NCBI GenBank assembly: GCA_934359255.1
Contig: CAKRLG010000024.1
Span: 1-33,844 of the forward strand
DNA length: 33,844 nucleotides
Source of the DNA: an uncultured Ruminococcus sp.
GTDB lineage: Bacteria > Bacillota > Clostridia > Lachnospirales > Lachnospiraceae
Direction: 5' to 3'
Position numbers and translations under genes: made by a program. Below are positions 1 through 33,844 of this stretch, one piece after another. Numbering within the stretch: the first letter of the stretch is position 1; the number at the start of each line of letters is the position of its first letter. The notes beneath the pieces were generated by a model, which saw nothing but the letters and a program-made list of their open reading frames with translations, had not been told where the DNA came from and made no database searches.

Positions 1-3000
1 CCTCCATCTCTCCGAAACGCTGGCCACCGAACTGAGCTTTACCACCCAGAGGCTGCTGTGTTACCAGGGAGTATGGTCCGGTAGAACGTGCATGGATCTT
101 ATCATCAACCAGGTGATGCAGTTTCAGGTAATGCATGTGACCAATGGTTACCGGGCTGTCGAAATATTCACCGGTGCGACCGTCACGAAGTCTTACTTTA
201 CCATCTCGTGAGATTGGAACACCTTTCCACAGATTTCTGTGATCTCTGTTCTCATACAGATAATCCATAACTTCCGGAAGCAGTTCTTCTTTATGTTTCT
301 CAGAGAACTCTTCCCAGGACAGATTTACATAATCATTTGCCAGTTCCAGAGTATCCATGATGTCGTTCTCACTTGCACCATCGAATACAGGAGTGGCAAT
401 GTTGAATCCAAGAGCCTTTGCGGCCAGACTCAGATGAATCTCCAGGACCTGTCCGATATTCATACGGGAAGGTACACCCAGAGGATTCAGCACGATATCC
501 AGAGGACGACCGTTCGGCAGGAATGGCATATCTTCTACAGGCAGCACACGGGAAACAACACCCTTGTTACCGTGACGACCGGCCATCTTATCACCGATAG
601 AGATCTTTCTCTTCTGTGCAATATAGATACGAACAGCCTGATTTACACCCGGTGACAGTTCGTCGCCGTTTTCTCTTGTAAATACTTTCGCATCCACAAC
701 AATACCATATTCACCATGAGGTACTTTCAGGGAAGTATCACGTACTTCTCTTGCTTTTTCACCGAAAATAGCACGTAACAGACGTTCCTCAGCTGTCAGT
801 TCAGTCTCTCCCTTCGGAGTTACCTTACCAACCAGAATATCTCCCGCACGAACCTCAGCACCGATACGGATAATACCACGTTCATCCAGATCTTTCAGAG
901 CATCATCACCGACACCCGGAACATCTTTTGTGATCTCTTCCGGTCCCAGCTTGGTATCTCTGGACTCTGCTTCATATTCTTCGATATGAATAGAAGTATA
1001 TACATCTTCCTGTACCAGTCTCTCGCTCAGCAGAACCGCATCCTCGTAGTTATAACCTTCCCAGGTCATGAAACCGATCAGCGGGTTCTTACCAAGAGCA
1101 AGTTCACCATTGTAAGTAGAAGGACCGTCAGCGATTACCTGACCTGCCTCTACATGTTCGTTCTTGAATACGATTGGTTTCTGATTGTAACAGTTGGACT
1201 GGTTACTTCTCAGGAACTTGGTCAGACGGTATACATCTGTGGTACCGTCATCGTTTTTCATTGTAATTTCTTTGGATGTAGACTTGGTAATGGTACCTGC
1301 CTTCTTGGCAACCACACAAACACCGGAGTCTACGGCAGCTTTGGCTTCGATACCGGTTCCGACTACAGGAGCTTCTGTAATCATCAGCGGTACAGCCTGA
1401 CGCTGCATGTTGGATCCCATCAGCGCACGGTTCGCATCGTCGTTCTGCAGGAACGGGATCAGGGCTGTAGCTACAGAGAATACCATCTTAGGAGATACGT
1501 CCATGTAATCGAACATTCTTCTTTCGTATTCCTGAGTCTCTTCACGATAACGACCGGATACATTCTTATGAAGGAAATGTCCTTCTTCATCCAGAGGTTC
1601 GTTCGCCTGTGCTACATGATAATTATCTTCCTCATCAGCTGTCATATAAACAACTTCGTCTGTGACGCGAGGATTCTTCGGATCTGTTTTGTCGATCTTA
1701 CGATATGGAGCTTCCACAAATCCGTATTCATTGATTCTTGCATAAGATGCCAGAGAGTTGATCAGACCGATGTTAGGTCCCTCAGGAGTCTCTACCGGAC
1801 ACATTCTTCCATAATGGGAATAATGTACATCTCGAACCTCGAATCCGGCACGATCCCTTGACAGACCACCAGGTCCCAGTGCGGACAGACGTCTCTTGTG
1901 AGTCAGCTCACCCAGTGGGTTGTTCTGATCCATAAACTGAGACAGCTGAGAAGAACCGAAGAATTCTTTTACAGCAGCTGTTACCGGTTTGATATTGATC
2001 AGAGACTGTGGAGAGATGCCTTCCGGATCCTGTGTTGTCATTCTTTCGCGAACAACACGTTCCAGTCTTGACATACCGATACGGTACTGGTTCTGCAACA
2101 ATTCTCCGACTGCACGGATACGACGGTTTCCTAAGTGGTCGATATCATCGTCGGTTCCCAGACCATATTCCAGATGTAAGTTATAGTTAATAGAAGCAAA
2201 AATATCTTCTTCTGTAATGTGTTTCGGAATCAGATCATGAATATGATGTTTGATGGCTTCTTTCAGTTCATCAGCATCTTCATATTCTTCCATCAGCTGT
2301 TCCAGTGCAGGATAATATACCAGTTCTGTAACACCCAGTTCTTCCGGATTGCAATCTACATGTGCGGTCAGATCTACCATCAGGTTGGACAGAACTTTTA
2401 CATTTCTTTCTTCTGTCTGAATCCACACAAACGGAACTGCCGCATTCTGGATAGAAGTTGCCAGTTCTTTTGTTACTTCTGTACCTGCTTCTGCCAGGAT
2501 CTCACCTGTGGTAGTATCCACTACGTCTTCAGCCAGTACATGACCGCTGATACGATTTTTCAGATGCAGTTTTTTATTGAATTTATATCTACCTACTTTA
2601 GCCAGATCGTACCGTTTCGGATCAAAGAACATACTTGTGATCAGGCTTCTTGCGCTGTCTACTGCCAGCGGTTCACCCGGACGGATTTTTTTATACAGCT
2701 CTAACAGACCTTCTTCATAGCAGGTTGCTGTATCTTTGGTAAAGCTTGCCAGAATCTTCGGCTCCTCACCAAACAGTTCTGTGATCTCTGCGTTGGTTCC
2801 TTTTCCCAAAGCACGAATCAGAACAGAAATCGGAACCTTTCTTGTTCTGTCTACACGTACCCAGAAGACATCATTGGAATCTGTTTCATATTCCAGCCAT
2901 GCTCCTCTGTTCGGGATTACGGTAGAAGAAAACAGTCTTTTACCAAGTTTGTCATGAGCAATCGCATAGTAAATACCAGGGGAACGTACTAACTGACTGA

Positions 3001-3415
3001 CAATAACTCGTTCTGCACCATTAATTACGAAGGTACCGGTTGCTGTCATCAACGGCAAATCTCCCATGAAAATCTCATGCTCTTTAATTTCGTCGTTTTC
3101 CTTATTGTACAATCTCACCTTTACTTTTAAAGGTGCCGCATAAGTTGCGTCTCTTTCTTTGCACTCTTCGATGGAATATTTCACATCATCCTCGCACAAA
3201 GTAAAGTCCACAAATTCCAAGCTCAACTTGCCACTGTAATCAGTGATCGGAGAGATATCAGCAAATACTTCCTTTAAACCTTCCTCAAGGAACCAGTTAT
3301 AGGAATCTTTCTGAACCTCAATCAAGTTGGGCATTTCCAAAACTTCTTTTTGTCTCTGGTAGCTCATCCGCATACTTTTACCGTTTGTAATAGGACGTAT
3401 TCTGTTTTTTTCCAT
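1..3415 (-). CDS. rpoB: RNA polymerase beta subunit RpoB, 3' end cut by window edge
   Basis: Beta subunit of RNA polymerase, forming half of the catalytic cleft and the rifampicin pocket. The reading frame opens at ATG 3413-3415 (protein begins [10 protein letters not shown]) behind an AAGGGG ribosome binding site and stays open to base 1, giving about 1138 codons. The last visible residues ([20 protein letters not shown]) match the conserved C-terminal part of the family, so roughly 80-100 residues lie outside the window. The rifampicin-resistance region (about 1870-1975) reads [27 protein letters not shown] with the usual Asp, His and Ser residues of sensitive enzymes. rpoC would be expected next, outside the window. 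The gene has its own promoter and is separated from rplL by a terminator, so it can be expressed both by read-through and independently. Confidence 0.98.
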
Positions 3416-3519
3416 TGACCGTTTCACCCCTTGTGTATTTGATTTATTACTGCTCATGCCTTTTTCGTGCTTTTAAGATTAGACTAGTAGGCATATCTTG
3501 CCATAATAGTGCATTTTTT

Positions 3520-3548
3520 ACAATATCACAATTTGTCAAGAGTGTCAA
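3520..3548 (-). promoter_or_regulatory. Promoter of rpoB
   Basis: On the minus strand, TTGACA (3543-3548), 17 bases, then TATTGT (3520-3525). It lies downstream of the rplL terminator and about 100 bases upstream of the rpoB start, so rpoB has an independent promoter. Strong consensus match; the start site near 3513 is inferred. Confidence 0.75.
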
Positions 3549-3579
3549 CCCAATTTTCTAATCTTTTTTATTTTTCATT

Positions 3580-3621
3580 ACAAAAACCCGGAAGAGCATC
3601 GTAGCTCTTCCGGGTTCTCCA
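3580..3621 (-). terminator. Terminator/attenuator between rplL and rpoB
   Basis: Inverted repeat with arms ACCCGGAAGAGC and GCTCTTCCGGGT around a short loop; on the minus strand the second arm is followed by TTTTT. It lies between the rplL stop and the rpoB promoter. In this operon family partial read-through into rpoB is known, so it probably attenuates rather than fully stops. Confidence 0.85.
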
Positions 3622-3647
3622 TCTTTCAACCAAATGCTGTAATCTGA

Positions 3648-4019
3648 TTATTTCAGAGTTACTTTAGCGCCTTCAGCTTCCAGTTTTGTTTTGATTTCTT
3701 CAGCTTCTGCTTTTGCAGCTGCTTCTTTGATTACTTTCGGAGCACCGTCTACTACTTCTTTAGCTTCTTTCAGTCCAAGACCTGTTGCTTCACGAACAAC
3801 TTTGATAACTTTAACTTTGTTAGGACCAACTTCTGTCAGTTCTACGTCAAACTCATCTTTCTCTTCTGCTGCTTCTGCTGCGCCTGCTGCTGCTACAACA
3901 ACACCTGCTGCTGCGGATACACCAAATTCTTCTTCACATGCTTTTACCAGTTCGTTCAGTTCCAGAACGGACAGTTCTTTGATAGCTTCAATAAATTCAG
4001 CTGTAGTAAGTTTTGCCAT
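3648..4019 (-). CDS. rplL: 50S ribosomal protein L7/L12
   Basis: Acidic stalk protein of the large ribosomal subunit that recruits translation GTPases; it binds L10 as dimers. The 123 residues are full length for the family: N-terminal dimerisation domain ([25 protein letters not shown]), an Ala/Gly/Val-rich hinge at about residues 34-52, and the conserved C-terminal domain with VKVIKVVRE and GLGLKEAKE. Start ATG 4017-4019 has a GGAGG site nine bases upstream. It is the second gene of the rplJ-rplL unit and is followed by a terminator before rpoB. The 151-base gap to rplJ holds several small hairpins (for example GCAGC-ttac-GCTGC and the palindrome GTTCGATCGAAC), whose role is not clear from the sequence. 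Confidence 0.98.
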
Positions 4020-4170
4020 TTTTATTTACCTCCAATTATAAGTTTTGTTTTCTTTTTTAATTTTTTTGGGGCAGCTTACGCTGCGAGGAAGTTCGATCTC
4101 ACTTTGTTCGATCGAACGGCTAATTTTCTAAATTCAGGCTGCGCTTGGCAGCTTGCCTTCATTAAGAAAA

Positions 4171-4659
4171 TTATGCCTCTTTTGCTTCTGCGATCTGGCT
4201 GATGACGCGAGCAAAGTTGGCGATTGGGGACTGGATGCTTCCAAGCAGTTTTCCAAGAAGTTCCTCTCTGGAAGGTACTTCGGACAGTGCTTTGATTCCA
4301 GCCTGGTCATAGTAACCACCTTCAACAACACCTGCTACCAGTTCCAGCTGCGGAGCTGTTTTTGCGAATTTCGCAAGGATTCTTGCAGGAGCAGTTGCAT
4401 CTTCTTTAGAGATTGCCAGAGCGTTTGTTCCATCCAGATGTTTGCACAGTTCTTCACAATTAGTTCCCTTGAATGCAAAGTTCATCATTGTGTTTTTGTA
4501 TACTTTGTATACAACGCCAGCTTCTCTTAATTCCTTACGCAGCTGAGTATCCTGAGCTACTGTCAGACCACTGTAGTTTACCAGAACAATACCCTGAGCA
4601 TCAGCGATGTTTGCGGAAATCTCTTCTACGATCGGTTTTTTCAGTTCAACTTTTGCCAT
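4171..4659 (-). CDS. rplJ: 50S ribosomal protein L10
   Basis: Base of the ribosomal stalk; binds 23S rRNA and carries the L7/L12 dimers. The 162-residue product starts MAKVELKKPIVEEI and includes the family signature GIVLVNYSGLTVAQDTQLRKELR; the C-terminal L12-binding helix ends the protein. ATG 4657-4659 follows AAGGAGG with good spacing. It is the first gene after the L10 leader, so its expression is expected to be under feedback by the L10-L12 complex binding that leader. Confidence 0.98.
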   Translation of the reverse strand: MAKVELKKPIVEEISANIADAQGIVLVNYSGLTVAQDTQLRKELREAGVVYKVYKNTMMNFAFKGTNCEELCKHLDGTNALAISKEDATAPARILAKFAKTAPQLELVAGVVEGGYYDQAGIKALSEVPSREELLGKLLGSIQSPIANFARVISQIAEAKEA

Positions 4660-4676
4660 GATTGGTGCACCTCCTT

Positions 4677-4820
4677 ATAGATTTTGTGTACCGCCAAATA
4701 TGAAAAAAGCCTCTTCGCGCACCGCAAAGAGGAGTCCAATTCTTCATTAAGAATGTATATTTCCTCGGCAGGCGTTCTAGCCTTATGCCTTCCGGCACCT
4801 GCTGTCTTCGGCGTGATACT
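4677..4820 (-). promoter_or_regulatory. L10 leader (ribosomal protein autoregulatory RNA)
   Basis: Transcribed 5' leader of rplJ. The minus strand has the typical L10-leader features: a structured region with GCAGGTGCCGGAAGGC and the complementary GCCTGCCGAGG, followed by a terminator hairpin (4703-4732). In Firmicutes this leader binds L10(L12)4 and controls termination before rplJ. Identification rests on position, arm sequences and the terminator; a covariance-model search was not possible. Confidence 0.85.
4703..4732 (-). terminator. Attenuator terminator of the L10 leader
   Basis: On the minus strand, CCTCTT, an 11-base loop, AAGAGG, then a T-rich run (CTTTTTT). It sits at the 3' end of the L10 leader, about 45 bases before the rplJ start, as expected of the regulated terminator. 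Confidence 0.8.
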
Positions 4821-4825
4821 AGTGT

Positions 4826-4854
4826 AGTATATCATCACACTTCCACCTTGTCAA
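4826..4854 (-). promoter_or_regulatory. Promoter of rplJ-rplL
   Basis: Perfect consensus on the minus strand: TTGACA (4849-4854), 17-base spacer, TATACT (4826-4831). Transcription would start near 4819 at the beginning of the L10 leader. Confidence 0.9.
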
Positions 4855-4993
4855 GCCTTTTTCTCACAATTTTTTCCACTTTTTATACATCTGCTTTTTA
4901 TAACTTTTTGTACATCTCTTTTCAATACCTTTGGGCAACCAAACCAGATCCACATCTTTTTCTGACCTTCCATTGGACATTTGCCAGCCGTCA

Positions 4994-5173
4994 GCCCGTG
5001 AGAGTTTGAGTGTGATCCAAAGGCATTTTGCGGGCGGTTAGGGTAAGCTTTGAAATCCGACGTTTACGGAGACTTAGGCTCGAGCGCTCTCGCGAGAGTC
5101 TTAGTCGCAGTTAACGGCTAGTTCAAAGTTACCCTGCCCGCTGCCTTTGGATCACACTCCAACTCTCACGGGC
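4994..5173. repeat. Long intergenic palindrome 1 (180 bp)
   Basis: Outer arms of 32 bases (4994-5025 and 5142-5173) pair with one mismatch; the left arm begins GCCCGTGAGAGTT and holds GAGTGTGATCCAAAGGCA. Inside, CGGGC/GCCCG, GGGTAA-like/TTACCC and CTTTGAA/TTCAAAG blocks continue the pairing with small bulges. The centre has GACTTAGGCTC facing GAGTCTTAGTC around the palindrome CTCTCGCGAGAG. It lies between the rplA terminator and the rplJ promoter and has no convincing ORF. Bases 4855-4993 beside it are AT-rich and hold nothing I recognise. Two further palindromes with the same design but unrelated sequence are at 12322 and 15279. Confidence 0.85.
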
Positions 5174-5194
5174 GTCCTCCCTCCATTCCCCACG

Positions 5195-5227
5195 AAAAAA
5201 GAGCGTCGCCCAAAGGCTCCGCTCTTC
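5195..5227 (-). terminator. Terminator after rplA
   Basis: Minus strand: AGAGCG/CGCTCT stem, a GA/GA internal loop, GCC/GGC stem with TTTG loop, then TTTTTT. Placed about 20 bases downstream of the rplA stop. Confidence 0.85.
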
Positions 5228-5246
5228 TTCATTTGCACTTATATAA

Positions 5247-5939
5247 TTACACAAGTTTTAATGGGTTAATCTTAACACCAATTCCCATAGTAGGAGCGAT
5301 TGTTACGCTTCTCAGGAACTGACCTTTCAGTGTAGCAGGTTTTGCTTTATTGATTGCACCCATCAGCGTCTGGAAGTTGTCCGCTAACTGTTCTTCTGTG
5401 AAAGAAGCTTTTCCGATTGGCACGTGAATAATATTTGTTTTATCAAGACGATATTCAATCTTACCAGCTTTGATATCCTGAACAGCTTTTGTAACGTCCA
5501 TTGTTACTGTACCAGCTTTCGGGTTTGGCATTAAGCCTTTCGGTCCAAGTACACGACCCAGACGACCAACAACACCCATCATATCCGGTGTAGCAACAAC
5601 TACATCAAAGTCAAACCATCCTTCGTTCTGGATCTTCGGGATCAGTTCTTCTGCTCCAACGAATTCTGCACCAGCTGCCTGAGCTTCATCAGCTTTCACA
5701 CCTTTTGCGAATACCAGGACACGAACAGTTTTACCGGTTCCGTGAGGCAGAACTACTGCACCACGAATCTGCTGGTCAGCGTGACGTCCGTCACAGCCTG
5801 TTCTGATATGAGCTTCGATTGTTTCATCAAATTTTGCAACTGCAGATTTTTTAGCTAAAGCGATTGCTTCATCCGGATCATACAGTTTTGCACGATCAAC
5901 TGCTTTGGCAGTTTCCATATATTTTTTACCGTGTTTCAT
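5247..5939 (-). CDS. rplA: 50S ribosomal protein L1
   Basis: Large-subunit protein of the L1 stalk that helps release deacylated tRNA from the E site; often also a translational repressor of its own operon. 230 residues, full length, with the family signature [20 protein letters not shown] in the second domain. ATG 5937-5939 follows a GGAGG site. It is the last gene of the rpmG-secE-nusG-rplK-rplA unit and is followed by a strong terminator. The leader before it repeats the same 28-base motif found before rplK, a probable L1 binding site. Confidence 0.98.
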
Positions 5940-5954
5940 TTCCTATAACCTCCT

Positions 5955-5982
5955 GTGGTAATTGCGGGGATTGCCCTCCCAC
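5955..5982 (-). promoter_or_regulatory. Probable L1-binding leader motif before rplA
   Basis: Minus strand GTGGGAGG...ATCCCCGC...TACCAC, 28 bases that can fold by GTGG/CCAC and GGG/CCC pairing. It is almost identical (one base different) to the motif at 6478-6505 before rplK. Such GTGGGAGG...CCAC motifs before rplK and rplA are known L1 autoregulatory sites in Firmicutes; binding here is inferred. Confidence 0.65.
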
Positions 5983-6032
5983 GATATTCGTTTGTTTGTG
6001 ACCTTATGGTCTCAAAGTTACATTAGTAAAGA

Positions 6033-6458
6033 TTAGTCCTCAACTACGATACCCATACTTCTTGCAGTACCAGCGATCATGCTCATAGCTGCTTCGATGT
6101 TTGCTGCATTCAGATCTGGCATTTTCATTTCAGCGATCTCTTTTACTTTATCTTTGGAAATTGTAGCTACTTTTGTTTTGTTCGGAACACCTGAACCTGA
6201 TTTGATGTTACAAGCTTTCTTCAGCAAAACTGCAGCTGGTGGAGTTTTGGTTATAAAGCTGAAACTTCTGTCTGCGTATACAGTGATAACTACAGGGATG
6301 ATCAGATCTCCCTTGTCAGCTGTTCTAGCATTGAATTCCTTTGTAAACTGTACGATATTTACACCATGCTGACCCAGAGCCGGTCCAACTGGTGGTGCTG
6401 GTGTTGCTTTACCAGCAGGAATCTGTAATTTGATATATCCTGTTACTTTCTTTGCCAT
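6033..6458 (-). CDS. rplK: 50S ribosomal protein L11
   Basis: Binds the GTPase-associated region of 23S rRNA and takes part in factor binding and the stringent response. The 141 residues are typical in length. The N-terminal domain contains [22 protein letters not shown] and the C-terminal rRNA-binding domain contains KAGIPNKTKVA-like [21 protein letters not shown] 6456-6458 follows GGAGG. It lies between nusG and rplA in a conserved order, with an L1-type leader motif immediately upstream. Confidence 0.98.
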
Positions 6459-6477
6459 TGTAATGACCTCCTATAAT

Positions 6478-6505
6478 GTGGTAATTGCGGGGATTTCCCT
6501 CCCAC
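6478..6505 (-). promoter_or_regulatory. Probable L1-binding leader motif before rplK
   Basis: Same 28-base motif as at 5955-5982, differing at one base (minus strand GTGGGAGGGAAATCCCCGC then AATTACCAC). Its location just upstream of the rplK ribosome binding site fits translational repression by free L1. Confidence 0.65.
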
Positions 6506-6546
6506 GAATCATTTCCGTGCGAAACTTCATACTTCGATGATTCTGT

Positions 6547-7062
6547 TTACAACTTCTTAATTTCTGCGAAACTGATCTCAACCGGTGTTTCGCGACCAAA
6601 CAGCTCAACATTGATTGTCACAGTCTGTTTCTGACTGTTGATCGTCTGGATAATACCAGTAGTATCTTTCCAGGCTCCTCCGGTAACAACTACGCTGTCG
6701 CCTTCTGCAAAATCGATTTCGATGGTTTCAGGCTGGATTCCCAGCATGCCGATCTCTTCTTCGCTCAAAGGCACCGGTTTGGATCCCGGTCCGACGAATC
6801 CGGTCACACCACGAGTATTACGAACAACATACCATGTATCATCGTTCATTACCATGTTGATCAGCACATATCCCGGGAACATTTTTCTGGATACCAGCTT
6901 CTGTGCACCGTTTTTCAACTCCGTCACATCCTGCATCGGTACCCGAACTTCCAGGATCTGATCTTCCAGATGTCGGTTTTCGATTGTTTTCTCAATGTTG
7001 GCTTTCACTTTGTTTTCATAGCCCGAATATGTATGGGCTACATACCAGTTTGCTTCTGCCAT
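6547..7062 (-). CDS. nusG: Transcription termination/antitermination factor NusG
   Basis: Binds the clamp helices of RNA polymerase and affects pausing, termination and coupling to the ribosome. The 171-residue protein has the NGN domain (MAEANWYVAHTYSGYENKVK through NTRGVTGFVG, residues 1 to about 95) and a C-terminal KOW domain (GDSVVVTGGAWKDTTGIIQT, about residues 122-150). It begins 16 bases after secE ends, the usual secE-nusG-rplK order. Confidence 0.97.
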   Translation of the reverse strand: MAEANWYVAHTYSGYENKVKANIEKTIENRHLEDQILEVRVPMQDVTELKNGAQKLVSRKMFPGYVLINMVMNDDTWYVVRNTRGVTGFVGPGSKPVPLSEEEIGMLGIQPETIEIDFAEGDSVVVTGGAWKDTTGIIQTINSQKQTVTINVELFGRETPVEISFAEIKKL

Positions 7063-7078
7063 TTCCTCACCCTTGTCC

Positions 7079-7303
7079 TTATTTAATCAGTAAATTAACG
7101 AACTCCAGAACCGCACTGTCCAGAACGGAAATAATCACGCCCAGGACTACTGTGATACCAACAACGGCAACTGTCTGTTTGCCGACTGTTTTCTTGTCAG
7201 TCCAGATAATCTTGTCAAATTCGGACTTCAGACCTTTGGTCCAGCTCTTTTTCGGAGCTTTCTCCTTTTTCGGAGCCTTTTCTTTTTTTGCAGATTCTGC
7301 CAT
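7079..7303 (-). CDS. secE: Preprotein translocase subunit SecE
   Basis: Small essential subunit of the SecYEG channel. I chose ATG 7301-7303 (MAESAKKEKAPKK), 74 residues, because AGAGG lies six bases upstream; a GTG nine bases earlier is in frame but overlaps that site. The N-terminus is Lys-rich with two EKAPKK repeats, then KSEFDKIIWTDKK, the conserved amphipathic part, and one transmembrane helix (about residues 45-68). It is a single-TM SecE as usual in Firmicutes. It lies between rpmG and nusG. Confidence 0.95.
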   Translation of the reverse strand: MAESAKKEKAPKKEKAPKKSWTKGLKSEFDKIIWTDKKTVGKQTVAVVGITVVLGVIISVLDSAVLEFVNLLIK

Positions 7304-7328
7304 AGTCCTCACCTCTTACACGACAATC

Positions 7329-7478
7329 TTATTTCGTCTCTTTGTGCATTGTGTGTGTTCTACAGAATTTACAATACTTTTTGGTCTCCAGTCTTTCCGG
7401 ATGATTCTTTTTCTCTTTTGTCATGTTGTAATTCCGCTGTTTACATTCTGTACATGCCAATGTGATTTTTACGCGCAC
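7329..7478 (-). CDS. rpmG: 50S ribosomal protein L33
   Basis: 49-residue ribosomal protein L33. The GTG at 7476-7478 is chosen over the in-frame ATG at 7547 because a strong GGAGG sits eight bases before it and because the protein then starts at the usual family position ([16 protein letters not shown]). Two CxxC pairs (ACTEC and KYCKFC) show the zinc-binding form of L33. First gene of the secE-nusG-rplK-rplA unit, with a promoter at 7599-7627. Confidence 0.95.
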
Positions 7479-7598
7479 GACTTCCACCTCCACTGTGTTG
7501 ATTTGCGTTGTTGCAACGGACTTTTTTCTTTTGCCATCGAACTTCACGTCTTTCGATTTTAGGCATAAAAAAAAGACCTACTTCCATGTCGCCTACTA

Positions 7599-7627
7599 AC
7601 TATACCATGCACCCACAGAAAAGTCAA
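7599..7627 (-). promoter_or_regulatory. Promoter of rpmG-secE-nusG-rplK-rplA
   Basis: Minus strand TTGACT (7622-7627), 17-base spacer, TATAGT (7599-7604). Start expected near 7591, giving a leader of roughly 110 bases before the rpmG GTG; the leader contains an eight-T run but no clear terminator stem. Confidence 0.85.
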
Positions 7628-7657
7628 GTGAAAGATATGGATTTGCCTCGTCGAATT

Positions 7658-7724
7658 TTACTCGTTGTCACTACAATCGCCAAGGTTTCATGCAAGCATG
7701 GACTTTGGCTTGTTGTTCGCGTAA
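7658..7724. repeat. Short hairpin repeat element, copy B (67 bp)
   Basis: Starts TTACTCG and ends CGCGTAA, with internal GCCAA/TTGGC and CATG/CATG pairing. Its right end, CTTGTTGTTCGCGTAA, matches the right end of the element at 13151-13231 with one difference, and both also share CAAGGTTT on the left half. It sits between the ROK-kinase terminator and the rpmG promoter. Probably a small non-coding repeat of the genome. Confidence 0.5.
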
Positions 7725-7768
7725 ATAATAAAGCTGTCGCAGATTTTCCCACGACAGCTTTATTATAT
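7725..7768 (-). terminator. Terminator after the ROK kinase gene
   Basis: Arms AATAAAGCTGTCG and CGACAGCTTTATT around a 12-base loop, AT-rich at the base so it can act on both strands. It lies directly after the kinase stop codon. Confidence 0.8.
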
Positions 7769-7780
7769 TATATAAGGATA

Positions 7781-8659
7781 TTATTTCTCCAGTTCCAGCT
7801 CATCCACTGCCAGTTTCAGAGCACCCATAATTCCCTGATTATCATTCAGGCTTGGCAGTACAATATAATTATCCAGATCATCCATCTGTTTTGTCTTAAT
7901 ATAACCGGCCATCTGTTTTCTTACTTCTTCTCTGACTAACGGCATCATATGTTCCTGATGCATAACACCGCCGCCAAGAATAATTCTTTCCGGAGACAGT
8001 ACCAGAATCAGATCTACCAGAGCCTGTCCGATATAATAAGCTTCCAGCTCCCATACTTCTTTCTTATCTGCCAGTTCTATTCCTTTTTTACCCCAGCGTG
8101 CTTCGATCGCCGGGCCTGCAGCCAGACCTTCCAGACAAGTTTTGTGATATGGGCATTTGCCTTCGTAATGATCTTCCGGATGTTTTCTCATCAGAATATG
8201 TCCGGCTTCCGGATGCAGCATACCATGAAGCAGTTTTCCGTTGCTCATAATACCCATACCAACACCGGTTCCGATGGTGATATATACGCTGTTTTCCAGA
8301 CCTTTGGTGATTCCCCAGGTGGATTCTCCCAGTGCAGATCCATTTACATCCGTATCAAATCCCACCGGAATATTCAGTGCTTTTTTAAAAGCACCGACAA
8401 TATCGCAATTTGCCCACGCCAGTTTTGGGGTGGTCGTGATATAACCATAGGTTTCAGAGTTACGGTTTACATCAATCGGTCCAAAGCAGCCGATTCCCAG
8501 TGCTTCGATCTCTTTATCTTTAAAATACTCAATCAGTTTCGGAAGTGTGATCTCCGGAGTTTCGGTAGGGATAGATATCCTTTCAAAAATCTCTCCGTTT
8601 TCGTTTCCGATTGCGCAGACCATCTTGGTTCCGCCTGCTTCCAGTGCTCCCAGTCTCAT
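7781..8659 (-). CDS. ROK-family sugar kinase, probable fructokinase
   Basis: ATP-dependent sugar kinase of the ROK family. The 292 residues start MRLGALEAGGTKMVCAIGNE, the ATP phosphate-binding motif, followed by GIGCFGPID, FDTDVNGSALGE (catalytic Asp region) and TIGTGVGMGI. A zinc site is visible as HPEAGH plus CPYHKTC, followed by LEGLAAGPAI. That spacing resembles the B. subtilis YdhR/GmuE fructokinases rather than glucokinase, so fructose or a related hexose is the likely substrate. ATG 8657-8659 follows AAAGGAG. It lies 119 bases after manA with no terminator between, so the two likely form one unit converging on fructose-6-phosphate. Confidence 0.88.
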   Translation of the reverse strand: MRLGALEAGGTKMVCAIGNENGEIFERISIPTETPEITLPKLIEYFKDKEIEALGIGCFGPIDVNRNSETYGYITTTPKLAWANCDIVGAFKKALNIPVGFDTDVNGSALGESTWGITKGLENSVYITIGTGVGMGIMSNGKLLHGMLHPEAGHILMRKHPEDHYEGKCPYHKTCLEGLAAGPAIEARWGKKGIELADKKEVWELEAYYIGQALVDLILVLSPERIILGGGVMHQEHMMPLVREEVRKQMAGYIKTKQMDDLDNYIVLPSLNDNQGIMGALKLAVDELELEK

Positions 8660-8778
8660 ATCTGTATTCTCCTTTTTATCTGTGTTTTGAACAGCTTTTT
8701 ATACCGTTCTCAGATTATCTCTGTTTTATATATTCCGTCTGACTTTTTAATTTCCTTTTATTAAGTCCGGATTTTCTC

Positions 8779-9717
8779 TTAATGTTTTTCCGGATTCGAA
8801 CAGATCAGACTCATCACGCCCTCAAAACGGCATTTTCCGTATCCTGCCGGTACGATAAAATGCTGACCTTTTTCTACCGGAATTCCATTTACAGTACCGG
8901 AACCTTCTACTACGCTGACATCCGTAAAATATTTGTCAAATTCAATAGTAAATACACCGTCCACATCATACTTGTCTACAGAATAGAACGGACAGGTGAT
9001 CAAATGCTTATGTTCTGCCCCCTGCAGATTCTCGGTGTAGGTATCGCATTTTGCCGGCTCAAACGGTGCCACAATTGTATCAATGCTCTGTTCCACATGC
9101 AGCTGTCTCGGTTTTCCGTCGGACAATCTGTCATAGTCATATACACGATATGTAATATCGCTGTTCTGCTGTGTCTCCAGAATCACCGTGCCTCCTTTGA
9201 TTGCATGCAGACATCCCGGATTAATCTGGAAAAAATCTCCTTTTTTCACATCTGTCACACGGATAAATTCATTCCATCGTCCCTGACGGATCATCTCTTC
9301 CAGTTCTTTTTTATCCTTCGCATTGTGGCCGATAACAATTTTTGTGCCTGGCTCACAGTCCAGTACATACCAGCACTCGGTTTTTCCAAGAGAACCATTT
9401 TCATGTTCGGATGCATAAGCATCATCGGGATGTACCTGAATACTCAGATCATTTTTCGCATCAATGATTTTAATCAGAAGCGGAAACTGGCTGCCCGGAT
9501 AATTTCCAAACAGTTCCGGCTCTTCTTCCCATAACTGGCTCAGATATTTTCCATCGTATCTGCCGCCTGCGATCTTACAGTCACCATTTTTATGAGCGCT
9601 GATCGCCCAGCACTCTCCTGTTGTGTCACTTGGGATATCATATCCAAATGAGTCTCTTAATTTTGTTCCACCCCAGATAGCCTCTTTGAATACCGGCTCC
9701 AGAAATAACAGTTCCAT
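8779..9717 (-). CDS. manA: Mannose-6-phosphate isomerase, class I
   Basis: Zinc enzyme that interconverts mannose-6-phosphate and fructose-6-phosphate. I chose ATG 9715-9717 (MELLFLEPVFKEAIWGGTKL) because GGAGGG lies eight bases before it; the frame is open further upstream but has no support there. The resulting 312 residues match the short Firmicute form. Metal ligands are visible in IQVHPDD, KTECWYVL and PGCLHAIKGGT. The C-terminal cupin (about residues 230-310) is present. It is followed by the ROK kinase and preceded by a promoter carrying a palindromic operator, suggesting repression by a sugar-responsive regulator. Confidence 0.95.
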   Translation of the reverse strand: MELLFLEPVFKEAIWGGTKLRDSFGYDIPSDTTGECWAISAHKNGDCKIAGGRYDGKYLSQLWEEEPELFGNYPGSQFPLLIKIIDAKNDLSIQVHPDDAYASEHENGSLGKTECWYVLDCEPGTKIVIGHNAKDKKELEEMIRQGRWNEFIRVTDVKKGDFFQINPGCLHAIKGGTVILETQQNSDITYRVYDYDRLSDGKPRQLHVEQSIDTIVAPFEPAKCDTYTENLQGAEHKHLITCPFYSVDKYDVDGVFTIEFDKYFTDVSVVEGSGTVNGIPVEKGQHFIVPAGYGKCRFEGVMSLICSNPEKH

Positions 9718-9751
9718 AGGTAATACCCTCCATGTTTTCTCAGTTTCCTTT

Positions 9752-9780
9752 ATTATACTTCCCGTAGCCCGGGAAGTAAA
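9752..9780 (-). promoter_or_regulatory. manA promoter with embedded palindromic operator
   Basis: Minus strand TTTACT (9775-9780), 17-base spacer, TATAAT (9752-9757). The palindrome ACTTCCCG-N5-CGGGAAGT (9757-9777) fills the spacer and touches both boxes, so a bound repressor would block RNA polymerase. No T-run follows, which argues against a simple terminator for the MATE gene. The regulator is not identifiable from the window. Confidence 0.6.
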
Positions 9781-9803
9781 GGAAAAGCCGCTGACTTTCA
9801 GGC

Positions 9804-11165
9804 TTACATGGCTTTTACAGGAGTAGTCTCCGGCTGTTTGGGAACCATTTGCCGGATTGTAACATAATATGCAATTCCCAGCGGAATACACGCCCCGATC
9901 CATGCCAGCGGGCTTGCGGAACTTGCACCGGCAAATCCAAAACGCTCTACCAGCAAAACAGCTGCCGTTGCACGCATGACAAGTTCCATAATTCCTGCCA
10001 CTGTAGGCACCCATCCGTTACCAAGTCCCTGTAAGGTAAAACGATAGATAAATAACAGTCCCAGCACCCAGTAACAGGATCCGCTGATGACCAGATATGT
10101 TTTGGATAAGGCAATTACATCCCGTTCACCACTTCCCACAAACACAGCGGACAGATTGCTTCCGGCAAAAATATTCATAAGTCCCATCAAAACACTGACG
10201 GTCAGAGAAATCAGAATGCACTGGAACACTCCTTTTTTTATTCTCTCATACTGGCCGGCACCATAATTCTGAGCAGTATACGTGGTCATTGCCTGTCCAA
10301 GAGAATTCAACGGCATGGTTGCAATAGAATCAATCTTCTGTGCCGCCGTATAGGCTGCTACGGATACTGCGCCCAGCCCGTTCAGAGCAAACTGCAGAAT
10401 CAGAGCACCGATCGCAATGATGGACATCTGAAATGCCATTGGAAAAGCGATTCGAAGATGATCGCCCAGCTGTTTTCGTGCCAGATGAAAGTGATGGCGA
10501 TTAATCCGGAGTACCGGCATCTTCTTCCATATATATACAAAGCAGCAGATTCCTGACAGGAGCTGAGAAAATATAGTTGCCACACCTGCCCCTGCAACTC
10601 CCATACCGACTACGGCAATCAGCACAATATCCAGTACAATATTGACACAGCAGGCAAAAATCAGAAAATACAGTGGTGTCCGACTGTCGCCCAATGCACG
10701 CATGGTATTCGATCCCAGATTAAATAATACACTTGCTCCGATTCCCCAGAATATGATCCTGATATAAGAAACCGCATCGTCAAGGATTTCCTCCGGTGTC
10801 TGTAAAAGTTCCATGGCAGGACGAACCAGTGTCACTGCAAAAAATGTCAGCACAATTGTGAGTGCAATACTTAGAATGATACCGGCAGCAAAGCTGCAAC
10901 GGATTCCTTCCTCATCCTCCGCGCCGAAACGCTGTGCAATGAGAATCGACAAACCCGAGGTAAATCCCATAACAAACCCAAGAATAAAGAAGGATACACT
11001 TCCCGTACATCCCACAGCCGCCAGGGCATTGACTCCTATAGTACGTCCTACAATTACGGTATCCGCCATACTGTAGAACTGTTGAAAAATGTTACCCACA
11101 ATCAGCGGAAGCGCAAATAAAAGGATTAATTTTACCGGTCTTCCTGATGTCATACTTTTTGTCAT
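9804..11165 (-). CDS. MATE-family efflux transporter
   Basis: Inner-membrane cation-coupled exporter of the MATE (NorM/DinF-like) family. The 453 residues are the usual length and have 12 hydrophobic helices in two halves; each half starts with a family-like stretch (LILLFALPLIVGNIFQQFYSMADTVIVG and LRIAFPMAFQMSIIAIGALILQ). The first half also shows the SNTMRALGDSRTPLY segment and the second FTLQGLGNGWVPT. ATG 11163-11165 follows AAGGATG. It is divergent from the AraC regulator at 11419, which may control it. Substrate cannot be predicted. Confidence 0.93.
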   Translation of the reverse strand: MTKSMTSGRPVKLILLFALPLIVGNIFQQFYSMADTVIVGRTIGVNALAAVGCTGSVSFFILGFVMGFTSGLSILIAQRFGAEDEEGIRCSFAAGIILSIALTIVLTFFAVTLVRPAMELLQTPEEILDDAVSYIRIIFWGIGASVLFNLGSNTMRALGDSRTPLYFLIFACCVNIVLDIVLIAVVGMGVAGAGVATIFSQLLSGICCFVYIWKKMPVLRINRHHFHLARKQLGDHLRIAFPMAFQMSIIAIGALILQFALNGLGAVSVAAYTAAQKIDSIATMPLNSLGQAMTTYTAQNYGAGQYERIKKGVFQCILISLTVSVLMGLMNIFAGSNLSAVFVGSGERDVIALSKTYLVISGSCYWVLGLLFIYRFTLQGLGNGWVPTVAGIMELVMRATAAVLLVERFGFAGASSASPLAWIGACIPLGIAYYVTIRQMVPKQPETTPVKAM

Positions 11166-11243
11166 TTTCTTTTTTCATCCTTTCTTTTTTTGCATACCAT
11201 GTGGCATCTTTTACCGCTGGCTGCTAATTTTTTATGATTCTCT

Positions 11244-11292
11244 GTAACTGTTTCACAGGCAGACAATGATCCTGCGGATTCCGAACAGTTAC
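11244..11292. repeat. Hairpin with GTAACTGTT/AACAGTTAC arms, copy 1
   Basis: Nine-base arms GTAACTGTT (11244-11252) and AACAGTTAC (11284-11292) around 31 bases, in the gap between the divergent MATE and AraC genes. On the minus strand it begins TCGTAACTGTTC, the same 12 bases that begin the hairpin at 18310. Could be an operator of the divergent pair or a dispersed repeat; the second copy favours a repeat. Confidence 0.45.
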
Positions 11293-11338
11293 GATAGTTT
11301 TATTATAAAGAACCGTCAAAAAAGTGGAATGTACTTTC

Positions 11339-11368
11339 TTGTGCTTCGGATGGTTTATGTTGTATACT
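11339..11368 (+). promoter_or_regulatory. Promoter of the AraC-family gene
   Basis: TTGTGC (11339-11344), 18-base spacer, TATACT (11363-11368), 50 bases upstream of the chosen start codon. The -10 box is strong, the -35 box weaker, as often seen with regulated genes. Confidence 0.55.
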
Positions 11369-11418
11369 TAATTCATCAAATATGTGTTGAATCTATATTT
11401 ATGACAGGGGGATTTTTT

Positions 11419-12291
11419 ATGGAACCATCGGTGTATGATCTTACTTACAATGATCTCAATCCCCGCTTTCTGTTCTGCTGTAATCTGCTTCGAACAGAGC
11501 CTGAGATGAATTATCATTGTCATGATTTTATTGAATTTGTACTTATACTGAAAGGAAAAACAACATTTCGTATAGATGAGAAGCTGTATGATGTGGAAGA
11601 AGGATCCGTGATTTTGCTGAATCCCGGAACATATCACCAGAGCCTTCCTGCAGCCGGAACTTCTGCCCGGGAAGTTTATCTGGCTTTTTCAAATGTGGAA
11701 TTTACCGGATGTACCAGAGGGCATTTTCCTCTTTTTAAAAATTATCAGCTGCTGGCAACATTGCCTGACAGTTACAAAGAACCGTTGTTTCGGCTGTGTA
11801 ACCTGATGGAACAGGAATCGAAGACCTGCCAGCCGGGACGGTATTTTATGCTGAAATCCTATCTGATTCAGGTGATCTGTCTGCTTTGCAGATATCAGAA
11901 ACAGGAACTTGAGGAAGATGTAAAACGTCAGTATGCACCCCGGTATGAATTCAAGTCGCTAAATAAAAAGTATGTGGTTCAGCAGATCATGCATTATATG
12001 GAGACACATTATAAAGAGAAGATTTCGCTGGATCAGATTGCGGCAAATATGTATCTGAGTTCTTTTTATATTTCAAAGATTTTCAAGAGTGAGACAGGGG
12101 ATACGCCGATCAATTATCTGATCAGTCTGCGGATGCAAAAAGCGCGGGAATTGCTGGATGAGAACCCGGAGCAGTCGATTCAGGCTGTGGCGATGGCTGT
12201 AGGGTATGAGGATGCGTATCATTTCAGTAAATTGTTTAAGAAGTATTTTGGGTTGTCGCCACTTTATTATAAGGCGAGGATTCCGCAGTAG
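11419..12291 (+). CDS. AraC-family transcriptional regulator with cupin sensor domain
   Basis: Probable sugar- or small-molecule-responsive DNA-binding regulator. I chose ATG 11419-11421 (MEPSVYDLTYNDLNP, 290 residues) because GGGGG lies seven bases upstream; in-frame ATGs further up have weaker sites. The N-terminal half is a cupin (CHDFIEFVLILKGKTTFRID, then GSVILLNPGTYHQ), the usual ligand pocket. The C-terminal 100 residues contain the two AraC helix-turn-helix units: ISLDQIAANMYLSSFYISKI and the signature IQAVAMAVGYEDAYHFSKLF. It is divergent from the MATE gene and the only plus-strand gene in the left two thirds. Its ligand is unknown. Confidence 0.93.
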   Translation: MEPSVYDLTYNDLNPRFLFCCNLLRTEPEMNYHCHDFIEFVLILKGKTTFRIDEKLYDVEEGSVILLNPGTYHQSLPAAGTSAREVYLAFSNVEFTGCTRGHFPLFKNYQLLATLPDSYKEPLFRLCNLMEQESKTCQPGRYFMLKSYLIQVICLLCRYQKQELEEDVKRQYAPRYEFKSLNKKYVVQQIMHYMETHYKEKISLDQIAANMYLSSFYISKIFKSETGDTPINYLISLRMQKARELLDENPEQSIQAVAMAVGYEDAYHFSKLFKKYFGLSPLYYKARIPQ

Positions 12292-12321
12292 AGGATGATG
12301 AGTTTGTTGGGGAAGGGTTGA

Positions 12322-12447
12322 GCCCCCGGAAGACCGCGATCCCTCATCGGTGCGCGCTCAGGTCTGCGTTCGGTTTGAGCCTGTAGTCTCAAACTCGTAC
12401 TCGACAAGTTCGCGCTTACCGATGAGGGATCGCGGTCTTCCGGGGGC
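12322..12447. repeat. Long intergenic palindrome 2 (126 bp)
   Basis: Perfect 30-base outer arms (12322-12351 and 12418-12447), left arm GCCCCCGGAAGACCGCGATC then CCTCATCGGT. After a short unpaired part the stem continues with CGC/GCG and GTTTGAG/CTCAAAC around a central loop. GC-rich against an AT-rich flank. It lies 30 bases after the AraC stop, in the convergent gap with the dCMP deaminase gene. No T-run follows either arm. Bases 12448-12628 hold only a short palindrome TTAACAT-T-ATGTTAA (12484-12498) and nothing else I recognise. Confidence 0.85.
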
Positions 12448-12628
12448 ATTGGACTTTATCGGCTGCTACTGTCCTTTACGTCTTAACATTATGTTAACCT
12501 AAAATATATGGAATCAGAACATTTTTTGCGGTATATCTTTATACAATGCCATATCTATCTTTGCAGCATTTCTTTTCCGAATGATTTCTAATGTTTGTTT
12601 TCTTTATTTCCCGGTTATCATTTTTGTT

Positions 12629-13111
12629 TTACAGATGCCACACCAGGTCTTTGGCCGGAACCACTTCGTACTCGCCGGCTTTGGCACCTACGCGGAGGTA
12701 GACGTTTTTGATTCCGGCCTGGATGATAAGGCGGGAGCAGATGGGGCAGGGTTTTGCGCGGTGAACAGAATTATCACCGGGGTTGATGCCGGCAAGGTAG
12801 AGGTCGGCACCGATGGTCTGCTCGCGGGAGCAGTTTAACAGTGCGTTTTGTTCGGCGTGGATGGCGCGGCAAAGACCGTACCCCTCTCCCTGATGCATGC
12901 CCAGTTTGATTCTCGGACACTCTCCGATATCACAGCAATTGTCGTAGCCACGCGGGGATCCATTGTAGCCGGTGGAGATTACCACATCATCTTTTACGAT
13001 CACCGCACCATATTTTCGTTTGATGCAGGTGCTTCGATAGGCAAATGCTTCGGCTACATTCAGGTACGTATCTATTTTGGATATTCGTTTTGTTCCTTCC
13101 GGACCTACCAT
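12629..13111 (-). CDS. dCMP deaminase family protein
   Basis: Zinc-dependent deaminase that makes dUMP from dCMP for thymidylate synthesis; the same family includes the ComEB competence-linked protein. 160 residues. The zinc/catalytic motifs are HAEQN (His85, Glu87) and PCPIC (Cys122, Cys125), and the extra CCDIGECPR segment with GMHQGEGY is typical of dCMP deaminases. ATG 13109-13111 follows GGAGG at seven bases. Lone gene between palindrome 2 and the dnaJ terminator. A weak possible promoter is TTTACA-17-TATCCT at about 13162-13190. Confidence 0.92.
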   Translation of the reverse strand: MVGPEGTKRISKIDTYLNVAEAFAYRSTCIKRKYGAVIVKDDVVISTGYNGSPRGYDNCCDIGECPRIKLGMHQGEGYGLCRAIHAEQNALLNCSREQTIGADLYLAGINPGDNSVHRAKPCPICSRLIIQAGIKNVYLRVGAKAGEYEVVPAKDLVWHL

Positions 13112-13150
13112 GTTATTTCCTCCTGATCATCTTAATGTACTCTCGGAATC

Positions 13151-13231
13151 TTACTTTTCTTTCTATAGGATAGCTCAGAAGCAAGGTTTTGTAAACCAGA
13201 TCTTATGGTTTTTGACTTGCTGTTCGCGTAA
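13151..13231. repeat. Short hairpin repeat element, copy A (81 bp)
   Basis: Starts TTACTTTT and ends CGCGTAA; internal arms GCAAG/CTTGC and AAACCA/TGGTTT. The right end CTTGCTGTTCGCGTAA matches copy B at 7658-7724 with one difference, and both contain CAAGGTTT. It lies between the dCMP deaminase gene and the dnaJ terminator. Boundaries are inferred from the shared TTAC/GTAA ends. Confidence 0.5.
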
Positions 13232-13273
13232 TTCAAAATTGTTTCATTAGATCCATTTTTGTATGCAATGTAC

Positions 13274-13322
13274 ATAAAAAGCAGACAGTAACAACTGTTT
13301 AAAGTTATTCCTGTCTGCTGTT
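13274..13322 (-). terminator. Terminator after dnaJ
   Basis: Minus strand arms AGCAGACAG and CTGTCTGCT, with an internal AATAAC/GTTGTT-type extension, followed by TTTTT. Directly after the dnaJ-like stop codon. Confidence 0.85.
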
Positions 13323-13323
13323 T

Positions 13324-14355
13324 TTATCCACAGGCCTGTTTGTATTCCATCAATTTCCGACGTGCCTGCTGGTTCAGGTGACGGGGTACCTGGATCTGGA
13401 CGGTCACGTACTGATCGCCGTGGACGTTCGGATTTTTCATGGATACAATTCCTTTTCCACGCAGCCGGATCTTGCTGCCGGACTGAGTCCCTTCTTTGAT
13501 TTTACAACTAACATCCCCGTATAATGTGGATACTCTGGCTTCTCCGCCGAGAGCGGCGGTCGTGTAAGGGATACTGACCGTGGTATAGACATCGGCACCT
13601 TTCCGTTCATATCCCGGTTTCGTTCCCACCTTTGCTTTCAGGAGCAGATCACCAGGTTCACCGCCGCCGATTCCCGGATGACCTTTTCCACGCAGCCGAA
13701 CGCTCTGTCCGGTATCGATTCCCGCAGGAATATGCACTTTCAGGGTACGATTGCCGTCAGTTTCCTGCAGTGTGATCACCTTATCACAGCCAAAGGCTGC
13801 CTCATCAAAGGTAAGCGAAATTTCTGCTTCCAGATTCTCCCCTTTTCCGGAATATGTTCTATGAAATCCCTGATTTCCGTAGAACTCATCGTTTCCGCCC
13901 TGATGAAACTGCTGGTAAAATCCGCTGCCGTCATGGAATCCTCCGCTGTGGAAATTTCCTCCTTTTGCTCCCCGGCGGAACATATTTCCAAACAAATCTC
14001 CGAAAATATCGTCTCCTTCTGCTCCTGTAAAATGGTACTCCCGATAACCATTCTGACTGTTTCCGCCACTAAAGTTTCCATATCCATATTGTTTCTGTGC
14101 CCTCGCGGCATCCGCATTGAATCCCGGTTCAAAGGCAATATGTCCGAATTCATCGTATAATTTTTTCTTTTCCGCGTCACCAAGCACTGCATAAGCTTCC
14201 GAGACTTCCTTAAATCGTTTTTCCGCCTGTGCATTGCCTGCATTGGTATCCGGGTGGTATTTTTTTGCCAGTTTTCGGTAAGCTTTCTTGATTGCCGCAT
14301 TGTCAGCATCTTTGCTTACGCCAAGCACTTCATAATAATCTTTTTTATTTTCCAT
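13324..14355 (-). CDS. DnaJ-family co-chaperone without zinc finger (class II)
   Basis: J-domain protein that stimulates DnaK ATPase and delivers clients. ATG 14353-14355 ([20 protein letters not shown]) is chosen because GGAGG lies eight bases upstream; 343 residues. The J domain spans about residues 5-70 with the HPD motif at 34-36. A Gly/Phe-rich linker with [20 protein letters not shown] follows at about 90-160. There are no CxxCxGxG repeats, so it is a class II (CbpA/DnaJB-like) protein; the C-terminal substrate domains ([33 protein letters not shown]) are intact. It is not beside dnaK or grpE, so it is an accessory DnaJ. Its neighbour is hsp20. A palindrome GGGTTTTAAAACCC (14481-14494) lies just upstream of a TATAGA box and may be an operator. 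Confidence 0.92.
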
Positions 14356-14639
14356 TTGTTCCACCTCCTTTGGGAACTTGTTACATCCTGTATATTTGGC
14401 TTGCTGCCTGTATATATAAAAAAGAGAGACTCCGGATATAAAATTTTTCCTGTCCCTCTGTGGTAATCTCTATAGTGAACGGGTTTTAAAACCCTGTTAT
14501 TTTCCTTTTTCTGTTCACTCGATTTCACAGTAATGAGCGCACAGTTTACTTATCCGGCAGACGCCCGGTCCGCGCCTGCCGCATGAATGGATAAAACTCG
14601 TAATACGTGTTTTGTCTCAATTATCATCTTCCTGCTCTT

Positions 14640-15065
14640 TTATGCAATAGAGATGTATTTTGCTTCTTTTACTTCCGGTTTTGCTTCTTTTTTCGGAATC
14701 TCCAGTTTCAGGACACCATTTTCGAATTTTGCTTTGATGTCTTCCTGGGTAATATCTTCTCCTACATAGAAGCTTCTCTGACAAGTTCCGCTGTATCTTT
14801 CTTTGCGGATGTATTTGCCGTCTTTGTTTTTCTCATCTTTGTTCTGGTTCGTGGATGCGGTAATGATCAGATAACCGTCTTTCACTTCACCTTTCACATC
14901 TTCTTTTTTAAATCCAGGAAGGTCGATGGATACATCAAATCCATCTTTGTTTTCTACTACATCGGTTTTCATCAGGGTGTTCTGTGCACTCCGTGTATAA
15001 GTTCTCTCCGGAACTCCGAAGAAATCATCCATAAAATTTTCACCAAAAATACTAGGCATTAACAT
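14640..15065 (-). CDS. Small heat shock protein, Hsp20 / alpha-crystallin family
   Basis: ATP-independent holdase that binds unfolding proteins. 141 residues starting MLMPSIFGENFMDDFFG, with GGGAG nine bases before the ATG at 15063-15065. The alpha-crystallin domain starts at about residue 33 (MKTDVVENKDGFDVSIDLPGFKKEDVKGEV) and runs to FENGVLKLEIPKKE near the end. Transcription is from a promoter overlapped by a CIRCE operator, so HrcA should repress it at normal temperature. It is upstream of the dnaJ-like gene in transcription order. The gap between them (14356-14639) holds a GC-rich hairpin at 14555-14581 without a T-run. Confidence 0.95.
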   Translation of the reverse strand: MLMPSIFGENFMDDFFGVPERTYTRSAQNTLMKTDVVENKDGFDVSIDLPGFKKEDVKGEVKDGYLIITASTNQNKDEKNKDGKYIRKERYSGTCQRSFYVGEDITQEDIKAKFENGVLKLEIPKKEAKPEVKEAKYISIA

Positions 15066-15198
15066 AAGTCATTTCTCCCTTCTATGAATTCCACCTGTGA
15101 CAGGTGAATTGATTACTGATTTTTATTTTGTCTGGTTGAACATTGGATACATGAGGTGTTGTTTGTTATTTATTTTTCTCTTCCTTTGTTCTAGTTGT

Positions 15199-15227
15199 AC
15201 TATAACACATGTGTTAGCACTCGTCAA
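15199..15227 (-). promoter_or_regulatory. Promoter of hsp20
   Basis: Minus strand TTGACG (15222-15227), 17-base spacer, TATAGT (15199-15204). The CIRCE element covers the -35 box and part of the spacer. The leader is about 125 bases. Confidence 0.85.
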
Positions 15228-15240
15228 GAGGGAGTGCTGA
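15214..15240. promoter_or_regulatory. CIRCE operator (HrcA binding site)
   Basis: TTAGCACTC-N9-GAGTGCTGA, matching the CIRCE consensus TTAGCACTC-N9-GAGTGCTAA with one mismatch and exact spacing. It overlaps the hsp20 -35 box, so HrcA bound here would block transcription until heat shock. Confidence 0.93.
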
Positions 15241-15278
15241 TTTTTTTTGTGAAGATTTTGTGTCGCTAAAATGAAAAA

Positions 15279-15410
15279 CTAACTTCCACCCGTACCATCA
15301 CGAACGCGAAAGAGGCGGCACAAATCCTATGGTTGCAGCGTGGGCAGGGGAACTTTGAGCCAGCTGCTACCATAGGATTTGTGCCGCCTCTTTCGCTGGG
15401 TGTTGGTTAG
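15279..15410. repeat. Long intergenic palindrome 3 (132 bp)
   Basis: Inner arms of 34 bases (15306-15339 and 15363-15396) pair with one mismatch; the left arm starts GCGAAAGAGGCGGCACAAAT and ends CCTATGGTTGCAGC. The loop is 23 bases. Outer blocks CTAAC/GTTAG and CACCC/GGGTG (15279-15291 and 15398-15410) extend it, with a 14-base bulge on the left side. It lies between the hsp20 promoter and a small ORF whose 3' end it supplies. Confidence 0.85.
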
Positions 15411-15512
15411 GTTCCATTGTTCTGTGTCCAGGTTGTCAGCGGCGTAGAAAAAGTGGAAGATTTCTTTGCCTTTGTATATTGTTTTGTAAATAAGGATTGC
15501 TGTGTTTGCCAC
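15327..15512 (-). CDS. Small ORF, probably truncated by palindrome 3
   Basis: 61 codons from GTG 15510-15512, with AGGAG eight bases upstream. The first 34 residues (MANTAILIYKTIYKGKEIFH then FFYAADNLDTEQWN) look like normal protein sequence; the remaining 27 (LTNTQRKRRHKSYGSSWLK and on) are encoded inside the palindrome and are basic and low in likelihood. It starts 67 bases after the beta-helix gene stops and could be the last gene of that unit. I do not recognise the N-terminal part. The likeliest reading is a small gene whose 3' end was replaced when the palindrome inserted. Confidence 0.45.
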   Translation of the reverse strand: MANTAILIYKTIYKGKEIFHFFYAADNLDTEQWNLTNTQRKRRHKSYGSSWLKVPLPTLQP

Positions 15513-15579
15513 ATTATTTTCTCCTCTATCTGTTTCTGTGAAAATAATGCTTTTCTTCCTGTCCTTTTACTCCGGAAGC

Positions 15580-17124
15580 TTACAGTTTCAGGATATCTGT
15601 ACCATCTTTTTTCATACGGTAGCCGTCAAAGTCATGACTGCCTTTGTACATGCGGCTGCTGCCGTTGGTGGTCTCCGGGGCGATGCCCGGAGCTGTCAGG
15701 ATCTCGGTGGTAGCGGAGAGGCAGATTGGAGCCGTATCACCTTCCGGGGTATTCTGATAGTTTACATAAGTATTATTCTGATAATATGCCTTTGGACTGT
15801 TGTAGGTCCAGGACTCTTCTTTGGGGGCGTTTCCGGCATAGATGATAGTGTTGCCGGTGACTTCGATTCCACCGCCTTCGATCATGGTATCTCCCCAGAT
15901 CCGATGACGGATAAAGTCCACGCCTTCTTTTATATAGAAGATGTTGCCGTAGATTTTCGCATCCACATTCCTTACCGGGGTCAGGATGCCGGTTCCGTCA
16001 TTCTGGCTGATGTTGTAGCGAAAGATATTGTTGACGCTCTCTCCTTCGCAGAACATCACACAGCCACCGCCATTGTTGCAGCTGTAGTTGTACTGGTAGA
16101 TGGTTCCGTCGCCGGAGTCGGCATCCCACGCCTGACCATCCTGATTATAGACAGTGTTGTAGGCTTCGTTATACTGGAACAGGGCGGTTTTGCATTTCCA
16201 TGGCCAGATGGCGGCCGCGGTCATGCCGCCACGGTTTCCTTCTTCATTGTACAGATCCGGGTGGATGTCCACAGCGATATTTTCGGACACATTGTACTGG
16301 ATCAGCGGTTCAAAGCAGTACATCGGTGTGATGCCGTCTCCGCCGATATCTTTGACAAAGTTGTGTTCCATCACGACATTGGTGGAACCGTAGGTTTTCA
16401 CCACTTCATCGGGCAGTTCCAGTGTGGTAAATTTGTCATGCTGGTAGGTGTAGCCTGCGGCAATTCCCCATCTGCGGCAGTTCTCAACTTTGCAGTGGTG
16501 GATATGGATACCATCATAACGGGCAATTCCGGTCTTTTCTTCGTCATCCGGACGGGAGACTGACATGTAGATGCCACCGTTGTTCAAATGCTTGTCATAA
16601 ATATTTCCCTCCACATCATGGACGTACAGGTACGCCAGTTCGATCTGGTGCAGGGTCCCGTGATTCTGTGCAATTACAGACACACCGGTACGATTCATGC
16701 GGTCGGCCTGATTCATGCGCTCATTTTTAACCAATGGATCATTTGTAATCTCAAGATTCCGGACAGTAATGTACTCTGCATCATACAAAAGAACTGCTGA
16801 AGAAAGATAGCCTTTCCAGGTATGTACCACATTATCCAGATGTCCACCATAATTCTGATACCAGATTCCGTTTCCGTCTGCCTCGATGCGCGGCAGCGCA
16901 CCTTCTCCGTACGCATCTACCACAACCGGTGCCTCCTTTGTACCACCTTTGTACAGATGCAGATACTCTCCGGCAAATACCGATCCTCTCTCCAGAAGAA
17001 TCTGATCTCCCGGCTGGATCTCCATCTGGTTTACCTTTCTCAGACTGCGGAATGCTTTCTCCGGTGCATACCCGCTGTTTGCATCATCTCCGTTTACACT
17101 GCTCACATAAATTGCTCTTCCCAT
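15580..17124 (-). CDS. Right-handed parallel beta-helix protein, probably acting on carbohydrate
   Basis: 514 residues with no signal peptide, so likely cytosolic. It begins with the typical entry of this fold, IYVSSVNGDDANSGYAPEKAFRSL, followed by QPGDQILLERGSVFAGE, then many beta-helix rungs rich in Asn and Ile/Val (ITVRNLEITNDPL, IHIHHCKVENCRRWGIAAG, GTIYQYNYSCNNGGGCVMF, KIYGNIFYIKEG). Acidic residues that might be catalytic cluster around residues 250-330 (DIGGDGITP, DADSGDGT), but I cannot assign them. ATG 17122-17124 has GGGAGG seven bases upstream. It lies 139 bases after the epimerase-like gene and with GH3 and a polyol dehydrogenase, so a role in oligosaccharide breakdown is inferred. 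The exact glycosidase or lyase family is not recognised. Confidence 0.75.
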   Translation of the reverse strand: MGRAIYVSSVNGDDANSGYAPEKAFRSLRKVNQMEIQPGDQILLERGSVFAGEYLHLYKGGTKEAPVVVDAYGEGALPRIEADGNGIWYQNYGGHLDNVVHTWKGYLSSAVLLYDAEYITVRNLEITNDPLVKNERMNQADRMNRTGVSVIAQNHGTLHQIELAYLYVHDVEGNIYDKHLNNGGIYMSVSRPDDEEKTGIARYDGIHIHHCKVENCRRWGIAAGYTYQHDKFTTLELPDEVVKTYGSTNVVMEHNFVKDIGGDGITPMYCFEPLIQYNVSENIAVDIHPDLYNEEGNRGGMTAAAIWPWKCKTALFQYNEAYNTVYNQDGQAWDADSGDGTIYQYNYSCNNGGGCVMFCEGESVNNIFRYNISQNDGTGILTPVRNVDAKIYGNIFYIKEGVDFIRHRIWGDTMIEGGGIEVTGNTIIYAGNAPKEESWTYNSPKAYYQNNTYVNYQNTPEGDTAPICLSATTEILTAPGIAPETTNGSSRMYKGSHDFDGYRMKKDGTDILKL

Positions 17125-17263
17125 ACAAAAACCTCCCTGTAATTTCTATAATTATAAAATTTATCCTCTGCTATTTTTCTTCTGCAGATAACAGAAAAGT
17201 GCCGGATTCTTACATCTGACACTCTTTTCCCTGTTGTAAATACACCTCTTAAGATACTCTGTT

Positions 17264-18145
17264 CTATCCGATCAGAATCGCATACTGCTTTTTCCAGCAT
17301 TCTCCCGGCTCCGCCTGGTTGATTCCCGGCTTTTTTGAAATATCTTCGCAAAACCCTTCATCATCACATCTTCCCGCCCAGGGTTCCAGACAAACATACG
17401 GTCCTTTCGGAAGGGACCAGATTCCAAAACTGCAAAATTCATCGATGCAACGGACTCCCACGTAAAGCTGTCCGGTGGCTTTTTTTCTGAGCCATACTTC
17501 CCGGATCTGTGCATCGTCAGCTACCAGCGTATCCACATCAAACAGCTGGTCACTTAACACCAGGGTATGATCTGTCAGCTTCACCTGATATTTCTGATCC
17601 GGTTTTCCGGTACCGTTGACCAGATCGACTGCGGTAGCGGTAAACTCTGTATTTTCCGGAAAATACAGTTCGTAGTCTTCTTTCTGTTCTCCTTCTTTTT
17701 CAAACCGGAAGCCCGGATGTCCGCCAATCGTAAAACTCATCACTTCCCCGGATCGATTTTTCACTTCCCAGCTGACGAGAATTTCTTTTTCTCTCAGTTC
17801 ATATGTAATCCATAATGTAAAATCAAATGGATAATACTTTCTTGTCTCTTCGTCAGACATTAACCGGTAGCGAAGTTTTTCCGTATTTTCTTCCACACAG
17901 GTAAATTCTTTTTCTCTGGCGAATCCATGCTGACGGGTCTGATATTCCTTTCCGTTGATCTTCATTTTTTTCTGCCAGGTACTTCCCACATTCGGAAAAA
18001 GAATCGGAGACCGGTAGCTCCAAAAAACAGGATCCCCATTCCAGAGAACCTCCGCACCGGTATCCTTTCTCATGATCCGCATCAGTTCTGCTCCGCGGTC
18101 ACTGACTTCTACATAGAGGAAAGGATTTTCTATCTTTCTGTTCAT
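17264..18145 (-). CDS. Aldose 1-epimerase family protein (LacX-like)
   Basis: Probable mutarotase or related sugar epimerase, interconverting anomers of a free aldose released by the neighbouring glycosidase. 293 residues starting MNRKIENPFLYVEVSDRGAE. The family pattern is visible as GAEVLWNGDPVFWSYRSPILFPNVG, the catalytic His in RQHGFARE, the second His in GGHPGFRF and the late Glu in VCLEPWAGR. The N-terminal layout is closer to the LacX/YeaD-like branch than to GalM. ATG 18143-18145 follows AAAGGGG. It lies downstream of GH3 after a terminator, with its own possible -10 box TATAGT at about 18185-18190. Confidence 0.85.
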   Translation of the reverse strand: MNRKIENPFLYVEVSDRGAELMRIMRKDTGAEVLWNGDPVFWSYRSPILFPNVGSTWQKKMKINGKEYQTRQHGFAREKEFTCVEENTEKLRYRLMSDEETRKYYPFDFTLWITYELREKEILVSWEVKNRSGEVMSFTIGGHPGFRFEKEGEQKEDYELYFPENTEFTATAVDLVNGTGKPDQKYQVKLTDHTLVLSDQLFDVDTLVADDAQIREVWLRKKATGQLYVGVRCIDEFCSFGIWSLPKGPYVCLEPWAGRCDDEGFCEDISKKPGINQAEPGECWKKQYAILIG

Positions 18146-18232
18146 CGTTTGTTACCCCTTTTACACGCTCTGTTTTCTTATTACTATACCCTGTTTTTTT
18201 CCAGTAATCCAGTACGGCCTTTTATATTTTTA

Positions 18233-18275
18233 TAAAAAAAGGCAAACAGAAAGTAGATTCTTTTTCTGTTTGCCT
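18233..18275 (-). terminator. Terminator after GH3 gene
   Basis: Minus strand arms GGCAAACAGAAA and TTTCTGTTTGCC with a 10-base loop, followed by TTTTTTT. It separates GH3 from the epimerase-like gene. Confidence 0.88.
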
Positions 18276-18311
18276 CATTTCTCACTTTTTATGCATATTT
18301 TTTGTTTAATC

Positions 18312-18338
18312 GTAACTGTTCAGTACCTTCACAGTTAC
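18312..18338. repeat. Hairpin with GTAACTGT/ACAGTTAC arms, copy 2
   Basis: Eight-base arms with an 11-base loop, preceded by TC; the first 12 bases TCGTAACTGTTC equal the start of the hairpin at 11244-11292 read on the minus strand. It lies between the GH3 stop and the GH3 terminator. Read as a dispersed small repeat. Confidence 0.5.
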
Positions 18339-18382
18339 AAACTAAAACACCTTGGGGAACAGCGGCTGCTGAATACTTACAT

Positions 18383-20800
18383 TTAATCAATTTTCAGAAT
18401 CAGTTCCAGCACACGTCTTGCACAGTGTTCCAGATCAGCACGGGTAAGTTCACCAAGTTCCATAGCCTTCTTCACACGTTCCGGATAACCGGTTGCCATC
18501 TTGACATCATTGCCGGCTTTGATCTCTTTGTAATGCTCACCACGGGTCCACCAGTCTGTGGTAACCATGCCCCGGAATCCCCATTCTCCGCGAAGGATGT
18601 CTTCCAGAAGTTCTTTATTTTCTGAAGCTCTGTGACCGTTGATCACGTTGTAGGAGCTCATGATCGTCCACGGATCGGATTCTTTTACGATAATTTCAAA
18701 CTGTTTCAGATAAATCTCACGAAGGGCACGTTCGGATACACGGGAATCGCTGTGCTTTCTGTTTGTCTCCTTGTTATTGGCGGCAAAGTGTTTTACGGAA
18801 GCGCCGATATGCTGAGACTGGATACCACGTACCATACCTGCTGCCATCTTACCTGCAAGCAGCGGATCTTCGGAATAATACTCAAAGTTTCTTCCGCACA
18901 AAGGATTTCTGTGAATGTTGACAGCAGGTGTCAGCCATACGGCGATATTATTTTCTTTGACTTCCTCTGCTCCGGCCGCACCTACCTTTTCTACCAGATC
19001 CGGGTTCCAGGTGTAGGCGAGAAGGGTTGCGCATGGCCATGCAGTTGTACACACGCCACATTCCGGTGCGATACGAAGACCAGCAGGTCCGTCGGCTGTC
19101 ATAATGTTCGGTACGCCGTAATCCGGCAGATTGCCGAAACCAAAGGTATTGGCCACACCGGTATTTGGCTGACCTCCAAGCAGTTCGATCAGATCATCGT
19201 CGGAAAGCTGGCTCATGAACTCGTCCAGAGTGATCTTTCCTTCTGCTACTTCGATAAACGGTTTTACGCCTTTTTTTACTACATAGAGTACCAGGCGCTG
19301 CTCGCGGAAGCGTACTTCCGGCAGGATGCCTTCGTCAGTTCCCGGAATCATTTTTTCAAATGCACAGGCATTGGGATCATTTCCTTCAGTCTGAGGCAGT
19401 TCCTCGTAGGTTCCGTCGGAAAGCATTCTCTTAGACAGACCCGACGGTGTCAGCTTTGCTTTCAGCTGTTTTACCACAGTATCTTCTGCTACCTGGTATT
19501 CATAAGCTGCTTTCTCGTTGTCACGCACGGAAGTTCCGATATAAAAAGCATATGCACCTTTTTCCAGAACATAGGCAGATTTTGCTACTTTTCCAAGATC
19601 ATCGTAGGATGCCATTGCTTCTTTTGCAACGTTCAATACCATCGTATGACTCTCACCAGGCTGCAGAAGGCGGGTTTTCTTAAATGCACCCAATTCTTTC
19701 GCCGGTTTCTTTAACAGTCCCTGTGGTGCACTGTAGTACAGCTGTACCACCTCTTTACCAGCCATATCTCCGGTATTGGTTACTTTCACCTGTACACTGA
19801 TAGAGTCTGCCTCTTCCCATGCTTTCTGCGTCTCCACCTCGAAGGTTGTGTAGGACAGACCGTAACCGAACGGATAAACCACTTTTTCAGCTGCGCCCGG
19901 AATCGTCTCAAAATAACGGTAACCAACGTAAATATCTTCGGTGTAATCCACATATTCTACAGACTCATGGAAGTTTTCCGTGGACGGATAATCTTCCAGT
20001 CTTGCGGCAAAGGTATCTGCCAGTTTACCGGATGGATTGACCAGACCGCACAGTACCTGTGCCATTGCGGTTCCGCCTTCCATACCGCCCTGACCGCCGT
20101 ATAAAGCAGCCCCGATCTTATCATCTCTCTTGATCCAGGACAGATCGATCACACCACCGATGTTCAAGACAACTACGATCTTGTCATATACTTCTTCTAC
20201 CTGCGCCAGCAGTTTTTTCTCTCCTGCTGTCAGGTAAAAATCACCATCCGGATACACTTCCGCGGACAGTTTCGGCATGCTGGTCTCGTCCGGCCATGGA
20301 TTGAACTCACCGTTGTATTCCACGCTGGAACGATCCCATCCCTCTCCGGAGAAACGGCTCAGTACAACAAGTGCGGTATCGCCAAATGCTCTTGCGCCGT
20401 CCAGAAGTTCCTGTGGCAGTTCCGGTTCTTCGGTCATACCCGGTGCTCTTCCGATTGCATACTGTTCTTCTACATTTTTCTTATAAAAATCTGCTACCGG
20501 CTCGTATACCTGTACTTTATCTTCCAGGGTTTTGAAACCATCATACAGATTATGTACATAAGATACGGTTACATCGCCGCTTCCGCCGCCGCCTTTGACA
20601 TAGTCAAAACTTCCGCGTCCGAACAGTGTGATCCGGGAACCGTTCTTTAACGGCAGGATATTGTTCTCATTTTTCAAAAGCACCATACCCTCTGTCGCTG
20701 CCTCCAGGGATAATGCAATATGTTCTTTGCTCGCTGTTACATATCTGCCTGCTTCCAGGGGAAGATTGGGCTGATACATGACTCTTGTCCATTTTTTCAT
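18383..20800 (-). CDS. Glycoside hydrolase family 3 with permuted domain order (beta-glucosidase/xylosidase type)
   Basis: Exo-acting beta-glycosidase, cytosolic (no signal peptide). ATG 20798-20800 (MKKWTRVMYQPNLP, 805 residues) follows AGAGG at six bases. The usual GH3 order is swapped: the alpha/beta sandwich domain comes first (GMVLLKNENNILPLKNG near residue 40; SGEGWDR with the probable acid/base Glu153), then the fibronectin III-like domain (about 330-440, PFGYGLSYTTFE, VTNTGDMAGKEVVQLY), and last the TIM barrel (about 520-805; TADGPAGLR, KHFAANNKETNR, and the nucleophile Asp749 in VTTDWW). This order is known in GH3 enzymes from rumen Firmicutes. It lies downstream of a polyol dehydrogenase gene and its terminator. 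Substrate among glucose, xylose or gentiobiose-linked sugars is undecided. Confidence 0.93.
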   Translation of the reverse strand: MKKWTRVMYQPNLPLEAGRYVTASKEHIALSLEAATEGMVLLKNENNILPLKNGSRITLFGRGSFDYVKGGGGSGDVTVSYVHNLYDGFKTLEDKVQVYEPVADFYKKNVEEQYAIGRAPGMTEEPELPQELLDGARAFGDTALVVLSRFSGEGWDRSSVEYNGEFNPWPDETSMPKLSAEVYPDGDFYLTAGEKKLLAQVEEVYDKIVVVLNIGGVIDLSWIKRDDKIGAALYGGQGGMEGGTAMAQVLCGLVNPSGKLADTFAARLEDYPSTENFHESVEYVDYTEDIYVGYRYFETIPGAAEKVVYPFGYGLSYTTFEVETQKAWEEADSISVQVKVTNTGDMAGKEVVQLYYSAPQGLLKKPAKELGAFKKTRLLQPGESHTMVLNVAKEAMASYDDLGKVAKSAYVLEKGAYAFYIGTSVRDNEKAAYEYQVAEDTVVKQLKAKLTPSGLSKRMLSDGTYEELPQTEGNDPNACAFEKMIPGTDEGILPEVRFREQRLVLYVVKKGVKPFIEVAEGKITLDEFMSQLSDDDLIELLGGQPNTGVANTFGFGNLPDYGVPNIMTADGPAGLRIAPECGVCTTAWPCATLLAYTWNPDLVEKVGAAGAEEVKENNIAVWLTPAVNIHRNPLCGRNFEYYSEDPLLAGKMAAGMVRGIQSQHIGASVKHFAANNKETNRKHSDSRVSERALREIYLKQFEIIVKESDPWTIMSSYNVINGHRASENKELLEDILRGEWGFRGMVTTDWWTRGEHYKEIKAGNDVKMATGYPERVKKAMELGELTRADLEHCARRVLELILKID

Positions 20801-20965
20801 CACAAACCTCTTTTCCGGCCGTCCCGCCGCACTCTCCGGCAGGCCGCCATACCTGTTATTTTCCTGCGGCACAATCACCGCCCATTACTTTTATTTTACT
20901 CAAAAAGCAAGAGATTTTCCAGATAGGATTTCGGCTGATTTATAGGTCAATTCCGACTTTTTAAT

Positions 20966-21018
20966 TAAAAAGTGTCAGGCACTCTTACAAAATTCTTACG
21001 AAGAAATGCCTGACACCT
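20966..21018 (-). terminator. Terminator after the dehydrogenase gene
   Basis: Minus strand arms GTGTCAGGCA (21007-21016) and TGCCTGACAC (20972-20981) around a 25-base partly paired loop, then TTTTT. Confidence 0.85.
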
Positions 21019-21052
21019 ATATACTTTTTGCTTTTTACGAGTCTTTCAACTC

Positions 21053-22102
21053 TTATGGATGAATCTTGATCACACCTTTTACAATGTCTGCCTTATTATG
21101 CACACTCTCATCCATCGCCCGCTGTACATCATCCAGATCGTAAATATTAGTAACGATTCCTTTTACGTTTACTTTTCCGGAGGCTACCGCATCGATTGCG
21201 ATCGGATAGATATGGCGGTAACGGAAGACCGTTTTGAAAGTCAGTTCTTTGTCGAGAACCAGGCTCATCGGCAGGGTCATCTCACCACTCTTGCTGTAAC
21301 CGACCAGAACGATCGTGGAACCCTTCTTCGCCATATGGATCGCCTGTCTGGTGGTGATCTCTGTACCGGCGGTCTCTATGATCAGATCCATACCGGCGCC
21401 ACCGGTCAGCTCCTGTGCTTTTGCGATCACGTCCTCTTTTGCGCCGTTGATCACTCCGGTTGCACCCAGTTCCAGGGCTTTTTCCAGACGTTTTTCCATG
21501 ATATCTACCACATATACCTCCGATACTCCACGGGCTTTCAGCGCCATCATGGAAACCAGACCGATACATCCGGCACCCATAACCACGGCTTTCTGTCCCA
21601 GATGAGCGTCTCCCTGGATCGCTGCATGGAAACCGACAGCCAGAGGTTCGATCAGTGCGCCCTCCAGTGTGCTTACGTTTTCCGGGAGTTTGAAACAGAG
21701 ATCCGCCTCATGGGCTACATACTCCTGAAAGACTCCATCGACCGGCGGAGTTGCGAAAAATACAACGTCCGGACAGAGGTTGTATTTGCCCTGTTTGCAG
21801 AATTCGCAGTGTCCGCAGGTCTTTCCCGGCTCCAGAGCTACTTTATCGCCGACTTTCAGATGTTTGACATCTTTTCCCACTTCCACGACAACACCACCCG
21901 GCTCATGACCGAGAACAAACGGCGGTTCTACCACATAATCGCCGATGGCTCCGCTCTCGTAATAATGCAGATCCGATCCGCAGATTCCTACATAATCCAG
22001 CTTTACCAGAACTTCATCATCCTTCGGCGTCGGAATGTCACGCTCCGTAAATCCCATCTTGCCGATACCGTTCATCACTGCTACTTTCATCTTACCTTCC
22101 AT
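21053..22102 (-). CDS. Zinc-dependent polyol dehydrogenase (sorbitol/xylitol dehydrogenase type)
   Basis: Medium-chain NAD-dependent dehydrogenase oxidising a sugar alcohol, for example sorbitol to fructose or xylitol to xylulose. 349 residues. Catalytic zinc ligands are Cys41 (GICGSDLHYYE) and His66-Glu67 (LGHEPGG); the structural zinc site has all four cysteines (96, 99, 102, 110, in CGHCEFCKQGKYNLC). The nucleotide-binding GAGCIGLVSMMALKARG lies in the middle, followed by VVDIMEKRLEKA; the Asp after the second strand suits NAD rather than NADP. ATG 22100-22102 follows GGAGGG. It has its own promoter with a palindrome in its leader. Exact polyol unknown. Confidence 0.9.
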   Translation of the reverse strand: MEGKMKVAVMNGIGKMGFTERDIPTPKDDEVLVKLDYVGICGSDLHYYESGAIGDYVVEPPFVLGHEPGGVVVEVGKDVKHLKVGDKVALEPGKTCGHCEFCKQGKYNLCPDVVFFATPPVDGVFQEYVAHEADLCFKLPENVSTLEGALIEPLAVGFHAAIQGDAHLGQKAVVMGAGCIGLVSMMALKARGVSEVYVVDIMEKRLEKALELGATGVINGAKEDVIAKAQELTGGAGMDLIIETAGTEITTRQAIHMAKKGSTIVLVGYSKSGEMTLPMSLVLDKELTFKTVFRYRHIYPIAIDAVASGKVNVKGIVTNIYDLDDVQRAMDESVHNKADIVKGVIKIHP

Positions 22103-22123
22103 GTGAAATGCCCTCCATATATG

Positions 22124-22137
22124 AGTTTTCGAAACTT
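22124..22137. promoter_or_regulatory. Possible operator in the dehydrogenase leader
   Basis: AGTTTTCGAAACTT, an imperfect palindrome centred on CG, placed between the -10 box and the ribosome binding site of the dehydrogenase gene. An AATAAAA/TTTTATT palindrome lies just before it. The design resembles LacI-family sites, but the regulator is not in the window. Confidence 0.35.
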
Positions 22138-22164
22138 AATAAAATAGTTTTATTATCTTTCTCA

Positions 22165-22193
22165 AAGATAACTCTTTTCTATGGAAATGTCAA
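22165..22193 (-). promoter_or_regulatory. Promoter of the polyol dehydrogenase gene
   Basis: Minus strand TTGACA (22188-22193), 17-base spacer, TATCTT (22165-22170). Close to consensus; start near 22158. Confidence 0.8.
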
Positions 22194-22309
22194 TTATAAA
22201 AACAATATTTTTTATGTGCAAATGCATTTTGGCCTGTGACCGGGAAGATACTGAACAGTTCTTTGTATGCATCGTTCTTCTCCGGATACTCTTTCCGGAT
22301 CTGTTTCAT
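22190..22309 (-). CDS. Possible small ORF (39 aa) after the surface-protein gene
   Basis: ATG 22307-22309 lies 10 bases after the surface-protein stop and the frame runs 39 codons (MKQIRKEYPEKNDAYKELFS then IFPVTGQNAFAHKKYCFYN). Composition looks protein-like, but the ribosome binding site is weak (AAGAT) and its stop codon overlaps the -35 box of the dehydrogenase promoter. It may be a real small protein, a gene remnant or chance. No function suggested. Confidence 0.25.
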   Translation of the reverse strand: MKQIRKEYPEKNDAYKELFSIFPVTGQNAFAHKKYCFYN

Positions 22310-22319
22310 TTTATCTTAT

Positions 22320-25300
22320 TTACTCTTCATCTTTTTTTCTTTTCTTACCTGCAAGGAAGATACCTGCGCCTGCAGCTGTTTTTCCTGCTGCAGCTGCGCC
22401 ACTGAAGTGTATGCCTGCGGCTACTGCAGCTGCCACTGCTGCCACACCGCCTCCGATCGTACCGTAGAATGCCGGTTTGTTGTTATAGAACTGTACCCAT
22501 GTATTTGCAGATACCAGGACGTCTACGCTTGCGGTTGTTGCTTCGTTGTTTGCTTTGTCATAAGCTTTTACAGATACATTCCGGAATGTGTTGGAAGAAT
22601 CCACACTCAGTTCCAGAGAACCGCCGTTTGCAGATACTTCGTCTGCATCGAAGGTCTGTTTCAGCTCATCGTCTACATAGTACTCCACTTTATCCAGAGC
22701 CATGTTATCATCTACGTTTGCTGTGAATTTCTGGCTTTCTACTTTATATCTTCCGCCGTCTTCGATGTTCGCCAGGGAGATAACCGGTGAAGTCTTATCC
22801 ACTGCAAAGAGGATATCTTTGGACTTGGCTGTGTTGGTTGTTACGTTGGTTGCACGGTCTTCGGAGTAGATGGAAACGTTGTAGTCTCCTTCATTCTCGA
22901 AGTTGGATGCGTTGATGGTGTATTTGTATTCTTTCCAGCTTACATCGCTTCCGGACTCACTTACTTCAAAGTCTTTGTTCTGTTCCAGAGTCTTCTGTGT
23001 TCCGTTCTCGGATACCGTCAGTTCCTGGAAGGTCAGGGTATCTACGTTGATCTCGGATGCTACCAGATTCTTCGGATCGTTGGTGTAACCATTCTTGATC
23101 AGTTCTTCTGTATAATCATCATACAGATATGTAGAACCGTCACGGTTTACAGAGAAGATCTTGGATGTGCTGTACTGATTTCCTGCTTTGTCGGTTGTCT
23201 CAGCAGTCAGAGTATAGATATCATCCATATTTTCTTTGAAGTTGTAGAAAGTAAGTGTCTGACCTTTGTTGCTTGCTACAGAAGTGTACATGCCTGTGGT
23301 ATCTACCTCTCCCTTATTAGCTCCGGTCAGGTGAACAACTGTCTTGCCGCTGTCGAAGTTGATATCATTCAGTGTGATAACAGGAGCTACTTCTCCGTTA
23401 TTTGCGGAATAATCTTCGATATTGGTGATCTCTACTGTCGGTTTTGTCTGGTCAACGGTAAAGCTTTCTGTTGCATATGGATCGGATACATTGCTTGCCA
23501 GGTCTGTTGCACTGATGGTAAATGTATAATCTGCATCTGCAGAGTAAGAAACGGTTGCCACATGTGTATCCCCGGATCCTGACCATCCGCTTACGCCCGG
23601 TGCGGAAGCTGCTGCACCATCCAGCTGTGCTGTTGTTGTAACTGTCACTTCACCAGGATTGAAGTTATGCTCGGTGATGGTGATGGTTACTGTTCTTGCT
23701 TCTTTGTAATAGTTGTTATTTAATGCACTGTTGTTGTCATAAGAAACCTGGATCACAGGTTTTGTCTTATCAACAGTGAACTCATCCAGTTTCTCAGTAT
23801 TGGACTTGTTGCCTGCCAGGTCGAAGCAGTCATAGGTTACTGTGTAATCACTGTCACCGCTGAAGGTTACAGTAGCTGTATGGATCTCTCCGTTGTGAGA
23901 CCATCCGCTGATGCTGTATCCGCCGCCTGCTGTAGATGTAACCTGTGGCTGGTAGCTTTCATCAAAGTTACGCTCGTCTACTGTGATTGTCAGAGTTTTG
24001 TCATTGTTGTAGTATTTTCCGTTGTGTACATCGCTCTGATCGAAAGAGAATGTAACGATTGGAGCTTTGTTATCCACTTTGATACTGATTTCTTCGGATG
24101 CTGCCTCGTTGGTGGACCAGTCATCTGCGGTAACTTTTACACGAACATCGTTGGAGTAGAAGTTATCCGGGTTGATGGTTACATGTCCGGTCCAGCTCTG
24201 CAGGTGAGATGTTCTCTCCAGGTTTGCCAGTGTTCCGGATTCTACATAACCGGTGGTTCCGTTTGTGATTGTGTAGGAAATTGTCTTCAGTCCTGCATAT
24301 GCATCGTTTACAACAGGATCGGTAACGCTGATATCAAATCCAGGATTATCAGAAGCGCTGTATACACCTTTTCCCCATCCAGGATTGGTAGGAGTGATCT
24401 TCACTACCGGTACCGGTGCCCCATTATCAACGATGATTCCGTCAGTACTGATGTACTGGATATTTCCTGCTTTATCTGTGATCTTTTCATATACAACCAG
24501 GTTCTGGCTTGCTGCCAGGCTAATCTTGCTGCTGTAACCGGTCCATCCGGTTCTTGCTTCCAGTTCGCTTCTTGTCAGTGCTTTTGCAGAGGTCAGATAC
24601 TGAGTAGCTGCCACACCTGCAGTCTCATCATCACTTGTCATAGAAGCTCTTACACTGTTCTTACCAAAGTGTCCAAATGTAATTGCACTCAGGAACTTGT
24701 TCCATGTCTCAGAAGCAGATCCGTTCACCAGATCTTCTACTGTTACAGTACCTTCCGGTTTTGCGCGGTCCAGGGTAACTGCCTGTTTGATGGTTTCATT
24801 GATCGGATTACCAGCCAGATCGGTGTAGTCATAAGCGAAATCATAGTTGGCATCTACACTGATCGTCGGCAGAGACAGTTCGTATACAAAACGGTTGTCT
24901 TCTGTGCTGACATTTCCTTTGTTGTTCCATTCTTCGCGGATCGCTGCGTCATAATCTGCAACTTTCACTGCTTTTCCTTTGCTGTTTACTGCTGTGTAAG
25001 CAACTTTTGCATCTTTTGCATCGAAGTTTCTCTCTGTGATCACTGTAGTTACAGCTACAAAAGCTACTTCTTCATTTGCATAAGCACGTCCCTGGGACGG
25101 ATCCAAAACAAAGCTTGTTCCGTTCGGACGATATGCAGTGTAAGTAACCTGCATCTCAGGTCTTACTGTGTCAATCACGAAGGAGAATTCCTTGTCTTCT
25201 CCTGTATTTCCGGCTGCATCAGCTACCTTAGTCTGTACCGTGTATTCACCATCTTTGTGGAATACGATCGTGAATTTGTATATGGTACTGTCTGTGGTAT

Positions 25301-28300
25301 CTGCAAAATTATTCACCGGATCCATTGAGATTTCTTTGATACCCAGAGCATCTTTCTGAGAATTCAGTTCTTCCAGAGTATACTCGGTTCCATTCAGTGT
25401 TACTTTCAGAACGTTTAAGAAACGCTCGGTTACATTAACAGAATAGGTAACATCACTGTTTGCATATTTGGCATTTAAGAAAGCGCCATTGTTGTTTGCC
25501 TGTGCATAAGAAGAATCTACTGTCGGCGCGATAGAGTCCAGAACCAATGTGTAGTCTGCACGGGTTTCCATTGCATTGCCGGCATTGTCATTTGCTGTTG
25601 CGGAAACTGTGATCACCTGAGATTTTTCCGGGTCGTTCTTCAGTTCCAGAAGTTTTTTGATGGTACAATATTTTTGAAGTTCTTCCAGCGTTACATCTTT
25701 CGGGAAGCCATATTCATTTGTTTCTGTGACTTCTTCTTCTGTATCTTTTTTACCATCTCCCCAGTGTCTGGAAATGGTATACTGCATTTTTTCCAGTCCG
25801 GAGTAGAATTTGCTTTCACTTGCGTTTTCTTTTGCTGTCAGATTCAATTCTGCATCACCTGAATAATAGGTTCTGCTGTCTACTGTTCCCTGCTGAGTGG
25901 TTGTCGATGCTGGTTTTTCATTGTATTCAACCGTAATGTCATGGAAGTTTTCCAGAACAACACCATTGGATCCGTAGATTTTTGTATTTCCTACGTTATC
26001 CTTCACTTTTACGAAAACAATATAATTGTTAGATCCCAGTGTCTCACCGTCTTTTAATTTTCCAACGGGTACTGTATACGTGTCAGTTCCTGCTGTAAAA
26101 TGTGCATTTGTCAATTCTTCAGCGTAGTCATCCTCTGTAAGTAATCCTTTAAAGGAATTGTCCTTGTCTGTGTTAGCCACAAAATAAGACCAGCCTTTAA
26201 TTCCTGATAAATCGTCTGAAAACTTAACTGTTGCTTCGATATTTTTATTTTTGTAAATACCAAAAGTGATCGTCGTTGTCAGATCGGTTACTACCTTATT
26301 CTCTTCTCCGAATTTGATTTCGCTGCACTGTGGTTCAGCCGGATCGTATTTGAAAGTAATCTTAAATTCATTTGTTCTGTTTAATACTTTTCCGTCGTTA
26401 TCTTCCTTAGCAAGATAGGTATATTTTTCTACATCAGTTCCTGCTACGTACGCTTCTGCTTCTTTTAAACCTTCCGTTGTAAGATCTTTACCATTTTTGA
26501 GATAAATCTTGTTGTATCCGCCTTCTAATGCGAATTTGATTACTGCATCTTTTCCGTAATAACGGTCATGGTTTTCATTTTCATAAGCATGTGTGCTTGC
26601 GTTGTTGTTGATTGTCACATAATCTGTAGCATCTGTAATATTTTCTTCTGTTACTTTCAGATTACCATGTTTATAAGAATTAAAATCAAATTTGTAATTG
26701 CTTGTCGGATCTCCTGATTTCTTATCCAGTCCCAATGCATTGGTGTGTTCAGAACAGGTTGCAGTATCATTCTTCTTTACATTATCCGGTGTAAGATTTG
26801 TAGCAGTGGTATCCACTACTGTAGGATAGGTGAATCTGTCCAGATTTTCGATTGCATCCTTTCCCGCAAATCCGGTGTCTCCGCTCGGAGGATTTACAGA
26901 TACCAGCTGATCCAGAGCTCTTGTATATCCCAGGCTTCTGTATGGACGTGTGGAATCTGCTACGGTAAGATTCAGGGTTCTTTTCAGGATGGTTACTTTA
27001 GCTGTTGCTTTTTCTCCAGATCCGATCACATATTTATCTTTGATATTTTCTGCTAAATCTGTGCACAATGAAAAATCTGTCGGCGCAAAATCAAAGCTCT
27101 GTTCTTCTTCATTTCCCTTTACATTGATTTTTCCAGTTTTATATCCTTTAAAAATCAGATTTGTAAAGTATGTACTTACTTCGTTTTTTGCAGCCTCTGT
27201 CAGATCCTTACCGCCTACCAGAGTAGCCTGTACATCAACAAGATCTGTTGCATCGTAGATTTTTTCATTTTTATACTCTGTCTTACCGGATCCCGCTACT
27301 GAAACAGTATCTTCCAGTGTTAATTTATACGGATCCACTTTTACATATAATTTTTTTTCAAATTTGTAATTTGGTGTCTCTGCAGTCACCGTAAAAGGAA
27401 CTTCTTCTTTAGTTGCACTGTTTGCATGGAATACCAATTGCAATTGCAACGGTTTTCCGCTTTCTGCCTCTGGCGCTACTATTTTAGGTGTCACTTGTAT
27501 AGCTGAATTATCACATGTGACATTTAATTTCACCTGACTTACGTCAGAAAGCTCTTCTGTTTTAAGAAGATCTTTATTCTTATCTCTTAACTCCAGTGTT
27601 TTTACAACGTCTTCTGTTCCGTAAGTAAACGTCACAGTTTTGGTGTCCTTTTTTTCATAGGAAAGGCTTCCAGAATCTTTTGTTGTCTTGTAAGTTATTC
27701 CTTCAGTACATGGCAGATAGGCATCATCACCTTCGAAGGATGCTGAAACAGGTATATCACCTACAATCTTATACACTTTTACTTCTTTAGGTTTAAACTC
27801 ACCGTTCGGATCTGTTAGACCATTTAACTCTGTCGAACCAATTAATTTATTCTTTACATTAACCGTTATTTTTCTTCCCTGAACAGGAGCTTCTGACTCA
27901 TCTGTTAAACGAACTGTTATCTGCAATGGTATGTCCCAAGAGTTTCCTTCTGCAGATTCGTTATTTGTACTTATCTTTAATTTTGTAGCATTTTTAGTAA
28001 CTTGAATTTCTTTGTCTACCAACTTTTTATTACTACAATATGCTGCCAGAGTAAAACTTTGTCCACCTACTTTTGCAGAAACAACACCAGTAGCATCAAC
28101 AGTAGCCTTTGCAGCGTTGCTGCCTTCGATTACCCATCGATCCACCTTGTCGCTCCAATTTCCATCCAAAGTGTACTTCACTTCAGACAACGCCTTGATA
28201 CTAGCAGCCCCTGAGATTGTTCCAACTTTCGGAGTTAATTCTCCAATCTTTAAAACCAATGTCGGATTTTCTGAATCCGCATTTTCTACTGTGGAGGTAA

Positions 28301-28799
28301 TATTTCCGAGCGTATACATTCCAGAATTGTCGCTAATGCTACCTTCTTTTATGCTATAGGTTTTACCAGTAGCATATTCCATCCCTGTAATTGTGGATGA
28401 TTTTGGATCCACAGTACAAGCTACTTCTTTTTCACCATTTGACAGAGTGAAACTTACATTTCCTAAGTCTACTCCACCAATAGTTCCAGCACCTTCACCC
28501 AAAACTACCTTAACACTCAGATATTTTGTTTCTGCTGCCGGCGGCGCAGATGGTGCAGTCGGTCCTTCCGGTTCGCCGGATGGTGCTACCGTGCCTCCTT
28601 CACCGCTTCCTCCAGGTGTTCCTGTTTCTGTTGTACCCGGAATGACTTCTCCACTGCCGCTTCCCTCTTCTGCAAGAGGTTCGATCGTTTCTCCTGCTTC
28701 TGTAGCCATAACGGTGTATGGGCTGGAGGTTACGCAGGTTGACAATGCGAAGACAACGGCCATAAAGAATGCCAGGATTCTCTTTGTTCTTTGTTTCAT
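22320..28799 (-). CDS. Giant Ig-like/MBG-repeat cell-surface protein (2159 aa)
   Basis: Exported, membrane-anchored surface protein, the last gene of the kinase operon. A signal peptide (KQRTKRILAFFMAVVFALST..., likely cut after VMA near residue 32) is followed by a Gly/Pro/Glu/Ser-rich linker (about 45-92). About residues 490-720 resemble YDG/MBG-type repeats (KIYDATDLVDVQATLVG; SNYKFDFNSYKHGNLKVTEE). The rest to about 2090 is a run of bacterial Ig-like domains of about 90-110 residues, each with pieces such as KPVIQVSYDN, NNYYKEARTVTITITEHNF and ATDLASN. The C-terminus has an Ala/Gly-rich hydrophobic helix and the basic tail AGKKRKKDEE; there is no LPXTG. The start ATG is four bases after the upstream gene, whose end contains its GAAGGAG site, suggesting translational coupling. 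An adhesin or stalk role is inferred. Confidence 0.9.
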   Translation of the reverse strand: MKQRTKRILAFFMAVVFALSTCVTSSPYTVMATEAGETIEPLAEEGSGSGEVIPGTTETGTPGGSGEGGTVAPSGEPEGPTAPSAPPAAETKYLSVKVVLGEGAGTIGGVDLGNVSFTLSNGEKEVACTVDPKSSTITGMEYATGKTYSIKEGSISDNSGMYTLGNITSTVENADSENPTLVLKIGELTPKVGTISGAASIKALSEVKYTLDGNWSDKVDRWVIEGSNAAKATVDATGVVSAKVGGQSFTLAAYCSNKKLVDKEIQVTKNATKLKISTNNESAEGNSWDIPLQITVRLTDESEAPVQGRKITVNVKNKLIGSTELNGLTDPNGEFKPKEVKVYKIVGDIPVSASFEGDDAYLPCTEGITYKTTKDSGSLSYEKKDTKTVTFTYGTEDVVKTLELRDKNKDLLKTEELSDVSQVKLNVTCDNSAIQVTPKIVAPEAESGKPLQLQLVFHANSATKEEVPFTVTAETPNYKFEKKLYVKVDPYKLTLEDTVSVAGSGKTEYKNEKIYDATDLVDVQATLVGGKDLTEAAKNEVSTYFTNLIFKGYKTGKINVKGNEEEQSFDFAPTDFSLCTDLAENIKDKYVIGSGEKATAKVTILKRTLNLTVADSTRPYRSLGYTRALDQLVSVNPPSGDTGFAGKDAIENLDRFTYPTVVDTTATNLTPDNVKKNDTATCSEHTNALGLDKKSGDPTSNYKFDFNSYKHGNLKVTEENITDATDYVTINNNASTHAYENENHDRYYGKDAVIKFALEGGYNKIYLKNGKDLTTEGLKEAEAYVAGTDVEKYTYLAKEDNDGKVLNRTNEFKITFKYDPAEPQCSEIKFGEENKVVTDLTTTITFGIYKNKNIEATVKFSDDLSGIKGWSYFVANTDKDNSFKGLLTEDDYAEELTNAHFTAGTDTYTVPVGKLKDGETLGSNNYIVFVKVKDNVGNTKIYGSNGVVLENFHDITVEYNEKPASTTTQQGTVDSRTYYSGDAELNLTAKENASESKFYSGLEKMQYTISRHWGDGKKDTEEEVTETNEYGFPKDVTLEELQKYCTIKKLLELKNDPEKSQVITVSATANDNAGNAMETRADYTLVLDSIAPTVDSSYAQANNNGAFLNAKYANSDVTYSVNVTERFLNVLKVTLNGTEYTLEELNSQKDALGIKEISMDPVNNFADTTDSTIYKFTIVFHKDGEYTVQTKVADAAGNTGEDKEFSFVIDTVRPEMQVTYTAYRPNGTSFVLDPSQGRAYANEEVAFVAVTTVITERNFDAKDAKVAYTAVNSKGKAVKVADYDAAIREEWNNKGNVSTEDNRFVYELSLPTISVDANYDFAYDYTDLAGNPINETIKQAVTLDRAKPEGTVTVEDLVNGSASETWNKFLSAITFGHFGKNSVRASMTSDDETAGVAATQYLTSAKALTRSELEARTGWTGYSSKISLAASQNLVVYEKITDKAGNIQYISTDGIIVDNGAPVPVVKITPTNPGWGKGVYSASDNPGFDISVTDPVVNDAYAGLKTISYTITNGTTGYVESGTLANLERTSHLQSWTGHVTINPDNFYSNDVRVKVTADDWSTNEAASEEISIKVDNKAPIVTFSFDQSDVHNGKYYNNDKTLTITVDERNFDESYQPQVTSTAGGGYSISGWSHNGEIHTATVTFSGDSDYTVTYDCFDLAGNKSNTEKLDEFTVDKTKPVIQVSYDNNSALNNNYYKEARTVTITITEHNFNPGEVTVTTTAQLDGAAASAPGVSGWSGSGDTHVATVSYSADADYTFTISATDLASNVSDPYATESFTVDQTKPTVEITNIEDYSANNGEVAPVITLNDINFDSGKTVVHLTGANKGEVDTTGMYTSVASNKGQTLTFYNFKENMDDIYTLTAETTDKAGNQYSTSKIFSVNRDGSTYLYDDYTEELIKNGYTNDPKNLVASEINVDTLTFQELTVSENGTQKTLEQNKDFEVSESGSDVSWKEYKYTINASNFENEGDYNVSIYSEDRATNVTTNTAKSKDILFAVDKTSPVISLANIEDGGRYKVESQKFTANVDDNMALDKVEYYVDDELKQTFDADEVSANGGSLELSVDSSNTFRNVSVKAYDKANNEATTASVDVLVSANTWVQFYNNKPAFYGTIGGGVAAVAAAVAAGIHFSGAAAAGKTAAGAGIFLAGKKRKKDEE

Positions 28800-28803
28800 G
28801 TCC

Positions 28804-29316
28804 TCAGACTCCTTCCTTCAGCTGAGTATTTTTCTCGGCTGATTCCTCTTTTACCTTGCGGTATCTTATAACTTTTCTTTTATGTAAAAACTTGTATACC
28901 CTTCCGTTCAGGACGAAGTGTCCGTAGAAGGATACCATGGTTATCCACATACAAACTAACATGACGGGATCCGGTATGTTGAACACGTAGGTTCCGAGTA
29001 TGATCACCAGGAATCCCGGGATGAATACAAGATCTGCGATCAATCCCTCTTTGGTGGATCCGGGTGCAAGTGCACCGATACGCTCCACCGAGCGATAATT
29101 TTGATAGCTTTTCAGATTTCTTATCTTCTGGCAGCTGAGGATGTAGAGGAAAATCCCCCATAACAGTCCTACCCAGAAGATACCCCCGGCAAGTACTGCT
29201 ATTGCCGGGTGTTTTTCTCTGTCGGCTATCGGAAGAAATGCGACCACTGTAGATGATATAAGGAAGAAAACCATCGACAGATCATTAAATATCCTTGCTG
29301 CTTTTCTCTTTTTCAT
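28804..29316 (-). CDS. Small four-TM membrane protein of unknown function
   Basis: 170 residues with four hydrophobic segments (about 12-28, 38-60, 93-112, 116-136) and Lys/Arg-rich ends (MKKRKAARIF at the start, FLHKRKVIRYRKVKEE near the end), so both ends are probably cytosolic. I do not recognise the family. Its ATG overlaps the stop of the threonine-array gene by one base (TGATG), and the surface-protein gene follows four bases after its stop, so it is firmly part of the operon. It could be an assembly or topology partner of the array protein, kinase or surface protein; nothing in the sequence decides between these. Confidence 0.85.
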   Translation of the reverse strand: MKKRKAARIFNDLSMVFFLISSTVVAFLPIADREKHPAIAVLAGGIFWVGLLWGIFLYILSCQKIRNLKSYQNYRSVERIGALAPGSTKEGLIADLVFIPGFLVIILGTYVFNIPDPVMLVCMWITMVSFYGHFVLNGRVYKFLHKRKVIRYRKVKEESAEKNTQLKEGV

Positions 29317-30251
29317 CAGATCACCTTCTCCGTATGTATCAGGATGATACTTCTTTCTATCTCAAAGATACTGTTGGAATGCTGCAGCATGTTCGGATCC
29401 AGAACCATGGTTCCTTCCTGTTCCGGTGTAGATCCATGCTGTCTTTCCTGTACCGGGTTGGCGATCATGGACGGATCCAGGATATCCGTGGCTGCCATAC
29501 CGCCTTCCTGAAGCATGGCCTCTGTCAGAATATCAGTAGCCTGTGCATCCTCTCTCATGGACGGATCTAATGCACCGGTGGCTTCCGAACCTGTCATCAT
29601 GGACGGATCTAACACATCCGTAGCCTCAGATCCTGTCATCATGGATGGATCCAGTACATCTGTGGCTTCCGATCCTGCCATCATGGACGGTTCTAACACA
29701 TCCGTAGCCTCGGATCCTGTCATCATGGATGGATCCAGTACATCTGTGGCTTCCGATCCTGCCATCATGGACGGATCTAACACATCTGTGGCCTCAGCTC
29801 CACTCATCATGGATGCATCCAGCACATCTGTGGCTTCCGATCCGTTGGCTGCGGTTTCCTGCATCATGCCGTTGTTTTCGGAACTATTTGCCATATTCAG
29901 ATTCATCTGACCGGTTGGTTCACCAAACTCCTGGCTCATCCGGCCGCTGAGATCATCGGTAAGATTGTCTGTATAGTGACGTCTCTGTACCAGCTGTCCG
30001 GTTCCTTTTTTCTTGTTTTTGGACTTTTTATCCATAGAAACGATACGTCCGGAGTCGCTGCTGTTGGCTGCCATCTCTTCCATGGCTTTCTGTGCACTCT
30101 TTCCCCTGTATTCGTTCAATACCTGTGGGATATGCAGATAGAAGAAAAGGAATATCGCCAGTGCAAGGAACAGCAAGGCAGCAATCCCAAATCCCAGCTG
30201 CAGATTGCTCAGAAGCTGGATCTGCTGTTCAATATTTTGTGGCTGCCCCAT
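29316..30251 (-). CDS. Membrane-anchored threonine-repeat protein, candidate kinase substrate/FHA scaffold
   Basis: 311 residues. One N-terminal transmembrane helix (about 19-45, LGFGIAALLFLALAIFLFFY) is followed by a basic stretch (MDKKSKNKKKGTGQLVQRRHY), so the rest should face the cytosol. From residue 137 to 292 it carries about ten copies of a motif like S-E-A-T-D-V-L-D-P-S-M-M-x-G; threonines stand at 141, 155, 169, 183, 197, 211, 225 and 239, exactly 14 residues apart, then at 255 and 281. Acidic residue before Thr and Leu at +3 fit a Ser/Thr kinase target read by an FHA domain (pT-x-x-L). The ATG overlaps the kinase stop by one base (TAATG). No known family name. Phosphorylation is inference. 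Confidence 0.88.
   Translation of the reverse strand: MGQPQNIEQQIQLLSNLQLGFGIAALLFLALAIFLFFYLHIPQVLNEYRGKSAQKAMEEMAANSSDSGRIVSMDKKSKNKKKGTGQLVQRRHYTDNLTDDLSGRMSQEFGEPTGQMNLNMANSSENNGMMQETAANGSEATDVLDASMMSGAEATDVLDPSMMAGSEATDVLDPSMMTGSEATDVLEPSMMAGSEATDVLDPSMMTGSEATDVLDPSMMTGSEATGALDPSMREDAQATDILTEAMLQEGGMAATDILDPSMIANPVQERQHGSTPEQEGTMVLDPNMLQHSNSIFEIERSIILIHTEKVI
29376..29843 (-). repeat. 42-bp tandem repeat array encoding the threonine motif
   Basis: In-frame tandem repeats of 42 bases inside the threonine-repeat gene. Two codon variants alternate: one reads (plus strand) ATGGACGGATCTAACACATC and the other ATGGATGGATCCAGTACATC, so the true duplicated unit in the middle is 84 bases. Outer copies are more diverged, and the last two are degenerate with altered spacing. 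Confidence 0.88.
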
Positions 30252-32101
30252 TACTGATCACCTCCGCTCTTCACGGCATCAGAATTCTGTGCATACAGAG
30301 ATTCTACCAGTTTCTTGGTGTTATCCACGGTTGTTATCGTATTATCACGGATCCGCTGTGCCGTCTGGTTGGAACCGGTATCAGCACCGGAGACCCTTGT
30401 CTCGATGGCTGCCAGGGCACCCTGGAAGGTTGCCTTGTCCACACCGGCATCTGATACGAACTGTTTTGCATTTTCATACAGCTGATAGGACACATCGTTC
30501 AACAGTCGAAGCTGTGTCAGACGTTCCCGGCTTTCTGTACTGATGGTTTCCGGAAGTCCGCCTACCAGACCGTTTAATTCTACCCAGAAATCCGAGTAGG
30601 AATATTTGATCTCACCGGTTACGGTATCTTCCTGACCTACTTTTCCGTAATAACTACAGATACTTAAGAAGGTTTCCACCAGATTGGTGTCGATATCGTA
30701 TTCCTGGATCTTATCTGCAGATAATTTATCTGTGGAATCCAGTCCGAATGCTTTCAGCTGGTCATCGGACAACACGGCCTGTGCTACGATACCGAACCAT
30801 TTTTTTGCAAGTTCTTTATCTCCTGCCGGTTTTCCGGCGCCACCCGGGAAGTAGTAAGCCATTCCCAGCTCGTAAGCCAACTCGGTGTAACCGTCCAGAT
30901 TGTCTTCCAGCACCTCTTCGTAAGTCTGTCTTCCTGCCGTCTGCTGCAGCAGGGCTTTAAAATCCTGGCTGTCCTGACCGGAGAAGCCGTCTTCATCATT
31001 TCGCAGGGCATCCATATAAACCAGATAGGCCTCTTCCTTGCCAGGGTCGATGGCAACTGCCTTTTTCGCATAATTGACTTTGGCTGTTCCGTCACTCTTC
31101 TCTGCCTGGTCTACATAATAATCATAGCCGCTTTGCTCTGTTTTGTTCTCCATCAGCATACAGCCAAGGGAAATACCGCCGCATAAGACAGCTACTGCTG
31201 CACTGACACCAAAGCCAAGCAGCTTATTTCTTAATTTCTTTCGATATGGAAGGCTCAGCTCCTCGATATGTTCCAGATCGTACAGCATTTCCAGGCAGGA
31301 TTCGTATCGATTCTCCGGCTCATACTGTGTACAGCGATCAATGATCATCTCCAGACCAAGCAGCTTATTCATATCCTCTCTCGGGATCTCATCTACCAGA
31401 CTTGGCCGGCACTGTGTGATCTTCGGAAAGTTAAACGGTGTAGGGGAAGGATTTCTTCCGGTGATCAGATGATGGAGGGTTGCACCCAGACAGTAAATAT
31501 CACTTCGGGGTGTGGACTGTCCGTTTCCTCCGTACTGTTCCGGTGAAGCATATCCCGGTGTTCCCAGACATGTGGTGTCTTCTCTGTTCCCCTGTTTAAA
31601 GGTACGGGCGGTACCAAAGTCGATCAGGGAGATCTCTCCGTCCGGCTTCAGCATGACGTTGCCCGGTTTCATATCTCGATAAATAATGGGATTCGGTCTG
31701 GTATGAAGGTAGTAGAACACTTCACACAGCTGTTTTCCCCAGGCGATCACATCGTCCAGTGCGATGGGAAGCCCTTCTTTTTCCATACTTCCTTTCAGGA
31801 TCTTATCCAGTGATTTCCCCTGGATATAATCCATAACGATCAGGAAGGAATCCCCGTCATCGATCACATCGATGATACTTGGCAGGTATTTGTGATTCAG
31901 TTCTTTCAGAATGTTGGTCTCAGCGATCAACCCCTGTTTGACTGTGGTAAAATCCTGCTGTCCATCTTTTCGGACCTCTTTGATGGCCCATGTTTTATTT
32001 GCTTTTTCATTCAATGCCAGATAGACGACACTCATACCGCCCTGGCCGATCTTATTTAATACTTTGTATTTTCCGTCTACATAAGAACCTATCTGCAGCA
32101 T
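30251..32101 (-). CDS. Transmembrane serine/threonine protein kinase with extracellular TPR-like region
   Basis: Hanks-type kinase of the bacterial PknB class, 616 residues from ATG 32099-32101 (MLQIGSYVDGKYKVLNKIG), chosen because GGGAGGG lies six bases before it; an upstream in-frame ATG lies inside the phosphatase gene. Kinase residues are complete: GQGGMSVVY loop (19-27), Lys41, YRDMKPGN with Asp144, Lys146 and Asn149, DFG Asp162, and an activation loop with Thr176, Thr177 and Thr181 before SPEQY. One transmembrane helix (about 294-317) is followed by about 300 extracellular residues with a TPR-like start (VNYAKKAVAIDPGKEEAYLVYMDAL) and no PASTA domains. It is two bases downstream of the phosphatase gene and overlaps the threonine-array gene, its probable substrate. 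Confidence 0.94.
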   Translation of the reverse strand: MLQIGSYVDGKYKVLNKIGQGGMSVVYLALNEKANKTWAIKEVRKDGQQDFTTVKQGLIAETNILKELNHKYLPSIIDVIDDGDSFLIVMDYIQGKSLDKILKGSMEKEGLPIALDDVIAWGKQLCEVFYYLHTRPNPIIYRDMKPGNVMLKPDGEISLIDFGTARTFKQGNREDTTCLGTPGYASPEQYGGNGQSTPRSDIYCLGATLHHLITGRNPSPTPFNFPKITQCRPSLVDEIPREDMNKLLGLEMIIDRCTQYEPENRYESCLEMLYDLEHIEELSLPYRKKLRNKLLGFGVSAAVAVLCGGISLGCMLMENKTEQSGYDYYVDQAEKSDGTAKVNYAKKAVAIDPGKEEAYLVYMDALRNDEDGFSGQDSQDFKALLQQTAGRQTYEEVLEDNLDGYTELAYELGMAYYFPGGAGKPAGDKELAKKWFGIVAQAVLSDDQLKAFGLDSTDKLSADKIQEYDIDTNLVETFLSICSYYGKVGQEDTVTGEIKYSYSDFWVELNGLVGGLPETISTESRERLTQLRLLNDVSYQLYENAKQFVSDAGVDKATFQGALAAIETRVSGADTGSNQTAQRIRDNTITTVDNTKKLVESLYAQNSDAVKSGGDQ

Positions 32102-32103
32102 GC

Positions 32104-32883
32104 TTATCCCTCCCGACATGTCCGGATAACAGCTGCCGATATGTTATCCACTTCTTTTCTGGATTTGTTCAGTTCCACCAGTGAGACGATATTCTGAAGC
32201 ATGATATCTTCGTTCTCCAGAAGTTCCGGACGAAACTTCTCATAGATCTCATCCGGTGAGATCACATGGCGGAATCCATCGGAGCAGAGAATAAAGGTGG
32301 TATCCGGATTGGCATCGCCCACGAAATAATCCGGGTGGATCTCATCCGATGCTCCTACACACTGGAGCAGTACATTTCTCTGGGGATGGGTCTGTGCCTG
32401 CTCCCAGGTCAGATGTCCCAAGTCCATCTCGTACTGCACATAGGTCTGATCCTTCGTCAGCTGATAGATGGCATCGGAAACCATGTAAGCTCTGGAGTCG
32501 CCGATGTTCATGATGTAATATTTGTCATCCACAACCAGAAAAGCTACGACTGTTGTACCCATGCGTGTTCCTATTCCAGATGCATACTTTGCCAGTTTCT
32601 TGTTCTGCCGCATTACCAGATCGTCCCACTGTACACGAAGTTCATCCATTGGAAATTCCGGTGTTTCCAGCAAGCCGGGAAGTTTGTTGATAAACCACTG
32701 ATCAAACTCCCGGATCACTGTTGCACTGGCTAACTCGCCATCAGCCAGACCGCCCATTCCGTCACACACGACACACAGACAAACCTTATCATGGTTTGTC
32801 TGTGCGATTTTCACGAGTACTGAGTCCTGATTTGTTTTCTTCACAATACCCACATCGCTGTGAGCTGCTATTTTATAAATCAT
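32104..32883 (-). CDS. PP2C-family protein phosphatase
   Basis: Metal-dependent Ser/Thr phosphatase (PrpC/Stp class) that should reverse the neighbouring kinase. I chose ATG 32881-32883 (MIYKIAAHSDVGIVKKTNQD, 259 residues) because AGAGG lies seven bases upstream; two earlier in-frame ATGs overlap that site. Metal-binding and family motifs are all present: KTNQDS, VVCDGMGGLADGE, MGTTVVAFLV, NIGDSRAYM, QLTKDQTYV, LCSDGF and DNISAAVIR. Cytosolic. It is followed two bases later by the kinase and preceded 28 bases earlier by the FHA gene. Confidence 0.95.
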   Translation of the reverse strand: MIYKIAAHSDVGIVKKTNQDSVLVKIAQTNHDKVCLCVVCDGMGGLADGELASATVIREFDQWFINKLPGLLETPEFPMDELRVQWDDLVMRQNKKLAKYASGIGTRMGTTVVAFLVVDDKYYIMNIGDSRAYMVSDAIYQLTKDQTYVQYEMDLGHLTWEQAQTHPQRNVLLQCVGASDEIHPDYFVGDANPDTTFILCSDGFRHVISPDEIYEKFRPELLENEDIMLQNIVSLVELNKSRKEVDNISAAVIRTCREG

Positions 32884-32911
32884 CCTCATACCTCTCATTT
32901 ATTATTCAATT

Positions 32912-33193
32912 TTATGCACGAAACAGAAATTCTTCATCTGCCAGACGAATGGTTTCATTTCCTGTCAGTGCGCGTTCTTTTCCTGCCGATACTGCCACAC
33001 CGTTTACATTGGTTCCGTTTGTAGCATTGTTATCAACGATTGCAAATGCTCCGTTGCGGTATACGATGGTTGCATGTGTACGACTGATATTGCTGTTTCC
33101 GGTAATACAATAATCTACTTTGTTTCTCTCTTTACCGATACGGAATTCTGCTTTATCAATTGTGATCTTCTCACCTGTTTTCTTTCTGATCAG
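32912..33193 (-). CDS. Stand-alone FHA-domain protein with non-standard start
   Basis: Phosphothreonine-binding FHA domain, 93 residues. The frame reads KITIDKAEFRIGKERNKVDY, then NSNISRTHATI, DNNATNGTNVNG and LADEEFLFRA; the binding residues are Arg18/Gly20, Ser37-Arg38, His40 and Asn59-Gly60. There is no ATG, GTG or TTG in frame before the domain, and an in-frame TGA stands at about 33204. The best start is CTG 33191-33193, six bases after AAAGGAG; ATC three codons on is an alternative. A frameshift from the ATG at 33208 is possible but would start without a ribosome binding site. It lies 28 bases before the PP2C gene and is the likely reader of the threonine array. Confidence 0.8.
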   Translation of the reverse strand: MIRKKTGEKITIDKAEFRIGKERNKVDYCITGNSNISRTHATIVYRNGAFAIVDNNATNGTNVNGVAVSAGKERALTGNETIRLADEEFLFRA

Positions 33194-33257
33194 ATTTCTC
33201 TCCTTTCATAACCCGTATATGGGTAAATTATTCTCTCCGTCTTGATACTATTAAGCC

Positions 33258-33285
33258 ATTAAAGGAATCCGAGTAATTTTTCCAA
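33258..33285 (-). promoter_or_regulatory. Possible promoter of the FHA-PP2C-kinase operon
   Basis: Minus strand TTGGAA (33280-33285), 16-base spacer, TTTAAT (33258-33263). Moderate match only. The leader would contain the palindrome-like ACCC-GTATAT-GGGT at 33211-33224. It is the best candidate in the 190-base gap divergent from the XRE gene. Confidence 0.35.
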
Positions 33286-33384
33286 TACCTTTACAGCCAC
33301 AAAATACGTGCTATAAAACGTGAACGCACGCTTTAAAAGTTCAAGTTGTTGTTCGTGTTAATTTTAAAATACAGGGAGGGACAT

Positions 33385-33639
33385 ATGGAATATTCAGAAT
33401 TGTATAGACAACGAATACGTTTTTTGTGTAATCAGCGTCACATCTCAGTGAATAAGCTGGCAACAATGAGCGGTGTAAAACAATCTACGCTGGATAATAT
33501 CGTCCGTGGCATCACCAAAGATCCACGGGCATCCACACTTCATAAGATCTCTAACGCTTTTAATATGACATTGGCTGAATTTCTGGATTTTGAAGAATTA
33601 AATGATTACATTTTTTCAGATGAGACTGATGAATTGTAA
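33385..33639 (+). CDS. XRE-family helix-turn-helix regulator
   Basis: Small DNA-binding protein of the Cro/C1 type. ATG 33385-33387 (MEYSELYRQRIRFLCNQRHI, 84 residues) is chosen because GGGAGG lies five bases before it. The helix-turn-helix is clear: ISVNKLATMSGVKQSTLDNIV, followed by KDPRASTLHKISNAFNMTLAEFLDF. The acidic C-terminal tail is EELNDYIFSDETDEL. It is divergent from the FHA-PP2C-kinase operon and may regulate it, but such single-domain XRE proteins are common and the link is only positional. A minus-strand promoter behind it (33733-33761) reads antisense through it. Confidence 0.88.
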   Translation: MEYSELYRQRIRFLCNQRHISVNKLATMSGVKQSTLDNIVRGITKDPRASTLHKISNAFNMTLAEFLDFEELNDYIFSDETDEL

Positions 33640-33732
33640 AATATCTTACCGTCTGCGACAAAAATTGTGATGTGCTTTCATCGTTTTGGGCAATAATTTT
33701 TATTTTTTGATTTGCATTTCCTCTAGAATTTT

Positions 33733-33761
33733 ATTATATCATATTTTTGCTTGCAGAACAA
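33733..33761 (-). promoter_or_regulatory. Minus-strand promoter antisense to the XRE gene
   Basis: Minus strand TTGTTC (33756-33761), 17-base spacer, TATAAT (33733-33738). It lies between the group II intron end and the XRE gene and points into the 3' end of that gene. No ORF of note follows, so it may drive an antisense RNA or be the leftover promoter of a lost gene. Confidence 0.5.
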
Positions 33762-33769
33762 GCGTAATA

Positions 33770-33844
33770 ATCGAGTAGGAGGCGGTGACTAACCGCCGTC
33801 CTCTCACACCACCGTGCGTACCGTTCGGTACACGGCGGTTTCAA
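33770..33844 (-). mobile_element. 3' end of a group II intron (domains V and VI), continuing beyond the window
   Basis: On the minus strand the sequence folds as a domain V (33809-33838: CCGCCGTG / CACGGTGG with one mismatch, a two-base CG bulge, TACC/GGTA and a GAAC tetraloop). It is followed by GTGTGAGAGGACGG and a domain VI stem (GGCGGT/ACCGCC with AGGA/TCCT, 33777-33802). The intron would end at about 33770 in CTACTCGAT, i.e. AY as expected. The CGC at the domain V triad position is like that reported for some bacterial group IIC introns. The reverse transcriptase ORF, if present, is outside the window. Confidence 0.75.

Follow-up and report, generated by a model that had tools for sequence, protein, structure and literature searches.

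A T7SSe-like operon with a putative phosphothreonine array and a giant surface protein in a Lachnospiraceae contig

What could join a Ser/Thr kinase, a phosphatase, an FHA domain, a threonine-repeat protein, a small membrane protein and a giant surface protein in a single operon? This question is raised by the 33,844-nt contig analyzed here, which in its full length is called the window. The lineage of the window is Oliverpabstia-like Lachnospiraceae of gut type. The locus probably encodes a phospho-signalling and surface module of the T7SSe type, a secretion subtype described together with T7SSd by Garrett, Higginson and Palmer 2024 (PMC11217815). In this module, a surface fibre with a variable tip would stand above phosphothreonine sites at which FHA proteins dock, and the kinase and the phosphatase would control the state of these sites.

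Gene order, conserved components and the broken FHA gene

Five of the six genes listed in the first-pass annotation were found to be intact. They lie on the minus strand, overlap or are separated by a few bases at most (Table 1), and belong to a conserved operon, whereas the sixth, the FHA gene, represents the 3′ part of a longer gene. The distance between the FHA and the PP2C frame is 13 bases instead of the 28 given before, since the FHA frame ends at 32912. The 2-base gap between PP2C and kinase was reproduced with a kinase start at the second Met (32101), which is the likely start and matches that of relatives. An Rfam scan of the whole window at the gathering threshold returned the L10 leader only. 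In the promoter and terminator scan the counts were close to the shuffled mean, and the limits of the operon cannot be read from it.

Table 1. Positions of the operon genes and neighbouring features in the window.
Feature	Position	Strand	Characteristics
Group II intron 3′ end, window edge	33770..33840	-	RF00029, 43.5 bits (gathering 40), short-stretch scan
Cro/C1-type HTH gene, divergent, upstream	33346..33639	+	PF13443, PF01381
FHA fragment (J′)	32912..33205	-	PF00498 6e-13; open frame without ATG/GTG/TTG
PP2C/PPM phosphatase, TseF-like	32104..32898	-	PF13672 3e-12
Membrane Ser/Thr kinase, TseD-like	30251..32119	-	Kinase domain, TM ~305-323, helical ectodomain, no PASTA match
TseH-like single-TM anchor with array	29316..30251	-	9 T-x-[VI]-L among 13 TxxL; C-terminus IHTEKVI conserved
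42-nt tandem repeat, 7.1 copies	29547..29843	-	Codes 14-residue units such as GSEATDVLDPSMMT
Four-helix membrane protein (TM4)	28804..29316	-	Conserved family, invariant FW, H and G
Giant Ig-like surface protein, TseI-like, 2159 residues	22320..28799	-	N-terminal hydrophobic signal, Ig-like domains, C-terminal TM and short basic tail

Conservation of the gene order in relatives, which the annotation had chosen as its own test, was analyzed in 82 loci with a kinase of 540–660 aa, chosen by kinase similarity. Loci L056–L135 are the best 80 of 488 relatives by this measure. Several of the counted loci are cut by contig ends and a few are near-duplicates (L060/L061, L064/L066, L088/L089 and L128/L132). 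The order was found to be kept: the phosphatase gene lies directly upstream of the kinase gene in 75 and the array gene directly downstream in 73 of the 82 loci, and the giant gene follows at most four genes downstream of the kinase in 61. The complete order phosphatase-kinase-array-giant is present in 54 of the 82.

The kinase shows no variation at its catalytic residues across 62 sequences, and its best PDB matches are S. aureus Stk1/PknB. What stands of an earlier description of its extracellular region as TPR-like and devoid of PASTA repeats is a predicted helical fold and the lack of any PASTA match in the Pfam scan. The structure of TM4 was predicted with a pLDDT of 91.8, and its fold search against the PDB gave no match with E ≤ 0.001. 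In the giant protein, identity between two close strains is 63, 29 and 55% in the first three blocks of 200 columns, 86% in the next two and 98–99% beyond. Judged from this comparison, the N-terminal ~600 residues are a variable tip on a nearly constant remainder, which hints at the recognition of a changing partner.

The FHA frame corresponds to the C-terminal 93 residues of P0209, an intact protein of 599 aa, and the two FHA domains are identical (93/93). The product of this gene in relatives combines a trypsin-like protease with a transmembrane helix and an FHA domain; by this match the window frame is the 3′ remnant of a protease-TM-linker-FHA gene and not of the DUF6382-FHA (TseJ) type. 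A stand-alone FHA gene as the original state was rejected because of this 599-aa protein. Restoration by group II intron splicing was likewise rejected, since 564 bases with the divergent HTH gene separate the intron end from the fragment. The codon at 33193, formerly annotated as the gene start, is CTG, and the frame contains no ATG, GTG or TTG. The fragment may start at this CTG (33193-33191), which is preceded at six bases by AAGGAG.

The operon's supposed FHA reader is thus a 5′-truncated fragment without a standard start codon. In the nearest sequenced relative (G001, 99% complete; operon proteins 95–99% identical, giant protein 80%) the gene is broken differently, by an insertion-like element, and the beginning of the FHA domain is missing. 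The 3′ part of the HTH gene is also found in G001. Furthermore, a different contig of G001 encodes a protein of the DUF6382-FHA type (PF19909 1.7e-47, PF00498 6.7e-18). The Ser, Arg, His and Asn positions of the FHA domain, which we take to bind phosphate together with Gly-Arg, are kept in 62–63 of 63 family sequences and are all present in the window, with Gly-Lys replacing Gly-Arg in 57 of the 63, the window's included.

The two different breaks, with the HTH gene and the intron end upstream of the window's truncated gene, could mean that the module is decaying in this lineage and that the remainder is no longer used after loss of the protease-FHA protein. The second, G001-type junction, which also occurs in a protein cluster of 66 members (P0005), points in the same direction. 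However, the pN/pS between the window and G001 was 0.020 for PP2C and 0.023 for the kinase, at 21.5 and 62 synonymous differences, respectively. In both strains the five remaining genes have uninterrupted frames, and intact protease-FHA alleles are common (312 members in P0204; P0218 on 88 contigs). Decay is therefore considered unlikely.

Occurrence with and without a T7SS machine

The window revealed no recognisable gene for an ATPase, a WXG100 protein or a ubiquitin-like protein, and none of its 18 scanned proteins is an EssC-type ATPase. In G001 there is no EssC match over the TIGR03928 cut-off (a weak FtsK-like match, E 3.9e-31, lies under it) and the number of WXG100 matches (PF06013) is 0. 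A T7SS is thus presumably also absent from the window strain. Both hallmarks are lacking, at these cut-offs, in 17 of 36 module genomes; these 17, namely G001 and 16 further ones, are 95–100% complete (G019, with a weak array match, was left out of the WXG100 count). The orphan state is derived from these 17 genomes, because incompleteness of the MAGs inflates the number without T7SS in the kinase-selected genome set, where completeness is not given. By these searches the module occurs without the T7SS machine, which is new relative to the published T7SSe. The missing secretion machine in the closest relative suggests that the kinase, phosphatase, anchor and giant genes form a switch of their own.

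In other genomes the module stands beside T7SS genes. In L024, an EssC gene (1044 bits; cut-off 778), a gene in the YukD position, two WXG100 genes and a DUF6382-FHA gene lie side by side with PP2C, kinase, array, four-TM and giant genes in the same order as in the window, a set that agrees with the published T7SSe. EssC was identified in 16 of 35 genomes with an array match vs. 20 of 115 without one (Fisher p 0.0013); among the kinase-selected genomes, 41 of 79 have it. The main role of the module may still be related to the T7SS, since this association exceeds chance. Among the loci and genomes used, L023/L115 and L058/L176 are the same contigs judged by their length, G210 repeats G161 and the genome sets overlap slightly. 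In the tree, L061, L115 and L176 were dropped, L112 is unlabelled, and L099 was scored as T7SS-positive due to the WXG100-cluster genes beside it.

The window's genes could accordingly encode just the membrane components of a T7SSe, with the genes for ATPase, WXG100 and ubiquitin-like proteins located elsewhere in the genome. Besides the genome-level association, this agrees with one kinase-selected set of 42 genomes, 31 of which have an EssC match over the cut-off; in 16 of these 31, EssC lies on the contig of the array gene at a distance of at most 20 kb (in 17 with G224, where this contig carries just a fragment of EssC). Unlinked machines do exist, as module and EssC are ~595 kb apart in G004 (largest contig 3.6 of 3.7 Mb). 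Nevertheless, the lack of both hallmarks in G001 and the 16 further genomes makes a distant machine rather improbable for the window strain.

The threonine array and the proposed signalling

The tail of TseH, whose TM helix was assigned by hydropathy and whose tail is presumably cytosolic, carries an array of Thr-x-[VIL]-Leu. The analysis covered the arrays of 73 proteins, which remained of 76 after removal of 3 that shared their last 40 residues with another. T.[VIL]L was found in 64 of the 73 proteins vs. 11.1 ± 3.1 expected. The motif is specific for Thr (Ser version in 6 proteins vs. 8.5 expected) and for direction (reversed motif in 16 vs. 11.1 expected). TxxL was observed 342 times vs. 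67.7 ± 7.5 in shuffled sequences; for 13 other residues at +3 the z-score was at most 2.0, and Leu at +4 is depleted. Leu at +2 is also enriched (182 vs. 69.9, z 13.8) and 8 of the 73 arrays contain no T.[VIML]L at all, so that the register assigned to the motif is tentative. The strict motif occurs 12.8 times per 1000 aa in the array proteins, 3.4 times in protease-FHA proteins, 2.8 times in the DUF6382-FHA cluster and at most 0.54 times in the other gene classes; in the FHA partners the copies sit in the linkers. The form E-T-x-V-L resembles the preferences of mycobacterial PknB substrates and FHA domains.

Of the circuit of kinase, array and FHA reader postulated earlier, the array is therefore upheld as a family-wide FHA-type motif, whereas the local FHA gene is truncated. 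Within the searches made, no earlier account of a phosphothreonine/FHA/PknB substrate motif array or of a trypsin-like-FHA protein was found.

The array might instead be a neutral low-complexity tether, in which the repeats are products of slippage and the motif is not read. The nearly perfect 42-nt repeats are consistent with this, as are the near-identical array proteins of 283, 297 and 311 aa among the matches listed (120 of 841) and a pN/pS of 0.18 between the window and G001, which is above that of kinase and phosphatase. However, the motif is present, with its specificity for Thr and direction, in 64 of 73 divergent proteins, and it recurs in the FHA partners' linkers but seldom elsewhere in the loci; a tether of this kind has a low probability.

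We therefore favour the reading as a T7SSe-type signalling module. The kinase would sense the envelope through its helical ectodomain and phosphorylate the Thr-x-[VIL]-Leu sites of the TseH tail. Once phosphorylated, the array would attract proteins with an FHA domain to the membrane: as a rule this would be the protease-TM-FHA protein encoded alongside, but in T7SSe loci the secretion ATPase might bind as well through its own FHA domains. PP2C would reset the array. An Ig-like fibre that is anchored in the membrane and has an exchangeable tip may be built or displayed by the four-TM protein and TseI. Since the FHA partner is broken in the window strain, the array would have to be read there either by the fragment, started at CTG, or by a trans-acting FHA protein.

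A more tentative extension, which we regard as possible, is that TseF-TseD-TseH-TseI and an FHA partner lie outside type VII secretion altogether and form an autonomous phosphothreonine-gated surface system that was repeatedly coupled to T7SS or Tad machines, with TseH as a programmable multi-site scaffold. In that case, the number of Thr-x-[VIL]-Leu units would set the valence of FHA clustering under the giant Ig fibre. The clustered proteins would be a membrane-tethered extracellular protease, the secretion ATPase or a Tad-associated FHA protein, and intracellular phosphorylation would decide what is cut, secreted or displayed outside. The array offers a concrete and cheap test: a single protein and motif, a kinase and phosphatase encoded in one operon with it, and FHA partners that sister strains still have intact. 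A module without secretion motor allows signalling and fibre to be studied alone.

That the module functionally belongs to Tad pili, and neither to T7SS nor to itself, is very improbable: prepilin-peptidase (by Pfam PF01478) or TadE-like cluster genes (assigned by eye; three candidates, no Pfam match) occur in 15 of the 82 loci, a DUF6382-FHA-cluster gene is present in 16 of 17 such loci among all 89, and EssC was found in only 10 of 37 genomes of the kinase set with most Tad-type loci, but most loci, the window included, contain no such genes in the examined stretch.

Comparison with known systems

The earlier statement that no described system has this set of genes does not hold, since most of the parts were published in 2024 as T7SSe components (PMC11217815). 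T7SSe comprises the kinase TseD, the PPM phosphatase TseF, the single-TM protein TseH with a cytosolic tail, the DUF6382-FHA protein TseJ and TseI, a large Ig-like protein with signal peptide and C-terminal TM. Further parts are the ATPase TseC, the WXG100 proteins TseA/TseA2, the ubiquitin-like TseB and the single-TM TseK (PMC11217815). The window resembles T7SSe in having TseD, TseF, TseH and TseI in one cluster, matched by description and not by the published sequences. It differs in that EssC-type ATPase, WXG100 and ubiquitin-like genes were not recognised and in its FHA partner, which is a truncated protease-FHA instead of a DUF6382-FHA protein. The four-TM gene is not among the components named in the consulted parts of that paper; compared by description only, TseK has a single TM and the window's extra membrane gene four helices.

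In the consulted parts of PMC11217815, T7SSe is defined from gene neighbourhoods, neither the kinase target nor the role of TseH is given, the tail of TsdH is called short and likely unstructured, and the motif array is not mentioned. Relative to this description, the array on the TseH tail would be a new observation. Within the searches made, DUF6382 and T7SSe were found only in this paper.

The PASTA kinase/Stp1 pair (PknB, PrkC, IreK) is similar in its kinase fold and Stp1-like phosphatase, whereas the module's kinase has the helical ectodomain described above and both proteins lie under the NCBIfam equivalog cut-offs (Stk1/PknB, 171.9 vs. 450 bits; phosphatase, 173.4 vs. 230 bits).

The threonine phosphorylation pathway of type VI secretion (PpkA, PppA, Fha) likewise joins a membrane kinase, a PP2C and an FHA reader, and a phosphorylated membrane protein controls a surface machine (Agrobacterium; discussed in PMC11217815). 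The module differs in its Gram-positive host and in its proposed phospho-target, a multi-site tandem array, so the likeness is an analogy of working and not membership.

The operon and its FHA remnant

The first-pass annotation had described a minus-strand operon of six genes for a kinase, a phosphatase, an FHA reader, a threonine-repeat scaffold, a membrane protein and a giant surface protein. Five of these genes are intact and co-directional, in an order that is conserved in relatives. The supposedly intact FHA gene was found to be a gene fragment, separated from the PP2C gene by 13 instead of 28 bases. The system is real and its proposed logic plausible, but a fragment had been mistaken for a whole gene.

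Features of the operon and other elements of the window
Feature	Position	Strand	Remark
Group II intron, 3′ end	window edge, upstream of the FHA frame		43.5 bits (gathering 40)
FHA frame, 97 codons	32912-33205	minus	no ATG, GTG or TTG
PP2C phosphatase	32104-32898	minus	frame intact
Kinase	30251-32119, probable start 32101	minus	frame intact
Thr-repeat (array) protein	29316-30251	minus	frame intact
Four-TM protein	28804-29316	minus	frame intact
Ig-like giant protein, 2159 residues	22320-28799	minus	frame intact
L10 leader (ribosomal protein)	4695-4829	minus	RF00557, 68.3 bits

By size and order, the frames beside the L10 leader resemble ribosomal protein and RNA polymerase genes.

In the FHA frame, AAGGAG precedes a CTG at 33193, and a divergent HTH gene is located upstream. 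The matching gene of relatives encodes a signal peptide, a trypsin-like protease, a TM helix, a linker and an FHA domain (PF13365, 1.8e-24, and PF00498, 1e-14, in the protein of locus L018; Pfam), and the window DNA matches its FHA part only. In the protein search, the FHA domain of P0209 (599 aa, protease and FHA domains) was identical to that of the window over 93 residues; other near-identical intact forms are P0204 (312 member sequences) and P0218 (88 contigs). Judged by these alignments, the FHA frame is the remnant of a larger gene.

In G001, the nearest genome among those compared (58% of sampled words shared), an insertion-like element (L017 5522-6940; two frames on the minus strand, PF13936 in the first), which we take to be IS30-like, stands in place of the HTH start and the beginning of FHA. 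Window and G001 still align over the 3′ portion of the HTH gene and beyond (77.7% over 211 columns), and the junction of the element recurs in P0005, a protein cluster with 66 members. Close strains thus carry two different breaks of this gene, the truncation in the window and the element in G001. The FHA part kept in both differs by 9 synonymous and 4 non-synonymous changes (pN/pS 0.15).

Of 35 protease-FHA proteins, 27 retain the full catalytic triad. The other 8, with an incomplete triad (Ser/His/Asp; L080, L084, L086, L087, L095, L096, L099, L118), are possibly pseudoproteases, and T7SS-cluster genes adjoin all of their genes but L118 (7 of 8). A cluster of ~500-aa genes (13 loci, including L056, L057, L060-L064, L066, L068, L073 and L085) was mostly found upstream of the protease-FHA gene, often on the opposite strand; its L068 member is of the Cro/C1-type HTH (PF13443).

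The threonine array

Array-family proteins begin with an N-terminal TM, followed by a TG..A.K.I-like juxtamembrane segment and the tail; most of them carry IHT.E.I at the C-terminus. TxxL was counted 342 times in 73 distinct tails, compared to 67.7 +/- 7.5 after shuffling. For 13 other residues at +3 of Thr z was at most 2.0, and Leu was depleted at +4. Leu at +2 was enriched too (z 13.8), in part a consequence of the frequent site sequence T-T-[VL]-L. Since repeats inflate site counts, the motif was also counted per protein: T.[VIL]L was found in 64 of 73 arrays (shuffled 11.1 +/- 3.1, maximum 20), its Ser version in 6 (8.5 expected) and the reversed motif in 16 (11.1 expected). By these counts, the motif is shown to be specific for Thr and for direction. 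T.[VIML]L is absent from 8 of 73 arrays, an argument against an indispensable role of the motif.

Glu immediately precedes Thr in 127 of 206 sites. Per 1000 aa, arrays contain 12.8 copies of the strict motif, the protease-FHA cluster 3.4 and the DUF6382-FHA cluster 2.8 (in both mostly in the linker directly N-terminal of FHA), the giant protein 0.07 and other gene classes at most 0.54. The window array contains 13 TxxL, 9 of which are T-x-[VI]-L. Among the matches listed, 116 proteins are of the window's type (including P0119, named Oliverpabstia intestinalis), with lengths of 283, 297 and 311 aa (71, 44 and 1 proteins, respectively); arrays of near-identical strains thus differ in whole 14-residue units, the copy number of the 42-nt unit (29547-29843) varying between strains. 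The family represents a newly recognized, phosphothreonine-type array and a candidate FHA docking array.

Conservation of the module with and without T7SS hallmarks

A scan of named genomes with eight kinases resulted in 80 loci (best 80 of 488 relatives); adding the window and eight loci found before brought the total to 89. Of these, 81 contain PP2C, 76 the array family, 71 the giant, 36 protease-FHA, 30 a second FHA cluster (named after DUF6382; Pfam confirmation in L120 and L024), 29 the four-TM protein and 14 a second kinase. The order PP2C-kinase-array-(...)-giant, the conservation of which had been suggested as a check in the first-pass annotation, was kept in 54 of the 82 loci with full-length kinase, in 39 with an additional FHA gene upstream of PP2C; median gaps were 11 bases (PP2C-kinase) and 1 base (kinase-array). 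The array profile matched 35 of 150 Lachnospiraceae genomes and 8 of 293 genomes sampled across the class; of these eight, three lie outside Lachnospiraceae. The second TM kinase (~630 aa) is encoded 3′ of the giant gene (L057, L060, L064, L068, L073, L081, L083, L085 and others); that of L081 has TPR repeats and HSD replacing HRD.

Between the window and G001, pN/pS was 0.020 for PP2C, 0.023 for the kinase, 0.18 for the array, 0.23 for the four-TM protein and 0.49 for the giant. The catalytic residues of the kinase are invariant (n=62); its structure model (pLDDT 84.9) has an all-helical ectodomain and S. aureus Stk1/PknB as best PDB matches. The four-TM model (pLDDT 91.8) gave no confident fold match in the PDB. 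The first three 200-column blocks of the giant are 63, 29 and 55% identical to L017:11263-17652 of G001, the next two 86% and the remainder 98-99%; three neighboring genes share 96-97% DNA identity. From this alignment, the end distal to the membrane anchor (N-terminal ~600 residues) is an exchanged tip on a nearly constant stalk.

EssC (TIGR03928 above the cut-off of 778.4 bits) was detected in 36 of 150 family genomes, namely 16 of 35 array-positive versus 20 of 115 array-negative ones (odds ratio 4.0, p 0.0013), and in 31 of 42 and 10 of 37 named genomes of two kinase-selected sets. Of 36 module genomes searched for WXG100, 19 were positive. Of the 34 with both searches, 17 have WXG100 and EssC (16 over the cut-off and G115 with 775.8 of 778.4 bits), and neither was found in the other 17, G001 included (completeness 95-100%). 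In 13 of these 17, the phosphatase, kinase, single-TM anchor and Ig-like giant of T7SSe (TseF, TseD, TseH and TseI; F-D-H-I) occur in order; in G078 the contig ends within the giant gene, and F-D-H-I is incomplete or ambiguous in the gene calls of G080, G094, G111 and G155.

On the kinase tree (n=94), 17 changes of the T7SS label were counted, 13 of which are forced by starred branches; shuffles gave 31. Such counts do not distinguish gain from loss, and incomplete MAGs add false changes. The window and G001 belong to a starred set of 8 rows, half of them with T7SS. A 27-row group (support 84; 25 rows without EssC, one with) is mostly of the DUF6382-FHA type, often adjoining prepilin-peptidase genes. 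Modules of this type share the locus with prepilin-peptidase, WG-repeat or, by eye, TadE-like genes (L023, L100, L107, L111, L113-L116, L119, L120, L122, L124, L128, L132, L135), in genomes mostly without EssC.

Proposed working and relation to T7SSe

At the level of sequence, the co-directional operon, its conserved order, the array motif, the motif before FHA domains, the occurrence in genomes without T7SS hallmarks and the variable tip are established. The kinase would phosphorylate the array, on which FHA proteins would dock, and PP2C would reset it; the output may be assembly, display or cleavage of a fibre. Since the operon's own reader is truncated in the window strain, this role would fall there to the CTG-started fragment or to an FHA protein in trans; apart from the operon's FHA, G001 gave a single FHA match, a DUF6382-FHA protein (contig C34).

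The first-pass annotation knew of no described system with this gene set, but T7SSe was described in 2024 (Garrett, Higginson and Palmer; PMC11217815). In locus L024, genes for EssC (TIGR03928, 1044 bits), an 83-aa protein in YukD position that had no Pfam or NCBIfam match, two WXG100, DUF6382-FHA, PP2C, kinase, array, four-TM protein and giant lie in a row interrupted by one unnamed 120-aa gene. Because of this row beside EssC and WXG100, PP2C, kinase, array and giant were equated with F, D, H and I, the criteria being gene position, architecture and homology to L024. The window apparently carries a T7SSe-type F-D-H-I set without the secretion machine, together with the newly recognized array.
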